Assembly: GCA_035516255.1 (NCBI GenBank)
Contig: DATJAL010000051.1
Location: 62,001-126,000 of the forward strand
DNA: 64,000 bases
Direction of reading: 5' to 3'
Source: Chitinivibrionales bacterium
GTDB taxonomy: Bacteria; Fibrobacterota; Chitinivibrionia; Chitinivibrionales; FEN-1185
Part shown: one piece after another, positions 1 to 64,000 of the stretch
Numbering within the stretch: position 1 is the stretch's first letter
Layout of the letters: every line of letters starts with the position of its first letter
Translations under genes and position numbers: made by a program
The notes under the pieces: generated by a model
Told to the model about the DNA's origin: nothing
What the model saw: only the letters and a program-made list of their open reading frames with translations
Database searches by the model: none

Positions 1-44
1 TGCGATCAAGGGCAGGATCAAGGTGAAATAACAATTCTGTTTTT

Positions 45-58
45 GCAAAATTCATGCC
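45..58 (-). promoter_or_regulatory. Sigma-54-type promoter, leftward off the window
   Basis: Read on the minus strand the site is GGCATGAATTTTGCAA, with GG and GC ten bases apart and TTGC at -12. It points out of the left edge, so its gene is not visible. It lies beyond the stop of the TVP38-family gene and therefore does not serve it. Confidence 0.6.
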
Positions 59-97
59 GCGCCGCGAGTTTTCATGCGGCCATATCGTCGCATGATG

Positions 98-751
98 TCA
101 CCATGCAAGGCAGACGAGCATCGCCGCAAGCCCAAGCGAAAGCAGGAAAGCGAAGAGAATATGGCCCGAGAGCAGGCTCGAACCGATGCCGTGTGCGATG
201 AGAACGTACATCGCGGTGCCGGGAAGCATGCAAAGCCATGTCCAGAACGAATATGACCAAAATGGAATTCTGCTCAGGCCGAACGTGTAATTTAATACCA
301 CGTGAGGGAAGAAGGGCATGAGTCTTGACAATATGAGAACTGTGGTCTCATGCCTTCTTATATATGAATTGTACCGCTCGTATTTTGCGTTGCCATGCAG
401 CCAATTCTCCACACGTTTGGAAGCGAACCTTCGGGCGATCCAAAAGGCGCACGCCGCCGCGGCAAGGCCGCCGACGCTTGAAGCGGCTATTGCGGCAGCT
501 GGGGGAAAAAGAAATCCTGCGATAAGGGTCATCCCCGTTCCCGGGACCATCGCAAGAGACGTCACGGCGTACAAAACGATAAAGAGCATATAACTAATTT
601 TCCCTTCCTCAAGGACGAAATTCCTGAGAACCAAGAGCCAGCCGGAAAGGCCCATCGTTTCAGAGAAAAGGACGGCCACGGCTAAAAAGATCAGAAACAA
701 TTGCCACCGGAATCGTCTGTCACCCGAGCCCGATGCTCTATTTCCCGTCAT
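98..751 (-). CDS. TVP38/TMEM64 (VTT domain) family membrane protein
   Basis: A 217-residue inner-membrane protein of the DedA/TVP38/VTT superfamily, which in characterised members handles lipid scrambling or membrane homeostasis; the substrate here is unknown. There are about five to six hydrophobic segments. The family signature is visible as a glycine-rich re-entrant segment near residues 70-95 (FLFPPAAAIAASSVGG) and the later block RLMPFFPHVVLNYTFGLS followed by LPGTAMYV (about 142-182). Length is normal for the family. The start at 751 follows a sigma-54-type promoter at 818-831, giving a leader of about 55 bases. The gene stands alone and is divergent from the tol genes. Confidence 0.85.
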   Translation of the reverse strand: MTGNRASGSGDRRFRWQLFLIFLAVAVLFSETMGLSGWLLVLRNFVLEEGKISYMLFIVLYAVTSLAMVPGTGMTLIAGFLFPPAAAIAASSVGGLAAAACAFWIARRFASKRVENWLHGNAKYERYNSYIRRHETTVLILSRLMPFFPHVVLNYTFGLSRIPFWSYSFWTWLCMLPGTAMYVLIAHGIGSSLLSGHILFAFLLSLGLAAMLVCLAW

Positions 752-817
752 GTGGCCTCCGCAAAGGAATTACCCCGTGGAACAGCCCGAGGAACTTGAC
801 ATAAGGTTGTGACAACG

Positions 818-831
818 GCAAAATTCATGCC
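818..831 (-). promoter_or_regulatory. Sigma-54-type promoter of the TVP38-family gene
   Basis: Minus-strand GGCATGAATTTTGCCG, GG-N10-GC spacing, 67 bases from the start codon at 751. The core is the same as the site at 45-58. Confidence 0.75.
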
Positions 832-941
832 GTTGAACTCCGCCTGAAATTATAAGCCCGTTGCGGCTTTAGGGTAAATTCTTAATTCTGATTCCGTATT
901 TGCGAATTTCCCCAATCAGCCTTGACGGCTTGGCCGACCAT

Positions 942-955
942 GGCACTTTGATTGC
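942..955 (+). promoter_or_regulatory. Sigma-54-type promoter of tolA-like/tolB
   Basis: Plus-strand TGGCACTTTGATTGCTG with exact GG-N10-GC spacing, 42 bases before the ATG at 997. It is divergent from the site at 818-831, so the 245-base gap holds two back-to-back sigma-54-type promoters. Confidence 0.75.
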
Positions 956-996
956 TGTTATCGAACGAGCATTCTTGCGGTTGAAGGGGTAGTATC

Positions 997-1647
997 ATGG
1001 TCCCCTCGTTCGCCGCGGGAAAAAAAAGGCGACGGCGGGACGGGACCGTTTGTGGCCTTTTCAATTGTATTTCACGCGGCGGTGTTGATTATTGTTCCTA
1101 TTTTGTTAAGGCCGTTATTTCCGGAGAGTGCCCTTCACTTGCCGCCGACCTTTGAGCTTGTTTCGGCGAAAACCGTTGCGGACGCGGAGCGCCGCATGGC
1201 GCAGCAGGCCGAGTAATAGAAAAAACGTCCGGAAAAAGCCATGAACCCGTTCCCCAGAAGTCAAGCAGGATGGGGGCGGCGCAGGCGAAAACAGACAAGG
1301 AGAAATCGGATGAAGAACTTTCGGAATTATTATCATCGCTTAAGCCGCATCCGGTTTCCGAAATATCGGCGGGCCGGAATTTCAAATATAACTGGTACAT
1401 TCAGCATATCGTCTCCAAGGTGGAGGAGCATTGGAGGCCGCCGTACGACCTCACCGGCCACGAGGTCTCGGTCGTCGTCACCTTCACCATATCCGGGGAC
1501 GGCCGGATTTCGCCGGCGGCCATCACCACTTCGTCTGGCATTCCATTGCTTGACAATTTGGCAATGGCCGCCATTGCATCGGCTGCGCCCTTTGGGCAAC
1601 TACCGCTGGGCTTTTCCGGCAACAGACTTGACATTCGGTATACCTAG
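997..1647 (+). pseudogene. TolA/TonB-like protein, reading frame broken twice
   Basis: A TolA/TonB-type energy transducer split across two frames. From ATG 997 the frame runs MVPSFAAGKK into an A8 run (1020-1027). Dropping one A continues as GDGGTGPFVAFSIVFHAA and a membrane helix (VLIIVPILL), then reaches stops at 1214-1219. The rest lies in the starting frame: a Lys/Glu linker (from about 1220) and a TonB C-terminal domain (about 1380-1647; VEEHWRPPYDL, VTFTISGDG). Net frame is restored, so one extra A and one missing base near 1207-1213 would explain everything. Position directly before tolB and behind a sigma-54-type promoter supports a tolA role. It could be a real pseudogene, but assembly error is at least as likely. 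tolQ and tolR are not in the window. Confidence 0.6.
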
Positions 1648-1673
1648 CATTACTTGAGCCCGCGGGGACAACC

Positions 1674-2906
1674 ATGAAAAGAATAATGGCCGCCGCGGCG
1701 TGGTGCGGATTGGCGGGAAGCTGCTTTGCAACCGAGATCACTCTCGAATCATATGCGAAAAACGCGGATAGCATCGCCATTGGCGTGGTTGAATTCCAAC
1801 CGGCATCTGCCGCGACACTGAGGAAAAACGAACCATGGAAGGTGCTTGCCGCCGATCTGCGCTTCTCCGGCCGCTTCGTTGTCACCGAGACGGTTAGGCC
1901 AGACTCCGCGCTCTTTGCGAAAAACGGCGTTGTGCTCTATGTCAACGGCGACTATGCGGTGAAGGGAAACGGCGTGCGCCTGCATTTCTTTTTACAGGCA
2001 CCGGGACAAGTCCTGCTCAACCGCACTTTTGACGGGGACACAAGCGGTTTGCGGCAGATGACGCATTGCTATGGTGACGAGATGGTGCGGCGGTTGTTCG
2101 GCGACAGCGGATTCTTCCAAAGCAAAATGCTTTGCGTGAAGAACAAAGGCCGCGCCAAAAACCTCATGATCATGGATTACGACGGCTTCAACAGAAGGCA
2201 CCTCACCTCATGCAACTGCCTCAACATCCTGCCCTCATTCGCCGATTCGGCGACGTATGTGTGGACGTCATACAGCCGCGGCCAGGCCGCGATTTTCATC
2301 GGTTCGCTTGCCACGGGAATGCAGCACCCCTTCTTGCCGAGCCGCTACATGGAGACGACGGCGGCCGTCTCCGCCGTCACAGGCGTTATGGCATTTGCGT
2401 GGGCCAAAGACGGCTGCATGGACATTTACACCTGCAACAGGGACGGCTCCGACATGAAAAAGATCATCGGCAGCGGCTCGGTCGATATCGCGCCGAGCTG
2501 GTCGCCGAGCGGCGGCCAGTTCGTCTTCACCTCCAACCGCCAGGGCAGCCCTGCCCTATACGTTGCCGACGCAGACGGCGCCGATACACACCGTCTCACC
2601 TTCGAAGGGCCGTATCAGGACGAGGCCGCTTGGTCGCCCCGCGGTGATAAGATTGCCTACACGTCATTGACAAAAGGTGAATTTCAAATCTGGGTCATCC
2701 AGCCCGACGGTTCAAATCCGGTCCAATTAACCTCTTCCCCGGGCTCGAAGGAAAACCCCACATGGTCGCCCGACGCCTCGCACATCGCCTTTTCGTGGAA
2801 GACCGGGGGCAAGACAGACATCTTCATCACGCGCAATGACGGATCGCACCTGAGCAGGATCACGAACTTCGGCAAGGCCATCATGCCTTCATGGGCTCGG
2901 CCATAG
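1674..2906 (+). CDS. tolB: TolB-like periplasmic beta-propeller protein
   Basis: A 410-residue periplasmic protein of the Tol-Pal envelope system, which helps the outer membrane constrict at division. It has a signal peptide (MKRIMAAAAWCGLAGSCFA), a TolB N-terminal alpha/beta domain (about 20-150; AADLRFSGRFVV), then four to five PD40 propeller repeats (about 155-405), recognisable by SFADSATYVWTS, APSWSPSGGQFVFTS, AAWSPRGDKIAYTS and PTWSPDASHIAFS. Length suits TolB. It follows the tolA-like gene by 26 bases and probably shares its promoter; pal lies convergent downstream. An extra Cys pair (CNCLN, near 180) is unusual. Confidence 0.88.
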   Translation: MKRIMAAAAWCGLAGSCFATEITLESYAKNADSIAIGVVEFQPASAATLRKNEPWKVLAADLRFSGRFVVTETVRPDSALFAKNGVVLYVNGDYAVKGNGVRLHFFLQAPGQVLLNRTFDGDTSGLRQMTHCYGDEMVRRLFGDSGFFQSKMLCVKNKGRAKNLMIMDYDGFNRRHLTSCNCLNILPSFADSATYVWTSYSRGQAAIFIGSLATGMQHPFLPSRYMETTAAVSAVTGVMAFAWAKDGCMDIYTCNRDGSDMKKIIGSGSVDIAPSWSPSGGQFVFTSNRQGSPALYVADADGADTHRLTFEGPYQDEAAWSPRGDKIAYTSLTKGEFQIWVIQPDGSNPVQLTSSPGSKENPTWSPDASHIAFSWKTGGKTDIFITRNDGSHLSRITNFGKAIMPSWARP

Positions 2907-2952
2907 GCAAAAAAAAACACCCCGGAGACACAGAGAATTCAGACACGTTCAC

Positions 2953-3013
2953 GTTGGAAACTTAAAGTTGAAAGCGCTAGGTTACCTTCAACTTTCCCCC
3001 TTTAGCCTCCAAC
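2953..3013. terminator. Long imperfect hairpin between convergent tolB and pal
   Basis: Nested inverted repeats: GTTGGA (2953-2958) with TCCAAC (3008-3013) outside, and AAAGTTGAA (2964-2972) with TTCAACTTT (2987-2995) inside. Placed between two converging genes it could end transcription from both sides. It lacks a clear long T run. Confidence 0.45.
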
Positions 3014-3068
3014 GCCATGCCATTTTTCTCCGTGCCCCCGAGGCGATCCTTGTCTTGACTGCTTTGCC

Positions 3069-3653
3069 TTACCGCTCGCTCAATGGCGGCTGCAGGCCCT
3101 GCAACACCGTGAACTCGTCGCGCCTGTTTTTCGCATGGCATGATTCGTCGGTGCACCCCGTCACCGCGAGGCGGTCTTTTCCGTATGAAACCACCTCGAT
3201 GCGGCCTGCAGACACACCTAGATTCACGAGAAAGTCCTTTGCGGCCTGCGCGCGGCGCTGGCCCAGGCCGAGATTATAATCCTCAGACCCGCGCTCGTCG
3301 CAGTTTCCCGCGCTCAGGATCCGCATTGCCGGATGATCCGTCATGAATTTGGCGATGATGGTCAGCCTGCTCTCGCCGTCGGACTTGATCACCGACTTGT
3401 CAAAGTCGAAGTAGATGTCCTGCAGTGCCTCTTTGGCCTGTTTCTGGAGCTCTCCGGCAAGCGCCGCTTCCTTGAACATCGTGGAGTCCACCGGTGCGGG
3501 CGCAACCGGCGCCTCCGGCGCGGGCTTGGGTGCCTCGACCACGGGTGGCGATGCCTGTTGAACCTTTGTCACCTTTTTCTGACACCCGCCCGTTCCCACT
3601 GCAATCAATAAGCATGCGAATAATGGCAGCAGTGCAAGTCTCTTCAGTCTCAT
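3069..3653 (-). CDS. pal: Peptidoglycan-associated lipoprotein Pal (OmpA-like domain)
   Basis: A 194-residue outer-membrane lipoprotein that anchors the membrane to peptidoglycan and works with TolB. The signal peptide ends in a lipobox (VGTGGC, Cys about 24), followed by a Pro/Ala linker (about 40-60) and an OmpA-like peptidoglycan-binding domain (about 80-185) with IYFDFDKSVIKSDGE, NCDERGSEDYNLGLGQRRA and VSYGKDR. The Asp and Arg of the DERG...RRA block, which bind diaminopimelate in the family, are present. A C-terminal pair of Cys (CTDESCHAKNRRDE) is common in Pal of this type. It has its own sigma-54-type promoter at 3755-3768 and is not in one operon with tolB. Confidence 0.92.
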   Translation of the reverse strand: MRLKRLALLPLFACLLIAVGTGGCQKKVTKVQQASPPVVEAPKPAPEAPVAPAPVDSTMFKEAALAGELQKQAKEALQDIYFDFDKSVIKSDGESRLTIIAKFMTDHPAMRILSAGNCDERGSEDYNLGLGQRRAQAAKDFLVNLGVSAGRIEVVSYGKDRLAVTGCTDESCHAKNRRDEFTVLQGLQPPLSER

Positions 3654-3754
3654 ACACCCTCCTTGTTGATTTTAAAAATCGCTCGCGAAATCGTTTTTCC
3701 GTCGGATACAACCCGCCGCAACCGTTTCGTGAACATTGCTCGTCTTTTACGATT

Positions 3755-3768
3755 GCAAAACAAAGGCC
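3755..3768 (-). promoter_or_regulatory. Sigma-54-type promoter of pal
   Basis: Minus-strand TTGGCCTTTGTTTTGCAATC with GG-N10-GC spacing, 102 bases from the pal start. It gives an untranslated leader of about 90 bases. Confidence 0.65.
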
Positions 3769-3904
3769 AAGAATTCTTTCCGTCCATTGATGGGTTTGGA
3801 GACTTTCATTTTCAAGCTTAATTTTCAATTTTGGGAATTGCCATGAGAAGCCGGGGAGGCGGAGATGTTCATGCATTTGTCAAATTACTCAGTCCACAGC
3901 TTCG

Positions 3905-4414
3905 TCATGGGGAAAATCGTGCCGAATCGTGGACGCCGGCGTCCTGGGCTCGTGCACTGTCCGTACGTACCGATTTCGCATTCCGGGGAACAGTAATGGT
4001 ATCGTGAATGTGCTCGTACGCGCCGATCATGGCGCCTTTGGCAAGCGGCCTTTTTTCCGAGAATGCAAAATATCCTGAGATGACGGCCACGGATAAAAAC
4101 AATACAGACATCCAGAACATGGTGTTCGTTCGCATGGAATTTTCATTTGCACGGTTGGGTGCACGGCCGGTAAGCGTCGCCCCAAGAACCAGCGCCATGA
4201 AAAGTCCGGCCATGACCGGCGCAAACCAGTTGATTCCGTGGACGGCCCCATACAGGGGAGTTACCCATTTTTCGGCCGCCCACGCGATCAGAAAAATTTC
4301 AAGGAATGCAGCGACCATGGCCGGCCAGCCTCGCACCCCTCCGGCACCGGCAATGAATATCCCGGTGAAAAGCAACCCTATGAAGAGTGCGGTAAGCATG
4401 TCCCATAGAACCAT
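3905..4414 (-). CDS. Four-helix membrane protein of unknown function
   Basis: A 169-residue protein not recognised by family. Four hydrophobic segments lie at about residues 5-27, 31-48, 62-82 and 97-117, followed by a polar tail of about 50 residues. The start at 4414 (MVLWDM) is preferred over upstream options because GAAGG lies just before it and because it clears the end of the BON-domain gene at 4437. The 22-base gap indicates co-transcription with that gene from the promoter at 5993-6006. The general look (small TM bundle, Gly/Ala rich) recalls DUF1761-type proteins, but no assignment is made. Confidence 0.65.
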   Translation of the reverse strand: MVLWDMLTALFIGLLFTGIFIAGAGGVRGWPAMVAAFLEIFLIAWAAEKWVTPLYGAVHGINWFAPVMAGLFMALVLGATLTGRAPNRANENSMRTNTMFWMSVLFLSVAVISGYFAFSEKRPLAKGAMIGAYEHIHDTITVPRNAKSVRTDSARAQDAGVHDSARFSP

Positions 4415-4436
4415 AGCGGGGCCTTCATGAAATGGT

Positions 4437-5951
4437 TTAATGATTATACCGTAAAACGAGCCAGGGATCGACAAGCCTTGGTTCGCTCAGCACATCGGGT
4501 GGAGCCGCCGCGAATTTTTCCCATTGGTAATTTGCCCCCTTGACGGTGATGCGGTTGTCAACTTTCCGGACACCGACGGTGAGGGAAGCGACGCGCGCCG
4601 CTTCTCCGTATTGCGCCCACGTATCCACTCGCCCAGAAATGATCGCGGCGCCGTTGTTCACGACAACCGTAATTCTTCCCGCAACCGGCGCCGTTTCGCC
4701 GTTTCCCGCGAGCCGCTCCTTTACATGCGCCGCGAGCGACTGATCGGAATAGATTGGTTCCGTGCCAGTCACGGCAATGGTGTTGACCACGTTCTGGACG
4801 CCGAGCACGCCGGCGGCGTCCAGATATGCCTGTGATTTTTCAAATGGTGTTTTTACGGAGCCGCGGATCGTTATCGTCCCGCCGTTTACTTCGGCGGTGA
4901 TGTCGTCGCCGGTCAAGGCGTAATCGGAATGGATTGAAAAAAGGGCGTCTTCCAGAAGATCAAGGTCATTGCGCCATACGCCGTTTACCGTGATGCGGTT
5001 GGTGACCCAGGCAACTCCCACTACTTCCATTGCATCTTGCCGCGCAAGTATCGCTTGCCGCAGCGAGGGGAGCGTGCCTTGAAGCGTGACATGCCCGCCC
5101 TCTGCCTTGACCCGCACTTCCCAGGGCTCGCTGATGCGCAGATCGGCTTCAAGCTCATTATTGACAGATGCGGCAAGAGAGGAATCCGACGGCGTGGGCG
5201 CGCCGGTGCGCGTGCCGCTGATCTCCCACCAGGCAATCTTCAAATCGTTCACGACATTCGAGACGTTCGGCACTTCATAGGCGTCGTCGGTGGCACGGTT
5301 CCGCTCGTAGGCGTTGCCGACCGTTCCAGTGAACAGCACCGAGCCGCGGTCGACCGTCACCGTCACCGGGAGGCCGGCGAGGTAGACGTCGCGGTCCAGT
5401 TTGGCGCGAATGTCCTCACGGATTTCCTTGTCCGGCCTTTGCTTTTTATAAACGACCATGATGTCATTGTCGATGCCCGACACGCCGGTCGCCTCGCCGG
5501 CCAAAAGAGAGGCTTCCTCTTTTTCGGAATACGAGGCGACGGTTCCCGAAAGAACAACGACGCCGCTTTCGACCGAGGCCCCGATCTGCTCGGCCGAAAG
5601 GAGCGAGCTCGCAATGAACCTGCGCCGGATGGCCTGCCGGATGTCAATGTCGGATCGCGGCGGCGGCTTGACAATAAGCCTATTGACCACGCCCGTTACT
5701 CCGGCGATCTTTGTCGCCTCGCGTTCGGCATATTGCTTCTGCACGAGGTTCCGCACGGTCCCCGTAAGGGTGACGATCCCCTCCGACGTAGTCACCGAAA
5801 TGCCGGAAGAGGAGACGCGCGGATCGTCCCACAGCACGCTGTTGACCCAATATGTAATGGACTCGTCCGACGGCTTTGGGGCCGCGAAAAGGGTTGGGAC
5901 CAGCATCAACAGGAGCACGAGGTTCATGTGCAGACGCCGCGGTGATTTCAT
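4437..5951 (-). CDS. Secreted protein with six BON domains
   Basis: A 504-residue exported protein made almost entirely of six BON domains (about 70 residues each) after a signal peptide (MNLVLLLMLVPTLFAAP). BON domains in OsmY, Kbp or secretin partners are thought to bind phospholipid or glycan surfaces. Each repeat shows the V-x-L-x-G-x-V strand and the closing G-V-x-x-V-x-N-x-I (GIVTLTGTVRN, GVVVLSGTVAS, GSVLFTGTVGN, GHVTLQGTLPS, GTITIRGSVKT, GAAIISGRVDT). Six BON copies is far more than the one or two usual. A paralogue with the same six-fold layout lies at 14012-15463. Sigma-54-type promoter 42 bases upstream. Confidence 0.88.
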   Translation of the reverse strand: MKSPRRLHMNLVLLLMLVPTLFAAPKPSDESITYWVNSVLWDDPRVSSSGISVTTSEGIVTLTGTVRNLVQKQYAEREATKIAGVTGVVNRLIVKPPPRSDIDIRQAIRRRFIASSLLSAEQIGASVESGVVVLSGTVASYSEKEEASLLAGEATGVSGIDNDIMVVYKKQRPDKEIREDIRAKLDRDVYLAGLPVTVTVDRGSVLFTGTVGNAYERNRATDDAYEVPNVSNVVNDLKIAWWEISGTRTGAPTPSDSSLAASVNNELEADLRISEPWEVRVKAEGGHVTLQGTLPSLRQAILARQDAMEVVGVAWVTNRITVNGVWRNDLDLLEDALFSIHSDYALTGDDITAEVNGGTITIRGSVKTPFEKSQAYLDAAGVLGVQNVVNTIAVTGTEPIYSDQSLAAHVKERLAGNGETAPVAGRITVVVNNGAAIISGRVDTWAQYGEAARVASLTVGVRKVDNRITVKGANYQWEKFAAAPPDVLSEPRLVDPWLVLRYNH

Positions 5952-5992
5952 GTTGCCATTCCTTTCATCATGAGTTCATCCCTTTTGGTGTC

Positions 5993-6006
5993 GCAAATTC
6001 CATGCC
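5993..6006 (-). promoter_or_regulatory. Sigma-54-type promoter of the first BON gene
   Basis: Minus-strand GGCATGGAATTTGCGA, GG-N10-GC, 42 bases from the start at 5951. Confidence 0.72.
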
Positions 6007-6052
6007 CTCGGATAGGAACAGCGGAAGGTAGGCCATCTCACGGCGTTTTTTT

Positions 6053-6066
6053 GGCACATCAATTGC
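6053..6066 (+). promoter_or_regulatory. Sigma-54-type promoter of the small lipoprotein gene
   Basis: Plus-strand TTGGCACATCAATTGCCG, an exact match in both elements, 28 bases before the ATG at 6094. It supports the reality of the frameshifted gene downstream. Confidence 0.75.
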
Positions 6067-6093
6067 CGCGGCAGAATATGGCAAGGAGACGAG

Positions 6094-6323
6094 ATGACGG
6101 CCAAAGTATTGCTCCTTTTCTCGGCGGCGCTTGTCTTATCATGCGGGGAGGTGAGGACGTTGCTGCCGTTCGCAGCAATTACAGCGTGGCCCAAACGGTT
6201 GCAAGGGTCGATTCGCGGTTGCCCGATTGGCACAACGGCGTCGACTGCTCCGCAGCGATAGAAAAAATCCGCAAGAGCGTCAGGGAAATCGCGGAGGATG
6301 CCGCAGGAGCGCCGCGTCGTTAA
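6094..6323 (+). pseudogene. Small lipoprotein, frameshifted at a G4 run
   Basis: From ATG 6094, after AAGGAGAC, the frame encodes a lipoprotein signal peptide (MTAKVLLLFSAALVLSC). It then leaves the sensible frame at the G4 run 6145-6148. With one extra G the reading becomes CGGGEDVAAVRSNYSVAQ and ends at the stop 6321-6323, giving a mature protein of about 60 residues with a helical Lys/Arg-rich tail (AAIEKIRKSVREIAED). Without the extra base the frame ends early near 6260. Start signals and promoter are intact, so a one-base homopolymer error in the assembly is a simple explanation. Function unknown. Confidence 0.55.
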
Positions 6324-6333
6324 GCGGCCGCTT

Positions 6334-7872
6334 TTAGTCCCGTGGGCGCAGAAACGAGGCCACGTCGGAAAAAAGCTTTGCCAGAGAAGGCGGGTTGGTG
6401 TAAATCTGGTGCCCGGCGGGATAGCAATGCACGGCGATACGCTTGACAATTGCGCTATCGGAGCCGAGATGCTCGAAGGCATAGCGCTGCGAGAGATACG
6501 GCGTGGCAAGATCGAAATATCCCATTGCCGCCAGCACCCGGAGCCGGGGATTGATGCTCATGGCGCCGCGCAGCGACGGCGTCTCGTCGGCGTAGCCCTG
6601 CGCGCGGCGGGCCGACCATTGCCACGAACCGTTCGCCGATTCCGACAAATACACATAGTCAAGCGGCGTCGCGTACGACAGCTCGCGCCGCAGGTAATCG
6701 TTGACAAGCGCGGTGAGCGGTCCGGCCACCACGAACATCGCGGGGTCGTCAAAATCGTCGGGCCCGCGAAGGCAGGCGACCCTGCCGTCGAGTATCCCGG
6801 TTCTGCGGCCGAGGAACGAAAGCACCTCGCGGGAAAACCCGAAGGGATCGATGCGAAGGTCGTGCGCGGCGAGGTACTGCCGCGAAAGGCCGCAGAACGC
6901 GGCAAGGGAATCGGCGATCCGCTCTCGCCCGGGCGGCGCGAGCGCCGATCCTTTCGACAGGCCGAGCAGGTATTCTCCCATGGCCCACCGCTCCGCGGAA
7001 TGCAGCACGGTGTCAAGCGGGACGTTTTGTTTTGGGCCCAGCCGCCGGTGGTACCACGACGTCGCGGTGTAGGAAGGGACGGCAAGCGCGGCGGCAAGGT
7101 CGTTGCCCGGGTCGAACGCGATGAGCTGGAAATTGAGCGCCGACGATATGAAAATGATCCCTTCCACGACCGCGCCGAGCTTCTCCTGCAGCACGGAGGC
7201 GAGGCCCGCCGCCCGCAGGGTGCCGTAGCTTTCTCCGGCAAGATACAGGGGGGATGTCCATCGGCCGTAGCGCGACAGAAAGGCCTGAATGAATTGCGAC
7301 ATGATCTTAATGTCCGCGTCAACCGAAAAAAAACGGCCCGGGTCAACGCCCTGCGCCGCCCGGCTGAAACCGGTGCCTATGGGGTCCACGAATACTAGAT
7401 CGCTGTAAGGAAGCCACGTATACTGATTGTCAACAAGGGTGTCGGCCCCGGGAAGGCCGGTCCCGTTTTCGCCGAGCAGGGCCCGGCGCGGCCCTGCCGC
7501 GGCGATATGGAGCCACATCGATGAGGCGCCGGGGCCGCCGTTAAACGCAAATGTCAAGGGAGTGCGCCGGGGATCGCGCGGCGGCTGCAGGGCGTAATAG
7601 GTGAAAAAGAGGTGAGCGACAACCGAGTCGTTCACATCCCGGACCGCAAGACGGCCCGCGGCCGCGGCGTAGTGAATGGCTTTGCCCTGGACCATGATGG
7701 CATGCTGGGTAGTGAAAACCGAATCGGCGGCCGGCCCACGGCCGGAGGACGGGGCACTCATCGTTGAATCGGATGGGTGAATAAACCTTGGATTTTTGTT
7801 TGCTGCTAAAGTCGGCGACGCTATGACGGCCGCCACCAAGACTGCCGGGACGAGCACGTGAGGATTGTTCAT
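6334..7872 (-). CDS. Secreted S10-family serine carboxypeptidase
   Basis: A 512-residue exported alpha/beta-hydrolase of peptidase family S10. A signal peptide (about 1-23) precedes the oxyanion-region block FNGGPGASSMWLH (about 109-121), the nucleophile elbow LAGESYG (Ser about 215), an Asp in MGYFDLATPY (about 455) and the His in PAGHQIYTNP (about 488). These form the Ser-Asp-His triad. S10 enzymes trim residues from peptide C termini, often at acidic pH; the substrate here is unknown. It stands alone behind a sigma-54-type promoter and ends 11 bases from the convergent small lipoprotein. Confidence 0.88.
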   Translation of the reverse strand: MNNPHVLVPAVLVAAVIASPTLAANKNPRFIHPSDSTMSAPSSGRGPAADSVFTTQHAIMVQGKAIHYAAAAGRLAVRDVNDSVVAHLFFTYYALQPPRDPRRTPLTFAFNGGPGASSMWLHIAAAGPRRALLGENGTGLPGADTLVDNQYTWLPYSDLVFVDPIGTGFSRAAQGVDPGRFFSVDADIKIMSQFIQAFLSRYGRWTSPLYLAGESYGTLRAAGLASVLQEKLGAVVEGIIFISSALNFQLIAFDPGNDLAAALAVPSYTATSWYHRRLGPKQNVPLDTVLHSAERWAMGEYLLGLSKGSALAPPGRERIADSLAAFCGLSRQYLAAHDLRIDPFGFSREVLSFLGRRTGILDGRVACLRGPDDFDDPAMFVVAGPLTALVNDYLRRELSYATPLDYVYLSESANGSWQWSARRAQGYADETPSLRGAMSINPRLRVLAAMGYFDLATPYLSQRYAFEHLGSDSAIVKRIAVHCYPAGHQIYTNPPSLAKLFSDVASFLRPRD

Positions 7873-7937
7873 GCGGAAAATTCCCCCGAAAAGGATTGAC
7901 AGAGCGGCAAGTCAATGATGTATACTGGATTGATTCG

Positions 7938-7951
7938 GCAATATGCGTGCC
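7938..7951 (-). promoter_or_regulatory. Sigma-54-type promoter of the S10 peptidase
   Basis: Minus-strand TGGCACGCATATTGCCG, very close to the TGGCAC-N5-TTGC consensus, 66 bases from the start at 7872. Confidence 0.75.
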
Positions 7952-8075
7952 ATGGGCCGGCACGAAAGAGCGGGAGAAGAATTATTGCCAATTATGCGTA
8001 TTTTTTACAATGTTGTTCGCGGAATTGAGAACGCCGGTTGATTTCCAGCCGTTTTCTCGTTATTGAAAAAGGAGA

Positions 8076-8918
8076 ATGACCATCGAACTCGCGGGATTTT
8101 TGGCAATCATCGCGATTGTCTCGAGCGGCGCCGGTCTCTTGGGATCCCTTACCGGTCTGGGCGGGGGAATCATCATAATTCCGTTTCTTACGCTTGCGCT
8201 CGGGATCGACATCAGATACGCGATCGGCGCCTCCCTTGTGTCGGTCATTGCAACGTCGTCGGGCGCGGCCGCCGCCTATGTGCGGGAGGGCTTTACCAAT
8301 ATCCGCGTTGCCATGTTCCTGGAGATCGCCACCGTGAGCGGCGCCTTGAGCGGGACAGCGGCCGCCGCTTTGCTCCCGCCAGCGGCAATCGCGGTCCTGT
8401 TCGGGGCCGTGCTTCTTTATTCTTCCTACGCGACCGTCACGGGGAAAAAGGAAGAGGGCGCGGCCGCGGGCCCCGACCGGCTCGCCTCCCTGCTCGGCAT
8501 GGATGGGAGCTATCCTCTTGACGGAAGCGAACAATCGTATCATGTGCGGGCGGTGCCGGCCGGCATGGGCCTGATGGCGCTTGCGGGAATTCTGTCGGCC
8601 CTGCTCGGCATCGGGTCGGGCGCGCTCAAGGTGATCGCCATGGACCGTTTCATGAAAATGCCCTACAAGGCGTCGGCGGCCACGAGCAATTTCATGATCG
8701 GCGTCACCGCCGCCGCAAGCGCCGGCGTCTACCTGCACCGGGGATACATAGACCCCGTGCTTTCCCTGCCCGTGATGCTCGGCGTGCTGGCGGGATCCTT
8801 CGCGGGCAGCCGGATCTTGACAAGGGCGAGAACACGAGTGTTGCGCGCGGTGTTCGCGGCGGCCATCGCGCTGGCAGGCCTGGAAATGATCTGCAAGGGA
8901 ATTGCCGGGAGGTTCTGA
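8076..8918 (+). CDS. TauE/SafE-family anion exporter
   Basis: A 280-residue polytopic inner-membrane protein of the TauE/SafE (DUF81) family, which exports sulfite, sulfoacetate or related organic anions. The two family half-repeats start with GSLTGLGGGIIIIPFLTLALG (about 24-44) and GILSALLGIGSGALKVIAM (about 171-189), each followed by a helix with conserved Ala/Ser (ASLVSVIATSS; ATSNFMIGVTA). About eight transmembrane segments. The ATG follows AAAAAGGAG. It overlaps the next gene by one base, so the two are translationally coupled. The substrate cannot be told from sequence. Confidence 0.88.
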   Translation: MTIELAGFLAIIAIVSSGAGLLGSLTGLGGGIIIIPFLTLALGIDIRYAIGASLVSVIATSSGAAAAYVREGFTNIRVAMFLEIATVSGALSGTAAAALLPPAAIAVLFGAVLLYSSYATVTGKKEEGAAAGPDRLASLLGMDGSYPLDGSEQSYHVRAVPAGMGLMALAGILSALLGIGSGALKVIAMDRFMKMPYKASAATSNFMIGVTAAASAGVYLHRGYIDPVLSLPVMLGVLAGSFAGSRILTRARTRVLRAVFAAAIALAGLEMICKGIAGRF

Positions 8919-9301
8919 TGCCTGAAAAAAAGTTTGCGGACGGCAGGCGATTTGAGAAATTTATCGGAACGCTTCTTCGTATCGGAGTGATGCTGTCCGG
9001 CGCGGTGGCCGTGCTGGGGGGAGCGGTCCTTTTTCTCGGACACTCAGTTGCGCTTCCGCGTTTAGAACGGTTCGCCGGCGAGCCGCACGGCCTCACGAGC
9101 ATTCCCGGAATTCTCGGCTCGGCTTTTTCGCTCGACGGCCGCGGCCTTATCCAATTTGGATTGTTGGTGCTGATCGCGGTGCCGCTGTTTAGGGTGGCTT
9201 TTTCGGTCGTCGCCTTCACGTTGAGGCGCGACTGGCTCTATTGCGCGGTGACGGCCGCGGTTCTGGCATTGCTTGTGGGCTCTCTGCTGTGGGGAAGATG
9301 A
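8918..9301 (+). CDS. DUF1634 membrane protein, partner of the TauE-type exporter
   Basis: A 127-residue inner-membrane protein of the DUF1634 family, which is repeatedly encoded next to TauE-type transporters and is presumed to be an accessory subunit. Three hydrophobic segments are visible at about 20-43, 66-95 and 105-125. Its ATG overlaps the stop of the exporter gene (TGATG). No enzymatic motif is present. Confidence 0.8.
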   Translation: MPEKKFADGRRFEKFIGTLLRIGVMLSGAVAVLGGAVLFLGHSVALPRLERFAGEPHGLTSIPGILGSAFSLDGRGLIQFGLLVLIAVPLFRVAFSVVAFTLRRDWLYCAVTAAVLALLVGSLLWGR

Positions 9302-9317
9302 CGCGGCGGCGCCGCGG

Positions 9318-10520
9318 TCAATACTCCGGTTTGTACCCTATTTTCTTTATGACCTCCCTGAAATTCTCCGCCTTCCTGTCGTTTTTCCCGTAATATTTCA
9401 GGAACATGTTGAGATCGTCCGCCGCCTTCCTGTTTTCCCTTACGTCAACATACGCCAGTCCGCGGTCCAGATAGCATTCGGCATCGGTCGGGGAGAGCTC
9501 GATGGCCCTGTTGAAGTCGGTAATGGCCTGCTCCTGCTGGTGCCGCTTTGCATACACTATGCCGCGGTGGAAATAGGCCTTGGCACTATGGCTGTCGAGG
9601 GCAATCGCCTTCGTCAGATCGGCCAGGGCCAGGTCGGCTTTTCCCTGTTTATCGTAAAGCAAGCCGCGGTCATAATAGGCGTCGGCATCGGCGGAATCGT
9701 AAAAGACCGCGTAGTTGTATTCGGCAAGCGCCTTGTCGTTTTGGCCCAGAAACGCGTAGGCGTTGCCGAGGTTCGCATGCGCCGAGGCGTTGTCCCTCAC
9801 CAGATGCGCGGCTTTCGCGTATTCCCTGGCCGCATTGCTGTCTTTGTCCATTTTCGTGTACAGCAGGCCGAGCGCCATGTGGACGTCGAAATCGGTGAAA
9901 CCATTGGTAAGCGCGGCATTGTAGTCTTCGAGCGCCTTGTCGTTCATGTCAAGCCGTTCATACGCCCTGCCGCGGTTGTAGAACGCCTTTGTGTCGCGCG
10001 GGTCATTTGCAATGCAAAAGGTAAAATCGTTGATCGCGTTCTGGAACAATCCCAATGCATAACAGGAAAGTCCCCTGTTGAAAAACGCATGAGTGTCATT
10101 TGGTTTCAGGCGGGTGGCCGCGCTGAAATCCGCCACGGCCGAGTCGTTTCTTCCCATCCTCATATAAAGAATGCCGCGGCTGAAATAGGGTGCCTCGTCT
10201 TTGGGGTTGACCTCGATTTCGGCGGAAAAACTCTTTAAGGCCGCCTTGTCATCGTTCAATTCGTAATAGGCCTGCCCCAGATTGAAATATGCCTGAGAAT
10301 CCCGCGGGTTCGCGGCGATGACCCTGTTGAAACATTCTATTGACTTTTCATAATCTCCGTGCTTAAAATATCCCAGCCCTTCGGTCCACGCATCGGACAA
10401 CGCGGACTGAGCGGGAATGATTACCGGTTTTTTTGATGTACCTGATTTTTCACCGGAAGCGAATGAAAGAACGCCCGCAACGGCAATCGCCAGGAAACAG
10501 TTCCAGGGTCTTTTTGTCAT
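9318..10520 (-). CDS. Secreted TPR-repeat protein
   Basis: A 400-residue exported scaffold protein. After a signal peptide (about 1-22) it holds about ten consecutive tetratricopeptide repeats (about 40-385) with the usual W-LG-Y-A-FAxAIxxxP pattern, e.g. YFKHGDYEKSIECFNRVI and YAKRHQQEQAITDFNRAI. TPR arrays bind partner proteins; no partner is evident. It is the last gene of a minus-strand series (11901 to 9318) that includes a membrane protein and a dienelactone hydrolase, with a 43-base gap before it. Confidence 0.85.
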   Translation of the reverse strand: MTKRPWNCFLAIAVAGVLSFASGEKSGTSKKPVIIPAQSALSDAWTEGLGYFKHGDYEKSIECFNRVIAANPRDSQAYFNLGQAYYELNDDKAALKSFSAEIEVNPKDEAPYFSRGILYMRMGRNDSAVADFSAATRLKPNDTHAFFNRGLSCYALGLFQNAINDFTFCIANDPRDTKAFYNRGRAYERLDMNDKALEDYNAALTNGFTDFDVHMALGLLYTKMDKDSNAAREYAKAAHLVRDNASAHANLGNAYAFLGQNDKALAEYNYAVFYDSADADAYYDRGLLYDKQGKADLALADLTKAIALDSHSAKAYFHRGIVYAKRHQQEQAITDFNRAIELSPTDAECYLDRGLAYVDVRENRKAADDLNMFLKYYGKNDRKAENFREVIKKIGYKPEY

Positions 10521-10563
10521 GAAATTCTCCCTTACTCAAGTACCATAAGGTAAAGGGAAAAAT

Positions 10564-11373
10564 CTACGGACGGTCATGTCTGCCGTTTGCAAACAACTCC
10601 TGAAAGAACAATTTCATATACTCCCATGCCCGCGCCGCCGACAGGGGATTGTACGCGGCGCCCTTGCTTTTATCACTGCCCGAGGCGGGATTGGTAAAAC
10701 CGTGCACCGTGTTCGAAAACATGACCATCTGCCAATCGGCGCCGGCTTTCGACAGCATGTCCTCCATCGTCCGGATGGCGTCCTGCGGGGTGGTCGGGTC
10801 CTCGGCTCCGTGGAGAAAAAGGAATTTGGCCTTGATGTTCCCGAGGTCCTCCTGTTTGGGCGGGAACAGGCCGCCGTGGAACGCGACCACACCGTTTACT
10901 TTTGCGCCGCTGTAGGCGAGTTCGAGCATCGCGGACCCGCCGAAGCAGTATCCGATGCCGGCCACGCGCGAAGAATCCACCAAGGGCTGGCGCAGCAGCA
11001 CGGCCAGCCCCTCCCTGATCCTTTGGCGCAAGAGCGGGGTGCCGCGCACCGCCCCCGCCATCTTTGCCGCGGCTTTGGAGTCTGCCGCAACGGCCCCGTT
11101 GCCGTACATGTCGACCGCAAAAGCTACGTAGCCCAGCTCGGCAAGCTTTTTCGTCTGCCCCTTGGTAAAATCACCGAGGCCCCACCAGTCGTGGCAGACA
11201 AGGATCCCCGGCCGCCGTGTCTCAAGCGCTTTGTCGTACGCCAGAAACCCCTTGCAGGTCAGGGTGTCTACTTTGTAAATAACCTCTTTTGTCACGATTG
11301 CGGCCCCCGCATTGTCGAACATCAGAAGCATGGATGCGATGAACATGAACGGTTTCATGGGAACCACCTTCAT
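10564..11373 (-). CDS. Secreted dienelactone hydrolase-family protein
   Basis: A 269-residue alpha/beta-hydrolase of the DLH family with an N-terminal signal peptide (about 1-24). The family's cysteine nucleophile is in GIGYCFGGS (Cys about 143), the acid is Asp in HGAEDPTTP and the base is His in NTVHGFTNP. Family members open enol-lactones such as dienelactone, but many exported relatives have unknown ester or peptide-like substrates. The gene starts 12 bases after the stop of the upstream membrane protein, so the two are co-transcribed. The second in-frame ATG (MKPFMF) could also be the start. Confidence 0.87.
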   Translation of the reverse strand: MKVVPMKPFMFIASMLLMFDNAGAAIVTKEVIYKVDTLTCKGFLAYDKALETRRPGILVCHDWWGLGDFTKGQTKKLAELGYVAFAVDMYGNGAVAADSKAAAKMAGAVRGTPLLRQRIREGLAVLLRQPLVDSSRVAGIGYCFGGSAMLELAYSGAKVNGVVAFHGGLFPPKQEDLGNIKAKFLFLHGAEDPTTPQDAIRTMEDMLSKAGADWQMVMFSNTVHGFTNPASGSDKSKGAAYNPLSAARAWEYMKLFFQELFANGRHDRP

Positions 11374-11385
11374 TCCGCACGCGCA

Positions 11386-11901
11386 TTATTTGGTCTGACC
11401 GTGCAGCACGATATCGCCGATGCGGAACAGCGCGTAGAGCGCGGTGGCCGGTATACCCGCAACAAGAAGAATCGGTATCCACAGGCCGTTGAACCTGTTC
11501 AGTTTTGCCATGTCAAGCGACACCAGAATGGTCAGGAGAATGTTGATGATCAGCACCACGGCGCAGAAGATAAGGCCCATGACGACGTGCCTGAGGTACA
11601 TGCCGTGCATCGGGAACCGTGCATGATACATGCCCATGCCCCACGGCCGGCCCTGTTCTTCCATTTCTTCCCTGAAGTTGTGTTCGTATCGCTCTTTGTC
11701 AAGGGCATACTTCCCCGCGCGTTCTTCAAGCCCGAGCTGGCGCTCGTGGAGGCTGAGACGCGCCGAGTCCTTGACAAGGCCTTTTTCCTCCATTTGCATG
11801 GTGTCATGCATGGCCGTTTTCGGCATGAGGACGGGTTTGGCCTGCGGCAGCGCGAGATTTGCGACCGCGGCGATCATCAGAATGCAAAGAATCCTTTTCA
11901 T
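11386..11901 (-). CDS. Exported coiled-coil/two-helix membrane protein, unknown
   Basis: A 171-residue protein without a recognised family. It has a signal peptide (MKRILCILMIAAVANLALP), a charged helical segment rich in Glu, Lys and Arg (about 40-85), and two transmembrane helices (about 108-130 and 143-165). The membrane-proximal PWGMGMYHARFPMHGMYLRH stretch is rich in Met and His, which could bind metal, though this is speculative. It is first in the series with the dienelactone hydrolase and the TPR protein. Sigma-54-type promoter 42 bases upstream. Confidence 0.65.
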   Translation of the reverse strand: MKRILCILMIAAVANLALPQAKPVLMPKTAMHDTMQMEEKGLVKDSARLSLHERQLGLEERAGKYALDKERYEHNFREEMEEQGRPWGMGMYHARFPMHGMYLRHVVMGLIFCAVVLIINILLTILVSLDMAKLNRFNGLWIPILLVAGIPATALYALFRIGDIVLHGQTK

Positions 11902-11942
11902 GGAACCTCCTTTAAAAAAGTTTGGAACGTCGTAAAATGTCC

Positions 11943-11956
11943 GCGAATTTTATGCC
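11943..11956 (-). promoter_or_regulatory. Sigma-54-type promoter of the 11901-9318 gene series
   Basis: Minus-strand TGGCATAAAATTCGCGG, GG-N10-GC with one mismatch at -12 (TCGC for TTGC), 42 bases from the start at 11901. Confidence 0.65.
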
Positions 11957-12071
11957 ATTGGCCCGCATGTCAATGAGTTTTTATATTTTTAATAAAAATT
12001 GACGGTGACTGCTTAAGATTGTCAATTTCGAGAGAGCAATTACCGTAATTGCAAAAATGTGGGCACGTGAT

Positions 12072-12108
12072 AAAAAGGGACAAAGGATCTGGTATTCCCT
12101 TGTCCCTT
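12072..12108 (-). terminator. Rho-independent terminator of the Rieske gene
   Basis: AAGGGACAA (12075-12083) pairs with TTGTCCCTT (12100-12108). On the minus strand the stem is followed by TTTTTA, as expected after the gene ending at 12120. Confidence 0.75.
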
Positions 12109-12119
12109 CAATAAAACCA

Positions 12120-12578
12120 TCAGGAAGTCATGTCCTTGATGGTGAGGGTGGTGCCGGACAAAACCGCAGAAAATGCCTCTAGGTTTTTTTTGGCGGGGCC
12201 GTGAGTGACTTTTCCCGTTGCGTCGAATTTCGAGCCATGGCAGGGGCAGGTAATCACATGGTTTGCCGGAAGCGGGACCTCGCATCCCCAATGGGTGCAT
12301 TTTGAGGAAAATGCGGCGACGTCGCTTTCCGATATCCGGCTCACGATGATCGGTTTCTTAGCATCATGCGGATTGGGTATCTTCATCGCGCCGCCTGCTT
12401 GCGAGAGCGCAGCATATTTTGGATCCGACAGGTCAAGCGTTATGGGCTGCATGGGAAGCGGGGGCTTGCCGCTTGATGCCTCGGATTCGAATCCAACCAG
12501 GGGAGCGGCAATTGCCGCGGCCAAGGCCGTTGTTCCCGTTCTGATAAAATCACGGCGCGAAATGTTTGATTTTGACAT
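12120..12578 (-). CDS. Tat-exported Rieske [2Fe-2S] protein
   Basis: A 152-residue Rieske protein. The N terminus carries a twin-arginine signal (SRRDFIRTG, about 8-16). The cluster ligands are visible as CTHWGC (Cys94, His96, with Cys99) and CPCHGS (Cys111, His114, with Cys113); the extra Cys pair would form the stabilising disulfide. Such proteins pass electrons in bc1-type complexes or as arsenite-oxidase-type small subunits. No cytochrome b, cytochrome c or molybdoenzyme is adjacent, so its electron partner is unknown. It stands alone with its own terminator and a near-consensus sigma-54 site. Confidence 0.88.
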   Translation of the reverse strand: MSKSNISRRDFIRTGTTALAAAIAAPLVGFESEASSGKPPLPMQPITLDLSDPKYAALSQAGGAMKIPNPHDAKKPIIVSRISESDVAAFSSKCTHWGCEVPLPANHVITCPCHGSKFDATGKVTHGPAKKNLEAFSAVLSGTTLTIKDMTS

Positions 12579-12605
12579 AAAACCTCCTTTGGAATGAAAT
12601 AATAA

Positions 12606-12619
12606 TCAACTTTTATGCC
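12606..12619 (-). promoter_or_regulatory. Possible sigma-54-type promoter of the Rieske gene
   Basis: Minus-strand TGGCATAAAAGTTGAT: perfect -24 element and spacing, but TTGA replaces TTGC at -12. It lies 28 bases from the start. Confidence 0.45.
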
Positions 12620-12689
12620 ACTTCCGCATTTTTAAACCGGAAATCAAATATTTAAGCGCACATTGCGGATGGAGATAAAAAATCAATAA

Positions 12690-12723
12690 AAAACCGGCTC
12701 CACCTTTCCCTTCCGGAGCCGGT
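12690..12723 (-). terminator. Rho-independent terminator of the Hsp20 gene
   Basis: ACCGGCTCC (12693-12701) and GGAGCCGGT (12715-12723) form a perfect 9-bp stem. On the minus strand it is followed by TTTTTTATTGATTTTTTA. It sits 45 bases after the Hsp20 stop. Confidence 0.88.
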
Positions 12724-12767
12724 CCTCTAACACCACGTTACCCGGAGACTTCACGCTCCGGTTTTAA

Positions 12768-13208
12768 TCAGTCAATTTTGACCTCAATAGCCTTAGAAAC
12801 CGCCTCCCCGGTTTTTTTAAGGATCAGTTCAAGGACGCCGCTCTTGTAATGCGCTTCCACTTTCTTGTCGTCAACATGCGAGGGGAGCGTAAACGATCTG
12901 CAGAAGCTTCCGAAGCTTCTTTCCAGATGATAATACGTCCCTTTCTTGCTTTCGCGTTTCGTTTCCTCTTTCTCGCCGCTGATGGTAAGCGTCCTGTTTT
13001 CAACATTTATCGAGATGTCGTCCTTTTCCAGACCAGGCAGGTCCGCCCTAAGAATAAAAGAATCGGGCCGTTCGATGATGTCAACCCTCGGCCACATGCC
13101 TCCAGTAAATTCACGGTCCCACCTGCTGAAAAAGCTGTCCGCAAAAAAGTCCTCGAACAATGGCGCCACTGACGTTTCTGGCCATTCATACCTGACAAGT
13201 TCTGACAT
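12768..13208 (-). CDS. Hsp20/alpha-crystallin small heat-shock protein
   Basis: A 146-residue cytoplasmic holdase chaperone. The alpha-crystallin domain (about 42-140) begins PRVDIIERPDSFILRADLPG, includes VENRTLTISGEKEE and ends with the V-x-A-x-x-x-x-G-V-L-E-L motif (VEAHYKSGVLELILKK). The IxI/V tail is weak (KAIEVKID). The start at 13208 is chosen over 13238 because GGGGAGGTGATT lies at the right distance. A strong terminator follows. A loose GG-N10-GC match at 13249-13262 is too weak to call as a sigma-54 promoter, and no CIRCE element was found. Confidence 0.93.
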   Translation of the reverse strand: MSELVRYEWPETSVAPLFEDFFADSFFSRWDREFTGGMWPRVDIIERPDSFILRADLPGLEKDDISINVENRTLTISGEKEETKRESKKGTYYHLERSFGSFCRSFTLPSHVDDKKVEAHYKSGVLELILKKTGEAVSKAIEVKID

Positions 13209-13334
13209 ACTAATCACCTCCCCTCGGTCATCTTTCAAATAGTATACGGCGGGAACAGCACCGGTATTTAATAAATTCCGCTTCCATTTTTAGCTGCGCG
13301 GATTTTGATAAATGTTTTATTTGATGATAAGATT

Positions 13335-13348
13335 GGCCCCAAAATTGC
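13335..13348 (+). promoter_or_regulatory. Sigma-54-type promoter of the GGDEF-like gene
   Basis: Plus-strand TTGGCCCCAAAATTGCAT, GG-N10-GC with TTGC, 81 bases before the ATG at 13429. It lies inside the longest open frame (from 13312), which argues for the later start. Confidence 0.65.
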
Positions 13349-13428
13349 ATTTTTTTACGTGTAAGAGGAAGGGAAAAAAGTGTGGGCTTTTAAAAACTGC
13401 GCTTCGCCATGAGCGAAAGGATGGTTTT

Positions 13429-13902
13429 ATGGAAGATACCATGGTTTTCGAGCCGAAAACCGCTGAACTGAAGACCGAGGATTTTTTCCGCCAGACACTG
13501 GTGCTTGAACGAAAACGGACCGAACGGTCGGGAAGGCCGTTCCTGGTGGTGTTGCTTGACGTTGAGCAATTGCTGAAGGACCCGGCCAGGGAGCCGAGAG
13601 TCCTCGTGGAGACCTTGACATCGGCGTTGAGCGCTTCCACCCGGGATATCGACGTGAAGGGCTGGTACCGGATCAACGCAATGATCGGCATCATCTGCAC
13701 CGAAGTGACAAGGTCGATGCAGGACCTGGTTGTCGCAAAAATCAAGAAAAGACTCGTTACCGGCTTTGACCCGCTTGAAGTGGGGAAAATGGGAATGTAC
13801 CTTATCCATTATCCCGATTTCGAAAACGCGACAGGCCGCACCGGCAAGACGCCCCCGATTCCCGAGTTATGGCCCGAGAGAAAAGGCGTGTTTTTTTCAT
13901 AG
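13429..13902 (+). CDS. Degenerate GGDEF-like single-domain protein
   Basis: A 157-residue cytoplasmic protein with the outline of a diguanylate cyclase fold. ELKRTERSGRPFLVVLLDVE-type sequence (about 28-45) matches the first helix and strand, and a second half (GWYRINAMIGIICTEV, about 80-95) sits where the active-site loop would be, but no GG(D/E)EF is present. Similar catalytically empty domains occur near exopolysaccharide sugar transferases. No such neighbour is here. The start at 13429 is supported by GCGAAAGGATGG upstream and by the promoter at 13335. The assignment rests on pattern only. Confidence 0.5.
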   Translation: MEDTMVFEPKTAELKTEDFFRQTLVLERKRTERSGRPFLVVLLDVEQLLKDPAREPRVLVETLTSALSASTRDIDVKGWYRINAMIGIICTEVTRSMQDLVVAKIKKRLVTGFDPLEVGKMGMYLIHYPDFENATGRTGKTPPIPELWPERKGVFFS

Positions 13903-14011
13903 CTGGAATTGCCGCCAGGCAAATGTGTTTACTGGACACGAGCGATTGTCGGGCCGAAGACCGCCAAGAGGTCGCGGGGCATATTTGTTCGCCGGGATGT
14001 GTGATTCGTCT

Positions 14012-15463
14012 TTATTTCATGCCTATTTTATTGTTATTTTCCTGAACCTTTAACCGGTCGTCGACCGACACGACGCCGGTGGTCTGGGAGGCGACCCATC
14101 CCGCTTCCTCGCGCTGTACCCGGTTGTCAACCGTGCCCGTCAGGACCGCATTGCCCTCCTTCACATTGATGATGATTTTGTCCAGCAGCAGCCACGTGTC
14201 CCAATTCGCGGCGAGACGGTCGAAGATGCGAGCCTTGAGCGTGTCATCTGAAGTCACCGGCACCCATTCCACGATTAAATTGTCTTTGATATCCTTGACT
14301 CCGATAATTCCCGCCACATCCTTGTCGACGCACGATTTTTCGTAGTCCGAGTTGACGTTGCCTTTGAGGCTGACGACGCCGTCAAGCACGTAAAAATCCA
14401 CCTTGTCTCCACCGATCCGGTAGTCGGACGCGAGGGCGTCCCTAATGTCCATGTACAGGCCGGCATCGTCCCGCCAAACCCCTTTGACCACGAGGAGATT
14501 ATTGACCCATTCCACGCCCGCAATTTGCTCCACGTCCCGCTCGGCGAGTTGTTTCTGGTAGTAGCTGGGGACCGAACCGGTCAGGGTGATCGCCCCGTGC
14601 TGGTCCTGGACTTTTATGGCGCCGGGCACGTCGAACCGCGGATCGAGCGACAGTTCTTCCCGTATCATAGCGGACAGCGCCGAATCGGGAATCTCGCGTA
14701 AATTGTTTGCGGTCTTTTCCGATTTGGGCCAGGCCACCTTCAGGTCGTTTTTGACATCGGTAACGTTGAAAAGGTTCATCAGGTCATCCTCTGCCCGGTC
14801 CTTCTCATATACGTTGTGGGTCTCTCCGTTGAGCGTGGCAACGCCGTTCTTCACGGAAACGGTGATCGGCAGCCCGGTAAGGTAAACGTCGCGGGAGAGT
14901 TTCGCCGCCGCATTCTTCCGGATTTCCATGTCGGCGGGTTTGATTTCGTACGCCACCGCGAGATGGTTGTCAACCGACTTCACGCCCCTCACTTCGGCCG
15001 CGAGAAGTGATACCTCATTTTTTTCAGCCGCCGAGCCGACCGTCCCTCTGAGAACGACCACGCCGTTCTCAACTGAAACGCCGACGTTCTCGGACTTGAT
15101 GAATGAGCTGCGGATGATGCGCCGCCGCAGATCCTGGCGGATTTCAGCGTCGAGGCGGTAGGCGGGTTTCACCTCGAGTTTGTCAATGACGGCCTGCACG
15201 CCTCTGATCTTCTTTGCCTCTAGGTCGGCGAATTCCTTTTCGGCAAGTGTCGTGACGGTTCCGTCGAGTGTCACAATCCCTTCAATTGATTTGACGGCGA
15301 TGTCACCGGACTTCACCCTTGGATCGCTCGCGAGCGCCGACCGTACCCAGCCGACGATCGTCTCGTCGGTGGGCCGCCCGGATGCGGGGACGGCCGCCGT
15401 CGTGAGGCCCGAAAGGGCAAAAAGAAAAACACATGCCTTGACATAATGTGGATGAGCAACCAT
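14012..15463 (-). CDS. Second secreted protein with six BON domains
   Basis: A 483-residue exported paralogue of the protein at 4437-5951. Signal peptide (about 1-25), then six BON units with the core strands GIVTLDGTVTT, GVVVLRGTVGS, GVATLNGETHN, GAITLTGSVPS, GVVSLKGNVNS and GNAVLTGTVDN. Repeats of equal rank resemble each other across the two proteins more than neighbours within one (for example VENGVVVLRGTV versus VESGVVVLSGTV in repeat 2), so the six-fold protein was duplicated whole. It follows an SRPBCC gene by 45 bases and may be read from that transcript; no sigma-54-type site was found directly upstream. Confidence 0.87.
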   Translation of the reverse strand: MVAHPHYVKACVFLFALSGLTTAAVPASGRPTDETIVGWVRSALASDPRVKSGDIAVKSIEGIVTLDGTVTTLAEKEFADLEAKKIRGVQAVIDKLEVKPAYRLDAEIRQDLRRRIIRSSFIKSENVGVSVENGVVVLRGTVGSAAEKNEVSLLAAEVRGVKSVDNHLAVAYEIKPADMEIRKNAAAKLSRDVYLTGLPITVSVKNGVATLNGETHNVYEKDRAEDDLMNLFNVTDVKNDLKVAWPKSEKTANNLREIPDSALSAMIREELSLDPRFDVPGAIKVQDQHGAITLTGSVPSYYQKQLAERDVEQIAGVEWVNNLLVVKGVWRDDAGLYMDIRDALASDYRIGGDKVDFYVLDGVVSLKGNVNSDYEKSCVDKDVAGIIGVKDIKDNLIVEWVPVTSDDTLKARIFDRLAANWDTWLLLDKIIINVKEGNAVLTGTVDNRVQREEAGWVASQTTGVVSVDDRLKVQENNNKIGMK

Positions 15464-15508
15464 ACTTTACCTCCCTTATTCGGAATGTGCTGTGAAATGT
15501 TCGGCAAA

Positions 15509-15943
15509 TCATTCTTCAACCGTTTTTTTGAGCCCCTCCAGCATCGCTTCCCAGTTTTTTTGGGAATGATCCCGTGCCGCTTCGGTCGGGTTGCCGTCTT
15601 GCGTCAATGCAACGCGGGTCAGGTTGTTCTCTTCTGTCAAATCGATGGAGACGGTGTGGTAGTTTTCGGGAACGTCCGGCAGCCCCGAAAGCGGGCTGAA
15701 ATGGGTGTACCGCAGGGCTTTTCCGGGGGTGATGGCGAGAATTATGCCTTTGTCAATATAGAGCTTTCCCTCCCATACGCCGCGCCAGATGATCGGGCTG
15801 CCTTTGCGCCACGCCGACTCGACATTTGTCCCGAACAGGTATCTTCTGATCGCGGCTGGATCGACCAGGGCCTTCCAGACTTTTTTCCTGCCCGCGTTGA
15901 CGGTAATGGAAGCCTGCGCCACAAACCCTTTGTCCATGTGCAC
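15509..15943 (-). CDS. SRPBCC / AHSA1-type ligand-binding domain protein
   Basis: A 144-residue cytoplasmic protein of the START/AHA1-C-like superfamily. The family opening, ITVNAGRKKVWKALVDPAAI (about 12-31), leads to a beta-grasp cavity and a final long helix (NWEAMLEGLKKTVEE). Such proteins bind hydrophobic ligands or cochaperone surfaces; the ligand is unknown. It begins four bases after the DUF1761 stop and lies in a minus-strand row of small stress-type genes (YciI, DUF1761, SRPBCC, BON). Confidence 0.85.
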   Translation of the reverse strand: MHMDKGFVAQASITVNAGRKKVWKALVDPAAIRRYLFGTNVESAWRKGSPIIWRGVWEGKLYIDKGIILAITPGKALRYTHFSPLSGLPDVPENYHTVSIDLTEENNLTRVALTQDGNPTEAARDHSQKNWEAMLEGLKKTVEE

Positions 15944-15947
15944 CTTC

Positions 15948-16352
15948 CTATTTCCACGCCGACAGCAGCGCGCCCATGGCGAGCAGCGAAATGAGCCAAT
16001 AGGCGCTGTTCAGAAGCCAGAGCGGCCAAGGCCTTTTTTCGTAGATCACCATGCCGAGCTTCACCGGCGCAACAAATCCCAGCCAGTAAAAAAATCCTGC
16101 CGCAAGCCCTCCGCCGGCGCCGCCGGCATTACGATACGCATTCCCGAAAATCACCGCGTACGCCAGGACATAGCTCATTAAAAGCGAACCGACGACGCCG
16201 AGAACAATGCCGCTCAACGAAATCGTCATTTGCGGAATTCCGGACATCCGCCGCCAGGACTTGCCGAAAATCACGCCGTACCAGAGCATGCCGAGGACGT
16301 AATTGACAAACGCAGCAACGAGCACGGCCATATAATTTATGGGGACCCCCAT
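15948..16352 (-). CDS. DUF1761 small membrane protein
   Basis: A 134-residue inner-membrane protein of the DUF1761 family (function unknown). It has four hydrophobic segments and the typical start INYMAVLVAAFVNYVLGMLWYG-like helix with the conserved LWYGVIFGKSW. ATG 16352 is chosen because AAAGGATCG precedes it; an upstream in-frame ATG at 16391 would overlap the YciI gene. It is probably co-transcribed with its neighbours on both sides. Confidence 0.82.
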   Translation of the reverse strand: MGVPINYMAVLVAAFVNYVLGMLWYGVIFGKSWRRMSGIPQMTISLSGIVLGVVGSLLMSYVLAYAVIFGNAYRNAGGAGGGLAAGFFYWLGFVAPVKLGMVIYEKRPWPLWLLNSAYWLISLLAMGALLSAWK

Positions 16353-16387
16353 CAACGATCCTTTCTTTTGCGCGCGTTTTGCCGCCG

Positions 16388-16801
16388 TCATTGCTGCGTG
16401 GTCTGCAGCTCACGGAATCCCGCCCCGACCTTTTGCACGTCAGCGGGGAATTCCTCGAACTCCTGCACCCGGCGGATTTCTATGGTAGCATTGTCTTCGG
16501 CCGGGCAGCGTGACGCCCAGGAAATCGCCTCCTCGAGCGACGAAACGTTTATCATCCAGTACCCACCGAGCGTTTCCTTTACCTTTGGGAACGGGCCGCG
16601 GGCAACCACGGGATTGCCTTTGGAGAAGATGACGCGGGCCCCGGCCGACGGCGGGTGAAGGCCTTCGAGGGAAATCAAGACGCCGGCGTTTTTCAACGAC
16701 GCATTGTACTTCGACATTGCCGCGACCATTTCGGCATCGGGCATAACTCCCGGCAGCGCCTTCCCGTACCGCTTGGGTATCATCAGCATCATGAAACGCA
16801 T
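16388..16801 (-). CDS. YciI-like (DGPF/YCII domain) protein
   Basis: A 137-residue protein of the YCII superfamily (dimeric alpha-beta, ferredoxin-like). It starts MRFMMLMIPKRYG and contains GPFPKVKETLGGYWMINV (about 77-94) with the conserved E-A-I-S-W-A-S-R-C-P helix and the closing strand IEIRRV. Proteins of this type are often partnered with ECF sigma factors, but none is here. Start 16801 is set by AAAGGAG at the right spacing; the long upstream extension of the frame is not coding. A decayed relative lies just upstream. Confidence 0.85.
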   Translation of the reverse strand: MRFMMLMIPKRYGKALPGVMPDAEMVAAMSKYNASLKNAGVLISLEGLHPPSAGARVIFSKGNPVVARGPFPKVKETLGGYWMINVSSLEEAISWASRCPAEDNATIEIRRVQEFEEFPADVQKVGAGFRELQTTQQ

Positions 16802-16821
16802 GGAAGCTCCTTTGCTGAAAA

Positions 16822-17050
16822 TTAAAATGGCATTCTTAAAAACAGACGTAAGCCGGCCGCCGGATATGCAAAGCCCGTTTCCTTTTGTTCCGATTTGATC
16901 GGATGGGCCTCCACGCGGGCAGCGCCCCCGAATCAAACTCCGGATTGCGTTTTGCGATTGCGACCGCTTCCCGCAGGCCAACGGCCCCTAAATGGTAATG
17001 GCCGACGATTACCTCTCCGGTGTCTATTTTGTCAATTAATGAAATGGCAC
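16822..17050 (-). pseudogene. Remnant of a second YciI-type gene
   Basis: On the minus strand the end of a YCII domain can be read: VGHYHLGAVGLREAVAIAKR, then NPEFDSG. The frame breaks at a run of five C on the plus strand (16925-16929); one more base there gives DSGGAARVEAHPIKSEQ, the usual closing strand. There is no N-terminal half and no start codon; the fragment begins next to the GlsB stop. It appears to be a truncated duplicate of the YciI gene that follows. Confidence 0.4.
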
Positions 17051-17067
17051 GCGCCGGCGCGTACTTG

Positions 17068-17313
17068 CTATGCCCGTTTGAATAATCTGAGCGCAAGAAT
17101 GAGTACGATGGCCCCGATGGTGGCCACAAGAATGTTTGCGGGAAGACCTTTTGCCGCATGGACGCCGAACACTTTGAAAAGGTATCCGCCGATTAATGCT
17201 CCCAGAACCCCTACCACGAGATCGCCGAAAACGCCGTAGCCCCCGCCCTTGACAATTCGCGCCGCCAGCCAGCCCGCCGCCAGCCCCACCAAGAGAAACC
17301 AGACGAAATCCAT
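17068..17313 (-). CDS. GlsB/YeaQ/YmgE-family (transglycosylase-associated) membrane protein
   Basis: An 81-residue inner-membrane protein of the GlsB/YeaQ/YmgE family, small Gly-rich proteins induced by stress. Three hydrophobic segments show the family pattern: LLVGLAAGWLAARIVKGGGYG, DLVVGVLGALIGGYLFKVFG and NILVATIGAIVLILALRLF. Start 17313 follows CCAAAGGAAAAA. A sigma-54-type promoter lies 50 bases upstream at 17363-17376. Confidence 0.9.
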   Translation of the reverse strand: MDFVWFLLVGLAAGWLAARIVKGGGYGVFGDLVVGVLGALIGGYLFKVFGVHAAKGLPANILVATIGAIVLILALRLFKRA

Positions 17314-17362
17314 TGATTTTTTCCTTTGGGAAATCATTGTTCCGAAAGATAATGATGGAGCA

Positions 17363-17376
17363 GCAAAGAAAATGCC
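17363..17376 (-). promoter_or_regulatory. Sigma-54-type promoter of the GlsB-family gene
   Basis: Minus-strand TGGCATTTTCTTTGCTG, exact GG-N10-GC with TTGC, 50 bases from the start at 17313. Confidence 0.72.
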
Positions 17377-17473
17377 ACCGGAGTTTTTAACGGCATTCAT
17401 GCTCAAGAATGAAACTATTCCAGGAAATGAGAGGGGAAGGACTGCAAGTACGGTTAGTTGGATTGGCGTCGGC

Positions 17474-18028
17474 TCAATAATATTTCTCAATCCCGCCAAA
17501 CCCGAACGTGCGTTTCTTTTTCGTCATTGCAATAAAATACTTCAGACGTTTTCTGAATTCAGCGGGCCTGTTCCGAGCCCCATCGATGAAGGCGATCCGG
17601 ATCTTAATATATGACTGCGAAAATTCCTGAAAATTTCTCCACGCGGCTTTGTCAGCCTTTATGCTTTTCATGATGTCCCGCGGAATCTCAAATTTTCCGT
17701 TAAAAACATCCTTTGCCGCCGTCAGGACCTCATGCATGACCTTTCCCTTTTTCGCGAGGGCGGCCAGCCTTTCCCGGTTCGATTGTGAATAGGGAGTTTT
17801 CGGATTTCTCGGTGTGAACCGCTGGGCGAATCGCCGGTCATCGATTCTTCTGACAATGCTGTCGATCCACCCGAAGCAGAGCGCTTCTTCAACGGCGTCA
17901 TTGTAGGATATTCTCGGCTTCCCGGTTTCTTTTTTGTAATAGACGAGCCAGACTTCCTTTTCGCTCTTGTAATGTTTCTTGAGCCAGGAGCGCCACTGTT
18001 TGCGGTTGGTTACCTGCAACGTTTTCAT
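17474..18028 (-). CDS. YdeI/OmpD-associated family protein
   Basis: A 184-residue cytoplasmic protein of the bacteriocin-protection YdeI/OmpD-associated family. The N-terminal half has the family block EVWLVYYKKETGKPRISYND followed by AVEEALCFGWIDSIV and RRFAQRFTPRNPKTPYSQSN (about 24-90). The C-terminal half (about 100-184) is the helical YdeI domain. Biochemical role is not established. The start MKTLQV at 18028 is preferred over 18076 because family members start there. It is a single gene; no clear promoter was seen. Confidence 0.87.
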   Translation of the reverse strand: MKTLQVTNRKQWRSWLKKHYKSEKEVWLVYYKKETGKPRISYNDAVEEALCFGWIDSIVRRIDDRRFAQRFTPRNPKTPYSQSNRERLAALAKKGKVMHEVLTAAKDVFNGKFEIPRDIMKSIKADKAAWRNFQEFSQSYIKIRIAFIDGARNRPAEFRKRLKYFIAMTKKKRTFGFGGIEKYY

Positions 18029-18184
18029 GGGCGTTATTGATTGTAATCGCGGAGCAGGAGAATGAGGGACCGTCAAATTTAAAAAAACCCTTTCTTGGCA
18101 CCGGCATTGTCAGAACGGTTTGCACTTTTAAGAAGATACATTTTCATTTCAATCAAACCAGGCGACTAAATGACGTTCCTTGGT

Positions 18185-18198
18185 GGCACATTTGTTGC
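18185..18198 (+). promoter_or_regulatory. Sigma-54-type promoter of the lipoprotein/PorV-like/Slp operon
   Basis: Plus-strand TGGCACATTTGTTGCCT, essentially perfect, 110 bases before the start at 18308. Confidence 0.75.
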
Positions 18199-18307
18199 CT
18201 TATCCTCATAGCCACGCACATCTTAAAAATAAAATAGTGTCCGCGATTAAACCACAGGTTGGGAGTCATGATGGCACCGGAGGGAGCTTCCGGGAAAGGA
18301 GCAGCGC

Positions 18308-18922
18308 ATGATGAGAACAGGTGTTTTTGTTATTTTCACGGCGGCGGCGTCCGTTCTGTTGCCCGGTTGTTACACGCAAATCCGCAGTGTCGAACGGCCC
18401 GCCGTGGCCGCGCCCGTCCCGGAATATTACCCGCCTCAACCGATGGAGGAATGTTATGAGGTGGAGGACGAGTGGGGCGAACCGGCGCAGCGCTGCTTTG
18501 ACATATACGACGACGAAGACTGGTACCGTTACCACCATTATCCCGAACGGTACAGTTACTATTATTATCATCGGTACGGCACCTGTCCGCCGTACCTGTT
18601 TTTTGACGCGGGCTGCGGTTGCTGCCGGCGGGCCGCTCCCCTCGAGCCGGTCCCGCCCAATTACCGCTACGGGCGTGCGGGCGCGGCACGGCAGCCGGCG
18701 CATAACCGTTCGTCAAGAATAAACCGCGTGCCGCCGCCGGGCGCCGCTTCGCCCGCTCCTTCCCAAGGCACGGAGGCAAAAAAGGAAGCCACCCAGCAGC
18801 CCCTGCCGCCGGCCGAATCCGAGGATCGCTCGGGCCGTTCCGAAGAAGCGCCGCAAAGCGGCGGAGGGGAAAGCTCCGGATCCTCCGGCGGCGGTGACCA
18901 CCGTTCAAGAGGTGAACGATAG
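18308..18922 (+). CDS. Tyr-rich lipoprotein of unknown function
   Basis: A 204-residue predicted lipoprotein (lipobox LLPGC, Cys about 21). The mature part has an acidic, Tyr-rich and Cys-bearing region (about 35-100, including WYRYHHYPERYSYYYYHRYG and CGCC) and a disordered Pro/Ser/Gly/Glu-rich tail (about 130-204). No family recognised. The ATG follows AAAGGAG. It is the first gene of a three-gene plus-strand operon with the PorV-like barrel (44-base gap) and the Slp-type lipoprotein, so it probably sits at the outer membrane. Confidence 0.75.
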   Translation: MMRTGVFVIFTAAASVLLPGCYTQIRSVERPAVAAPVPEYYPPQPMEECYEVEDEWGEPAQRCFDIYDDEDWYRYHHYPERYSYYYYHRYGTCPPYLFFDAGCGCCRRAAPLEPVPPNYRYGRAGAARQPAHNRSSRINRVPPPGAASPAPSQGTEAKKEATQQPLPPAESEDRSGRSEEAPQSGGGESSGSSGGGDHRSRGER

Positions 18923-18966
18923 TTTATAACGCTGCGAGCGCCATCCATTTAAAAAAGGAGAAAACG

Positions 18967-20214
18967 ATGCCTCAATTTCGAATTCAATCTCCATTGACCT
19001 GTGTAAAGGTGATTTTCATGACGGCGTGCATCGCCGCAACGGCGCATGCGACCCTCGTGTTCCAGACCGGCGCGGGCGTCAGGTCGTTTGCGCTGGCGAA
19101 CAATTACACCGCCATGCCGTCCGGCGTGTCGGGACTCTATTTCAATCCGGCGGCGCTCGGTTTCCTTTCGTCAAGCCAGGCCTCGTTTTCGGTCGATTGG
19201 ATCAACAACCTTGTGAACACCGCGTATTTCGGCACCGCCGACTCGGCCGGACGGCAGAGCGTGCGCATCCTGAACGCGGGCCTGGCGATGAAGGTTCCCA
19301 CGAGCGTGGGAGGGCTGGGCTTCGGCGCCGCCTACCAGAGCCCGCTTTCGTTCGCGGACCAGCTCACCTATCAAGGACAGTACCTCCAGGGCGGATCACT
19401 CGTTCAGGAAAGCAAAGACTATCACGCGGCCGGGTCGCTGGATTTCTGGAGCGTTGGCGGCGGCGTCCAGGTGGCGGAAGGACTGTCGCTGGGCGGGTCG
19501 ATTTCGCTCGTTACCGGGCGGGAAGACGTCTTGGTGCAGTATTCGCGATTTACAAATGGCATAATCCTGGATTCGGTGAACGACGATTACTCCGCGTCGA
19601 TCGAAAGGGACTACCTCGGGTTTGATTTCCGGGTCGGCGTCCTGTATGAGCCGACAAAGCTGTTCCGCATCGGCCTGATGATCGCCGTGCCGGCGGTGGA
19701 ACGCTTCAGCGAGACCGACGACGAATCGTTCCCCCTGCTCGACAGCACCGACTCCTTCACGAGCAACGGCCAGCTCGAATCCTCGTTTTCCGGGGCGCTC
19801 GGCGTGGCGGTGCCGCTTCAGTTTCTCACCCTAGCCGTCGACGCGCGTTTCAGGGCGCCCTACAACGGGCAGCCGGACAACAGCGACGCGTCACGCTGGA
19901 GGATGGGGGCGGGCCTGGGCGTCGAGGTGCCCATCCGCGTCATCGGCCTGGTTGCAAGGGCCGGCTACAGCTACGACCAGTTCGATCCCTATGAGTTTCT
20001 TTTCAAATACGACTACAGCGCGGCCGACGTCGTGCCGTATACTGCGGTGCAGGACCGGCAGCTCATATCGGGCGGGCTTGAATACAGTCCCACACGCAGG
20101 GTCTCGTTTGAGGCGGCATACGGCTATTCGTTCTGGAAGCTTTCCACCGATGCCGTGCTTTTGGAGATGCACCATCTTCACCGCGTCGTGGTGGGCATGA
20201 CGATTCGGTATTAA
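18967..20214 (+). CDS. PorV/FadL-like outer-membrane beta-barrel protein
   Basis: A 415-residue exported barrel of the PorV/PorQ/UPF0164 type, with a signal peptide (about 1-34) and the family opening FALANNYTAMPSGVSGLYFN followed by PAALGFL. Many alternating strands and a C-terminal strand ending in aromatic residues (VVVGMTIRY) fit an outer-membrane barrel. Members transport hydrophobic molecules (FadL) or act in type IX secretion (PorV); neither role can be fixed here. The first ATG follows AAAAAAGGAG. Middle gene of the operon. Confidence 0.78.
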   Translation: MPQFRIQSPLTCVKVIFMTACIAATAHATLVFQTGAGVRSFALANNYTAMPSGVSGLYFNPAALGFLSSSQASFSVDWINNLVNTAYFGTADSAGRQSVRILNAGLAMKVPTSVGGLGFGAAYQSPLSFADQLTYQGQYLQGGSLVQESKDYHAAGSLDFWSVGGGVQVAEGLSLGGSISLVTGREDVLVQYSRFTNGIILDSVNDDYSASIERDYLGFDFRVGVLYEPTKLFRIGLMIAVPAVERFSETDDESFPLLDSTDSFTSNGQLESSFSGALGVAVPLQFLTLAVDARFRAPYNGQPDNSDASRWRMGAGLGVEVPIRVIGLVARAGYSYDQFDPYEFLFKYDYSAADVVPYTAVQDRQLISGGLEYSPTRRVSFEAAYGYSFWKLSTDAVLLEMHHLHRVVVGMTIRY

Positions 20215-20234
20215 CGTTTGTCAAGGAGGAAATC

Positions 20235-20891
20235 ATGATCAGCGCGGAAAAAATAATCGCGGCGGCGGGACTCGCGGCCGTTGTCTTGTTCGGGTGCACC
20301 GAGTATCCCATATCGAAAGCATACGTCAAGCAGGCCGCGCCGGGCGTCACCATACCTATGGTGCAGGGCAAACCGTCGGACTACGAGGGAAAAATCGTGA
20401 TCTGGGGGGGAAGGATCCTCGAGGTCGTCAACGACTCAGCCGGAAGCAGGATCACGGTCATCGAGACCGCGCTCGACGACGACGGCTACCCGGGGTCGCT
20501 TACCACCTCTATGGGAAGATTCATCGCAATGACCCGCGGTTTTCTGGACCCCGCGATCTACAGCAAAGGGCGACTGGTGACGATCGCCGGTGGAATCACC
20601 GGCGTCGAGACGCGGGCGCTCGGCAAGGGAACCTACCGCTATCCAGTGCTTGACATTAAAGAGATGCGGTATTGGCAGACACAGCCGTATATCTGGTATC
20701 CCTCGTACTACGATTTCGGGTTTTATCCCTGGCACCGCTACGGCTGGTACGCCCGACCGTACGGCTATATGCGGTTCGACGGCCCCTACTACGGAGAAGA
20801 ATACGAGGAAGCAATTCCTCAAGCGGCTCCGCAAGAGCAAGACACGGTTTTGCGACGCGGCGGAGCCGACACGGCGAAGTTTGAAAAATAG
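20235..20891 (+). CDS. Slp-family outer-membrane lipoprotein
   Basis: A 218-residue lipoprotein of the Slp family (starvation-inducible outer-membrane lipoprotein). It has the lipobox LFGC (Cys about 22), then the Slp domain (about 35-150): YEGKIVIWGGRILEVVN, the VIETALDDDGYP strand and GRFIAMTRGFLDPAIY. A Tyr/Pro-rich tail (about 155-200) is extra. In E. coli Slp is induced on starvation. It follows the barrel gene by 20 bases with AAGGAGG before the ATG. Confidence 0.87.
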   Translation: MISAEKIIAAAGLAAVVLFGCTEYPISKAYVKQAAPGVTIPMVQGKPSDYEGKIVIWGGRILEVVNDSAGSRITVIETALDDDGYPGSLTTSMGRFIAMTRGFLDPAIYSKGRLVTIAGGITGVETRALGKGTYRYPVLDIKEMRYWQTQPYIWYPSYYDFGFYPWHRYGWYARPYGYMRFDGPYYGEEYEEAIPQAAPQEQDTVLRRGGADTAKFEK

Positions 20892-20893
20892 GC

Positions 20894-20917
20894 GCCGGAA
20901 GCGCTCAGGCGCCGGAT
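20894..20917. terminator. Short GC-rich hairpin between convergent Slp and ftsH
   Basis: The repeated GGCGCCGG at both ends of a 24-base stretch can pair through GGCGCC. There is no T run, so it is a weak terminator candidate. Confidence 0.3.
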
Positions 20918-22884
20918 GACACCGTTGCTTCCAGCATGGTCTTGAATTCGTCGGCGCCGATGCTTTCCTTCTCCAGGAGCCGTGCCGCGATCGTCTTGAG
21001 TTTGTCAAGCTGTTTCTCGAGAAGGCCGCTTACCGCCGCATAGCGCTCGCGGATGATGCGGGCGACCTGTTCGTCCACATACTGCTGCGTGGTTTCGGCG
21101 TACTCGCGGTTCTGCCCCAGCGCCAGCGCCTCTCCCAAATACCCCGCCCCCCGCTGCGACTGCAGCACCACGTTTTCGAATTTCTCGCTCATGCCGAATT
21201 CGGTGATCATGCGGCGCGCGATGTCGGTGGCCTTGACAAGGTCGTTGGCCGCGCCCGTGGAGACCCTGCCGAACACCAGCTGCTCGGCCGCCCTGCCGCC
21301 GAGCAGCACGTCTATTTTCGAAATGAGCTCGTCGCGCGTGAGCAGGTAGCGGTCTTCGGTGGGCGTCTGCATGGTGTAGCCGAGCGCCGCCACGCCCCTC
21401 GGCACGATGGTGATCTTCTGCACCGGGTCGCTGCCGGGCGTGAGGGCCGCGGTGACGGCGTGTCCCGTCTCGTGATACGCCACGATCTCGCGCTCCTGTT
21501 TGTTGACAAGCCGCGATTTCTTCTGCAGGCCAGCCATGCTTTTCTCGATGGCCTCCTCAAAGTCCATCTGGGTCACCGCTGCGCGGCCGTTGCGCACGGC
21601 GAACAGCGCCGCCTCGTTCACGATGTTTGCCAGGTCGGCGCCCGAAAGCCCGGCGGTGGCCCGCGCCACCGCGTCGAGGTCGACGGAGGGGCCGAGCGTG
21701 ACGTCCTTGACATGGAGGAGCAGGATCGCCTTTCTCCCGGAAAGGTCCGGCTTGTCGATCACCACCTGGCGGTCGAACCGGCCCGGCCGCAGCAGCGCCG
21801 CGTCGAGCACCTCGGGGCGGTTCGTGGCGGCCAGAATGATCACGCCCACCCGGCCGTCGAAGCCGTCCATCTCCACGAGGAGCTGGTTGAGGGTCTGCTC
21901 GCGCTCGTCGTTAGCACCCACCACGCCCGGCAGGCGGGTCTTTCCGATTGCGTCAAGCTCGTCGATGAAGATGATGCAGGGCGCCTTCTCGCGGGCCTGG
22001 CGGAACAGGTCGCGCACGCGCGAGGCGCCCACGCCCACGAAGAGCTCCACGAACTCCGCGCCGTTGATCCGGAAGAACGGCACGTGCGCCTCGCCCGCGA
22101 CCGCCCGGGCCATGAGCGTTTTTCCGGTCCCGGGCGGCCCAACGAGCAGCACCCCCTTGGGGATCTTGCCGCCGATGGCGGTGTATTTTTGCGGCGTTCT
22201 CAGAAAGTCGACGAGCTCGGCGAGCTCTTCCTTGGCCTCGTCGGCGCCCGCCACGTCGGCGAAGGTGGTCTTGGTGTCGCCCTCGGCGACCAGTTGCGCC
22301 TTGTTCTGTCCGAACGCCATGACCCCGCTGCCCAATTTCCCGACCCTGCTGAACAACACCTGCCACAGGATGATCATGAGGACGAACGGAACGATCCAGG
22401 TGAGCACCAGGCTTAAAAGCGAATTTTTTGACTGGGGTTCGGCAAAATACTGGACGTGCAGGGAATCAAGCAGGGGAATGAACGAGGGATCGCCCACGGG
22501 CACGGTGCGGAAGACCGTCTCGCTTTCGAGCGATTTTATCTTTTGCGGCGAGGCCTTCTGCGCCGAGTCCAGTTCCTGCCGCGTATAGGGATAGCCGGTG
22601 ATGTACTTGTCGGTTATCTCGACGCGCTTAATTTTTCCCGTGCGGATGTTCTCCTTGAAAACGCTGAACTCCACGGTCTGCTCCGCGGGTTTAGACACGA
22701 GCTGGTTGATCACGATGAGCGCCGCGAGCATGACCAGGAAATACCAGAACGAAAAATTGATTTTTTGCCTGTTGAAGCTGAAGAACGAATGATGTTTGTG
22801 CACGCCGGGGTCGGCGCCGTTTCGGTTCTCCTTCTGATCGCGGGCCGCTTCCGCCGGGCCCTCGTCGTCATTCTGTTGTTGCAT
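20905..22884 (-). CDS. ftsH: ATP-dependent zinc metalloprotease FtsH
   Basis: A 659-residue membrane AAA+ protease that degrades damaged membrane and short-lived regulatory proteins. Order: cytoplasmic N tail (about 1-38), first helix (about 42-62), periplasmic domain, second helix (about 160-178), AAA module with Walker A GPPGTGKT (about 250), Walker [10 protein letters not shown] and the arginine-finger region [20 protein letters not shown], then the M41 peptidase with HETGHA (about 468) and the third zinc ligand region. Normal length. Its start lies 20 bases after the M50 protease stop, so two membrane proteases form one operon. Confidence 0.97.
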
Positions 22885-22904
22885 AGCAACCTCGTGAATG
22901 GGTG

Positions 22905-23537
22905 TTAGCGCGCAGCCCCGAACAGATGCGCTATCATCGAGTAAAGGGTGTTCTGCATGCCCGCAATAACGGGGTTGAGGAGCCCCGTAAGGATGAAAAA
23001 CGCGAGGATGAAAAACCCGTACGGCTCCAGCTTCGCCAGGCTCTCCTGCATCTCCCGCGGCAACACCGCCATGAGCACTTTTGATCCGTCAAGCGGCGGA
23101 ATGGGAATGAGGTTGAACGCCCCCAGGATGATGTTGATCCGCGCGACGAACTCAAGCGCGCCGGAAACCCCGGCGCCGCCTTGCGGGCCGAGCAGGGTCT
23201 CGATGCCGAGCGCGATAATTGCGATGAGGATGTTGGCGCAGCAGCCTGCAAGCGCCACCGAGACAAGGCCGAACCTGAAATTGCTTAACTTGTAATAATT
23301 CACCGGCACCGGTTTTGCCCAACCGAATCCCGCAATAAAAAGCATGAGCGTGCCGATGGGGTCGATGTGGCTTGCCGGGTTCAGCGTGAGTCGCCCCATG
23401 ACTTTGGCCGTGTCGTCTCCGAACAACAGGGCGACCGCGCCGTGGGCGAGCTCATGGGCGATTATGGAATACAATAATATGCCCGCGACGATGGCAAAGG
23501 TGACCGGATCATGGATCAGGAGAGAAAAAAAATTCAT
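22905..23537 (-). CDS. Site-2-protease-like (M50) membrane metalloprotease
   Basis: A 210-residue polytopic protease of the short M50B group. The zinc-binding motif HELAH (His28, Glu29, His32) lies in the first helix, and the second metal motif is in IPIPPLDGSKVL (about 145-156). The block LTLNPASHIDPIGTLML follows the usual layout. It lacks PDZ and CBS domains. Such enzymes cut substrates inside the membrane; the target is unknown. First gene of the operon with ftsH. Confidence 0.9.
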   Translation of the reverse strand: MNFFSLLIHDPVTFAIVAGILLYSIIAHELAHGAVALLFGDDTAKVMGRLTLNPASHIDPIGTLMLFIAGFGWAKPVPVNYYKLSNFRFGLVSVALAGCCANILIAIIALGIETLLGPQGGAGVSGALEFVARINIILGAFNLIPIPPLDGSKVLMAVLPREMQESLAKLEPYGFFILAFFILTGLLNPVIAGMQNTLYSMIAHLFGAAR

Positions 23538-23725
23538 GGAAAACCGGTGAGCTCAGGTGATTTGTTTTCAGCGTTTCGAATTCATTCTCAATTTGGGAAA
23601 AACCATTCCCACTTTTGCAAAACGTCCGATGGCCTGCCCTGTTTTTTATATCGGCCAGAGGAGGAACATTTTCTGGCGAAGCTTCTCTTTTACCCCATTG
23701 ATTAAATCCGCCTTACTTGTTAATT

Positions 23726-23739
23726 GGAATGATACTTGC
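23726..23739 (+). promoter_or_regulatory. Sigma-54-type promoter of the tail-collar/propeller operon
   Basis: Plus-strand TTGGAATGATACTTGCAAT, GG-N10-GC with TTGC, 46 bases before the ATG at 23785. It lies inside the longest frame (from 23557), confirming the later start. Confidence 0.65.
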
Positions 23740-23784
23740 AATTCTATTGCCAACCGGCAGTTTATTAAACCAAAGGAGGACGAA

Positions 23785-24405
23785 ATGGCAGGCTCTTTTT
23801 TACGTTGGAAAACGGAACTTAAATCTGCGTTGATAGTTTCCGGTGTCATGTTTGCCGCCTTTTTCCTGCCGGTAAACGCCCAGAACAATTATCTCGGCGA
23901 AATAAAGATGTTTGCCGGCAATTTCGCGCCTGTGGGATGGGCGTTGTGCAACGGACAGCTGCTTCAAATCAGCCAGAACACCGCCCTGTTCTCCCTGCTC
24001 GGAACCACCTACGGCGGAGACGGCGTCACAACGTTCGCCCTGCCTGATCTCCAGGGCAGGTTTCCCATGGCCGCGGGAAGCGGCACCGGCCTCACGGTCA
24101 GGAATCTTGGCGACAAGGGCGGGCAGGAGACCGTGACCCTCACCGAGGCACAGATGCCCAGCCACACGCATACCGCGTCTGTTTCGGCTGATTCAACGGT
24201 GGCGACGTCCGACAGCCCGCAAAAGGCATTGCCGGCCCGCAACGCCTCAGCAACGCCGGCGTACGGAAAGAACGCAAACACCCTCATGGCAAATACCGTG
24301 ACCGTGGGACTCGCGGGCGGAAACCAGCCGCATCCGAATGTCCCGCCTTACACCTGTGTCAATTTCATCATTGCGCTCCAGGGAATCTTTCCGTCCCGCA
24401 ATTAG
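23785..24405 (+). CDS. Secreted phage tail-collar domain (MdpB-like) protein
   Basis: A 206-residue protein with a signal peptide (about 1-33, ending VNAQ) followed by a full tail-collar domain: YLGEIKMFAGNFAPVGWALC, NGQLLQISQNTALFSLLGTT, YGGDG, FALPDLQGRFPM, MPSHTH and PPYTCVNFIIALQGIFPSRN. Related 'microcystin-dependent' proteins (MdpA/MdpB) occur in many bacteria; their job is unknown. The usual phage protein has no signal peptide, so an exported form is notable. ATG 23785 is set by AAAGGAGGACGAA. It leads a two-gene operon with the propeller protein. Confidence 0.9.
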   Translation: MAGSFLRWKTELKSALIVSGVMFAAFFLPVNAQNNYLGEIKMFAGNFAPVGWALCNGQLLQISQNTALFSLLGTTYGGDGVTTFALPDLQGRFPMAAGSGTGLTVRNLGDKGGQETVTLTEAQMPSHTHTASVSADSTVATSDSPQKALPARNASATPAYGKNANTLMANTVTVGLAGGNQPHPNVPPYTCVNFIIALQGIFPSRN

Positions 24406-24441
24406 GGCCGGGACAGAATGGAGAAAATAAAGGAGTCCCAA

Positions 24442-25608
24442 ATGAAAATTTTCAGGCCGGGTGCATATGCCATCATCGTCATGGGTGCTCTACTTCTTTT
24501 CGCACAGGCTGGGAGGGCGGCGCTGTATTGGACAGAGGCGAATTTTGCCGTGCCGAGGCTCGTGCAGGCCGATACCTCCGGCGCCGTACTGTCGTCGCTG
24601 ACGCTTCCCGCATCGTCGATGCCCCAGGCAATTGCCGTCGACCGCACGACGAAAAAGGTGTTCTGGACGGAATTGTCATTTGTCAACGCACATGTGAGGG
24701 CGGCCGGCGGCGGCCTCACGGATTCTGGGGCGGTCGTTTCGCTGCAGTCCTGCCTTCGCGGCGTCGCGGCGGATTCCACCCACGGGAAGTTATACTGGAC
24801 AAGCACGAATTTGCAGACGGGATCCTCCCTGTTCCGCGCCAACCTCGACGGCTCCGCGGCCGAAGTGCTTATTTCGTTCGGCTCGGGGACCGTTCACGCG
24901 CCGTACGGCATCGCAATTGACGAAAAGACACAAACAATGTACTGGGCGGACTTCGACGCCGGTGAAATTGACCGTGCGCAAACAGTTCCTTCCGCAGCGC
25001 CCCAGGCCGTTGCCGCCGGCCTAGCGGGGCCGGCGGGGATCGCGCTGGATCCGGACAGCGGCTCCCTGTTCTGGACAGAGGCAAACGCGGGGACCATTTC
25101 ACGCGCGAACCCCGACGGCTCGGGCAAAGCGATCATCATTTCGAAACTGGCAATACCGCTCTATCTTTGTTTCGACCGCGTCTCAAGAAGGTTGTTCTGG
25201 ACCGAATTCGGCGGCTCACAGGTGCGTTCGGCGCAAAGTGACGGTTCGGATACAATGACGCTGGCGACAACACCGTCGCCGCCGGTCGGGATCGCGGTCT
25301 TCAGAGAACCGGCCGTCAAGGCCAGGGCATCAACGCCGGCGCGCCCCGCGTCATTCGGCATGACGGCCGCCGTGGCGGGAGGCGGCAGAATCCTTCGCAT
25401 CAACTATCAACTGCCGCACGCCTGCAGCGCGGGCATAGCCGTGTATGATCTCCGCTCCCGGCGCATCGCAACGGCGTCGCCCTCGTGGCACGAGGCGGGA
25501 ACATACGAGCGCAATATTGACATACGCAACTTTGCGCCGGGCACCTATTGCCTGCGTTTCATTGCCGGCACCTTCGTTGCGACGAAAACGGAAACAATAA
25601 TGCGATGA
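24442..25608 (+). CDS. Secreted YWTD beta-propeller protein with C-terminal sorting-like domain
   Basis: A 388-residue exported protein. A signal peptide (about 1-27) is followed by a six-bladed LDL-receptor-type propeller with the repeated aromatic motif (ALYWTEANF, KVFWTELSF, KLYWTSTN, TMYWADFD, SLFWTEANA, RLFWTEFGG). After a linker (about 290-305) comes a compact beta domain (about 310-388; NYQLPHACSAGIAVYDLRSR, GTYCLRFIAGTFV) like the C-terminal sorting or FnIII-like domains used for secretion in the FCB group. It probably displays or is released at the surface. ATG 24442 follows GGAGTCCCAA, 36 bases after the tail-collar gene. Confidence 0.8.
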   Translation: MKIFRPGAYAIIVMGALLLFAQAGRAALYWTEANFAVPRLVQADTSGAVLSSLTLPASSMPQAIAVDRTTKKVFWTELSFVNAHVRAAGGGLTDSGAVVSLQSCLRGVAADSTHGKLYWTSTNLQTGSSLFRANLDGSAAEVLISFGSGTVHAPYGIAIDEKTQTMYWADFDAGEIDRAQTVPSAAPQAVAAGLAGPAGIALDPDSGSLFWTEANAGTISRANPDGSGKAIIISKLAIPLYLCFDRVSRRLFWTEFGGSQVRSAQSDGSDTMTLATTPSPPVGIAVFREPAVKARASTPARPASFGMTAAVAGGGRILRINYQLPHACSAGIAVYDLRSRRIATASPSWHEAGTYERNIDIRNFAPGTYCLRFIAGTFVATKTETIMR

Positions 25609-25733
25609 TCTATTGTGCTGTGCCGGCGGCGAATGTGGTAAAAAGCGGATTGCGAATGTTACAATGGTATAGTCTTAGGAAATACGACGGGTCAAATTAA
25701 TTCAGACGTCTTATTTCGAAAGGAGTTTTAATA

Positions 25734-26270
25734 ATGCGGAATCAGTGTTTATCTTTTTGCCTTGGCTGCATTATTCTTTTAAGCTTCGTTTCCTATGCTG
25801 AGAATATCAAGAAAGACACGACGGTAAATGGTTTAAAGATCGAATTGCTTGTCCTGCCTGCGGAGCCGTTTTTTACGAAGCAGCAGGTCAATGCAAAAAA
25901 AGTTAGCTCCGGCATGCTCATAATTGAAGGGTCTAAGCCTTTTAATCTGGAGAATCCGACAAAACCTAATCATCATCTTGTGATTCATGTTTATGATGCT
26001 AAAAGCGGAAAAGCATTGACCACGGCAAAGGTGAAAATGTCTTTTCAACAAATCGACGAAACCGGAAAACTTTTAGGCAAATCTACGGAAATCCCCATTA
26101 TCAAGATGGAATCTATCGGAAGGGGACAAGAATCAACTCATTATGGCAATAATGTCACAATGCCAGACGGAACCTATAGGGTTCAAGTCCTCGTGAATGG
26201 TAATTCGCTTATGTTCGACATCGGCGCTAAAACGGGCCCAAAATCATCAATGGAGAATATGGAAATGTAA
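25734..26270 (+). CDS. Exported beta-sandwich-like protein, unknown
   Basis: A 178-residue protein with a signal peptide (MRNQCLSFCLGCIILLSFVSYA). The mature part is rich in strands; HHLVIHVYDAKSGKALTTAK and HYGNNVTMPDGTYRVQVLV resemble periplasmic metal-binding sandwiches of the Tp34/P19 or YtkA type, but no firm family is claimed. Several Met and His residues (ending SSMENMEM) could bind metal. Base composition is clearly more AT-rich than its neighbours, which may mean later acquisition. Start follows CGAAAGGAG. Single gene ahead of the SOD block. Confidence 0.7.
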   Translation: MRNQCLSFCLGCIILLSFVSYAENIKKDTTVNGLKIELLVLPAEPFFTKQQVNAKKVSSGMLIIEGSKPFNLENPTKPNHHLVIHVYDAKSGKALTTAKVKMSFQQIDETGKLLGKSTEIPIIKMESIGRGQESTHYGNNVTMPDGTYRVQVLVNGNSLMFDIGAKTGPKSSMENMEM

Positions 26271-26406
26271 CGATTTTCCCGGTTTGAAAAGAAGCACTCC
26301 TGGAACATATTGAAAAGCCGCCATCAAAAAAAGATGTGCGTTAAAATAGATGGTTTACAAACAGCACTTAACTGAGGGGAACCTGTTCACCAAAAAAGGA
26401 GGACCA

Positions 26407-26985
26407 ATGGAACATAAACTTCCGCCGCTTCCCTTTGCCGAGGGCGCCCTTGCACCGTCCATTTCCAAGGAGACGATCCAGTTTCATTACGGAAAGCACC
26501 ATGCCGCCTATGTCGGCAACCTCAACAAGCTAATCACGGGCACCGAATTCGAAAACAGCTCGCTGGAGGATATCGTCCAGCGAGCCACCGGAGGAATTTT
26601 CAACAACGCGGCGCAGGCCTGGAACCATGCGTTTTACTGGCAATGCCTTTCACCTTCCGGCGGAGGCGAGCCCCGCGGGGCCGCGGCAAACGCGCTCGTA
26701 AAACAATTCGGGTCGTTTGCCAAGTTCAAGGAGGAGTTCACCAAGAGCGCGGTGACCACCTTCGGCTCCGGCTGGGTCTGGCTTGTCAAGAACGACGACG
26801 GATCACTCGCCATAGAAAGCATGGGCAACGCGGGAACGCCGCTCAAGGACAAGAGAAAGGCCCTTCTCACGTGCGACGTGTGGGAACACGCTTATTATAT
26901 CGATTACCGGAACAACCGCGCGGGGTATGTAGAAGGGTTCTGGAAGCTTGTCAATTGGAAATTCGTCGAGAATAATCTGAAATGA
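26407..26985 (+). CDS. sodB: Iron superoxide dismutase
   Basis: A 192-residue Fe-type SOD that turns superoxide into peroxide and oxygen. Metal ligands are His27 (HYGKHHAAYV), His74 (AQAWNHAFYW), Asp157 and His161 (DVWEHAYYIDY). Ala/Gln-Ala-Trp-Asn before the second His and GSGWVWL point to iron rather than manganese. ATG 26407 follows AAAAAAGGAGGACC. No signal peptide is seen, so it acts in the cytoplasm. The next gene, an exported peroxiredoxin, follows within 45 bases and can remove the peroxide formed. Confidence 0.95.
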   Translation: MEHKLPPLPFAEGALAPSISKETIQFHYGKHHAAYVGNLNKLITGTEFENSSLEDIVQRATGGIFNNAAQAWNHAFYWQCLSPSGGGEPRGAAANALVKQFGSFAKFKEEFTKSAVTTFGSGWVWLVKNDDGSLAIESMGNAGTPLKDKRKALLTCDVWEHAYYIDYRNNRAGYVEGFWKLVNWKFVENNLK

Positions 26986-27029
26986 CACGCGGCCGCGTAA
27001 AAAATGCGGCGGGTGCCAAAGGAGGAACA

Positions 27030-27557
27030 ATGAAACGGCTCAACAACGTCATGAAAATCGTGATGCTCGGCTGCGCCGTTGCGCTCGTGTATGCGGGCAG
27101 CAAGCCGCAGGGAGGAGGAACCATGCTTTCGACAGGGACGCAGGCGCCTGATTTTTCGCTTGTATCGGACAAAGGTGATACGGTAAAGTTCAGCGACTAC
27201 AAGGGGAAAAAATATGTTGTTCTCGTGTTTTATCCGGGAGACCAGACACCGGGCTGCACGCACCAGCTCTGCGCCATCAGGGACGATTTTTCCAAATTTC
27301 AGGAAAAGGACGCGGTGGTGTTCGGGGTGAATCCGGCTGACATGGAATCACATAAGAAATTCGTTGAGAAGCAGCACTACCAGTTCCCGCTGCTCGTCGA
27401 CCCCGGCATGAAGGTGGCCGCCTTGTACGGCACGAAGGGTTTTATGATTCAGCGGACCGTATTCGTCATTGACAAAGAAGGAAAAATTATCTTTGCCAAG
27501 CGCGGCATGCCGTCCGACAGCGAAATACTGGCCTCGATTCCTGCAAAGAAAGAATAA
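27030..27557 (+). CDS. Exported PrxQ/Bcp-type peroxiredoxin
   Basis: A 175-residue thiol peroxidase. The N terminus (about 1-24) is a signal peptide or membrane anchor, unusual for PrxQ, which is commonly cytoplasmic. The catalytic block VLVFYPGDQTPGCTHQLC gives the peroxidatic Cys76 and the resolving Cys81 five residues later, the atypical 2-Cys pattern. ATG 27030 follows CAAAGGAGGAAC. It lies between sodB and a VOC gene and ends four bases before the latter, so the three form one oxidative-stress operon. Confidence 0.92.
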   Translation: MKRLNNVMKIVMLGCAVALVYAGSKPQGGGTMLSTGTQAPDFSLVSDKGDTVKFSDYKGKKYVVLVFYPGDQTPGCTHQLCAIRDDFSKFQEKDAVVFGVNPADMESHKKFVEKQHYQFPLLVDPGMKVAALYGTKGFMIQRTVFVIDKEGKIIFAKRGMPSDSEILASIPAKKE

Positions 27558-27561
27558 TTTC

Positions 27562-27981
27562 TTGGCCGCCGTGCAGGTACGGTACATCGTCAACGACGTG
27601 GACGCGGCCATCGCGTTCTATTGCACGCACCTGGGGTTTGTCTTGCAGATGCATCCTGCGCCCGCCTTTGCAATGCTTTCGCGCAAAGAACTTCGGCTCG
27701 TGCTGAGCGCGCCGAATCCTTCAGCCCGAGGAGGACAGAACTTGCCGTCCGGAGATCAACAGATGCCGGGTGGATGGAACAGGTTTGCAATCGAGGTAAG
27801 AGACATAGAACAAACCGTCGATGCTTTACGCCGCGCCGGTATCCATTTCAGAAACGAAATAGTCCGCGGCATCGGCGCAAAACAAATCATTCTCGACGAT
27901 CCCTCGGGAAATCCCGTGGAACTTTTCGAACCGCTCCTTGACGAGGCGCGACTAGTGGGTCCTCCTCCGCCGCTTCAGTAG
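27562..27981 (+). CDS. VOC/glyoxalase-superfamily protein
   Basis: About 139 residues of a vicinal-oxygen-chelate fold: first half VRYIVNDVDAAIAFYCTHLG (about 5-24), second half WNRFAIEVRDIEQTVDALRR then DDPSGNPVELFEP (about 75-125). Of the metal ligand positions only the final Glu (VELFEP) is convincing, so it may be a metal-poor ligand-binding form. There is no ATG in the right place; TTG 27562 or GTG 27571 would start translation, four to thirteen bases after the peroxiredoxin stop, suggesting coupling. Confidence 0.8.
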   Translation: MAAVQVRYIVNDVDAAIAFYCTHLGFVLQMHPAPAFAMLSRKELRLVLSAPNPSARGGQNLPSGDQQMPGGWNRFAIEVRDIEQTVDALRRAGIHFRNEIVRGIGAKQIILDDPSGNPVELFEPLLDEARLVGPPPPLQ

Positions 27982-27984
27982 AAA

Positions 27985-28713
27985 TCAGTCTTTTTTAACG
28001 CCCTTTCCTTTGTCAAACGGATCCGGTTCCGGTCCCAGCGGATCGTATGCCGGCGAGTCATGCACCTGCATCTTCGGCAGGTCCGTCATTACCGCATGCG
28101 AGTCGTCGTTGATCGCGGTAATGCTCTTCACCGGCACAACGACATTCTTGTTGTTGAAAATGTTTCCCGTTTCCACCACCAGGAAATTGATGGTCCATGT
28201 GTCGTTGTCGATAATGAAGTCTTTCACGTGTCCGCTCGTGCCGTCTTTCGAGTTCACCTTGAACCCGGTCACCGCCTTTATCGAGTACAAGTCGGGATCG
28301 AGTTCCTTTCCGCCGCTGTTCCGTATCCTGAAGTCATAATCCGACAGGTCGATGTTGTGGCTTCCCATGAAACTTTCGCCCCATGAAAAAAACACGTCGC
28401 TCATGTAAGGGCCGCGCTTTGCCAGTTCATGCTGCCGTGAAACGGGCATGTCGCTGTCGATGCCCGGACTTTTTTCAACCTCGCCCTTGCTGATGACGAG
28501 CCTGAGCGAAGAGGTCAATTGGCCGGGTATTTCCACCGAATGCGGCGCAATGAGGACGTCGCGTTTGTTCGGCAGCCGGTCTGCATGCACGTCCAAATAC
28601 TTGATCTTCCATGTCCTGTCGTCAAAGAAAAAGTCCTTCACCTTCCCCACAGGCCCATCCACCGCGGCGACTTCATATCCATTCATTTCATTAAGACTGA
28701 GTGGCGCTTTCAT
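27985..28713 (-). CDS. Tandem PRC-barrel domain protein
   Basis: A 242-residue cytoplasmic protein with two PRC-barrel domains. The first (about 3-75) starts LSLNEMNGYEVAAVDGPVGK and has the VKDFFFDDRTWKIKYLDV core; the second (about 135-205) has YSIKAVTGFKVNSKDGTSGH and VKDFIIDNDTWTINFLVVET. PRC barrels act in RNA processing, photosynthetic reaction centres or stress proteins; doubled forms like this are common and uncharacterised. The ATG at 28713 follows AAAAAAGGAGGTC. It stops three bases from the convergent VOC gene. Confidence 0.88.
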   Translation of the reverse strand: MKAPLSLNEMNGYEVAAVDGPVGKVKDFFFDDRTWKIKYLDVHADRLPNKRDVLIAPHSVEIPGQLTSSLRLVISKGEVEKSPGIDSDMPVSRQHELAKRGPYMSDVFFSWGESFMGSHNIDLSDYDFRIRNSGGKELDPDLYSIKAVTGFKVNSKDGTSGHVKDFIIDNDTWTINFLVVETGNIFNNKNVVVPVKSITAINDDSHAVMTDLPKMQVHDSPAYDPLGPEPDPFDKGKGVKKD

Positions 28714-28908
28714 AATGACCTCCTTTTTTCAAACAGGGAACCCGCACTCAACTTGCAGGCCCCTTCTTTTTCCCCTTCTTTTATTACGGGCACTCACCCC
28801 GTAAAATGAAAAGTGGTTTGAGTATTACATTTTTTATCAGGGGCGATTGTCCGATGATGATTGAAATGACGCCATTATTGTGCCGGTGTTTTGGAGTGAA
28901 GAAAATAT

Positions 28909-31900
28909 TCAGTGTTTCTTAAAGGAACGGCCGATTACGGTTTGCAGTTTGTCCATGTACAGATAAAATACCGGCGTGACAAACAGCGTCAGGAATTGCG
29001 AAAACAGAAGACCGCCCACAACGGCGAGACCCAGCGGACGTCGGGATTCGGACCCGGCGCCCAGGCCGATGGCGATGGGCAATGTGCCGAGCAGCGCCGA
29101 CATGGTGGTCATCATGATGGGCCTGAACCTGATGAGGCAGGCGTCGAAGATCGCCTCGCGCGGCGGCTTTCCGCCGCGCTGGGCATGGAGCGCAAAGTCA
29201 ATCATCATGATGCCGTTTTTCTTGACAAGTCCCACCAGCATGATAATGCCGACGAACGCATAGATGCTCAGGTCCACGCCGAACAGAAACAACGCGACCA
29301 GCGCGCCGAACCCCGCAAACGGAAGTGCCGAAAGAATGGTCACCGGATGAATGAAGCTCTCGTATAAAATGCCGAGCACGAGGTAAATGACCAGTATCGC
29401 CATGATGAGAAGGAGCCCGAGCCCGCCCAGCGACGATTGGAACGCCTGCGCGGTCCCCTGGAAGCTCGCGGTGATGCCAATTGGCAGCGTGCTGCGGCCG
29501 AGCCGCTCGACCATGTTCACCGCGGTACCGAGCGCGGTTCCGGGTGCAAGATTAAAAGATATCGTCACCGACGGCAGCTGGCCCAAGTGGTTCACCGTGG
29601 CGGGCCCGATGCCCTGGGTGAGCCGCGCAACCGCGCTGAGCGGCACCAGGCTGCCGCTTGACGAATGGATATACAACGAGGTGAGATCGACGGGCTGGCG
29701 CTGGTACCTGGGCAAAAGCTCCATGATCACCCAATATTCGTTGGTCGGCGTGTAGATGGTGGAAATCTGTCCCGAGGCATAGGCGCTCGCGAGTGCGGAT
29801 TCGATCTGCCCTGCCGAGACGCCCAAGACCGCGGCCTGGTCGCGGTCTATTTCCACGTTCACCTGGGGATTCTTGATGAGCAGGTCGCTGGTGACGTCCT
29901 GCAGCTGCGGGAGCCGCTGCAGCCGCTGCGCAAGGTCCTGGCCGGCCGCGTACAACTGGCGGGTGTCGGTTCCCTGCAGCGTATATTGAAACTGGCTTTG
30001 CGCGATGGTCGCCCCGAACGCGATGGGCGGCGGATTTTGCAGAAACACCCTGAGGCCCGGGATCTGCGCGAGCTTGGGCCGGAGTTCCTGGACGATCTGG
30101 TCCGCGTTCAAGGCCCGGTTTTCGCGGGGTTTGAGGCGGATGAACAAGACCCCCTGGTTTGAAGAAAGAAAACCGCCGATGTTCGACATAAATGCATCAA
30201 TGCCCGGATCGTGCTCGACAATCGACATCGCCGCAAGCTGGTGGGCCGTCATCGCGTCAAACGAAATTCCCTCCTGCGCCTGGGTGATGCCCACGAGTCG
30301 GTTGTCGTCTTCGCTCGGGAAAAACCCTTTGGGGACCACGGCAAAGAGAACGACGGTGAGAACAAGGGTCGCGATGGAGAGCGCGAGGATGATTCCTTTT
30401 CTGTCAAGAGACCAACGGAGACCGGCCGCGTAGGCGTTTCGCATTGCGAGAAACGCCCGCTCGCTGGCGAGATAGAGCCTGCCGTGCCGCACCTCGGACG
30501 GCGGACGCAAAAAGCGGCTGGCGAGCATGGGCGTAAGGGTGAGGGAGACGAAACCCGAGATGAGGATGGCCGTGCTGATGGTCACCGCGAACTCGTTGAA
30601 CAGCCTTCCCACGATGCCGCCCATAAACAGCACGGGGATGAACACGGCGACCAGCGAAAGCGTCATTGACAGAATGGTAAACCCGATTTCCTTGGATCCG
30701 CTCAGCGCCGCGTCGAGCGGACGTTCGCCCAGCTCCATGTGCCTCGTGATGTTCTCCAGCATCACGATCGCGTCGTCGACCACGAACCCGATGCAGAGGG
30801 TGAGCGCCATGAGCGACAGGTTGTCGAGCGTAAAATGGAAGCGGTTCATGAGCGCGAACACGCCAACGAGCGACAGCGGAAGGGCGAGGGAGGGGATCAC
30901 CGTGGCCGACGGGTTGCGCAGAAAGGCGAAGATGACGAGCACCACGAGCAAGAAGGCGATGAGGAGCGTGCGCTCCACGTCGCGGACCGACGCCCTGATG
31001 GTTTCCGATCTGTCAAAGAGCAGCTGCAGGTCCACCGAGGCCGGCAGCTTGGTGCGGAACTTGGGGAGCAGCGCCTTCACGGCATCGGCCACGGCAACGG
31101 TGTTGGTTCCGGGCTGGCGCTGCACCGCCAGGATGAGCCCGCGCTTGTTGACGAACCAGGCCGCGGTCTGGTCGTTCTGCACGCCGTCGATGACGTCGCC
31201 AAGCTCGCCGAGCCGAACGGGCCGTCCGTTGCGGTAGGCCACGACGATCGATTTGTAGGCCGGGGCGCGCGTGAGCTGGCCGGACGCATACACCGTGAAC
31301 GCCATCGATTTGCCGTTGAGCTGACCCGTGGGCAGATTGGGGTTGGCCGCGACCACGGCGTTCTGCACGTCGTCGATGCCGATGCCCCGGCTCGCCATGG
31401 CCTCGGGGTCGAGCTTGATGCGCACGGCGCGCTTCTGCGACCCGTACACCTGCACCTGGGCCACGCCGTTGACCATGGAGATCTCCTGGGCAAGCATGGT
31501 CTCGCCGTATTCGTCGAGCTCATACAGCGGCATGGTGGGCGACCGCAGCGCGATGTAGAGGATGGGCTGGTCGGCCGGGTTTACTTTCCGGAACGTGGGC
31601 GGCGTGGGCATGCCGGGCGGCAGCAGCCGCTGCGCCGCGGTGATGGCCACCTGCACGTCCTGCGCCGCCGCGTCGATGTTGCGGTCGAGATCGAACAAAA
31701 TCGCTATTTGGGTGGTGCCCTCCCTGCTGGTGGAGCTCATCGACGTGATCCCGGCAATGGTGGAGAACTGCTGCTCGAGCGGCGTGGCCACGGCCGACGC
31801 CATGGTTTCGGGCGAGGCGCCGGGCAGCGAGGCGAACACCACGATAACGGGAAAATCCACCTGCGGCAAATCGCTCACCGGCAGCGACCGGAACGCGACG

Positions 31901-31977
31901 ATGCCGAAAAAAAGTATGCCGAGCATCACGAGCGTGGTCATGATGGGACGGCGGATGAAAATTGCGGAGAAATTCAT
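28909..31977 (-). CDS. RND (HAE1/AcrB-type) efflux transporter
   Basis: A 1022-residue proton-driven inner-membrane pump of a tripartite efflux system. Twelve transmembrane helices split in two halves, each with a large periplasmic loop. Typical blocks are RRPIMTTLVMLGILFFGIVA at the N terminus, PGASPETMASAVATPLEQQF, the helix-4 region ALTLCIGFVVDDAIVMLENI with its paired Asp, and FVGIIMLVGLVKKNGIMMIDF near 920. The sequence is closest in style to MdtB/MdtC-type multidrug pumps. Full length. Its ATG overlaps the stop of the membrane-fusion gene by four bases, so the operon is tolC-like, MFP, RND. Confidence 0.95.
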   Translation of the reverse strand: MNFSAIFIRRPIMTTLVMLGILFFGIVAFRSLPVSDLPQVDFPVIVVFASLPGASPETMASAVATPLEQQFSTIAGITSMSSTSREGTTQIAILFDLDRNIDAAAQDVQVAITAAQRLLPPGMPTPPTFRKVNPADQPILYIALRSPTMPLYELDEYGETMLAQEISMVNGVAQVQVYGSQKRAVRIKLDPEAMASRGIGIDDVQNAVVAANPNLPTGQLNGKSMAFTVYASGQLTRAPAYKSIVVAYRNGRPVRLGELGDVIDGVQNDQTAAWFVNKRGLILAVQRQPGTNTVAVADAVKALLPKFRTKLPASVDLQLLFDRSETIRASVRDVERTLLIAFLLVVLVIFAFLRNPSATVIPSLALPLSLVGVFALMNRFHFTLDNLSLMALTLCIGFVVDDAIVMLENITRHMELGERPLDAALSGSKEIGFTILSMTLSLVAVFIPVLFMGGIVGRLFNEFAVTISTAILISGFVSLTLTPMLASRFLRPPSEVRHGRLYLASERAFLAMRNAYAAGLRWSLDRKGIILALSIATLVLTVVLFAVVPKGFFPSEDDNRLVGITQAQEGISFDAMTAHQLAAMSIVEHDPGIDAFMSNIGGFLSSNQGVLFIRLKPRENRALNADQIVQELRPKLAQIPGLRVFLQNPPPIAFGATIAQSQFQYTLQGTDTRQLYAAGQDLAQRLQRLPQLQDVTSDLLIKNPQVNVEIDRDQAAVLGVSAGQIESALASAYASGQISTIYTPTNEYWVIMELLPRYQRQPVDLTSLYIHSSSGSLVPLSAVARLTQGIGPATVNHLGQLPSVTISFNLAPGTALGTAVNMVERLGRSTLPIGITASFQGTAQAFQSSLGGLGLLLIMAILVIYLVLGILYESFIHPVTILSALPFAGFGALVALFLFGVDLSIYAFVGIIMLVGLVKKNGIMMIDFALHAQRGGKPPREAIFDACLIRFRPIMMTTMSALLGTLPIAIGLGAGSESRRPLGLAVVGGLLFSQFLTLFVTPVFYLYMDKLQTVIGRSFKKH

Positions 31978-33134
31978 TTCTTCTGCACCTTCTGCGCGAC
32001 GGGTTGCATGAGGCCGGTCTTTACCGTTACTTTTGAGCCCTGCTTGAGCATCATCACTCCATCGGTGACCACGCGTTCGCCCAGCGACACGCCCTTTTCA
32101 ATAACGGTCATGTCGCTGTCGGCCACGCCGGCCGTGACCGGACGCACCTGCGCGGTGTCGCCGGCCATGATGACAAACACGAATTGTCCCTGTTGTCCCG
32201 TCTGGACGGCGGAGGAGGGGACGACCACCGCGTTCGCCCGGTTGCCCAGCACCAGGGAGACGTTGACGAACTGGCCCGGCCACAGCGCCCTGTTCTCATT
32301 TGGAAAGGTCGCCTTGAGCAGCACCGTTCCCGTGGCCTGGTCCACCGCGTTGTCGATGAAGGTCAGCGTCCCGGCGGGGACGGCCGTCGAATCGTTGGGC
32401 AGGGAGGCCCGCACCGCAAGCGGCGCGGCCCTGGCGTCCCGGCGCACTTCTTCGAGGTTCGCCTCGGGAACGGAAAACCGCACGTAAATCGGGGCAATCT
32501 GGTTGACGGTCACGAGCGGCGAGGCGCCGTTAGCCGTCACGAGATTGCCCTGCGTCACCAGCAGGTTTCCGGTGCGGCCGGAAATGGGGGAGACGATGGT
32601 GCAGTAGCCGAGGTTGAGCCGTGCGTTCTTGACGCTTGCGCGGTCCGCCTCCACCATCGCGCGCGACTCGGCCGCGGTCGAAACCGCCGCATCGTACTGT
32701 TCCTTGGTGACAAAGTCCTTTGCCACGAGGCCCTTGTAGCGCGCTTCTTCGCTCTCGGCGTTGACCATGGCCGCGCTGTCGCGCGAAAGCGAGGCGGCCG
32801 CCTGCCTGAGCGCCGCCTCGTACGGCCCCGGGTCTATTCTGAAAAGCACGTCGTTTTTCTTCACGTTCTGGCCTTCTTTGAACGCCACGTGCACGAGCTG
32901 TCCTCCCACGCGCGACGTTATCGCCACGCTGTTTATCGCCTCGACGCTCCCGATTTCACGGAGCACAAGCGGCATGGTGCGGGACTGGGCCGCGGCGGCC
33001 AGAACGGGGACGGGACCTGCCCTGAAGCCGGAAGGATCCTTTTTCATGCATGATGACAGTGCGACCGCCGCGATGGCGGCTGTGAAAACCGCTGCCTTCC
33101 CGGCATGGCGCGATGTCCGAAGGGAAATATTCAT
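31974..33134 (-). CDS. RND efflux membrane-fusion (periplasmic adaptor) lipoprotein
   Basis: A 386-residue periplasmic adaptor that links the RND pump with the outer-membrane channel. The signal peptide ends in a lipobox (VALSSC, Cys about 27). Then a barrel/lipoyl half-motif (VGGQLVHVAFKEGQNVKKND), an alpha-hairpin rich in Ala and Glu (about 105-165), the second lipoyl half (CTIVSPISGRTGNLLVTQGN) and a beta-barrel with WPGQFVNVSL. ATG 33134 follows AAAGGAACG; a second possible ATG at 33149 overlaps the channel gene's stop. The longer open frame upstream is antisense noise over the channel gene. Confidence 0.93.
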   Translation of the reverse strand: MNISLRTSRHAGKAAVFTAAIAAVALSSCMKKDPSGFRAGPVPVLAAAAQSRTMPLVLREIGSVEAINSVAITSRVGGQLVHVAFKEGQNVKKNDVLFRIDPGPYEAALRQAAASLSRDSAAMVNAESEEARYKGLVAKDFVTKEQYDAAVSTAAESRAMVEADRASVKNARLNLGYCTIVSPISGRTGNLLVTQGNLVTANGASPLVTVNQIAPIYVRFSVPEANLEEVRRDARAAPLAVRASLPNDSTAVPAGTLTFIDNAVDQATGTVLLKATFPNENRALWPGQFVNVSLVLGNRANAVVVPSSAVQTGQQGQFVFVIMAGDTAQVRPVTAGVADSDMTVIEKGVSLGERVVTDGVMMLKQGSKVTVKTGLMQPVAQKVQKK

Positions 33135-33148
33135 GGCTGACGTTCCTT

Positions 33149-34669
33149 TCATTCGCCGGTCGTTTGCACGCCGCGGCCCTTGACGGCCGCGACAGCCGTC
33201 AGCATGCCGGTGTCGTGGGCAAGCTGCGCCGCCGCCGTCCACCATCCCGCGCGCGCCTGCACCTGCTGCGCCCGCGCGCCTTCGAGCGCGGCCTGGGCGG
33301 TGAGAAGGTCGATGATGGTGCCGACGCCGGACCCGTAGCGGCCGGCGGCAACATCGTGGTTCTGCTGCGCGCTCGCCAGAAGATCGTCGCTGGTCCGCAC
33401 CATCTGGCCGGAGCTTTCGAGGTTGTAGTAATCGGTCCACACCTGAAGGACCACGAGATCGCGGAAGTTCTTTTCGCCGGCGCGGGCGGCGTCGGCCTGC
33501 GCGCGGGCCGCGATGAGGTTGTGGAGACGCGAAAAGCCGAAGAACAGGGGAATGTCGAGGCTCACCGTCGCGTTGTAGGTCGTGGAGCCCTTGTCCTGCT
33601 GCGAAAAGTAAATACGTCCCACGTCCCCGCTGGCCGAAAACGACGGAAAGAGCTGGGTGAGCACGGTGTAGGCGTGCGCTTCGGCCTGCCGCGCCTGGGC
33701 GGCGGCGGCCGCGAGGTCGGGGCGCAGGCGCATCGCCGAGTCGAGAAATTCGCCGATGGATATTCTCGCACTGTCAAGCGGCGGGGCGCCCACCGGAACG
33801 TTGACGTCGAAACCGGTGTTTGCCGGAAGTCCCATGGCGGTGGCAAGGACCCCGCGCGTGGTCATGATCTGCGCGGCTAATGATTCGAACGAGAGCTTCG
33901 CCTGTGAAAGCGCGGTGCGCGCCTGGAGCACGTCGGCCGTGGTGCCCAGTCCCGCCTTGTCGCGTTCGTCGGCCGCTTTCAGGTTTGTCGCCGCTTCGTC
34001 GACCGAGGCCTGCTGGGCCGCATGCAGCGATTTGGCGGAGAAATAACCGTAATACGCCTGTTCCACTTGGAGGATGACGTTCTGGATCGCGGCGTCGTGG
34101 GTCCAATCGGCGGCAAACAGCGCATATTTGGTCTCATTGACCGATGAGATTCTCCCTCCCCAGTCCAAGATGAGCCAGGAGAACGAGGCATCGGCCAGCA
34201 CGTTGCGCTCGGTGTAGGCGAGTTTTCCCCCGGCAACCGAATTCTGCTGCTGGTTGGCCGACAACGAGGCGTTGATTTGGGGGAAAAAGGCCCCTTGCTG
34301 GCTTCCATATAGCGCGGCTGCGGCGCGCGCCTGCGCCCATGCCTGGCGCGTCTGGCTGCTGTTGAGTAAAGCAATATTTACAATATCGGAAAGCGAAAGG
34401 CTGTCGAGGCGAGCGAGGTACTCCTTCGGTATTCCCGGCGGCCTTGCATTTTTTTCGGCCGCGCCCTCAAAGGCGCTTCGGCCCGCCGCAGCGCTCGGCG
34501 GCGGCGTCCACGGAATCTCGGGCCGGGACGAAACGCCCGGCCCGCCGAGGACCTTGAACGGTGCGTTCGCGCATCCGGTAATTACCATGACGCCGCACGC
34601 GAGCAGGCACGCGCCCGCCGCGGCAGCGCCGATTAAAAAACCGGTCCCGGATGATTGAATGTTTCGCAC
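33149..34669 (-). CDS. TolC-family outer-membrane efflux lipoprotein
   Basis: A 506-residue outer-membrane channel, third part of the tripartite pump. A lipoprotein signal (VMVITGC, Cys about 33) puts it in the NodT/OprM-like lipoprotein group. Two homologous OEP halves follow (about 85-290 and 300-495) with long Ala-rich helices; VEQAYYGYFSAKSLHAAQQA and VWTDYYNLESSGQMVRTSDD are equivalent positions. It is the first structural gene of the efflux operon and begins 27 bases after the CBS gene, which may share its transcript. Confidence 0.92.
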   Translation of the reverse strand: MRNIQSSGTGFLIGAAAAGACLLACGVMVITGCANAPFKVLGGPGVSSRPEIPWTPPPSAAAGRSAFEGAAEKNARPPGIPKEYLARLDSLSLSDIVNIALLNSSQTRQAWAQARAAAALYGSQQGAFFPQINASLSANQQQNSVAGGKLAYTERNVLADASFSWLILDWGGRISSVNETKYALFAADWTHDAAIQNVILQVEQAYYGYFSAKSLHAAQQASVDEAATNLKAADERDKAGLGTTADVLQARTALSQAKLSFESLAAQIMTTRGVLATAMGLPANTGFDVNVPVGAPPLDSARISIGEFLDSAMRLRPDLAAAAAQARQAEAHAYTVLTQLFPSFSASGDVGRIYFSQQDKGSTTYNATVSLDIPLFFGFSRLHNLIAARAQADAARAGEKNFRDLVVLQVWTDYYNLESSGQMVRTSDDLLASAQQNHDVAAGRYGSGVGTIIDLLTAQAALEGARAQQVQARAGWWTAAAQLAHDTGMLTAVAAVKGRGVQTTGE

Positions 34670-34696
34670 GTTTCCACTCCCGTTTTGGCGGCAGTG

Positions 34697-35125
34697 TCAC
34701 CTGCGCGGTCCAATACGCTCCTTTACATTCTTAATCACCGCGGTGGCGAGTTTGCCGTTTCCGCGCAGCGCGATATCGTCGATCGTGATGATGCCGGATA
34801 TCTGCTTATGGTCGTTTTTGACAAGCAGCCGCCTGATTTTATAATTCTCCATGACCTGCGCCGCATCGGCAAGATCGGCGTTCTCGTTTACCGTGACCGG
34901 TTCCTTGGTCATCACTTCACCGACGGTCAGGCCGGCGGGATCGAGCGACATTCCCACGACCCTGATCGTGATGTCGCGGTCGGTGATCATGCCGGTCGGC
35001 GTGTCTCCTTCGAACACGGCGAGAGAACCCACGTCGAGTTCCTTCATCCGCACCGCAGCCTGCCGTATGGTGTCCTTCGCCTGAATGCCCTCGATGCCTC
35101 GCGTCATGACGCTTTTTACCTTCAT
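34697..35125 (-). CDS. CBS-domain-pair protein
   Basis: A 142-residue cytoplasmic protein consisting of two CBS domains (about 7-62 and 72-130). Recognisable are VGSLAVFEGDTPTGMITDRD at the first nucleotide loop, and IRRLLVKNDHKQISGIITID at the second. CBS pairs bind AMP, ATP or S-adenosylmethionine and regulate partners. The gene lies 27 bases before the tolC-like gene, raising the chance of efflux control by cell energy state, which is inference. Sigma-54-type promoter 49 bases upstream. Confidence 0.92.
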   Translation of the reverse strand: MKVKSVMTRGIEGIQAKDTIRQAAVRMKELDVGSLAVFEGDTPTGMITDRDITIRVVGMSLDPAGLTVGEVMTKEPVTVNENADLADAAQVMENYKIRRLLVKNDHKQISGIITIDDIALRGNGKLATAVIKNVKERIGPRR

Positions 35126-35588
35126 ACAAACCCCTTTCTATAATTTTTAAATGGTGAAGTCATGCATAGTACCGCAAATTCTATGCCGCCGGAATTTGAT
35201 CATCGCATCTCCGAGGAATCGCGTGCAGCAATTTTGCGAAAGTAAACAATGCGGACGTGAAGGTTGGTTCCGAGAAGAGAATTGCCAGTTTTCCAACGTG
35301 GCAGGAGGCCCATCTATTTCCCGATTTTGCAAAGAGGTTTTTCAAATCCGGAATGAATGGAATCACCCCGCGGCAAGCCGCAGCGACAAGGCAAGCGGCA
35401 TAATAAATCCGTAGAGCGCGCCTGCCGTGCCGTACGGAATGACGTGACAACGCGCCCGCAATCGCATTAAGCTTTTTGGCAAACCGCCTTCGGCGGTACA
35501 TAAAGGCGATACACGGCGCGATCCGGCGGCGGGCATTGCCGTTTGTTAATAAAAGGGGTGACGCCCCGCCTTCATTACCGGCGTTCCC
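35126..35588. other. Non-coding stretch with a sigma-54 site and hairpins
   Basis: Apart from the CBS promoter, the region holds two small perfect hairpins, ACCGCC-ttc-GGCGGT near 35481-35497 and GGGG-tgacg-CCCC near 35556-35568. No open frame has both a convincing start signal and protein-like composition. Confidence 0.4.
35174..35187 (-). promoter_or_regulatory. Sigma-54-type promoter of the CBS (and perhaps efflux) genes
   Basis: Minus-strand CGGCATAGAATTTGCGG, exact spacing and TTGC, 49 bases from the CBS start. Confidence 0.73.
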
Positions 35589-35726
35589 TTAAAGGAAGAT
35601 CCGGAATAGAAAGACAATGCCGCCGAGAATGAACACCGAATACAGCGTCTTGAACAACAAGGGAATGACGACATGGTGGGGAAAGGGGTGATTGCCGAGC
35701 CATCGTTTGACTTTACGGAATTTCAT
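35589..35726 (-). CDS. Small 45-residue membrane protein
   Basis: A short frame with good start signals: GGAGGGCAAGAAC ahead of the ATG at 35726. The protein starts with a basic, aromatic stretch (MKFRKVKRWLGNHPFPHHVV) and ends in one transmembrane helix (LYSVFILGGIVFLFRIFL). Positive residues before the helix suggest the N terminus stays in the cytoplasm. No family recognised and no promoter identified. The strong ribosome site and clear protein character are the reasons for calling it. Confidence 0.6.
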   Translation of the reverse strand: MKFRKVKRWLGNHPFPHHVVIPLLFKTLYSVFILGGIVFLFRIFL

Positions 35727-36038
35727 GTTCTTGCCCTCCCGGATAAAAATTCGAAATACGCCACGGTCAAACTCGTTTAACGGTTTCGCGTGTTTTTATG
35801 CACAAATGCCGGACCATCTTTTTGGGATTCCACCTTCGCGGATCTTTCCGGTTTTTCATTTTTAAGAAAATTTTCGCAAAATAAACTTTATCAGCGCATT
35901 TTTTTAAAATTCAAGGAGTGGTTCGTGGCATTAAAGTTGCGGTAATTTGTGAAGGAATATGTTGTCAGGCCGTGGTGTGCGATTTGACAAGCTAAAAATC
36001 CGTTTGCGAATTAATAAAAACAACCCCGAAGGATATTC
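35727..36038. other. Intergenic stretch holding the NmrA-gene promoter
   Basis: AT-rich, with no coding frame seen. The only recognised element is the sigma-54-type site at 35927-35940. Confidence 0.5.
35927..35940 (+). promoter_or_regulatory. Sigma-54-type promoter of NmrA/DUF4912 genes
   Basis: Plus-strand GTGGCATTAAAGTTGCGG, exact GG-N10-GC with TTGC, 99 bases before the ATG at 36039. Confidence 0.73.
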
Positions 36039-36920
36039 ATGGACCACAAGGGCAAAACGATTCTGGTTGCCGGCGCCACCGGAAAACAGGGCGGCGCCGT
36101 TGCGCGAAGGCTGCTTTCAAAGGGATGGCAGGTGCGTGCGCTTGTAAGGAATCCTGATGCTGACGCGGCGCAGTCCCTGGGAAAGGCGGGCGCAGAAATC
36201 ATCAAGGGCGATCTGAACGACGTTTCCTCGCTCGAACGCGCAGTGGCCGGCGTGTACGGCGCGTTCAGCGTCCAGACATTCAGGGAAGGGGTGGAACGCG
36301 AAACCGAACAGGGGAAAAATCTTGCCAGCGCGGCAAGCCGCGCCGAGGTTGTCCATTTTGTCTACAGCAGCGTTGGCAGCGCCAACCGCAACACCGGAAT
36401 TCCGCATTTCGAAAGCAAGTGGAAGGTGGAGCAGCACATCGTGAGCCTTGGATTGACCGCGACCATCTTCAGGCCTGTCTCCTTTATGGAAAACTTTATC
36501 ATGCCGCAATCGCGAGAGAGTATCCTCGCCGGCACCCTGGCCATGGGGCTGGACCCCGGCAAACCGCTCCAGATGATCGCAGTGTCGGACATCGCCGAAT
36601 TCGTGTCGCTCGCGTTCGAGTCGCCCAGCGACTATGCCGGGAAGGCCGTTGATCTGGCCGGGGACGAACTGACCGGGCCCGAGATCGCGAGGCGCTTTGG
36701 CGAAGCATTGGGGATCGGAGTCGCGTATGTCCAGATGCCGCTCGAACGGCTCCGAGGCGTCAGCGAAGATCTCGCAATCATGACAGAATGGTTCAATAAA
36801 ACGGGGTACAGAGCGGACATTCCCAGCCTGCGAAAAATCCATCCGGGGCTTAAGACGCTCGCGGCCTGGATCACCGCAACCGGGTGGAACAAGCCCGTAG
36901 CGGCGGCAGCGCACGCGTGA
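36039..36920 (+). CDS. NmrA-family NAD(P)-binding protein
   Basis: A 293-residue atypical short-chain dehydrogenase of the NmrA/HSCARG group, which sense NAD(P) redox state or reduce quinones. The Rossmann motif VAGATGKQGGAVARRL (about 9-24) binds NADP (Arg at 23 and the later RALVRNPDADA fit). The catalytic Tyr-x-x-x-Lys is absent, as usual for regulators. Downstream blocks GVYGAFSVQTF and FRPVSFMENF are typical. It precedes the first DUF4912 gene by 32 bases, so they probably share a transcript, although a functional link is not evident. Confidence 0.88.
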   Translation: MDHKGKTILVAGATGKQGGAVARRLLSKGWQVRALVRNPDADAAQSLGKAGAEIIKGDLNDVSSLERAVAGVYGAFSVQTFREGVERETEQGKNLASAASRAEVVHFVYSSVGSANRNTGIPHFESKWKVEQHIVSLGLTATIFRPVSFMENFIMPQSRESILAGTLAMGLDPGKPLQMIAVSDIAEFVSLAFESPSDYAGKAVDLAGDELTGPEIARRFGEALGIGVAYVQMPLERLRGVSEDLAIMTEWFNKTGYRADIPSLRKIHPGLKTLAAWITATGWNKPVAAAAHA

Positions 36921-36952
36921 TCGCGATCAATGATTTTAAGAAGGATAGGGCG

Positions 36953-37780
36953 ATGGCCGATAAAAAGAAAACCGGCAGACGAAAGGCTCATTCCGTGGTG
37001 CCGGTTAAAAAAAATCTCAAAATAGATCCCGGTGCATCAAAGGCCGGAAAGCGTGGAGGCAAGGTGCTGCCAGGGAAACCCGAAGTACCGGCGGAAAGCA
37101 CTCCGGCCAAGAAAGAGGGCTCTCCTTTTTTGGCGGGAGCGTCTGAAGATGTTGACACCGGCGGCCAAGCATTAAAAGAAATCTTTTCGGCCTCCGGGAC
37201 CCACGGGGGACCGAAATATTTTTTTACAACGGAGATTCCGAACGAATACAACGAGACCTATATGCGGGTCATTCCGAGGGATCCGGAATGGCTGTTTTTA
37301 TACTGGGAGATCAGCAGCCCCACCCTGGAAAAGGTGAAGAAGCGAATGGGTGTTGCGTTTGAATCCTCAAAAAAAATCCTGCGTCTTTATTTCGCGCACG
37401 CCGATCAGTACGTCGACAGGGAGATCGATGCGTTCGCGAACAACTGGTACGTGCGGGTGCCCGAACCGGGAATGACCTACTATGCTGAATGCGGATTCCT
37501 CACCGCGGACGGAAGATATTTTGCCGCGGTGCGGTCGAACGTTGCGGTTGCCCCTCGTTACGGAATGAGTCCCGACACTGACCAGGATTGGGTATCGGCG
37601 ACCACCGGCGAATTGATCCGGCTTTCGACCGGACGGCGGCTGACCTTCCTGGGCGCGAGCGAAAAAAGGTTTGGAGAGGAAGAAGAAAAAGAAAACGCCG
37701 TTGAAATGGGGGAATTTTTCAGCCCTGCTGCCGGGTCGGGATCGGGGTTGTTTGGTATGTCGGGGGACGGGAGGAAATAA
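36953..37780 (+). CDS. DUF4912 protein 1 of the alpha-glucan locus
   Basis: A 275-residue protein. A basic, Lys-rich disordered N-terminal part (about 1-75) is followed by one DUF4912 domain (about 82-215) with the signature YFFTTEIPNEYNETYMRVIP and RDPEWLFLYWEIS, then YYAECGFLTADGRYFAAVRS. The tail (about 220-275) is acidic then Gly/Ser-rich. The domain's function is unknown; its consistent placement here beside glycosyltransferases and GH57 enzymes suggests carbohydrate binding or scaffolding. ATG 36953 is chosen because the frame before it overlaps the NmrA gene. Closely resembles the protein at 44738-45397. Confidence 0.87.
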   Translation: MADKKKTGRRKAHSVVPVKKNLKIDPGASKAGKRGGKVLPGKPEVPAESTPAKKEGSPFLAGASEDVDTGGQALKEIFSASGTHGGPKYFFTTEIPNEYNETYMRVIPRDPEWLFLYWEISSPTLEKVKKRMGVAFESSKKILRLYFAHADQYVDREIDAFANNWYVRVPEPGMTYYAECGFLTADGRYFAAVRSNVAVAPRYGMSPDTDQDWVSATTGELIRLSTGRRLTFLGASEKRFGEEEEKENAVEMGEFFSPAAGSGSGLFGMSGDGRK

Positions 37781-37945
37781 AAGTTCTCTCGCAAAGGCCG
37801 CCACGGTCGCCAAGGACATAGGTACTTTCACCCCGGTCCAGATTGAGAAATATACAAATGCGACAGGCGGTCATGTGCCGCGCAAAAGGCAGGACCGGAG
37901 GCCGCGGCAGACCGAGGGCGTGCCCCGGACCAGAAGGGCGGCCGG

Positions 37946-37974
37946 CCCTGCCTCGCATGAGGTGCGAGGCGGGG
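37946..37974. terminator. Strong hairpin between convergent DUF4912 and GT4 genes
   Basis: CCCTGCCTCGCA (37946-37957) pairs with TGCGAGGCGGGG (37963-37974), 12 bp with one G-T wobble and a 5-base loop. No long T run follows on either strand, so it may need Rho or act as an mRNA 3' end stabiliser. Confidence 0.5.
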
Positions 37975-38029
37975 ATACGCCCGTATTTTCATTCTTTACA
38001 AATAGAAACAAACAAAAGGCAGACCCTTT

Positions 38030-39373
38030 CTACGCCGCCACCGTCTCCGCCGTTTCCTTGTATTCAACAAGCTCAATGCTCGTTTCCTCAACGGCCGTTT
38101 TTCCCATTTCCATAATTTCTTCTATGTCGGTCTCTTTCGGCCCCGTCTCGGCGGTTTTCTCTTCCTGCCGGCCGGCCGGAGCCTGCTCGAAAATCTGAGG
38201 CCGGGGGACCAATTGGTAATAAACATCGAGCGTTTTTTCTGAAATGGTGTCCCAGGAAAAACATTTTTCCGCGGCGAAGCGGCCGTTCTGGCCCATCCAG
38301 CGGGCATGCTCGAAATTGGAAAAGAGCGTGCCGAGGCCCCACGAAATGGAATCAACGGTCGCATTGACTTTGTAACCGGTCACGTTGTGCCAGAGCAGCT
38401 CCGACGGCCCGCCGTTGTCGGTGGCGACAACGGGTTTCCCCGCGGCCCACGCCTCGAGGATCACGATGCCGAAAGGCTCGTTGCGGCTGGGCACGCACAC
38501 GCAGTCGCACGCCTTGTAGAGGTCGATCAGTTGCCATCTGTCAAGATATCCGAAGAAGCGGGTTGCGTGGTACACGCCGAGCTGCCATGCCCGCGCTTCC
38601 ACGCTGCCGTGCAGGTTGCCGTCTCCGGCGGCGAACACGAATTTCGCCCGCGGATAAAATTTGAGGATGTTCGGGATCGACTCCACGAGCAGGTCGGGGC
38701 CTTTCTGCGAAGTCATCCTTCCGACGAACAGGACAACGGGGTCGAGCGGCGCGATCCCGTATCTCGCCTTTACCGCGGCGGGATTGATCCATCCGTTAAA
38801 GTGCCAGTACGAAATGCCGTTGTGCACCGCGCTTACTTTCCAATCGGGGATTGAGTATATCCACTTGACCTCGTTCTTGAGGGCGTTTGACACGGCGATG
38901 ACACGGTCGGCCTCGAACGCGCCGAACCATTCGATGTCGCGGATGGTTTTCGAAATTCCCTTGTGGAAAACGTTCCCGCTCCGTCCGAACTCCGTTGAAT
39001 GGACGGTGAAAACGGTCTTTCGCCCCCGTCCCCACTTGATCCACGCGAGCGCATGAGCGGTGAGCCAGTCGTGCGCGTGAACGATGTCGAACGCGCCCGC
39101 AAAATCCTCGGCGGCGTACACCGCAGACACGATCGAACGGCACATGTTTTTGTTTTCCTCGACCGGGTCGGAATGGGACGAATAAGGACACCGATGGTAA
39201 TGGACGCCATCGATGCATTCGTAAAGGGGGTGGTTGGGACGGCCGAGTCTGGTGAATACATGCACCTCGTGGCCTTTGCGTTCGAGCGCGCATGCCAGTT
39301 CGGTAACGTGGTATGCCACGCCGCCCATCATTATTGAATGGAGCGATTCCCACGAAAGAAATGCTATCCGCAT
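38030..39373 (-). CDS. GT4-family glycosyltransferase (starch/glycogen-synthase-like)
   Basis: A 447-residue cytoplasmic GT-B glycosyltransferase. The N-terminal domain has MMGGVAYHVTELACALERKG (glycine-rich acceptor loop) and VHAHDWLTAHALAW followed by TVHSTEFGRSG. The C-terminal domain has VLFVGRMTSQKGPDLLVESI and the E-x7-E donor motif in NEPFGIVILEAWAAGKPVVA, so it looks catalytically complete. The acceptor side resembles synthases that use a nucleotide sugar to extend alpha-glucan. An extra tail of about 45 residues rich in Glu and Thr is unusual. Own sigma-54-type promoter, divergent from the DUF4912-GT4 operon. Confidence 0.9.
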   Translation of the reverse strand: MRIAFLSWESLHSIMMGGVAYHVTELACALERKGHEVHVFTRLGRPNHPLYECIDGVHYHRCPYSSHSDPVEENKNMCRSIVSAVYAAEDFAGAFDIVHAHDWLTAHALAWIKWGRGRKTVFTVHSTEFGRSGNVFHKGISKTIRDIEWFGAFEADRVIAVSNALKNEVKWIYSIPDWKVSAVHNGISYWHFNGWINPAAVKARYGIAPLDPVVLFVGRMTSQKGPDLLVESIPNILKFYPRAKFVFAAGDGNLHGSVEARAWQLGVYHATRFFGYLDRWQLIDLYKACDCVCVPSRNEPFGIVILEAWAAGKPVVATDNGGPSELLWHNVTGYKVNATVDSISWGLGTLFSNFEHARWMGQNGRFAAEKCFSWDTISEKTLDVYYQLVPRPQIFEQAPAGRQEEKTAETGPKETDIEEIMEMGKTAVEETSIELVEYKETAETVAA

Positions 39374-39495
39374 GGTTGTTTACTCCTTTTGTTAAGGTGG
39401 ATATGCCGATATCCCCTTCATCCGGGACATTTGCGGAGACACCGTGAACCAAAATTTCTTTCGGCGCGAGAAATTCTCAAAACTTTTTTTATTTT

Positions 39496-39509
39496 GCAAA
39501 ACATATGCC
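39496..39509 (-). promoter_or_regulatory. Sigma-54-type promoter of the GT4 gene
   Basis: Minus-strand CTGGCATATGTTTTGCAAA, close to consensus in both elements, 123 bases from the start at 39373. Confidence 0.75.
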
Positions 39510-39714
39510 AGAAAAAAACATGGTTCGGAAAAAGAATTGGGGTTAACAAAGTGCAAAAGCTGAAAACATTTTTCATTGATGCGAAATTCCTTTTGCAAAA
39601 ACGGGAGCACCGCGCGTCCAGCGGCGGCCCCAAGGCTCCGGGAAAATGGGAGACGCCGCCGGCATATCCGTTTTTTTGAACGATCAAAGCAACGGCCAAA
39701 GCGCCCCCGCGCTT

Positions 39715-39728
39715 GGCATTTCATTTGC
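39715..39728 (+). promoter_or_regulatory. Sigma-54-type promoter of the DUF4912-GT4/GH57 operon
   Basis: Plus-strand TTGGCATTTCATTTGCGA, exact GG-N10-GC with TTGC, 64 bases before the ATG at 39792. Its position inside the longest open frame rules out the earlier starts of that frame. Confidence 0.75.
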
Positions 39729-39791
39729 GATTTTAGAACCCGTTTTCGCAAAATGCTGCACGCTTTCCATGGTAATGAGAAAAGAGGGGGG

Positions 39792-41462
39792 ATGCCCCAG
39801 AATATTGCTTGTCAAGAATTACGCGACGTGTGCTGGTCGCTGGGCACCGCCTTTCCGGCGCCGTTCACCGCTGAGCGCATCGGCGCGGTAATGGTCCGGC
39901 CCAGATTTTATTTTTTACACTGGCATATCCCGCAGGAATCCATTGACCGCCTGCGCGCCGCCCAGGGAGATGCCTTCGGGGGCAGCCGGCTGGTCATACG
40001 GATCTACGACGTGACCGATATCATTTTCAATGGTTTCAACGCGCACCGTTGGTTCGACATCACCGTCAACAGCCCCACCGGATCGTACTACGCCGTCATC
40101 GACTGGCCGGGACGCAACATGCTGCTCGAAGCCGGGTTCCGCCTTGTCAATAATACCTTTTGCCCGTGCGTCAGGTCGCCGGTCATCTATGTGGAACGGC
40201 ACAACGCGGCGGGCGCGTTTTGCACCGACGCCCTGTTTGTGGGCCCCGCCTACAGCAGGGTGTTCAAGGTGTCCGACATTTTTTCGCTGCCCCTGTTCGA
40301 GGAGATGGGCAGCAGCATCAGCGAAGCCCCCGATCCGTCCGTCGCCGTTGTGGTGCTGCGGCTGCCGCATTATCAGGTGGGCCGCGACCCGCTCGCGTTG
40401 TCGGCGATGCGCGTCTCGTCGCGGTGCAGGGTCATGAAGAGCAGGATGCAGTTGTTTTCCCCCCAAATCGTCACTGACGGCAACGCGGCCGAGCTGATAC
40501 GCGGAGCGGGCGAGCTCGCACCGCTGGTGGTCGACCGCATTCGATGCAAACATGCTCGCGCTCCATTCAGCCTCATCCACTGTCACGAATGGTACTCATC
40601 GATCATCGCCTGCGAGGCGGCGTGCAGGCTGGGGGTACCGCTGGTGCTCACCCTGCATTCGACCGAGCGGCAGCGGAGCGGTTCCCCGGAGCTCTCGCAG
40701 AATTCGCTGCTCGTCGTTGAAAAAGAAAAAGAAGCGATTGCCAATGCGGAATACGTCGTCGTCCCGTCGGAGGACGCCTTCGAAAGCGTCGTGCGCGATT
40801 ACGGGACACCATCTTCAAAGGTGGTGATCATCCCCGATGTGCTATTCCAAAAGGGCGAGGCGGCCCGGTCGTCGGAAGACATCAAACGCGGATTGGGCCT
40901 CAACCAGCATGCGCCATTGGTGCTTTTTGCCGGCGAAGTTTCTTACGCCGCGGGCGCAGACCTTCTCCTCGATGCCGCCGGCGGACTGATCGCCGAGCGC
41001 GGCGCGGTCAATTTCGTATTCGTGGGAGAAGGCCCGCTCAAGCGCGACCTTGAGAACCGCGCACGGGCACGGGGAAACGGCGAGCTATGCCGTTTTTTCG
41101 GCCACGCTTCATCCGACGTATTCAACATGCTGCTGCAGGCGTGCAGCTTTGTGGCGCAGCCGGCGCGTGCTCGGCAGGACGAGTCGGTGGCGCGCCTGGC
41201 GCTTGCCGGCGGCAAGCCCGTGCTCACCACCCACCAGGCCGGAATTTCCTGCGTATCGCACGGCCATAACGGACTTGTCGCATACGACAATCCCGGCTCA
41301 ATAGCATGGGGCCTCAAAGAGATGTTCAACAGGCCGTTGTTCATGTTTCCCGGACGCCGCGGCGCCGCGCCGGGGCAGCAGACGTTCGATTCGGTCGCGG
41401 CGCGTTATTTCATGCTGTACTATAAAGTCCTTCACGAAGTCAAGGAACCCGCCCATGGCTAA
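39792..41462 (+). CDS. DUF4912 - GT4 glycosyltransferase fusion protein
   Basis: A 556-residue two-domain protein. The N-terminal part (about 25-185) is a divergent DUF4912 domain: RPRFYFLHWHIPQESIDRLR, IRIYDVTDIIFNGFNAHRWF, MLLEAGFRLVNNTFCPCVRS. The rest (about 190-550) is a GT4 domain related to the protein at 38030: FSLIHCHEWYSSIIACEAAC, TLHSTERQRSG, VLFAGEVSYAAGADLLLDAA. The E-x7-E donor motif is lost; aligned at GKPV, the two Glu are replaced by Arg and Leu. It may be a glucan-binding scaffold rather than an active transferase. ATG 39792 is set by AAGAGGGGGG and the promoter. It overlaps the next gene by eight bases. Confidence 0.82.
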   Translation: MPQNIACQELRDVCWSLGTAFPAPFTAERIGAVMVRPRFYFLHWHIPQESIDRLRAAQGDAFGGSRLVIRIYDVTDIIFNGFNAHRWFDITVNSPTGSYYAVIDWPGRNMLLEAGFRLVNNTFCPCVRSPVIYVERHNAAGAFCTDALFVGPAYSRVFKVSDIFSLPLFEEMGSSISEAPDPSVAVVVLRLPHYQVGRDPLALSAMRVSSRCRVMKSRMQLFSPQIVTDGNAAELIRGAGELAPLVVDRIRCKHARAPFSLIHCHEWYSSIIACEAACRLGVPLVLTLHSTERQRSGSPELSQNSLLVVEKEKEAIANAEYVVVPSEDAFESVVRDYGTPSSKVVIIPDVLFQKGEAARSSEDIKRGLGLNQHAPLVLFAGEVSYAAGADLLLDAAGGLIAERGAVNFVFVGEGPLKRDLENRARARGNGELCRFFGHASSDVFNMLLQACSFVAQPARARQDESVARLALAGGKPVLTTHQAGISCVSHGHNGLVAYDNPGSIAWGLKEMFNRPLFMFPGRRGAAPGQQTFDSVAARYFMLYYKVLHEVKEPAHG

Positions 41463-43077
41463 CGGATATCTCGCCCTTGTCCTCCACGCCCATTTACCCT
41501 ACGTGCGGCACCCCGAATACGAATCATTTCTCGAGGAGCGGTGGTTCCTCGAAGCCATGACCGAGACGTACATCAGTACCATGCGGATGCTCGAGCGGCT
41601 GGTCGCCGACGGTGTGCCCTGCAAGATCACCTATTCCGTTTCTCCCACGCTTCTCTCCATGATGGAAGACCCGCTGCTCCAGGAACGCTATCTCCGCCAC
41701 ATCACGAAGCTGTGCGAGCTTGCCGAACGGGAAATCGAGCGCAACGCCTTTGACGAGCGGTTCAAACGCCTCGCCGAAATGTACCGCTGGCTTTTCACCG
41801 AGGCGCGCGATTATTTCCTTTCGTGCGACTGCCGCCTGGCCGTGCGCCTCAAGGCGCTGCACGAGCGCGGGACGGTGGAGCTGATCACCACCTCGGCGAC
41901 GCATGCGCTTCTTCCCGTGGCGGCCTCGCAACCGGCCATGGCCGAAGCACAGGTCGCGACCGGCCTGTCGTATTTCGAGGAGGTGTTCGGGTTCCGTCCG
42001 CGCGGCATATGGCTTCCCGAGTGCGCATATGCGCCGGGGCTCGACGACATCCTGCGGCGGGAAGGGGTGCGATATTTTCTTACCGAGTCACATGCCATTT
42101 CGTGGGCCAGCAACCGTCCGATGTTCGGGTTGTACGCGCCGCTCTACACCCCCAGCGGCGCTGCGGCGTTCGGACGGGATGAACAGAGCACCGAGCAGGT
42201 CTGGTCGTCGAAGAAAGGGTATCCGGGCGATCCATGGTACCGCGAGTTCTACCGCGACATCGGCTATGAACTTGACATGAGCTATATCGGCCCTTACATC
42301 GCCTCCGACCGGCGGGTGGACACCGGCATCAAATACCATCGCATCACCGGCCGCGACGCCGCCTGGAAGGAACCGTACGAGCCGTCGGTCGCGCGCCAGC
42401 GCGCCGCCGACCACGCGGGCGATTTTCTCGGCAGGCGCATCGATCAGGTACAGCGCCTCAGCAGCTCGATGAACATCGAGCCGGTGATCGTCACCTCGTT
42501 CGACGCGGAGCTGTTCGGCCACTGGTGGTTCGAAGGCCCGCAATGGCTCGATTTTTTGATACGAAAGACCGTTTATGACCAGAACACGGTGGCGCTCACC
42601 ACGCCCGGCGAGTTTCTGGCGCGCCACCCCGTGCACCAGATCGGAGTTCCCTATACGTCAAGTTGGGGGTACGAGGGATATTTCGAGGCCTGGATCAACG
42701 GTAAGACCGACTGGATTTACCCCCATCTGTTCGAAAGCGGGCGGCGTCTGCACGACCTTGCGTCGCGGTTTTCGGTACAGCCCCCCGGCGACCTTGCTTC
42801 GCGCGCGCTCAAGCAGTGCTGCCGCGAGCTGCTCCTGGCGCAGAGCTCCGACTGGCCGTTCATCATTTCGAACGGCACCGCCGAGCAATACGCGGTGCGA
42901 CGGGTAAAAGACCATCTGGCGCGGTTCCGCGCGCTCGCCGACGCCATCGACGGCGGCGCGATCAACGAACGCCAGCTGTCGGCGCTTGAATGCATAGACA
43001 ATATTTTTCCTTCCATCGATTATCGGGTGTTCGCCGGCGGAAAAGCCAAGGCGGCGGTGAACGGAGAGAAACCATGA
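41455..43077 (+). CDS. GH57 1,4-alpha-glucan branching enzyme (DUF1957 type)
   Basis: A 540-residue GH57 enzyme. Family motif 1 is LHAHLPYVRHPE (residues 10-21), the nucleophile Glu is in GIWLPECAY (about 185), the acid/base Asp is in SFDAELFGHWWFEGP (about 345), and the last motif is WGYEGYFEAWINGKTDW. The C-terminal helical DUF1957 domain (about 420-520) is typical of branching enzymes, which cut an alpha-1,4 chain and rejoin it as an alpha-1,6 branch. Length matches the short archaeal/bacterial group. Overlapping both neighbours, it is clearly part of one operon and would branch the product of the GT4 enzymes. Confidence 0.92.
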   Translation: MANGYLALVLHAHLPYVRHPEYESFLEERWFLEAMTETYISTMRMLERLVADGVPCKITYSVSPTLLSMMEDPLLQERYLRHITKLCELAEREIERNAFDERFKRLAEMYRWLFTEARDYFLSCDCRLAVRLKALHERGTVELITTSATHALLPVAASQPAMAEAQVATGLSYFEEVFGFRPRGIWLPECAYAPGLDDILRREGVRYFLTESHAISWASNRPMFGLYAPLYTPSGAAAFGRDEQSTEQVWSSKKGYPGDPWYREFYRDIGYELDMSYIGPYIASDRRVDTGIKYHRITGRDAAWKEPYEPSVARQRAADHAGDFLGRRIDQVQRLSSSMNIEPVIVTSFDAELFGHWWFEGPQWLDFLIRKTVYDQNTVALTTPGEFLARHPVHQIGVPYTSSWGYEGYFEAWINGKTDWIYPHLFESGRRLHDLASRFSVQPPGDLASRALKQCCRELLLAQSSDWPFIISNGTAEQYAVRRVKDHLARFRALADAIDGGAINERQLSALECIDNIFPSIDYRVFAGGKAKAAVNGEKP

Positions 43078-44525
43078 ACGGCGACCCTGAAATCATCGAC
43101 GGCATTCCCAACATCAGCGCCACGCCGGAGGAGGAGGCGGCGCTGCGCCCCGCGGGCGGCGAACCCTATGCCGCGCTCTCCAATATCAACATGAGCAGGG
43201 TGCAGGCGTGTTTCGGGCTTGCCCTCCACATGCACCAACCCACGATACCGGCGGCGCATGCCGACCTGCGGACGGCCGACCTGATATCAAACCTTCAACA
43301 TATGATGGGACACCAGAACGCTGGCGACAACCACAACGCGCCGGTGTTCCTGTGGTGCTACAGCCGTATGTCGGATTTCATCCGCGAACTCGCGGGACAG
43401 GGTCATAACCCGCGCATCATGCTTGACTATTCGGGAAACTTGCTGTGGGGCCTGCGCCAGATGGGGCAGGGGCACGTCCTTGAAAACCTGCGCCTCATCG
43501 CTTCCGGCGAGAGCTACCGGCGCTACGTTGAGTGGCTCGGCACCATGTGGTCGCACGCGGTGGTGTCGTCCACGCCCGTGCCCGACATCAAACTGCACAT
43601 CATGGCTTGGCGCCGCCACTTTGCCTCCATTTTCGGCTTCGAGGCGGCCCGCCGGGTAAAGGGTTTTTCGCCCCCCGAAATGCATCTGCCGATCCATCCC
43701 GACGTGTGTTACCAATATGTCAAGGCACTCAAAGAATGCGGATATGAGTGGCTCATGGTCCAGCAGCACACCATAGAGAATCTCGACGGCGGCGGCATCG
43801 TGAGGCCGCATTTTCCGCACCGTCTCGTGGCACGGAATTCGGTGGGAGAAGTCGAGGAGATAACCGTCCTTGTCAAGACGCAAGGCTCCGACACCAAGCT
43901 GGTGGCGCAGATGCAGCCGTATTATGAAGCCAAGACCCTCAGACCTCAGGACTACGCGGGCGCCGTGGTTCCCCCCTATGTGCTGCAGATCGGCGACGGC
44001 GAAAACGGCGGGGTCATGATGAACGAGTTCCCCTCCGCGTATAAAAAAGATTTTGGATCCATCGGCACCGAAGGTGTCGTCGCGATGAACGGCTCCGAAT
44101 ATCTGGAGATGATCCGGCGCATGGGGGCGAGGGACTCCTCGTTTGTCGCGGTGCAGCCGGTGTCCCAGCATCGCATCTGGGACGAAGTCGCCTGCAAACG
44201 CGGCCCCGGCGCTTGCGACGAGGCCATTGAAAGAATAACCGACCTCGATCCGTCGTTCAACCTCGATCGCGCTTCGTGGACCAACAACATCAGCTGGGTA
44301 AAGAATTACGAATCGGTGCTCGACCCCATGAACCGGCTCAGCAGCATGTTCCATTCGCGGTTCGACAACGATGCCGCCGCGCGGCAAGGATTCTCTTTTC
44401 GCAAGGCCCTCCTCTTCCTGCTCCTTTCTCAGACGAGTTGCTTCCGGTATTGGGGCCACGGCATCTGGACCGAATACGGCAAGGAGATCTGCAGGCGGGG
44501 AATAGAGTACATTTCGGGGCTTTGA
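43074..44525 (+). CDS. Second GH57 alpha-glucan hydrolase/transferase
   Basis: A 483-residue GH57 protein with an N-terminal extension (about 1-42). Motif 1 is FGLALHMHQPTIP, the catalytic Glu is likely in GFSPPEMHLPIHPD (about 203), and the acid/base region is IGDGENGGVMMNEFPSAY. It lacks the DUF1957 C-terminal domain and is not a close copy of the branching enzyme, so it may be an amylase, glucanotransferase or debranching-type enzyme of the same glucan. Its ATG overlaps the stop of the branching-enzyme gene (ATGA). Last gene of the 39792 operon; a hairpin follows. Confidence 0.87.
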   Translation: MNGDPEIIDGIPNISATPEEEAALRPAGGEPYAALSNINMSRVQACFGLALHMHQPTIPAAHADLRTADLISNLQHMMGHQNAGDNHNAPVFLWCYSRMSDFIRELAGQGHNPRIMLDYSGNLLWGLRQMGQGHVLENLRLIASGESYRRYVEWLGTMWSHAVVSSTPVPDIKLHIMAWRRHFASIFGFEAARRVKGFSPPEMHLPIHPDVCYQYVKALKECGYEWLMVQQHTIENLDGGGIVRPHFPHRLVARNSVGEVEEITVLVKTQGSDTKLVAQMQPYYEAKTLRPQDYAGAVVPPYVLQIGDGENGGVMMNEFPSAYKKDFGSIGTEGVVAMNGSEYLEMIRRMGARDSSFVAVQPVSQHRIWDEVACKRGPGACDEAIERITDLDPSFNLDRASWTNNISWVKNYESVLDPMNRLSSMFHSRFDNDAAARQGFSFRKALLFLLLSQTSCFRYWGHGIWTEYGKEICRRGIEYISGL

Positions 44526-44574
44526 CAGATTTATCTTTATGCCTTTCGATAGGAAGTCTCTCCTGGTCCCCGGC

Positions 44575-44617
44575 TTCCTGCAAGGCCGCGCAGGAACGCG
44601 GTTCCGCCCCGCTTTTT
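44575..44617 (+). terminator. Possible terminator of the GT4/GH57 operon
   Basis: TTCCTGC (44575-44581) pairs with GCAGGAA (44590-44596); TTTTT comes 16-20 bases later, further than usual. It lies about 50 bases after the second GH57 stop. Confidence 0.4.
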
Positions 44618-44630
44618 GATTGATGATTTC

Positions 44631-44644
44631 GGACAAAGGATTGC
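44631..44644 (+). promoter_or_regulatory. Weak sigma-54-type promoter of DUF4912 protein 2
   Basis: Plus-strand CGGACAAAGGATTGCGG: GG-N10-GC and TTGC are present, but the -24 element is CGGACA rather than TGGCA. It lies 94 bases before the start at 44738. Confidence 0.4.
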
Positions 44645-44737
44645 GGAATTAAAGGTAAAAAGCGGATGCGTTTTCAATCAATCGCGATTTATGCCCGAGA
44701 TCCTTAAGCGTTCCGCACGAAAAAAGGGAGGAACACC

Positions 44738-45397
44738 ATGAAAAGATCTTTTGAAACCCAAGAGTCAGGCACGGAGCACAAACCATCCGGCCGTGAAGAT
44801 AGGCCAGGCGGTCAGCGGTCCGACGACTTGGTCGTTTCCGGCGATTTCGATGACGGGTTCAGCTCTTCTTCGCTGCAGCGGCCGGCATCGCGGCCCAGAT
44901 ATTTTTTCCGCCCCGACATTCCCGAAGAGTACGGCCAGACGTACATGCGCGCGCTCCCGAGGGACCCTGAATGGATTTACGTGTATTGGGAAATCAACGA
45001 CGATACGAAGAATTCGCTCATCCAGAAAATGGGGACGCCGGCGTTCGAGTCTTCCGTGCGAGTACTACGTTTGATTGACGTGAGCGGAATCGACTACAAC
45101 GGCTCGAACGCCAGCCGATACCAGGACACGCCCATCGAGGACTACACCAGGGCCTGGTATTTTCACGTCAAGAAAGAGGGAAAGACCTTCGTCGTCGAGT
45201 GCGGATTCCTCACCCAGGACGGCAAATTCTTCGCCGCGGTCCGCTCGAATCCCGTCGAGGTTCCCAAACGCGGCCTGAGCGCCGATGTCGACGCGCAGTG
45301 GCATGCGGCAAACACCCCCGAGTTGATCAAGGCGTCCGCCCACGGCATGCGGGGGACCTCAGGCGCGAGCGAAAGCAGATTCGACACCAGGCTGTGA
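44738..45397 (+). CDS. DUF4912 protein 2 of the alpha-glucan locus
   Basis: A 219-residue protein with a polar N-terminal tail (about 1-50) and one DUF4912 domain (about 52-195). RYFFRPDIPEEYGQTYMRAL then PRDPEWIYVYWEIN and VECGFLTQDGKFFAAVRSN match protein 1 (36953) almost residue for residue, and the inserted LIDVSGIDYNGSNASRYQD matches the fusion protein's IYDVTDIIFNGFNAHRWFD. The three domains are thus clear paralogues. ATG 44738 follows AAAGGGAGGAAC. Function unknown; context points to alpha-glucan metabolism. Confidence 0.88.
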   Translation: MKRSFETQESGTEHKPSGREDRPGGQRSDDLVVSGDFDDGFSSSSLQRPASRPRYFFRPDIPEEYGQTYMRALPRDPEWIYVYWEINDDTKNSLIQKMGTPAFESSVRVLRLIDVSGIDYNGSNASRYQDTPIEDYTRAWYFHVKKEGKTFVVECGFLTQDGKFFAAVRSNPVEVPKRGLSADVDAQWHAANTPELIKASAHGMRGTSGASESRFDTRL

Positions 45398-45444
45398 TCC
45401 TGCGATCAATTTTTTCTTCACCTCACATATTTTATATTTAAAGT

Positions 45445-46260
45445 ATGGACTACGAAATCACCGATTTCGAGCAGGACGTCATTGAAAAAAGCAAAGAGAT
45501 CCCGGTGCTCGCCGATTTCTGGGCGGAGTGGTGCGCTCCCTGCAAAGTGCTTGGCCCGATTTTGGAGCGGCTGGCGGAGAAAAACGCCGGCAAATGGATA
45601 TTGGTAAAAGTAAACACCGAGGCCCACCAGGACGTCGCCCTGCGGTATAAAATAGGGAGCATACCGGATGTAAAGCTCTTTATCGGCGGCGAGGTGGTGG
45701 ACGAGTTCCTGGGTGCGCTGCCTGAGGAGCTTATCGTAAAGTGGCTCAAGGAAGTAATCCCGGGAAAGTACGACGCCCAGATGAAGGAATCGCTCGACCT
45801 GCTCAAAAGCGGCCAGGCGGAGCGGGCCGCCGTGCTGCTCGAACAGGTGTTGGAAGCTGAACCGGGAAATAGTGAAGCAAAAGTTCTGCTGGGACGGGCA
45901 CTCATCTTCTCAGACCCCGACCGTGCGGAATCCCTGTGCCGGGAAGTCCAGCCTGGCGATGAGGTTTACGAAACCGCGGAAATGGTCCTTCAATGTTCTG
46001 CGCTCTTGAAAAAGAGAAATGATCCTGATGCGCTGGCTGACGCTCCTGTCAAGGCCTTGTACCTTGATGCCATCGATTCCCTTTCGCGCCAGGATTTCGA
46101 TTCGGCGCTGGGTAAAATGATCCGGGTGATGGAAAAAGACCGGGCATTCGAAGGCGACGGGGCAAAAAAAGCCTGCATTGCCATTTTTCATTGCTTGGGT
46201 GAGGATCATGAGATTACCAAGAAACACCGGCATGCGTTTGGAAGGGTGTTGAATGTGTAA
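45445..46260 (+). CDS. CnoX-like thioredoxin-TPR protein
   Basis: A 271-residue cytoplasmic protein with a thioredoxin domain (about 1-108) and a C-terminal TPR-like helical domain (about 115-271). The active site is WAEWCAPCK (Cys30, Cys33), one residue off the usual WCGPC, and the cis-Pro is in SIPDVKL. The two-domain layout is that of CnoX/YbbN, a redox-regulated holdase that hands clients to GroEL or DnaK. Length is close to YbbN (about 280). It follows the alpha-glucan locus by 47 bases, with no identified promoter except AT-rich sequence (TATTTTATATTTAAAG). Confidence 0.9.
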   Translation: MDYEITDFEQDVIEKSKEIPVLADFWAEWCAPCKVLGPILERLAEKNAGKWILVKVNTEAHQDVALRYKIGSIPDVKLFIGGEVVDEFLGALPEELIVKWLKEVIPGKYDAQMKESLDLLKSGQAERAAVLLEQVLEAEPGNSEAKVLLGRALIFSDPDRAESLCREVQPGDEVYETAEMVLQCSALLKKRNDPDALADAPVKALYLDAIDSLSRQDFDSALGKMIRVMEKDRAFEGDGAKKACIAIFHCLGEDHEITKKHRHAFGRVLNV

Positions 46261-46298
46261 GATAGCAGTGCCCAGATTATATTTTAATAGTCGGTATC

Positions 46299-47987
46299 AT
46301 GATTACGATCAACCAACAAAAGATCACTTTAACCACCTTCAAGGAGGCCAATATTAAAACGATCTTTATCATTGCGGGAGCCTGTGCCGCGATCCTGATG
46401 CAGGGATTTTCCGGGGGTAGTGCCTCGGGCGAGGCCGCGGCCTCATCAGGGGCCGACGACCTTATAAGCATGGCGAGGTCCGGGGTGGATGAGGAGGTGC
46501 TCCAGACATACATCGAATCGTCGCAAAAGACCTATGATTTGAGTGCCGACGACATTATCACGCTCAAGGATCTCGGCGTTTCGTCAAAGGTCATCAGGGC
46601 CGCCTTGGTTCACGGCCGCCAGGTCGACACTGCGGAGGCGCGCGAGGAAATAAAGGAGGCGGCCAACGATACCGCCGCTGCGCCGCCCGTTCTTTCAGCC
46701 TCAGCCGTTGTCCCGCCCTCCGACAGCCCGACCATGTCGTTTTTTTATGAATCGCTCGCACCGTACGGAAATTGGGTCAACATAGACGGTCAGTGGTGCT
46801 GGCAGCCCAATGCGGAGGTTGTCAATCCCGAATGGGCCCCTTATTTCAACCGCGGTCACTGGGTGTATTCCGATTGGGGCTGGTGCTGGGTATCGGATTA
46901 TTCATGGGGCTGGGCGCCATTCCATTATGGACGGTGGCTTCATCACCGCACCCATGGATGGTGCTGGGTGCCCGGCACTGAGTGGGGGCCCGCATGGGTC
47001 TCTTGGAGGATGGGAGACCAATACTGCGGATGGGCGCCACTGCCGCCGAACACCCGCTACGTGGAAAATGAAGGATGGTATTTCGGGGCGTCACGCGCCG
47101 GCGTTGACTTTGAGTTCAACCTGACGCCCGACGAATATCACTTTGTGCCCACCGGCCACTTTTGCGATGCGCACCCGTGGGGGCATACGGTGCCTTCGGT
47201 CCGGGCCGATGAAGCGTACCGGCGCACCTCTTTTGTCAAGAACGGTTATAGTTACGACAGGGGGCACTTCGTCAATCGCGGACTGCCGGTCGAGGTTGTT
47301 TCCAAAGCGGCGAACAGGAAAATAACGGCCGTTCCCATCGTGAGCAGGAACCTGAGCCCGGGCCAGCCCATCCAGCACGCCCAGATGAGGAACAACGGGC
47401 TGGTTGTATACAAACCCGCGATATCGCCGGCGGCGCGAGAAAACCCCGAGGCCGTCAACGCACGGCTGCAGAGAACGTCGGCGCGGGCGACCCCGCCGGC
47501 GCAGGATTTCGCAAAACGTCAGCAGGACGCGATCGCGCAAACGGTGCAGCGGCAGAGTGCGGCGGCCCAGAATGCGATTAAGGAAAAAGCCGATCTCGAA
47601 AAGGCCGCGCAGGCCGAAGCCGATGCTAAGAAGCGCGCGGCGTTGCAGGCCGAGGCCGATGTCCGGACGATGAGGGCACAGCAGGCCCAGGCGCATGTCG
47701 CGCAAATCAAGGCTTGGACCCCGCCCAAGGCGCCTCCGGCAATGCCGCAATCAAAAGTGGTGCAGCAGCCGGCGCCCGAAAAGCAAGAGCAGGTCCGGAC
47801 CCTGGTACAGGCCCAGGTGCAGCAAGAGGCGCGGGAAGAACAGCAGCGGCAAAAGACAATGGAAGAAATGGTCAGGGCGCCCCGCGTTGAGCAGCCTCGC
47901 GCCGCGCCCCCGCCGAAGGTCGAACAAAAAAACAACAATGTCCAAAACAACAATGCACCCCGCGGAAGAGAGCCGGAGAAAAGATGA
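46299..47987 (+). CDS. Exported DUF6600 protein with Ala/Gln-rich coiled-coil tail
   Basis: A 562-residue envelope protein. A membrane or signal segment (about 20-37) is followed by a short helical domain (about 50-105; GVDEEVLQTYIESSQKTYDL, ITLKDLGVSSKVIRAAL). Then comes the aromatic DUF6600 region (about 145-250) with repeated W-x-G-W/H-W units: YGNWVNIDGQWCWQPN, NRGHWVYSDWGWCWVSDYSW, GRWLHHRTHGWCWVPGTEW. The C-terminal 180 residues are Ala/Gln/Lys coiled coil and Pro-rich. DUF6600 proteins are FecR-linked or surface proteins of unknown role. Start taken as ATG 46299; no strong ribosome site seen. Confidence 0.82.
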   Translation: MITINQQKITLTTFKEANIKTIFIIAGACAAILMQGFSGGSASGEAAASSGADDLISMARSGVDEEVLQTYIESSQKTYDLSADDIITLKDLGVSSKVIRAALVHGRQVDTAEAREEIKEAANDTAAAPPVLSASAVVPPSDSPTMSFFYESLAPYGNWVNIDGQWCWQPNAEVVNPEWAPYFNRGHWVYSDWGWCWVSDYSWGWAPFHYGRWLHHRTHGWCWVPGTEWGPAWVSWRMGDQYCGWAPLPPNTRYVENEGWYFGASRAGVDFEFNLTPDEYHFVPTGHFCDAHPWGHTVPSVRADEAYRRTSFVKNGYSYDRGHFVNRGLPVEVVSKAANRKITAVPIVSRNLSPGQPIQHAQMRNNGLVVYKPAISPAARENPEAVNARLQRTSARATPPAQDFAKRQQDAIAQTVQRQSAAAQNAIKEKADLEKAAQAEADAKKRAALQAEADVRTMRAQQAQAHVAQIKAWTPPKAPPAMPQSKVVQQPAPEKQEQVRTLVQAQVQQEAREEQQRQKTMEEMVRAPRVEQPRAAPPPKVEQKNNNVQNNNAPRGREPEKR

Positions 47988-48636
47988 GGTAGGCGCCCCC
48001 CGGTGGAGGCCGCGTTGTTCCCCGGCGTTCACGTCCGGGCAAAATGTCAAGTTCGCGGTTGCTGAGAAATCCGGGATTTTACTCGGAAATATCAAAAAAA
48101 AGGGATCTTTGCGTTCGAGCAAAGATCCCTTTTTGCGTGGCGGAGAGGCTGGGATTCCTCGCCATGATCCGTAACTTATTGATTTCACCTAAAGTCTTCT
48201 GCCGACCGCTTCAAAACTGCACCAAACGCACCAGGAAAAGATAAAAAATTTTGAAAAAGAACGAGTAGAAAAATATCTTGTCGCACACTAGATATGAAAA
48301 ACAAATTTTCAGTTTTCATTCCAAAATATTTCTCCTAGCCCGCCGTTTTGTTCTTGCCTTGTAAACCCGCATAATATGTTTTTTTTCCATCGGATTCCCG
48401 ATTTAAGCCTCGCGGCGCGAGATCAAGATCTCATTTAAAGGCGTTTTTAGCGTGAAGCATCTTGCGGCGTTGGCGGTGCTTTCATTGACGCTGCGATACA
48501 AATGCGAGTTCGCTTTTTGGGACAACAAAAATCACAAAGTCACCCGCGTATGTCAAATTGGATCGTTATCGATTACCAGCTTGTCCGCGCTTTGCTGGGC
48601 CAAACGCCGTTTGACAAATAACGAAAAGATTTAGCC
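47988..48636. other. Gene-free stretch with terminator and possible sigma-70 promoter
   Basis: Beyond the terminator at 48101-48134 the region is AT-rich. TTGTTC and TAATAT with an 18-base spacer near 48349-48378 could be a sigma-70 promoter for the HU gene, with a leader of about 260 bases. No supported gene; the 60-residue frame at 48452 lacks start signals. Confidence 0.4.
48097..48134. terminator. Strong bidirectional rho-independent terminator
   Basis: AGGGATCTTTGC (48101-48112) and GCAAAGATCCCT (48119-48130) form a perfect 12-bp stem with a 6-base loop, flanked by an A run on the left and TTTTT on the right. It ends the DUF6600 transcript. Confidence 0.9.
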
Positions 48637-48963
48637 ATGTCGAATGTCACCAAAAAAGACCTTGTCCAAACCGTTTCAGACAAAACGGGCCTTACCCAGG
48701 TTGATACCGGGATAATTCTTGAAAGCTTTCTTGAGGCGGTTTCTTCGTCGCTGAAACAAGGCAGGAACATCGAAATCCGCGGCTTCGGGAGGTTCAAGAT
48801 CAAAAAAACGAAGGCCAGGGAGGCAAGGAACCCCATGACAGGTGAAGCGGTGCATATCAATGCGGGGATCAAGCCTGTTTTCAAGGCATCGAGGGAGCTG
48901 ACTGCACGTCTCCGTACGGCCCACGCCAAAGTGGAGCTTATGTCCCAGTTTGACCATCCGTGA
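48637..48963 (+). CDS. HU/IHF-family DNA-binding protein
   Basis: A 108-residue histone-like protein. The family core is complete: TKKDLVQTVSDKTGLTQVD at the N terminus, the IEIRGFGRFKIKKTKAREAR strand into the DNA-binding arm, and RNPMTGEAVHINAGIKPVFK with the conserved Pro in the arm (RNPMTGE). It ends in a tail about 15 residues longer than usual. HU and IHF bend DNA; IHF-type bending brings activators to sigma-54 promoters, which abound in this window, but HU versus IHF cannot be decided. Stands alone. Confidence 0.95.
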   Translation: MSNVTKKDLVQTVSDKTGLTQVDTGIILESFLEAVSSSLKQGRNIEIRGFGRFKIKKTKAREARNPMTGEAVHINAGIKPVFKASRELTARLRTAHAKVELMSQFDHP

Positions 48964-49602
48964 CCTCTTTCCATATTATATAAGGTATACTGCCACTACC
49001 GCCTGGAAGTCCACATCGTACCCCCTGAGGCATCGAAAGAATAGGCAAATATTTGACTCCCGGTGGAGAAGTCGAATTCAAACTTGTTCGCCGTAAAATC
49101 GAAGGCAATCCGATTTGTGAAAGAACTTTGGGGTAAAGGCGAGTTCCACGGTCATTCCGCAAAGGGACGTTGTAATTAGAAATAAAAGGGTGAACCTCCT
49201 CATGTTTGAAAAATATTAGACGGCACGAATTGGACCATGGAATATCTTCCGGGTCTTGTTACTGGAGTACTGGAGGGATTATCTTGGTAACTATTCCCAT
49301 CGCGTTTATGGCGAATATGGCACTTCCGCCCACCGATATGGTTATCATTATTATTTTAGGAAGGCGGCATAACGGATGGTATTTTTCCATAGGTCGTCTT
49401 AAAACATTGAGCCATTAGGGCTGAGCGCGTGGGGACATTTTCTCTGTCAAATTGTCTTGAAGTCGAGCAACCGATCATCACATTAACCGACCACTAGTGA
49501 TGTTGCATTCCGGGATAGAAACCTCTCGACGAGCTCAGGCATCCTCTAACTTGTTTCATCAAGTCGGCATTACGCGCCGATCGAAACGGAAAGGAATCTT
49601 TC
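48964..49602. other. Gene-poor stretch before the arsenosugar operon
   Basis: Apart from one protein-like fragment near 48996-49140 (listed separately), no supported gene, terminator or promoter was found. Several frames are interrupted by stops, giving the look of decayed sequence at the border of the acquired-looking operon that follows. Confidence 0.4.
48996..49140 (-). pseudogene. C-terminal remnant of an unknown secreted-type protein
   Basis: The minus strand reads as a protein-like C terminus without a start: SSFTNRIAFDFTANKFEF, then DFSTGSQIFAYSFDASGG, to a stop at 48996-48998. The alternating hydrophobic pattern suggests beta strands. An in-frame stop lies just upstream near 49145, so the gene is broken or the frame is accidental. 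Confidence 0.25.
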
Positions 49603-49938
49603 ATGGCTCACCAGTATTATGAAAGTGCGGATTTGGCCGATTTCCCCAACATCGAGGAATTTGCGCGCGACCAGGGAAAGGCCTTTTTCGACTACTATGG
49701 CTGCTCCACCACAGCGGGAAAGCTCACAGAGCGCGAAAAGTCTTTAATAGCCCTTGCCGTTGCCCATACTGAGCACTGCCCATATTGTATCGACACCTAC
49801 ACCACAAAGTGCCTTTCTCTCGGTCTTACCAGCGACGAGATGATGGAGGCGGTGCACGTGGGCGCATCGATGGTCGCGGGCGCCGTATTGGCACATGCCA
49901 CCCAGATGAGAAAAATCATTCGGAAAAATGAGATGTAG
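49603..49938 (+). CDS. Arsenosugar-associated peroxidase-like (CMD family) protein
   Basis: A 111-residue carboxymuconolactone-decarboxylase/AhpD-like protein. The thiol motif is in HTEHCPYCIDTYTTKCLSLG (Cys-x-x-Cys at about 63-66 with nearby His), and the whole follows the arsenosugar-associated AhpD-like subfamily that is encoded next to arsS. It may supply or clear thiols or peroxide during arsenic modification; this is not proven. ATG follows GGAAAGGAATC. It ends 11 bases before arsS and starts the operon. Confidence 0.88.
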   Translation: MAHQYYESADLADFPNIEEFARDQGKAFFDYYGCSTTAGKLTEREKSLIALAVAHTEHCPYCIDTYTTKCLSLGLTSDEMMEAVHVGASMVAGAVLAHATQMRKIIRKNEM

Positions 49939-49949
49939 CGCGGTCTGCG

Positions 49950-50939
49950 ATGGAACCACAAACTACCCCTTTTGAAAAGAAATTGCGGGCAACATCGCTG
50001 TTCCCGCTTTTGAGCCAGGACATTATTACCTTGCAGATCAATGTGGGGAGGCGTTGCAATCTCCAGTGTAAACATTGCCACGTTGAGGCAGGGCCGGGCC
50101 GGACCGAGGTGATGTCGCGCGCAACGCTCGAAAAATGTCTCGCCATCGCGGCAGGGCCGTCCATAGCCACCATCGATATTACCGGCGGGGCGCCGGAAAT
50201 GAACCCGCACGTTGAGTGGTTCATTGATGCCGCGGCCAAACTCGGGAAGCGGCTGATTGTGCGCTCCAACCTGATTATCCTTCTCGAAAAGGAATACGAA
50301 TGTTTTCTGGATGTTTACGTACGCAACAAGGTGGAACTGGCTGCGTCACTGCCGCATTGGAAGGCGGAGAAATGCGACCGCCAGCGCGGAACGGGCGCGT
50401 TCGACAAAGTTGTTGGAGTCATTCGGATGCTCAACGGCCGTGGATACGGTCGTGAGGGCAGTGGTCTGGTTTTGGACCTGGTGCACAATCCGATTGGATC
50501 GTTTCTGCCCGGGCCGCAGTCCGCACTCGAACAGGAATACAAAGCCGAGCTGGGGACCGTTCATGGCATCAGCTTTAATAAACTCTTTTGCCTTACCAAC
50601 AGCCCGGTGGGCAGGTTCAAGGAGTATCTTTCCGCCAAGGGCTGCTATGAGGAATACATGGCGACGCTCGATCGGGCATTTAATCTGGGCGCCGCGGAGA
50701 ATGTGATGTGCCGCACCACGCTGTCTATCGGGTGGGACGGTGCAATTTACGATTGCGACTTCAACCAGATGCTCGGCCTCAAGGTAGACCATGCTGCGCC
50801 GAACCATATCGAGAAATTCGACCTGCGCGCCTTGCGGCAACGGCGAATCACTCTGGATGATCATTGCTATGCGTGCACTGCGGGGCAAGGTTCCTCATGC
50901 CAGGGCGCTGTGGGGAAGCCAGCTGTTGTGCGCTCCTGA
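49950..50939 (+). CDS. arsS: Arsenosugar biosynthesis radical SAM protein ArsS
   Basis: A 329-residue radical S-adenosylmethionine enzyme. The iron-sulfur cluster motif is CNLQCKHC (Cys36, Cys40, Cys43) with GGAPEMN at the SAM-binding strand. The C-terminal auxiliary region keeps Cys in VMCRTTLSIGWDGAIYDCDF and DHCYACTAGQGSSC. ArsS joins a 5'-deoxyadenosyl group to dimethylated arsenic, the precursor of oxo-arsenosugars. The methyltransferase ArsM that makes the substrate is not in the window. Length matches the family. Gene two of the operon. Confidence 0.93.
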   Translation: MEPQTTPFEKKLRATSLFPLLSQDIITLQINVGRRCNLQCKHCHVEAGPGRTEVMSRATLEKCLAIAAGPSIATIDITGGAPEMNPHVEWFIDAAAKLGKRLIVRSNLIILLEKEYECFLDVYVRNKVELAASLPHWKAEKCDRQRGTGAFDKVVGVIRMLNGRGYGREGSGLVLDLVHNPIGSFLPGPQSALEQEYKAELGTVHGISFNKLFCLTNSPVGRFKEYLSAKGCYEEYMATLDRAFNLGAAENVMCRTTLSIGWDGAIYDCDFNQMLGLKVDHAAPNHIEKFDLRALRQRRITLDDHCYACTAGQGSSCQGAVGKPAVVRS

Positions 50940-50948
50940 CTTATCCCT

Positions 50949-52865
50949 ATGACTCCCGCATTCTTCATCGCATTTTACGGGCTTGTATTTGCTGGTATGA
51001 TTGGCTTGTGGCGTTTATGGCCCAAGCGCGGACCGTTGTGGGCCGTCTTTCTCCTTGCCGTTGCTTTTCGTGCCGCGCTCCTGCCGTTTCCGGCCAATAG
51101 CGATGTGAACCGGTACATATGGGAAGGGAAAGTCCAGAACGCCGGATACAACCCCTATGCGCTTGCGCCGGACTCGCCCCGTCTAGCGGCGCTTCGCGAT
51201 TTTACGTGGAAAGGAGTCAACCATAAGTCTGTGCCCGCCGGGTATGGTCCCGTTGCCGAACTCCTGTTCCGGTTGTGCGCTGCAAGAACAACGTCGCCGT
51301 TCTTTTTCAAGATCATCTTTACCTTGTTTGATCTCGGCGTCATGCTTTTTCTGGCCCTGCTCATGCGCACTTGGTCAATGGAGCCAGGGCATCTTCTCCT
51401 CTATGCGCTTAATCCGCTCGTGTTGTATGCAATAGCGGGAGAGGGGCATCTTGAAAGCGTCATGCTCTTCTGGATCGCAGGCTCTTTTTACTTTTTTCGT
51501 AAACAAAACCATATCCTCACGTTTCTTTTCTTCGGCCTGGCGTGTGCCACAAAGCTCACGCCGGTTTTTCTGTTTCCGTTTTTGCTCAGGCGAAACAACG
51601 TCGCTTGGTCGATTCTTGCGCTCGCGCCTATTGGCCTTTACGGATTGTATCTGGCGCCCGGTCTATCATTTCTTTCAGTACCGCTGCAATTTGCCACCAT
51701 GTTTCATTTTAACGGTTTTGCGGCAACGATTCTCTCGTGGTTCATGCCCTTTTCACTGGTCCCTGTGTTTTGCCTCGCGCTGTTGATCGTTGTGATGCTG
51801 TATCTGTTCTTCTTTACGCCGGATCGTTTACGCGCTGCATTTTACGCGGCCGGCGCATTTTTTCTGGTCTCAACCACCGCGCATCCATGGTACCTGTTGC
51901 TCGCCACGATACTATTGCCGTTCTACCAGTCGCGGCCTTGGATTCTGTTGCACCTTACCGTCGGGTTTGCGGCACTTGTCAACATTGGCTACGTGGAAAC
52001 GGGTGTGTGGAAAGAATCGTCCCTGTTATGGGCCGCCGAATATATTCCGTTTGCCCTGCTTTCGCTGTGGGGCTTTTTCCGTGGCGCATCGTTTGCGCCG
52101 GCACAATACCCGCCGCCCTCGTTTCTCTCAATAGTCATTCCAACCCTCAACGAGCGGGAAAACATCGTTGCGTGCATCAACGCCATTGTGCCGTGCGAGG
52201 CGCTTTGCCACGAGGTCATCGTGGCGGACGGCGGGTCGGCCGACGGGACCCGCGATGTCCTCAGGAACCTTCCGGCCGTGCGGGTCGTGACATCGGCGCA
52301 GGGTCGCGGCATTCAAATCCGGCAGGGCATTGCTGCGGCACGAGGAGACGTCATTCTTGTATTGCACGCAGACAGCAGGCCGGACAAAACCCTGATTTCC
52401 CGGCTCGCCACCGTTCTTGGAAAAAACCCGCATGTTTCCGGCGGTGCGTTTCGCGCCCGGTACCAAAGTGCCCGGAGTCGGTATACGCTCACATCGCTGC
52501 TCAATAACGGCCGGACAATGCTTACCGGCATTTCTTTTGGCGACCAGGCACAGTTCTTCCGTACGGCGGCGATTGGAGACCGGTTCCCGGCGTATAAAAT
52601 CATGGAGGATGTAGAGCTTTCCTTTCTCATGAAGGAACGCGGTTCGGTGGCGTTCCTTCCCTGCAGCATAGGCAATTCGGTGCGAAAGTGGGAGCGCGAC
52701 GGCTATGTGCGAAATTTCGTTATAGTTTTATGGCTCAATTTGAAATATGTACTGCAACGAAGGTTCGGGCTCGTTTCTTCAGATTGCGAAGACTATTATG
52801 TTCGCTATTATCAAGGAAAGCAAGGTTTGCAATGGCAGGCTCAATTGCCTTACGCCGCACAGTGA
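50949..52865 (+). CDS. Membrane glycosyltransferase fused to GT2 (TIGR04283-type)
   Basis: A 638-residue fusion. Residues 1-385 hold about ten transmembrane helices and the loop NSDVNRYIWEGKVQNAGYNP, as in GT-C mannosyltransferase-like proteins. Residues about 392-638 are a GT2 domain: SIVIPTLNERENIVACINAI, VIVADGGSADGTRDVL and LVLHADSRPDKTLI, with the KIMEDVELSFLM block, as in the arsenosugar-linked TIGR04283 family. It could transfer a sugar from a lipid or nucleotide carrier to the arsenic ribose or to a lipid. It starts nine bases after arsS; the next gene starts inside its last 34 bases. Confidence 0.85.
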   Translation: MTPAFFIAFYGLVFAGMIGLWRLWPKRGPLWAVFLLAVAFRAALLPFPANSDVNRYIWEGKVQNAGYNPYALAPDSPRLAALRDFTWKGVNHKSVPAGYGPVAELLFRLCAARTTSPFFFKIIFTLFDLGVMLFLALLMRTWSMEPGHLLLYALNPLVLYAIAGEGHLESVMLFWIAGSFYFFRKQNHILTFLFFGLACATKLTPVFLFPFLLRRNNVAWSILALAPIGLYGLYLAPGLSFLSVPLQFATMFHFNGFAATILSWFMPFSLVPVFCLALLIVVMLYLFFFTPDRLRAAFYAAGAFFLVSTTAHPWYLLLATILLPFYQSRPWILLHLTVGFAALVNIGYVETGVWKESSLLWAAEYIPFALLSLWGFFRGASFAPAQYPPPSFLSIVIPTLNERENIVACINAIVPCEALCHEVIVADGGSADGTRDVLRNLPAVRVVTSAQGRGIQIRQGIAAARGDVILVLHADSRPDKTLISRLATVLGKNPHVSGGAFRARYQSARSRYTLTSLLNNGRTMLTGISFGDQAQFFRTAAIGDRFPAYKIMEDVELSFLMKERGSVAFLPCSIGNSVRKWERDGYVRNFVIVLWLNLKYVLQRRFGLVSSDCEDYYVRYYQGKQGLQWQAQLPYAAQ

Positions 52866-53449
52866 TAGTATTTGCAAAAGTGCCCCAAAAGGGCGCTGTC
52901 AAAACGCGGATCGCCGCGACGCACGGCGACGATTGCGCGCTGGCAATTTACATTGCCATGCTGCAATGCACCGCCCAAACGCTCGTGCGATTTCACCATC
53001 ACGTGGCATACACGGGCGCGCAGGCCCCCCGCGAACTTGCCAGGTATTTTCCCAGGGCAACGTCGTTTTTCCGGCAGCAGGGGAGAACATTGGGAGAGCG
53101 CCAGAAGAACGCGTTTCTGCACTGCGCCGGGCTTGGATACGACAGGTTCTGTCTCATCGGATGCGATTGCCCCGGCCGCACCGGCGGGGACATCGCGGCT
53201 GCGTTCGCCGCACTTGACAATGGATACGACGCTGTAATCGGGCCGGCCGCCGACGGCGGTTACCATCTAATCGCCGGATCGGCCGAATGCACCGGTCTTT
53301 TCGACGTGCAGGGCTGGAGTACACCCCGTCTCCTTTCCAAAACGCTTGAAGCGGCAAAGCAGCTTGGGATTTGTTGTAGGTTGCTGGAACCCAGAAGCGA
53401 TATCGATACCTACGCCGATTTCCTCACATGGAGAGGCCCGGCGCGATGA
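52832..53449 (+). CDS. TIGR04282-type (DUF2064) arsenosugar glycosyltransferase
   Basis: A 205-residue nucleotidyl/glycosyltransferase-fold protein (DUF2064). The opening VIVFAKVPQKGAVKTRIA is the family signature (nucleotide-binding loop), with IGCDCPGRTGGDIAAAFAAL then GPAADGGYHLIAG forming the metal and sugar site. It is found with arsS in many genomes and presumably adds or prepares the glycerol/sugar part of the arsenosugar. ATG 52832 lies inside the previous gene, and its stop overlaps the next start (ATGA), so the operon is tightly coupled. Confidence 0.88.
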   Translation: MAGSIALRRTVIVFAKVPQKGAVKTRIAATHGDDCALAIYIAMLQCTAQTLVRFHHHVAYTGAQAPRELARYFPRATSFFRQQGRTLGERQKNAFLHCAGLGYDRFCLIGCDCPGRTGGDIAAAFAALDNGYDAVIGPAADGGYHLIAGSAECTGLFDVQGWSTPRLLSKTLEAAKQLGICCRLLEPRSDIDTYADFLTWRGPAR

Positions 53450-55860
53450 AATTCCCATTTCTCTACTTTGGCTGGCTCCAGAAGGACAACCCCAGCGGCA
53501 CGGTGGAGCGGCTGCCGGAGCTTACCGACCGGTTTGAAACGTCGGTGCCGGGCCTGTATTGCATTGGCGACCTTACCGGAGTCCCTCTTATCAAGCTTGC
53601 CGCGGAATCAGGTAGCCGCCTCATGAAGCAATTGTCTGCCGACGAGACGTTCGCGGCGGAGCGGAACCGGAAAGCCGGCGATGTCTACGACCTGATCATC
53701 ATCGGCGCCGGACCTTCGGGGGTTTCGGCAAGTATCCGAGCTCTGGAGCTCGGTTACAAACACTTGATTGTCGAGTCGTCGCGAGCGTTCAACACCATCG
53801 GCAACTTTCCGGCGGGCAAACCCATCTACGTTACGCCGGCAGGCCCCGTGCAATCGCCGCTTACGTTTACGGACGGTTCCAAAGAAACGCTCATTGCGCA
53901 GTTGCGCGCGGGCATGGCCGTTAAGAACATCCCGCTTCACGAAGGCGAAATGGTCAAAAACATCACCGGGAGCTCGGGCCGCTTCTCCGTGGAAACGGCG
54001 GCAGCGACGTACAAGGCGCTCAGGGTGGTGATTGCAATCGGCAAGACCGGTGCCACCCGGTCGCTCGGCGTTCCCGGGGAACGTCTTCCAAAAGTGTTTT
54101 CACGCCTCATTGACCCGGGTCTGCATCATGGGCAGGATATTCTTGTTGTCGGCGGCGGCGACAGTGCGGTCGAGGCTGCGGTCGCGCTTGCAAAGAGCGG
54201 CAACCGCGTCACCCTTTCGTATCGCAAGGCATCCCTAGGTAGGCCCAAAGAGCGAACCCTGAGGAGCTTTAACGATCTGGCGCAGGCGGGCGTCGTAACG
54301 CCCCTGTTTGAATCCAAGGTCAAGGAAATACGCGAAACCGACGTGTTGCTTTCAACAAGGCGCGGCGATACCGCTATTCCCAACGCGGTTGTTTTTGTCT
54401 TGATAGGCTCCGCTCCACCCGTCGGGTTTTTCAAAAAAGCCGGAGTACGGCTGCAAGGCGAATTCGGATTCCCGGACAAAGTCGCGCTGGCCGCGTTTTT
54501 GTTTTTTGCAATGATGCTTTACTTTGGAAAAAAAGCTCCGGTAGCTGCCATATCGGGCCTTGGTGATTTCGTGCGATTGCCGCTGATGCTGGGCGGCTTT
54601 GCATGGCCGCAGCAAGTAGACGGCCTGGCAGCCTGGTTCGGATTTGTCTGCTTTGCAATCATCGGGCTCCTGCTCGCGGCATACTCCGCGAAGAAGATTA
54701 AGCAGAATGCTTTGAGCGTTTGGAATGGTTTCAAGTTCGGTTACTACCTCGCGATTTCGGTTTTTGTCTGTTACCTTTACATAGCGTATAAACTTCTGGC
54801 GCAGCGGCCGCTGCTTTTCGACATGGGTGACTGGTATACCGCGCTGTACTCCCTCACCATTGTGATCTTCGGGCTCCGACGTATGTATGTGAGGAGCACC
54901 GGGTACATCACCAGACAAACGCTTACGTTAATGGCGTTCCAGGTACTGCCGCTGTTCGTTGTGCCGCTCTTCGTGCTTCCGTACATGGGATCGCATCATC
55001 TGCTGCCGGCCTGGATCATGGAAGCGGTTTTTCCGAACCAGTCCTACTGGCGCGCATTCGGATTTATTTTGGCATGGCCGCTCTTCATCTACAACGCGGC
55101 AACTGGTACGCCCACCATGTTTTGGCTAGTCTTAGGAATCCTTCAGACCTTTGTTGTTGTTCCGTTCATAGTTTACAAATGGGGCAAAGGCGCGTACTGT
55201 GGTTGGGTGTGTCCATGTGGGGCAATGGCGGAATCCCTTGGGGACGAACACCGGACACATGCGCTGCACGGCCCAACCGCCAAGAAAGCAGAGAATTTGG
55301 GACAAGCCGTTTTGTGGCTTGCCGTACTGGTCACCATCGCGAGCCTTGCCGCAGGGACCGGCAGTCGCGGTTCAAACAGCGTGCTCGAAGCGTACAGCCT
55401 CATCGTTGACATCGTGCTCGCTGGCGTGATCGGCCTTGGCGCATATTTCCATTTCTCGGGCCGCGTCTGGTGCAGGTTTTTTTGTCCGCTTGCCGCCCTC
55501 ATGCATATCTACGGTCGATTTTCACCATACCGCATCATGGCAAACAAGAAGCGCTGCATTTCGTGCAACATCTGCACCAAGGTTTGTCACATGGGAATCG
55601 ACGTGATGAACTTTGCAAACAAAGGCGTTCCCATGAACGACGTGCAATGCGTCCGCTGCAGCGCGTGTATCGTGAATTGCCCTTTGCAGGTGCTCACGTT
55701 TGGCTCCGTGGGATCAGCAGATCTTGAAAACGACAGGTACAGAAAGGCCCGCGTCCCGCTGTCGCGGGGCTGGCAGAGCGGACTTTTGAAGAAGGACATC
55801 GATATGCTGCTTGCAGAAGAAGAAACCCAATCGGCATCCGCGAACTCCAACCCACCTTAA
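53446..55860 (+). CDS. Flavin reductase-like / NapH-like [4Fe-4S] membrane fusion protein
   Basis: An 804-residue redox protein. Residues 1-60 hold a GD-type FAD motif (ETSVPGLYCIGDLTGVPLIK) that in thioredoxin-reductase-like enzymes lies at the C terminus. Then come the FAD dinucleotide motif IIIGAGPSGVSAS (about 84-96) and the NADPH motif ILVVGGGDSAVEAA (about 231), and after about 340 a membrane part with some ten helices. The C-terminal part is NapH/YccM-like, with CGWVCPCG, CRFFCP and two ferredoxin motifs CISCNICTKVC and CVRCSACIVNC (about 704-745). No CxxC thiol pair is present, as in YpdA. It may carry electrons from NADPH to membrane or ArsS partners. Confidence 0.83.
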   Translation: MKFPFLYFGWLQKDNPSGTVERLPELTDRFETSVPGLYCIGDLTGVPLIKLAAESGSRLMKQLSADETFAAERNRKAGDVYDLIIIGAGPSGVSASIRALELGYKHLIVESSRAFNTIGNFPAGKPIYVTPAGPVQSPLTFTDGSKETLIAQLRAGMAVKNIPLHEGEMVKNITGSSGRFSVETAAATYKALRVVIAIGKTGATRSLGVPGERLPKVFSRLIDPGLHHGQDILVVGGGDSAVEAAVALAKSGNRVTLSYRKASLGRPKERTLRSFNDLAQAGVVTPLFESKVKEIRETDVLLSTRRGDTAIPNAVVFVLIGSAPPVGFFKKAGVRLQGEFGFPDKVALAAFLFFAMMLYFGKKAPVAAISGLGDFVRLPLMLGGFAWPQQVDGLAAWFGFVCFAIIGLLLAAYSAKKIKQNALSVWNGFKFGYYLAISVFVCYLYIAYKLLAQRPLLFDMGDWYTALYSLTIVIFGLRRMYVRSTGYITRQTLTLMAFQVLPLFVVPLFVLPYMGSHHLLPAWIMEAVFPNQSYWRAFGFILAWPLFIYNAATGTPTMFWLVLGILQTFVVVPFIVYKWGKGAYCGWVCPCGAMAESLGDEHRTHALHGPTAKKAENLGQAVLWLAVLVTIASLAAGTGSRGSNSVLEAYSLIVDIVLAGVIGLGAYFHFSGRVWCRFFCPLAALMHIYGRFSPYRIMANKKRCISCNICTKVCHMGIDVMNFANKGVPMNDVQCVRCSACIVNCPLQVLTFGSVGSADLENDRYRKARVPLSRGWQSGLLKKDIDMLLAEEETQSASANSNPP

Positions 55861-55895
55861 CCCCATCCGCAGAATACAAAAGCCGGACACAGTGC

Positions 55896-56345
55896 TCACT
55901 TTGACAAATCGAATTTTGCCCGGATCGTCTCCATGCGCTTGCGGTTGACTCCCATGTCGCCGTAGCCGAGCCGCGAGGCCGATCTGAATTGAATCGTTTT
56001 TGTGCTGTCGTCGAGCACGAATTCCACGTCGTCGACAAACCGCCACAGAAACGAAGTGAATTCAACATCAAGATAGTTGCCGGTGTCTGAAATGATCCTG
56101 GTGCGGGGGAGAGAGTCGATCACCCGGATGAGCTTTTGCTTCGCTTCGACGTTGGTCCCGGTGTAGGTCAATGGCTTGATGGCGTGGGTCTTGTCGGACG
56201 CAAACGTCGATACGCAGTTGGGTGATTGGGGACATGGCGCGAGCTTGCCGCTCTGCATGCCGAGATTCGAGGGGCGCGTTCCGGAGCACACGCACAAAAC
56301 CAGGAAAATGCCACAGCCCAGGGCCTCTGTAAACATCCGGTTCAT
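55896..56345 (-). CDS. DUF1499 lipoprotein
   Basis: A 149-residue predicted exported protein of the DUF1499 family (function unknown). An N-terminal hydrophobic segment (about 6-22, with LVLCVC) could be a lipobox. The family core is LAPCPQSPNCVSTFASD (about 36-52), including the two Cys, then IRVIDSLPRTRIISDTGNYL and YLDVEFTSFLWRFVDDVEF. The tail SRLGYGDMGVNRKRMETIR is typical. Third gene of a minus-strand operon with a DUF547 protein, and convergent with the arsenosugar operon, 35 bases from its end. Confidence 0.88.
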   Translation of the reverse strand: MNRMFTEALGCGIFLVLCVCSGTRPSNLGMQSGKLAPCPQSPNCVSTFASDKTHAIKPLTYTGTNVEAKQKLIRVIDSLPRTRIISDTGNYLDVEFTSFLWRFVDDVEFVLDDSTKTIQFRSASRLGYGDMGVNRKRMETIRAKFDLSK

Positions 56346-56371
56346 TTCCTACTCCTTTGAAAAAGTGAACT

Positions 56372-57106
56372 TCACGGGCACTTGTCCACTTTGTTTAGCG
56401 ACCAGTTGTATTCGTTAAAGTGAATATCCGGCCCCACTGGACGAGCCAGGGTGGCCGCGATAAACGATGAAAATGACCCGAAAGCCTTCTTGAAATCGTC
56501 GCCATACCATTCGAAGATTTTCGAAACGTTCATTGAATGATCAGAGAAGGTGTTCCGGGTTGTGTCCATGAGAAAGGCCGAGGCAGCGCGCTTGAATTGC
56601 GCGTTCAGGCTGTCTCCGGTGTACGGCGTGTTCTGCAAAACCGGGCAGCTTTTCGACGCGCATACGAGCGCGAAATGAATGCGCGGGTCTTTGAACTGCT
56701 TTCGGAGAATATCGGTTTCGATGTTGTCAAGCGACACCGTATCGCCAAGCAGAGGTATGAATTTGACGCCCCACGGATTGGGAATGTCCCTGATACCCGT
56801 TTTTAGCGGAAGGTGGCGCACGACGAGGTCGATGGTGTACAAGTTGTAAAGGTTGATGTAGTAGGCGATTTGATCGCTGCGGGAAAGCGCGGCGATGCCG
56901 GTACGGCTCACTGAAGTCAATTCGGTCCTGGCCTTATCCATGACACGGGGATTTATCGCAAGCATATCGTAGGCGACGCCTCCTCGGCACACATATTCGG
57001 AAAGCAAGGCGCTGTAGTTACGGTAAGAAGGATCGGACCCGAGCGCCGGGGCGGAAATGGAAACGATTGACAGAAAACATAGCGTGAAAAGAGTTTTGCG
57101 GTTCAT
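56372..57106 (-). CDS. Exported DUF547 protein
   Basis: A 244-residue protein with a signal peptide (about 1-23). The DUF547 domain (about 45-225) shows YINLYNLYTIDLVVRHLP, GVKFIPLLGDTVSLDNIE, DPRIHFALVCASKSCPVLQN and EWYGDDFKKAFGS. The Cys/His (IHFALVCASKSCP) arrangement recalls papain-like proteins, but activity is not shown for the family. It is often found near arsenosugar and thiol-redox genes. Middle gene of the operon, 26 bases before the DUF1499 gene. Confidence 0.87.
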   Translation of the reverse strand: MNRKTLFTLCFLSIVSISAPALGSDPSYRNYSALLSEYVCRGGVAYDMLAINPRVMDKARTELTSVSRTGIAALSRSDQIAYYINLYNLYTIDLVVRHLPLKTGIRDIPNPWGVKFIPLLGDTVSLDNIETDILRKQFKDPRIHFALVCASKSCPVLQNTPYTGDSLNAQFKRAASAFLMDTTRNTFSDHSMNVSKIFEWYGDDFKKAFGSFSSFIAATLARPVGPDIHFNEYNWSLNKVDKCP

Positions 57107-57167
57107 TACCTGCCACTTTGAATGTGGATTTGCGAATGTGCTTGTGGCTGCCGATGACGCCGGTCGT

Positions 57168-57866
57168 TTACTGCGGCAAGAGCCAATCGTTGGAACCTTT
57201 CAACTGTACCGCAACATCGGTGAACCAGACGCGGAACGTGCTGTCTGCGCCGGGCCGGTTGAGCGACACGAGCAACGGTCCCACGCGGCGATTTTCCTCC
57301 CACAGGTTGGTGCGCGTGGGAGCCGCCGCATTTCCCCTTCGGTAAGCCCATTGCTTTACGCGATTCCTGTTGTCGACAAAAAGATCGAATGCGTCACCCG
57401 GCGTGTAGCCGCCGGCGGGCGGAAAGGCTATAGTGACCCGGGTCGCGGTTCCGGTGCCGATGGGTACGGGCTGGTTTGGGGCGACGGTAACTATCGCTGA
57501 GGTATCCCACGCAAGATGGAAGGGAAAGAGCAGCCAGTATTGGTCGTTGATAAACTGCGCGTCGACCTTGCGAAAACTCGTGTCCGGTGATCCGCCACGG
57601 GCGTAGGAAACCGGCGCCGCGCCCGGTTCCTGCATGGTTACTCGGCCACCGCTCACGTCCCACAGCCACGACCGGGAAATCGTTTTTCCGTTGAACTTCA
57701 CATTGAAAGTATACTTTATCTTGCCGACAAGACAAAACGAATCGAGACCGTATGCCTTGGCTAACTGCAAAGGAAGGCTGTTCTTTTCCGTTTGGGGCCT
57801 TGCGCAGGAGATGCCAAGAACCAAGAGTAGGAGAATCGATCTTGTCAAAGTGGGTGACACAACCAT
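57168..57866 (-). CDS. Lipoprotein of unknown function
   Basis: A 232-residue predicted lipoprotein (lipobox VLGISC, Cys about 17). No family recognised with certainty; the mature part is rich in strands and Trp (KIKYTFNVKFNGKTISRSWLW, YWLLFPFHLAWDTSA), resembling lipid-linked-molecule carrier proteins of the LolA/LppX type. The final part WENRRVGPLLVSLNRPGADS includes conserved-looking charged residues. Start 57866 is chosen as it directly gives the lipobox. First gene of the operon with DUF547 and DUF1499, with its own sigma-54-type promoter. Confidence 0.68.
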   Translation of the reverse strand: MVVSPTLTRSILLLLVLGISCARPQTEKNSLPLQLAKAYGLDSFCLVGKIKYTFNVKFNGKTISRSWLWDVSGGRVTMQEPGAAPVSYARGGSPDTSFRKVDAQFINDQYWLLFPFHLAWDTSAIVTVAPNQPVPIGTGTATRVTIAFPPAGGYTPGDAFDLFVDNRNRVKQWAYRRGNAAAPTRTNLWEENRRVGPLLVSLNRPGADSTFRVWFTDVAVQLKGSNDWLLPQ

Positions 57867-57925
57867 GGAAGCCTCCCTTGTTTGCAGACGAGAAAAATAC
57901 CAGGTCCCGCCGACAGTACCTTGGC

Positions 57926-57939
57926 GCGAACAGTGTGCC
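57926..57939 (-). promoter_or_regulatory. Sigma-54-type promoter of the lipoprotein/DUF547/DUF1499 operon
   Basis: Minus-strand CTGGCACACTGTTCGCGCC, GG-N10-GC with a perfect TGGCAC and one mismatch at -12 (TCGC), 60 bases from the start at 57866. Confidence 0.6.
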
Positions 57940-58069
57940 AGACAAGACACAAGCACAAGAGAGCTGCAACGGGACGAAACATTCTTGTTTTTGTAAGGAG
58001 ATTCTCAATAATTGCTGTTCCAGCGAATGCAAGCGGCATTTCCATCGGGCATTCCTTTGAGTCAGAGAA

Positions 58070-58567
58070 TCATCGGGCGGGGGCCAGCTTCACCAGAGCG
58101 ATAATGTAGCCGTCCGGATCGCGCACGAACGCCTCTGTTCCCCAATCGTAGTTGCGTGGCTCCTGGACAATTGAATACCCGGCCTTTCTGAACCGCTCCA
58201 CCATGGCCGCCACATTTTCCACCTCAAAATGCGGATACATGCCAATTCCCCTGCTCTTTTGGGAAGCGCGTGCATCTTCCCAGCCCCAGTGGTTCTGCCA
58301 TAAGTAGATCCCAGCGTTGGCTGATTCCAGCGTGGCAAAGCCGTTTGCTTGCGAGGTGAGCGAGAGTCCGAGGCAGTCACGGTAGAACTTCAGAGATCTT
58401 GCGATATCGGCGACCTCGATCAGTATGTGATGGAGAACTGGCCTCGCTGCCACCCGGCCCAGAATAGAGTCCGCTTGAGTCGACCATATTTGGCTGGGCA
58501 AGGCAACGAAAATCAGCAATGCAGCAGCAAATCCAATTGTCACAAACTCATTCTTGCGCCGCGCCAT
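58070..58567 (-). CDS. Exported VOC/glyoxalase-family protein
   Basis: A 165-residue vicinal-oxygen-chelate protein with an N-terminal signal peptide or anchor (about 1-29). The first module is LHHILIEVADIARSLKFYRD (about 43-62) with the first metal ligand His, the second is GMYPHFEVENVAAMVERFRK then VRDPDGYIIALVKL (about 105-160). His and Glu ligand positions are partly kept (HHILIEV; YPHFEV), so metal binding is possible. ATG 58567 is preferred over 58711 because GGGGGGTC precedes it. Exported VOC proteins are uncommon. Single gene. Confidence 0.8.
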   Translation of the reverse strand: MARRKNEFVTIGFAAALLIFVALPSQIWSTQADSILGRVAARPVLHHILIEVADIARSLKFYRDCLGLSLTSQANGFATLESANAGIYLWQNHWGWEDARASQKSRGIGMYPHFEVENVAAMVERFRKAGYSIVQEPRNYDWGTEAFVRDPDGYIIALVKLAPAR

Positions 58568-58783
58568 GTGACCCCCCCGTGCCTTGACGTGTTTGGAAAC
58601 TCCGAATTTAGCTTCTAAGCTATGCCTGCAATCTTCGCGCTCCTTGAGTTCGGGTTTTGTTGGAAGGATATTCAAGAAGAGCGTATTTGAATAATAGCGT
58701 GTGTCAACCACTATAAATACCTGATATCGAAATTGGCAATATCAAGGTTCGAGACTCTGTCCAGACCTTTACTCTCGGCTGAG

Positions 58784-59431
58784 TTACGGCCTTGCCTTTT
58801 TTGCGGCATTCATTAAATCGTCGGGGTTGACACGGACCTTAATGTCTGGATTGAAATAGACGAAATGAATGATGCCCTTTTGATCCACTACATAGGCGGC
58901 TGGCACAGGTAGGAGGTGGAGACTGTTGCCGGTGCTCGAATCCAGCGATATGCCTCGGTCTTGCATCTTCGTTAGGGTTTCATGATTCACTTGGTAAGCC
59001 AGCCCGAATCTCCGGGTAATTTCCATCGAGCGATCAGAGAGCAGAGTATAGTTGATATGATGCTTGCCCAAGCTTTCCTTAAGGTTCTGCGGTTTGTCTG
59101 GACTTATGGCCAATATCTGATAACCCATTTCTGTTAATTTAGGTTCAATCTTTACCATTTGGCCCATTTGCAGATTACAGTAAGGGCACCAGCCTCCACG
59201 GTAGAATATTACGACACTGGGTTTTTGGGCGATAAGCTTCTTAAAGTCTACATCCTTGCCTTTGATCGTTGAGAGAATTCCATCCGGCACCGAATCCCCA
59301 ACGGCTAGGGGGTGAACTTCCTGGGCAGTAAGCGGTACAGGATTTTCTTGGGAAGCAGCCACGTCAATTCCTCCAGGTACAACCGCTAAAAACAAAATCA
59401 CAATTGAACAGGTTAAGAACATTTTGCGCAT
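58784..59431 (-). CDS. Exported AhpC/TSA-type peroxiredoxin-like protein
   Basis: A 215-residue thiol-redox protein with a signal peptide (about 1-28). The peroxiredoxin-like domain (about 45-205) has VVIFYRGGWCPYCNLQMGQM with a CxxC (about 81-84) in place of the single peroxidatic Cys, as in the peroxiredoxin-like 'family 2' group. It ends PAAYVVDQKGIIHFVYFNPD. It may act as a periplasmic peroxidase or thiol reductase, for example reducing MsrAB next door. The gene starts 39 bases after the msrAB stop and is likely co-transcribed with it. Confidence 0.88.
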   Translation of the reverse strand: MRKMFLTCSIVILFLAVVPGGIDVAASQENPVPLTAQEVHPLAVGDSVPDGILSTIKGKDVDFKKLIAQKPSVVIFYRGGWCPYCNLQMGQMVKIEPKLTEMGYQILAISPDKPQNLKESLGKHHINYTLLSDRSMEITRRFGLAYQVNHETLTKMQDRGISLDSSTGNSLHLLPVPAAYVVDQKGIIHFVYFNPDIKVRVNPDDLMNAAKKARP

Positions 59432-59470
59432 TTGTCAATCCATGGATCTTGGGATGTATTCTGTTTAAGG

Positions 59471-60571
59471 CTACTTCTTAAAAATAGCGGTGAATTCTCC
59501 ATAGCCCTCCTTCTCCAAATCTTTCGCAGGCACGAATCGCAAGGCTGCGGAATCGATGCAATAACGCAAATGTGCGGGTGGAGGTCCATCATTGAACAGG
59601 TCTCCAAGATGCGAATTGCCGATGCGGCTATGAACCTCGGACCCGGTCGTCGCCACCGCGGCATGATTGGTTTCCACGACGTTTTCCTTGACCAATGGTT
59701 TGGTGAAACTCGGCCAACCGGTGCCGGACTCAAACTTGTCTTTTGAGCTGAAGAGCGGTTCGCCGGTAACGATGTCCACATAGATGCCTTCTTGATGATT
59801 GTTCCAGTAGGGATTTTCGAACGGTGCTTCGGTTCCCTTTTCCTGAGTTACCTCATATTCAATCGGCGTCAGCATTTTTTTGAGAACCAAATCAGGAGGT
59901 TTTGAAAAAACAAACAGAGTAACGGTATCCGCTTTCCAGCCTTTATCTTTCCATGTTTTCTCCAGGAATTGGTCCCGGCCGGAGCCGTTTCGGTATCGGT
60001 GGTAATCGTCCGGATTTTTCAAATAGTAGTCCTGGTGATAGCCCTCTGCTTCGTAAAAAGTGGAAGCGGGGATGATCTTGGTAGCAATCGCTTTTTTTCC
60101 AAATACCCCCGCATGTTCCAGGCTCATCTTTGTGGCCTCGGCTAGCGTTCTCTGTTGAAGGGTGTGGTAAAAAATTACCGATTGATATTGGGGGCCACGG
60201 TCAACAAACTGGCCGCCTCCATCTGTTGGATCATTGGATCTCCAGAAGGCGTTCAGAAGCTGCAGGTAACTGATTTTTCGAGTATCATAGATTATCTGGA
60301 TCGACTCCATGTGTCCCGTTCCACCGGCGCCCACCTCTTCATATTTAGGATTGGCCTTTGTTCCGCCGGTATAACCTGCCAACACTTTGATAACCCCGCT
60401 AAGCTTTTCAAAGGGCGGCTCCATGCACCAGAAACAGCCGCCGGCGAATGTTGCTGTGGCTGTATCCTTTGAAAAAACCGGAACAGTAGCTTTGGTGCCC
60501 TCTTCTAACGATGAGTTGCCGGAACAGGAGAGAGCCATGGCGCAGAGAACTGCTGCAGGTGCGAATCTCAT
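59471..60571 (-). CDS. msrAB: Lipoprotein-type MsrA-MsrB methionine sulfoxide reductase fusion
   Basis: A 366-residue fusion of both methionine sulfoxide reductases, giving repair of S- and R-forms. A lipobox-type signal (AMALSC, Cys16) exports it. MsrA (about 38-195) has the catalytic GGCFWCMEPPFE (Cys46) and GYTGGTKANPKYEEV. MsrB (about 225-365) has EPLFSSKDKFESGTGWPSFT, SRIGNSHLGDLFNDGP and the catalytic LRYCIDSAALRF; the zinc Cys pairs are absent. ATG 60571 follows AGAGGTC. The order A-B, membrane export and a thiol partner next door recall periplasmic PilB/MsrAB systems. Sigma-54-type promoter 103 bases upstream. Confidence 0.93.
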   Translation of the reverse strand: MRFAPAAVLCAMALSCSGNSSLEEGTKATVPVFSKDTATATFAGGCFWCMEPPFEKLSGVIKVLAGYTGGTKANPKYEEVGAGGTGHMESIQIIYDTRKISYLQLLNAFWRSNDPTDGGGQFVDRGPQYQSVIFYHTLQQRTLAEATKMSLEHAGVFGKKAIATKIIPASTFYEAEGYHQDYYLKNPDDYHRYRNGSGRDQFLEKTWKDKGWKADTVTLFVFSKPPDLVLKKMLTPIEYEVTQEKGTEAPFENPYWNNHQEGIYVDIVTGEPLFSSKDKFESGTGWPSFTKPLVKENVVETNHAAVATTGSEVHSRIGNSHLGDLFNDGPPPAHLRYCIDSAALRFVPAKDLEKEGYGEFTAIFKK

Positions 60572-60673
60572 TAATAAGACCTCTTTATGCGTACCGCAAT
60601 GCAATATAATACGGTGCTTGGTTTGGCCCGTAAACACGGTATTCATTACCGCCTGCTTATTGGTAATTATTCC

Positions 60674-60687
60674 GCAATTCACATGCC
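60674..60687 (-). promoter_or_regulatory. Sigma-54-type promoter of msrAB
   Basis: Minus-strand TTGGCATGTGAATTGCGG, exact GG-N10-GC with TTGC, 103 bases from the start at 60571. Confidence 0.73.
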
Positions 60688-61240
60688 AAGCCCAAGGTTT
60701 TGTATTCCTAAAATCAAATTGGCCAATGTGGTTCGAGAGCCGAGTTGGCCGTCTCTCCCTCGTTTGTAAAATAGTCGACGATTTCCAAGCCGTTTCACTC
60801 ATCCAAAAATCACGATGCCTTCGCCTCTCCTGAACATTTGCGAAGCATTTTATTGTCCATGGAATAGTACTGGGAGGTACCAAGGGGATCTGGGCGCGAG
60901 TCGCCGAAGGGCCCCGTTCCTTTTCAAAGAAGTGTCTAATGCACAAGTGCCCCGCGCGGATGCCCAGACCATCTCCTTGATCGTGTTCCCTCTTATCGTT
61001 CGCAATGGCCTAGACGAAATATTTGACGCCCGGGTGCCCCGCGTGACCCGACCCGATCCTCTAAACCCGTGTGCCCTGGATCTGCGATCCTGGTTCTTCC
61101 CTGATGCATTCAAAATGGCGCAAAGTCGCGACTCCCTTCATGAAAGATGCTCAAACGCACCCATAAATCTCACAGCAAGAATTCCCTGAACCGTTTATAA
61201 CAAGCTATGCTATAGAGAATTATAGATATTCGGCAATTGT

Positions 61241-61254
61241 GGCATGCAACTTGA
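61241..61254 (+). promoter_or_regulatory. Possible sigma-54-type promoter of the 61298 gene
   Basis: Plus-strand GTGGCATGCAACTTGAGT: perfect -24 element and spacing, TTGA in place of TTGC. This is the same deviation as at the Rieske gene. It lies 44 bases before the ATG. Confidence 0.45.
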
Positions 61255-61297
61255 GTTGTGTAATAGATGAAGCCAACGTCCAAACGGGAGATTTAAG

Positions 61298-62074
61298 ATG
61301 GTCAGGTCATTCATCCTTGTTCTAGGATTTCTTGCCGGAACCTATGCCGCGGATGGTGCAGCCTTCCCGGTGGAAGCGGCAAGCATTTCCAAAGGTGAAA
61401 CAAAGACGAGCGGCGGGATAATGTCCCGGCAATTTGTCAGTAGCGCCACCGTTGACGCCTCCATGCGTCCTGATAGCGTCACCGGGACCGAGACACAAAG
61501 GAATAAGATCTTCGGGGAAAAAATAGACGGCATCAAAGTTGGGTACTTTATACCGATGGCTTGGGACCGCAGGGCGCCGTTAAGTCCGTTGCTGATGCTT
61601 GGGTATGATATGAAGCTTGAGGCCAAGAGATTCTTCATCAATTTCGCAGTGGAAGCGGTCATACCTACTAGTAGTTACGATCTTGGCGTTACGAGTGACG
61701 CGGGTAAACTCAACGACGACAGTTCATATTATGGGGGACTAGGTTTTGACATAGGGGGTTCATGGTTCTTGAGCGACAAGAGCATTTCTCCATATATTGG
61801 CGGCGGAATCAACCCCAGATGGCTGTGGGGCTTGGGGGCCGGGTCCGTATTTTCCGGTACATGTTTGTACGCAGATGCCGGCATCATGCTTTTCCGGTTT
61901 TCCAGGACCAGGATCTATGCGGAGTTGAAGGTCAACCAGAATATCGTATCCATCAACTTTCCTAACGACGCGCATCAGGAAGAGCTTGCCCATAATTTGA
62001 CGTATAACGTCCCAATGGCCTGGAGAGAAGTGTATCCCACCGAATTCGGAATTGCAATGGGCATTGGGTGGTGA
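61298..62074 (+). CDS. Outer-membrane beta-barrel-like protein, unknown
   Basis: A 258-residue exported protein with a signal peptide (about 1-20). A polar linker (about 30-70) is followed by alternating strands typical of small outer-membrane barrels: LLMLGYDMKLEAKRFFINFA, YYGGLGFDIGGSWFLSDKSI, SPYIGGGINPRWLWGLG, ADAGIMLFRFSRTRIYAELK, ending in FGIAMGIGW. No family recognised. ATG follows GGGAGATTTAAG. It heads a group of three plus-strand surface genes with short gaps. Confidence 0.68.
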   Translation: MVRSFILVLGFLAGTYAADGAAFPVEAASISKGETKTSGGIMSRQFVSSATVDASMRPDSVTGTETQRNKIFGEKIDGIKVGYFIPMAWDRRAPLSPLLMLGYDMKLEAKRFFINFAVEAVIPTSSYDLGVTSDAGKLNDDSSYYGGLGFDIGGSWFLSDKSISPYIGGGINPRWLWGLGAGSVFSGTCLYADAGIMLFRFSRTRIYAELKVNQNIVSINFPNDAHQEELAHNLTYNVPMAWREVYPTEFGIAMGIGW

Positions 62075-62110
62075 GGTATCACGGGTAACACAAAAAAGGA
62101 GACTCTCCTA

Positions 62111-62719
62111 ATGTACCCTCACAAGACACTGCTGCTGACTATGATGATAAACATATCAGTAATCCTTTCTTGCTCATTCTCATGGAACCCGACAGGTCCC
62201 TTAACGCCTCTGCAAAGACTATCACAATTTTATCTCTTCGATGAGGTTCCCGGTTGGACGCCGGCCTGGAATAGCCATTTCAATATGCTGCCGGTCGATA
62301 GCCTATCTCATACGATCGGCAGCAAAGCCACTCTTTACAAGAAGGATGGACTCCAGTACTATTTTGTTGAAACAATGGATGGTGGTACCATTATTAATCC
62401 TGCTTCTAGTAGCCACAATTTTAGCGCCTATGTCGAGGATTTCGGCAACGCTACAAATTCAAAAACAATCTTTGATACGATCACTAATACGTATTCAGTT
62501 TCCGACACCCTTTACCTCACAGGTTTTTCACCTTCAACAGCGCGGGCATTCCGCATCCAGGATGGAGCCGATGTCTTCGCAACATTCGATAGGTATTACT
62601 TCAAGTTCGAGCTCACCGGGTATACGGACTCCTCAGCCGTGTCGGATGCGATGGGATTCTTGACCGAGTATCAGGAATTAGAGAAGCAATTAGCAAATAA
62701 TGTACTGGCTACTAATTAG
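62111..62719 (+). CDS. Lipoprotein of unknown function
   Basis: A 202-residue predicted lipoprotein (lipobox SVILSC, Cys about 21). The mature protein starts with PLTPLQRLSQFYLFDEVPGW and has a strand-rich body (LYKKDGLQYYFVETMDGG, YYFKFELTGYTDSSA) with a short C-terminal helix (FLTEYQELEKQLANN). No family recognised. ATG follows AAAAAGGAGACTCTCCTA. It sits 36 bases after the barrel gene and is probably co-transcribed. Confidence 0.68.
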   Translation: MYPHKTLLLTMMINISVILSCSFSWNPTGPLTPLQRLSQFYLFDEVPGWTPAWNSHFNMLPVDSLSHTIGSKATLYKKDGLQYYFVETMDGGTIINPASSSHNFSAYVEDFGNATNSKTIFDTITNTYSVSDTLYLTGFSPSTARAFRIQDGADVFATFDRYYFKFELTGYTDSSAVSDAMGFLTEYQELEKQLANNVLATN

Positions 62720-62865
62720 ATTGTAGGACTCGCATTCAGGAAGATAGCGCGGGTGCCCAGGCCATCGCGTCAAAGTAACCGAGAAAATATATCCACGATC
62801 ATCCCTGATCGTGTTCCGATTGCAGAGGTTGATGCAGGTATCGAAAATCTCCTCTTGGGGGACTC

Positions 62866-64000
62866 ATGAAAAAGGTGATTGTGTTTGCCTTGGCAAGTAT
62901 GCTCCTAACGGCCACGAGCGCTCTTTCTGCCGATGTAGCCATTTTTCCTACCACGGTGAAAAACCTTTCCTCCTGGAGCGGCCATGTCGTCGACAGGGCA
63001 TTGGCAAAACAATATGCCATGCTCTCACACAGGAAGGTGTCGGGAGCGTTAAAGATAAGATCTGCTCTCAAAGCCAGCAACGGAGATTTTCTTTCCGCAG
63101 CCAGGAAACTTGGCGTGAAGGAATACATCATTACAAGTGCGGTTGGAACGCAAGATACTGTCGTAATTGAAAGCGCCAGGTTCGACCAAACCGGGACCGA
63201 GATCAGACGAGCACAAATGAGAGTTGCCTCCAGGAAACAGATCAGGGATGCCGGAAGCTGTATCATGAGGGCACTGGTTGATCCTGTAACCACTGAGAAA
63301 TCCGTCCGTCTCGATGATGCCAATTTCCTTCAAAATACGGCAATCAGCAAGGAAACAAAGCATATGGTGGATTCTATCATGGTCGTCAAACGAATGACCA
63401 AAAGTGAAAGCCGGGAGGGGCGAGGGAGTCAAGAGAAATCGACTTTGGCCGGCGGTTCCGGCACAATCGTTGTTTTTCCGGTAAATATCCTCAATATCAC
63501 AAAGAGGGAGGGAAATAAAATCGGCCAATTCTTGACCAGACAATATGTTCGCAACACAGGGATGAAGGTTCCATCACTCAAACAGTTAAGAGTAAGTTTG
63601 AAGGCTGCCGGCGGCAGCTATGCAACGGCCGCCGCAAAACTCGATGCAAGCGAATACATCGTGACCAGCGCAACCGCATTCGATGATACGATTCTGATAG
63701 AGAGTGTCCGATACGAAACGCCGGAAAATGAGATCAGGAGAGTAAGGATGAAAGTCGCTTCACGTAACCAGATCGAGGAAGTCTGTGGCTGCATATCGAG
63801 GGCGCTCACGGACGCAACCAGCACGGAAAAATTCATGGACCTGGATGACATAAGCTTTCTTCAGGACACAACGATGAGCAGGGGAATGAAGTTCCTGGCC
63901 GATTCCATGAGAATTGCCAATCAAATTGCAAGGGAGAAGAGTGAGCGGAGAAAGAATGCCGTGACCATTTCTCTTGCGTGCGGTTTTGGAACCATTGTAG
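62866..64000 (+). CDS. Exported protein with tandem duplicated domain, cut by the window end
   Basis: An open frame of 378 codons that runs off the right edge. Signal peptide (MKKVIVFALASMLLTATSALS), then two copies of a domain of about 155 residues (about 22-175 and 198-350). Copy 1 has KLGVKEYIITSAVGTQDTVV, EIRRAQMRVASRKQI and LDDANFLQNTAIS; copy 2 has KLDASEYIVTSATAFDDTIL, EIRRVRMKVASRNQI and LDDISFLQDTTMS. The pattern (opening VAIFP/VVFP strand, then an S-x-Y-I-x-T-S strand) resembles the CsgG/LpoB/TolB-N alpha-beta fold. A hydrophobic segment begins near the edge. ATG 62866 follows GGGGGACTC. Confidence 0.75.
   Translation, partial: MKKVIVFALASMLLTATSALSADVAIFPTTVKNLSSWSGHVVDRALAKQYAMLSHRKVSGALKIRSALKASNGDFLSAARKLGVKEYIITSAVGTQDTVVIESARFDQTGTEIRRAQMRVASRKQIRDAGSCIMRALVDPVTTEKSVRLDDANFLQNTAISKETKHMVDSIMVVKRMTKSESREGRGSQEKSTLAGGSGTIVVFPVNILNITKREGNKIGQFLTRQYVRNTGMKVPSLKQLRVSLKAAGGSYATAAAKLDASEYIVTSATAFDDTILIESVRYETPENEIRRVRMKVASRNQIEEVCGCISRALTDATSTEKFMDLDDISFLQDTTMSRGMKFLADSMRIANQIAREKSERRKNAVTISLACGFGTIV

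Follow-up and report, generated by a model that had tools for sequence, protein, structure and literature searches.

The window analysed here is a 64-kb stretch of DNA from an uncultured Fibrobacterota bacterium (Chitinivibrionales), in whose positions all gene coordinates are given. It harbors six genes which the profile search bore out at the positions named in the original prediction. A stand-alone DUF4912 protein of 275 aa (36953..37780, + strand; PF16258, 87.9 bits) is followed by GT4a, an intact GT4 glycosyltransferase of 447 aa (38030..39373, - strand; PF00534, 123.9 bits), which is transcribed divergently from the operon. Next come, all on the + strand, a DUF4912-pseudo-GT4 fusion of 556 aa (39792..41462), with DUF4912 at residues 28-138 (60.2 bits) and a degenerate GT4 part at residues ~246-513 (GT4 C-terminal domain, 60.7 bits); a predicted GH57 alpha-glucan branching enzyme (BE) of the AmyC type, 540 aa (41455..43077; PF03065, 117.1 bits, and PF09210 (BE_C), 116.9 bits); GH57b, a second and divergent GH57-family protein of 483 aa (43074..44525), whose PF03065 score of 25.8 bits is marginal, being barely above the cut-off of 21.2; and another stand-alone DUF4912 protein, 219 aa (44738..45397; PF16258, 109.3 bits). 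Thus, all three DUF4912 proteins of the window pass the Pfam gathering cut-off of PF16258 (29.4 bits). The overlaps of start and stop codons are real, with ATGGCTAA at 41455-41462 between the fusion and BE genes and ATGA at 43074-43077 between those of BE and GH57b. Promoter and terminator scans of the locus gave matches no commoner than in shuffled sequence. Two more DUF4912 genes were found elsewhere in the genome, one of them adjoining a second GH57 BE.

Alignment of the three DUF4912 domains showed that the two motifs originally thought to be common to all of them occur together only in the 44738 protein, while each of the others carries one. RDPEW is present in the 36953 and 44738 proteins and is replaced by VRPRFYF in the fusion; DVxxI-x-x-NG-x-NA is present in the fusion and the 44738 protein, its NG-x-NA segment being deleted in the 36953 protein (LRLYFAHADQ there). 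The two stand-alone proteins also differ in their N-termini, that of the 36953 protein being a basic Lys-rich tail (pI about 10) and that of the 44738 protein being acidic (pI 4.8), without a basic tail. The forks of the DUF4912 gene tree were mostly weak, and the tree did not resolve the origin of the three paralogues. The structure model, built from the 44738 sequence (pLDDT 84.6), predicts a fibronectin-III/Ig-like beta-sandwich, as judged by Foldseek. The suggested beta-sandwich architecture was thereby supported by the model, and a nucleic-acid-binding fold was not; as for CBM48, the 50 best structural matches, most of them FN3 domains, included none. A PDB sequence search with DUF4912 returned nothing (best E 0.69), NCBIfam profiles gave no name for the DUF4912 proteins or GH57b, and we found no paper on the function of DUF4912.

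GT4a resembles GlgM, or the GT4-type GlgA (GlgA_Coryne; TIGR02149), in its GT4 fold and full set of donor-site motifs, and its best solved relative is the alpha-maltose-1-phosphate synthase GlgM (6tvp), yet it scores 155.7 bits against the TIGR02149 cut-off of 302.4, and every other curated glycogen-synthase cut-off likewise exceeds its score. All its donor-site residues are intact: the glycine loop, the Arg/Lys pair and E-x7-E are kept in 12/12 GT4a proteins, as are the donor-site motifs in 18/18 comparison GT4s in the alignment. The fusions, in contrast, have lost every donor-site motif, since the GG loop, R219, K224, E299 and E307 (GT4a numbering) are missing from 9/9 of them. The GT4 half of the fusion, which appeared in the tree as the sister of GT4a (support 99/97) and scores 46.6 bits against the same TIGR02149 cut-off, is by its sequence a pseudo-glycosyltransferase. 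On motif grounds the fusion was rejected as an active polymerase, and the original view of it as a participant in the polymerising chemistry was not supported; no protein of the cluster other than GT4a is a plausible sugar transferase. For the closest pair of fusions dN/dS was about 0.05 with dS saturated, a value which refers to this pair only, two further pairs having been left out because of saturated dS. The structure model of the fusion (mean pLDDT 62) is reliable in two parts only, DUF4912 and the C-terminal GT half. Probably, the fusion with its GT4 part devoid of an active site serves as a non-catalytic helper.

The BE combines GH57 and BE_C domains with intact catalytic motifs, WLPECAY (E189-C190) in CSR-3 and FDAELFGH (D350) in CSR-4, and from these features is predicted to be a genuine GH57 branching enzyme; a catalytic Glu followed by Cys in CSR-3 has been described as the branching signature, and AmyC of Thermotoga maritima as a proven branching enzyme (PMC6616209). 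The protein aligns with the latter (2b5d) over its full length (491 bits), sharing the Glu-Cys nucleophile, the Asp acid and BE_C, and differs from it in that its gene lies beside those of a second GH57 and of a DUF4912-pseudo-GT4 fusion. Its scores under the NCBIfam equivalog cut-offs (NF041133, 312 vs 1000 bits; NF041566, 299 vs 920 bits) reflect models of Thermococcales and Thermus only, outside whose coverage the AmyC type lies. GH57b keeps the putative nucleophile E202 and acid D309 in the family alignment, and in five related genomes its gene comes immediately after that of GlgA; the sole match in a PDB sequence search with GH57b was a spurious one to a phage tail sheath (E 0.014).

The genome also encodes GlgA (532 bits; cut-off 328), GH13 GlgB (994; 741) and GlgC (459; 425), together with a GlgE/GlgM set, in which the true GlgM-like gene adjoins GlgE away from this locus. 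Consequently, the proposed replacement of GlgA/GlgB by GT4 plus GH57 enzymes is ruled out, and the locus is an extra module and not a substitute. The idea of a cell-surface polymer found no support, as no secretion signals were visible in the cluster proteins and no export genes in the cluster.

Across many phyla there is a strong link between DUF4912 and alpha-glucan branching. In Fibrobacterota 136/149 DUF4912 matches lie directly upstream of a GH57 BE (BE_C), and the same arrangement was seen at 53 of the 80 loci surveyed in about ten phyla, or 53 of the 73 testable ones, so that the expected association of DUF4912 with GH57 BE and alpha-glucan genes was supported. The 20 testable loci where DUF4912 is not beside a BE belong mostly to Sumerlaeota, and a GH57 BE is still encoded in 17/19 genomes where the two are non-adjacent. 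Outside Fibrobacterota, GlgA occurs in 24 of the 28 genomes with DUF4912, and GH13 GlgB above the cut-off is missing in 24/28; the linked GH57 enzyme is therefore probably the main branching enzyme there, to judge by gene content. On an Omnitrophota contig GH57b joins GT4a-DUF4912-BE, and this one contig is the basis for the full cassette outside Fibrobacterota.

With moderate confidence we favor the reading of the locus as a second glycogen-type module, working inside the cell and added to the normal GlgA/GlgB/GlgC and GlgE/GlgM pathways, and of its DUF4912 proteins as non-catalytic, probably glucan-binding subunits. GT4a would supply the sugar transfer, the BE would introduce alpha-1,6 branches and GH57b would trim or transfer alpha-1,4 chains. 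DUF4912 would assist the GH57 BE as an accessory beta-sandwich domain without catalytic activity; most likely it binds glucan chains and thereby keeps the enzyme or a primer on the growing polymer. A GT4 duplicate that lost its donor site would have become a DUF4912-bearing pseudoenzyme, which may bind glucan and/or the active GT4 without transferring sugar.

FN3 folds are often protein-binding, and the predicted fold of DUF4912 would suit a protein-protein subunit of the GH57 BE (an activator, oligomerisation factor or scaffold) which binds no glucan, the fusion then tethering the BE to GT4a. Such a role would agree with the way DUF4912 is closely paired with a single type of enzyme and not with a range of glucan enzymes, and its presence on a dead paralogue of the neighboring GT4a suggests a heteromer with that enzyme. 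However, a dedicated BE subunit would have no need of copies away from the BE, and these exist both in this genus (stand-alone C42 and the 36953 and 44738 proteins) and in Sumerlaeota; we regard this explanation as unlikely, though it deserves serious consideration. Some DUF4912 proteins possess Rho_N or histone-like basic tails pointing to polyanion contacts: Rho_N was recognized in the protein L129 (29.8 bits, above the cut-off) and weakly in L101, an H1-like HC2 region below the cut-off in L129 and L133, and Lys-rich N-terminal tails with pI >10 in several members. Through these tails DUF4912 might be a nucleic-acid- or nucleoid-linked regulator of the expression or placement of the BE and glycogen granules, and its gene does usually lie just upstream of that of the BE. 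Yet the tails are variable and absent from the 44738 protein, the fusion and several phyla, the conserved part is modeled as a beta-sandwich and not as a nucleic-acid fold, and the fusion to GT4 would be left unexplained, all of which makes such a regulator improbable.

As canonical glycogen routes are already present in the genome as a separate full set, this locus could make something other than a glycogen-like store, its product being another polysaccharide, possibly exported or lipid-linked, or a small solute. This would accord with GT4a falling under both the GlgM and GlgA cut-offs, and with the situation in Bacillota, where a GT4 and a nucleotidyltransferase-phosphohexomutase protein are encoded close to the DUF4912-BE locus. 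We give it little credence, considering that the cluster has no visible signs of export, that the BE and GH57b are alpha-glucan-type enzymes, the latter partnering with GlgA in relatives, and that the closest solved relative of GT4a is GlgM.

The glycogen-type module finds a functional analogy in plants, where STARCH SYNTHASE 5 (SS5) is non-catalytic. Together with PTST2, a CBM48 protein, SS5 helps to initiate granules (PMC9578351), so that a glucan-binding helper and an inactive synthase-like protein promote polymer initiation, as may be the case here by analogy. The likeness concerns the mode of work only, with no homology at the family level, DUF4912 not being CBM48 and GT4 not being GT5. 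We tentatively propose, as a possibility worth pursuing, that DUF4912 is a widespread unrecognized accessory subunit of GH57 BEs which, joined to a dead GT4, became in a family of Fibrobacterota a glucan-primer or scaffold pseudoenzyme similar in function to PTST2/SS5 and of independent origin. Archaeal clusters in Picrophilus and Methanoculleus, according to the relevant passages of PMC11046441, also combine GH57 enzymes with an adjacent GT4 whose role is unclear and which in one case was proposed to be an uncharacterised glycogen synthase; those passages mention no DUF. Our locus shares the neighborhood of GT4 and GH57, and differs in the presence of GlgA and of a dead GT4 fused to DUF4912.

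GH57 BEs have so far been studied as free-standing enzymes, and in the passages searched in the branching-enzyme literature no mention of a conserved partner gene was found; DUF4912 is a partner domain adjoining them in about ten phyla. Its tie to the likely main BE of genomes lacking GH13 GlgB offers a testable handle on glycogen priming, branching and sizing. The role of GT4 enzymes beside GH57 enzymes, a question raised by PMC11046441, becomes directly testable as well. Finally, a conserved DUF4912-pseudoglycosyltransferase would represent an unusual bacterial non-catalytic helper in glucan synthesis.

All six genes that the original prediction had assigned to a DUF4912-GT4-GH57 alpha-glucan cluster are present in the window: two stand-alone DUF4912 (PF16258) proteins (36953-37780 and 44738-45397, plus strand), a DUF4912-pseudo-GT4 fusion (39792-41462, plus), a GH57 branching enzyme (BE; 41455-43077, plus), a second GH57 (GH57b; 43074-44525, plus) and an intact GT4 (GT4a; 38030-39373), which lies on the minus strand, divergent from the operon. 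The expected start/stop overlaps were likewise seen, comprising 8 bases between the fusion and BE (ATGGCTAA) and 4 bases between BE and GH57b (ATGA). The two motifs described as common to the three DUF4912 domains are not so throughout, as the 36953 protein has no NG-x-NA segment and the fusion no RDPEW. The last DUF4912 gene is immediately followed by a co-oriented gene for a thioredoxin-TPR protein (45445-46260), and a DUF6600-domain protein with a Gln/Ala-rich C-terminal half is located at 46299-47987.

The proposal that GT4 and GH57 enzymes act here in place of GlgA and GlgB is contradicted by the rest of the genome, which encodes canonical GlgA (532 bits, cut-off 328), GH13 GlgB (994 bits, cut-off 741) and GlgC (459 bits, cut-off 425). 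Coexisting with GlgA and GlgB in this one Fibrobacterota genome is an operon on contig C19 (L185:6733-11182) of GlgE (GlgE_dom_N_S, 172.5 bits), a GlgM-type GT4 (503 bits against a cut-off of 302) and a second GlgC-like gene, which at 280 bits stays below the cut-off. A second DUF4912-GH57 BE operon resides on contig C27 and a further stand-alone DUF4912 gene on contig C42. Considering these genes, the window locus is an additional module and no substitute. The host is an uncultured member of the Fibrobacterota, a phylum in which the glycogen stores of Fibrobacter succinogenes can reach 70% of dry weight (PMC10308913).

The computed linkage of DUF4912 with BE, in turn, was borne out both within and beyond the phylum. 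In 168 Fibrobacterota genomes, 136 of the 149 DUF4912 matches were followed within 4.5 kb (median 2.07 kb) by a same-strand BE_C domain, the unpaired ones being mostly contig ends or extra copies in the window genus. Both genes occurred in 130 of these genomes, DUF4912 only in 2, BE only in 7 and neither in 29 (Fisher p 1e-23, indicative only, as the genomes are related). A cross-phylum scan yielded 80 DUF4912 loci, including ones from Bacillota, Planctomycetota, Elusimicrobiota, Acidobacteriota, Omnitrophota, Eiseniibacteriota, Krumholzibacteriota, Nitrospirota, Sumerlaeota and Fibrobacterota; its seeds were Fibrobacterota DUF4912 proteins, many of them beside BE, so the sample may lean to BE-paired loci. 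GH57 BE directly follows DUF4912 in 53 of the 80 (two partial at contig ends), and in 7 others the contig ends too early to judge. Where DUF4912 did not adjoin BE, the latter was found elsewhere in the genome in 17 of 19 cases. Outside Fibrobacterota, 24 of 28 DUF4912 genomes possess GlgA above the cut-off and 24 of 28 have no GH13 GlgB above it (provisionally, since many surveyed genomes are metagenome assemblies); in these genomes, branching is thus probably carried out mainly by the DUF4912-linked GH57 enzyme. GH13 GlgB exceeded the cut-off in all 12 Fibrobacterota tested.

Several variant neighbourhoods were observed. A third, DUF3536-fused GH57 type stands beside the DUF4912-BE pair on Eiseniibacteriota, Krumholzibacteriota and Omnitrophota contigs (L129:5511-8231, L143:12381-14900, L144:2943-5432), with a copy on contig C14 of the window's own genome (L037:1264-3651). 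Near the pair in Bacillota (L093:6851-9487 and 16 other loci), the opposite strand encodes a ~830-aa nucleotidyltransferase-phosphohexomutase protein and a GT4. In Sumerlaeota, the place of BE after a longer DUF4912 protein is taken by an AhpC/TSA-type peroxiredoxin (L099:9395-11357, L121:9419-11326, L123:53-1366, L126:9662-11321).

The computed DUF4912 fold (AlphaFold, 64 sequences; mean pLDDT 84.6, core above 90) matched mainly fibronectin type III domains in Foldseek (E ~1e-4, target-normalised TM up to 0.68); CBM48 was absent from the 50 matches listed, and sequence search found no relative of solved structure. Around the conserved domain, accessory regions differ between proteins: Lys-rich tails, N-termini of Rho_N or histone-like type, an N-terminal hydrophobic helix and, in some proteins, a Glucodextran_B-like C-terminal domain (below the cut-off). 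Basic N-terminal regions of Rho_N or histone H1-like type occur in the DUF4912 proteins at L129:8228-9340, L101:2078-3466 and L133:9539-10576.

Donor motifs were compared in 27 aligned sequences. The glycine loop, Arg/Lys pair and E-x7-E are kept in the GT4a family (12), the Bacillota GT4s of DUF4912 loci (5) and GlgM (1), and all are lost in 9/9 fusions, which keep two histidines. In the tree, the GT4 half of the fusion is a long-stemmed sister of GT4a (support 99/97). The closest fusion pair (dN 0.14, dS > 2, i.e., saturated, ratio ~0.05) points to constraint, and the reading frame of the fusion is free of internal stop codons in the genomes examined. Judging from the sequences, these features fit a duplicated, inactivated and retained subunit.

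The GT4a-fusion-BE order recurs in Chitinivibrionales family f3 (G004, G005, G006, G015, G016, G017, G024, G025), the f3 contig of G018 bearing GT4a and the fusion only; the same-genus genome G031 is devoid of GT4a, GH57b and fusion-linked BE. Fusion-linked BEs group in a clade of their own (100/99), separate from the enzymes of DUF4912-BE operons. The DUF4912-linked BE of one Fibrobacteraceae genome (L058:7894-9471) is very divergent (end branch 2.4), with catalytic residues kept. GH57b, whose putative nucleophile and acid are kept in 9/9 aligned members, directly follows GlgA in G004, G005, G008, G020 and G025 and adjoins GT4a in G002 and G003. An Omnitrophota contig (L119) has the order GT4a-DUF4912-BE-GH57b, its GT4a being 67% identical to that of the window. 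The recurrence of such combinations links each of the four parts, GT4a, DUF4912/fusion, BE and GH57b, to alpha-glucan metabolism.

A full-text search of open-licence PMC papers for DUF4912 returned one unrelated cotton transcriptome paper, and the domain may be described elsewhere; the role of GT4 beside GH57 is left open in a 2024 review (PMC11046441). As to binding, partner contacts and the product of the locus, we infer the following scheme. GT4a, whose closest solved relative is GlgM, although it scores below the GlgM cut-off, would form or extend alpha-1,4 chains or a primer. BE would branch them as does AmyC, its closest solved relative (491 bits), for which branching activity was demonstrated (PMC6616209), and GH57b may perform trimming or transfer. 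The DUF4912 proteins would tether enzyme to polymer, with the fusion possibly doing so via its dead GT4.
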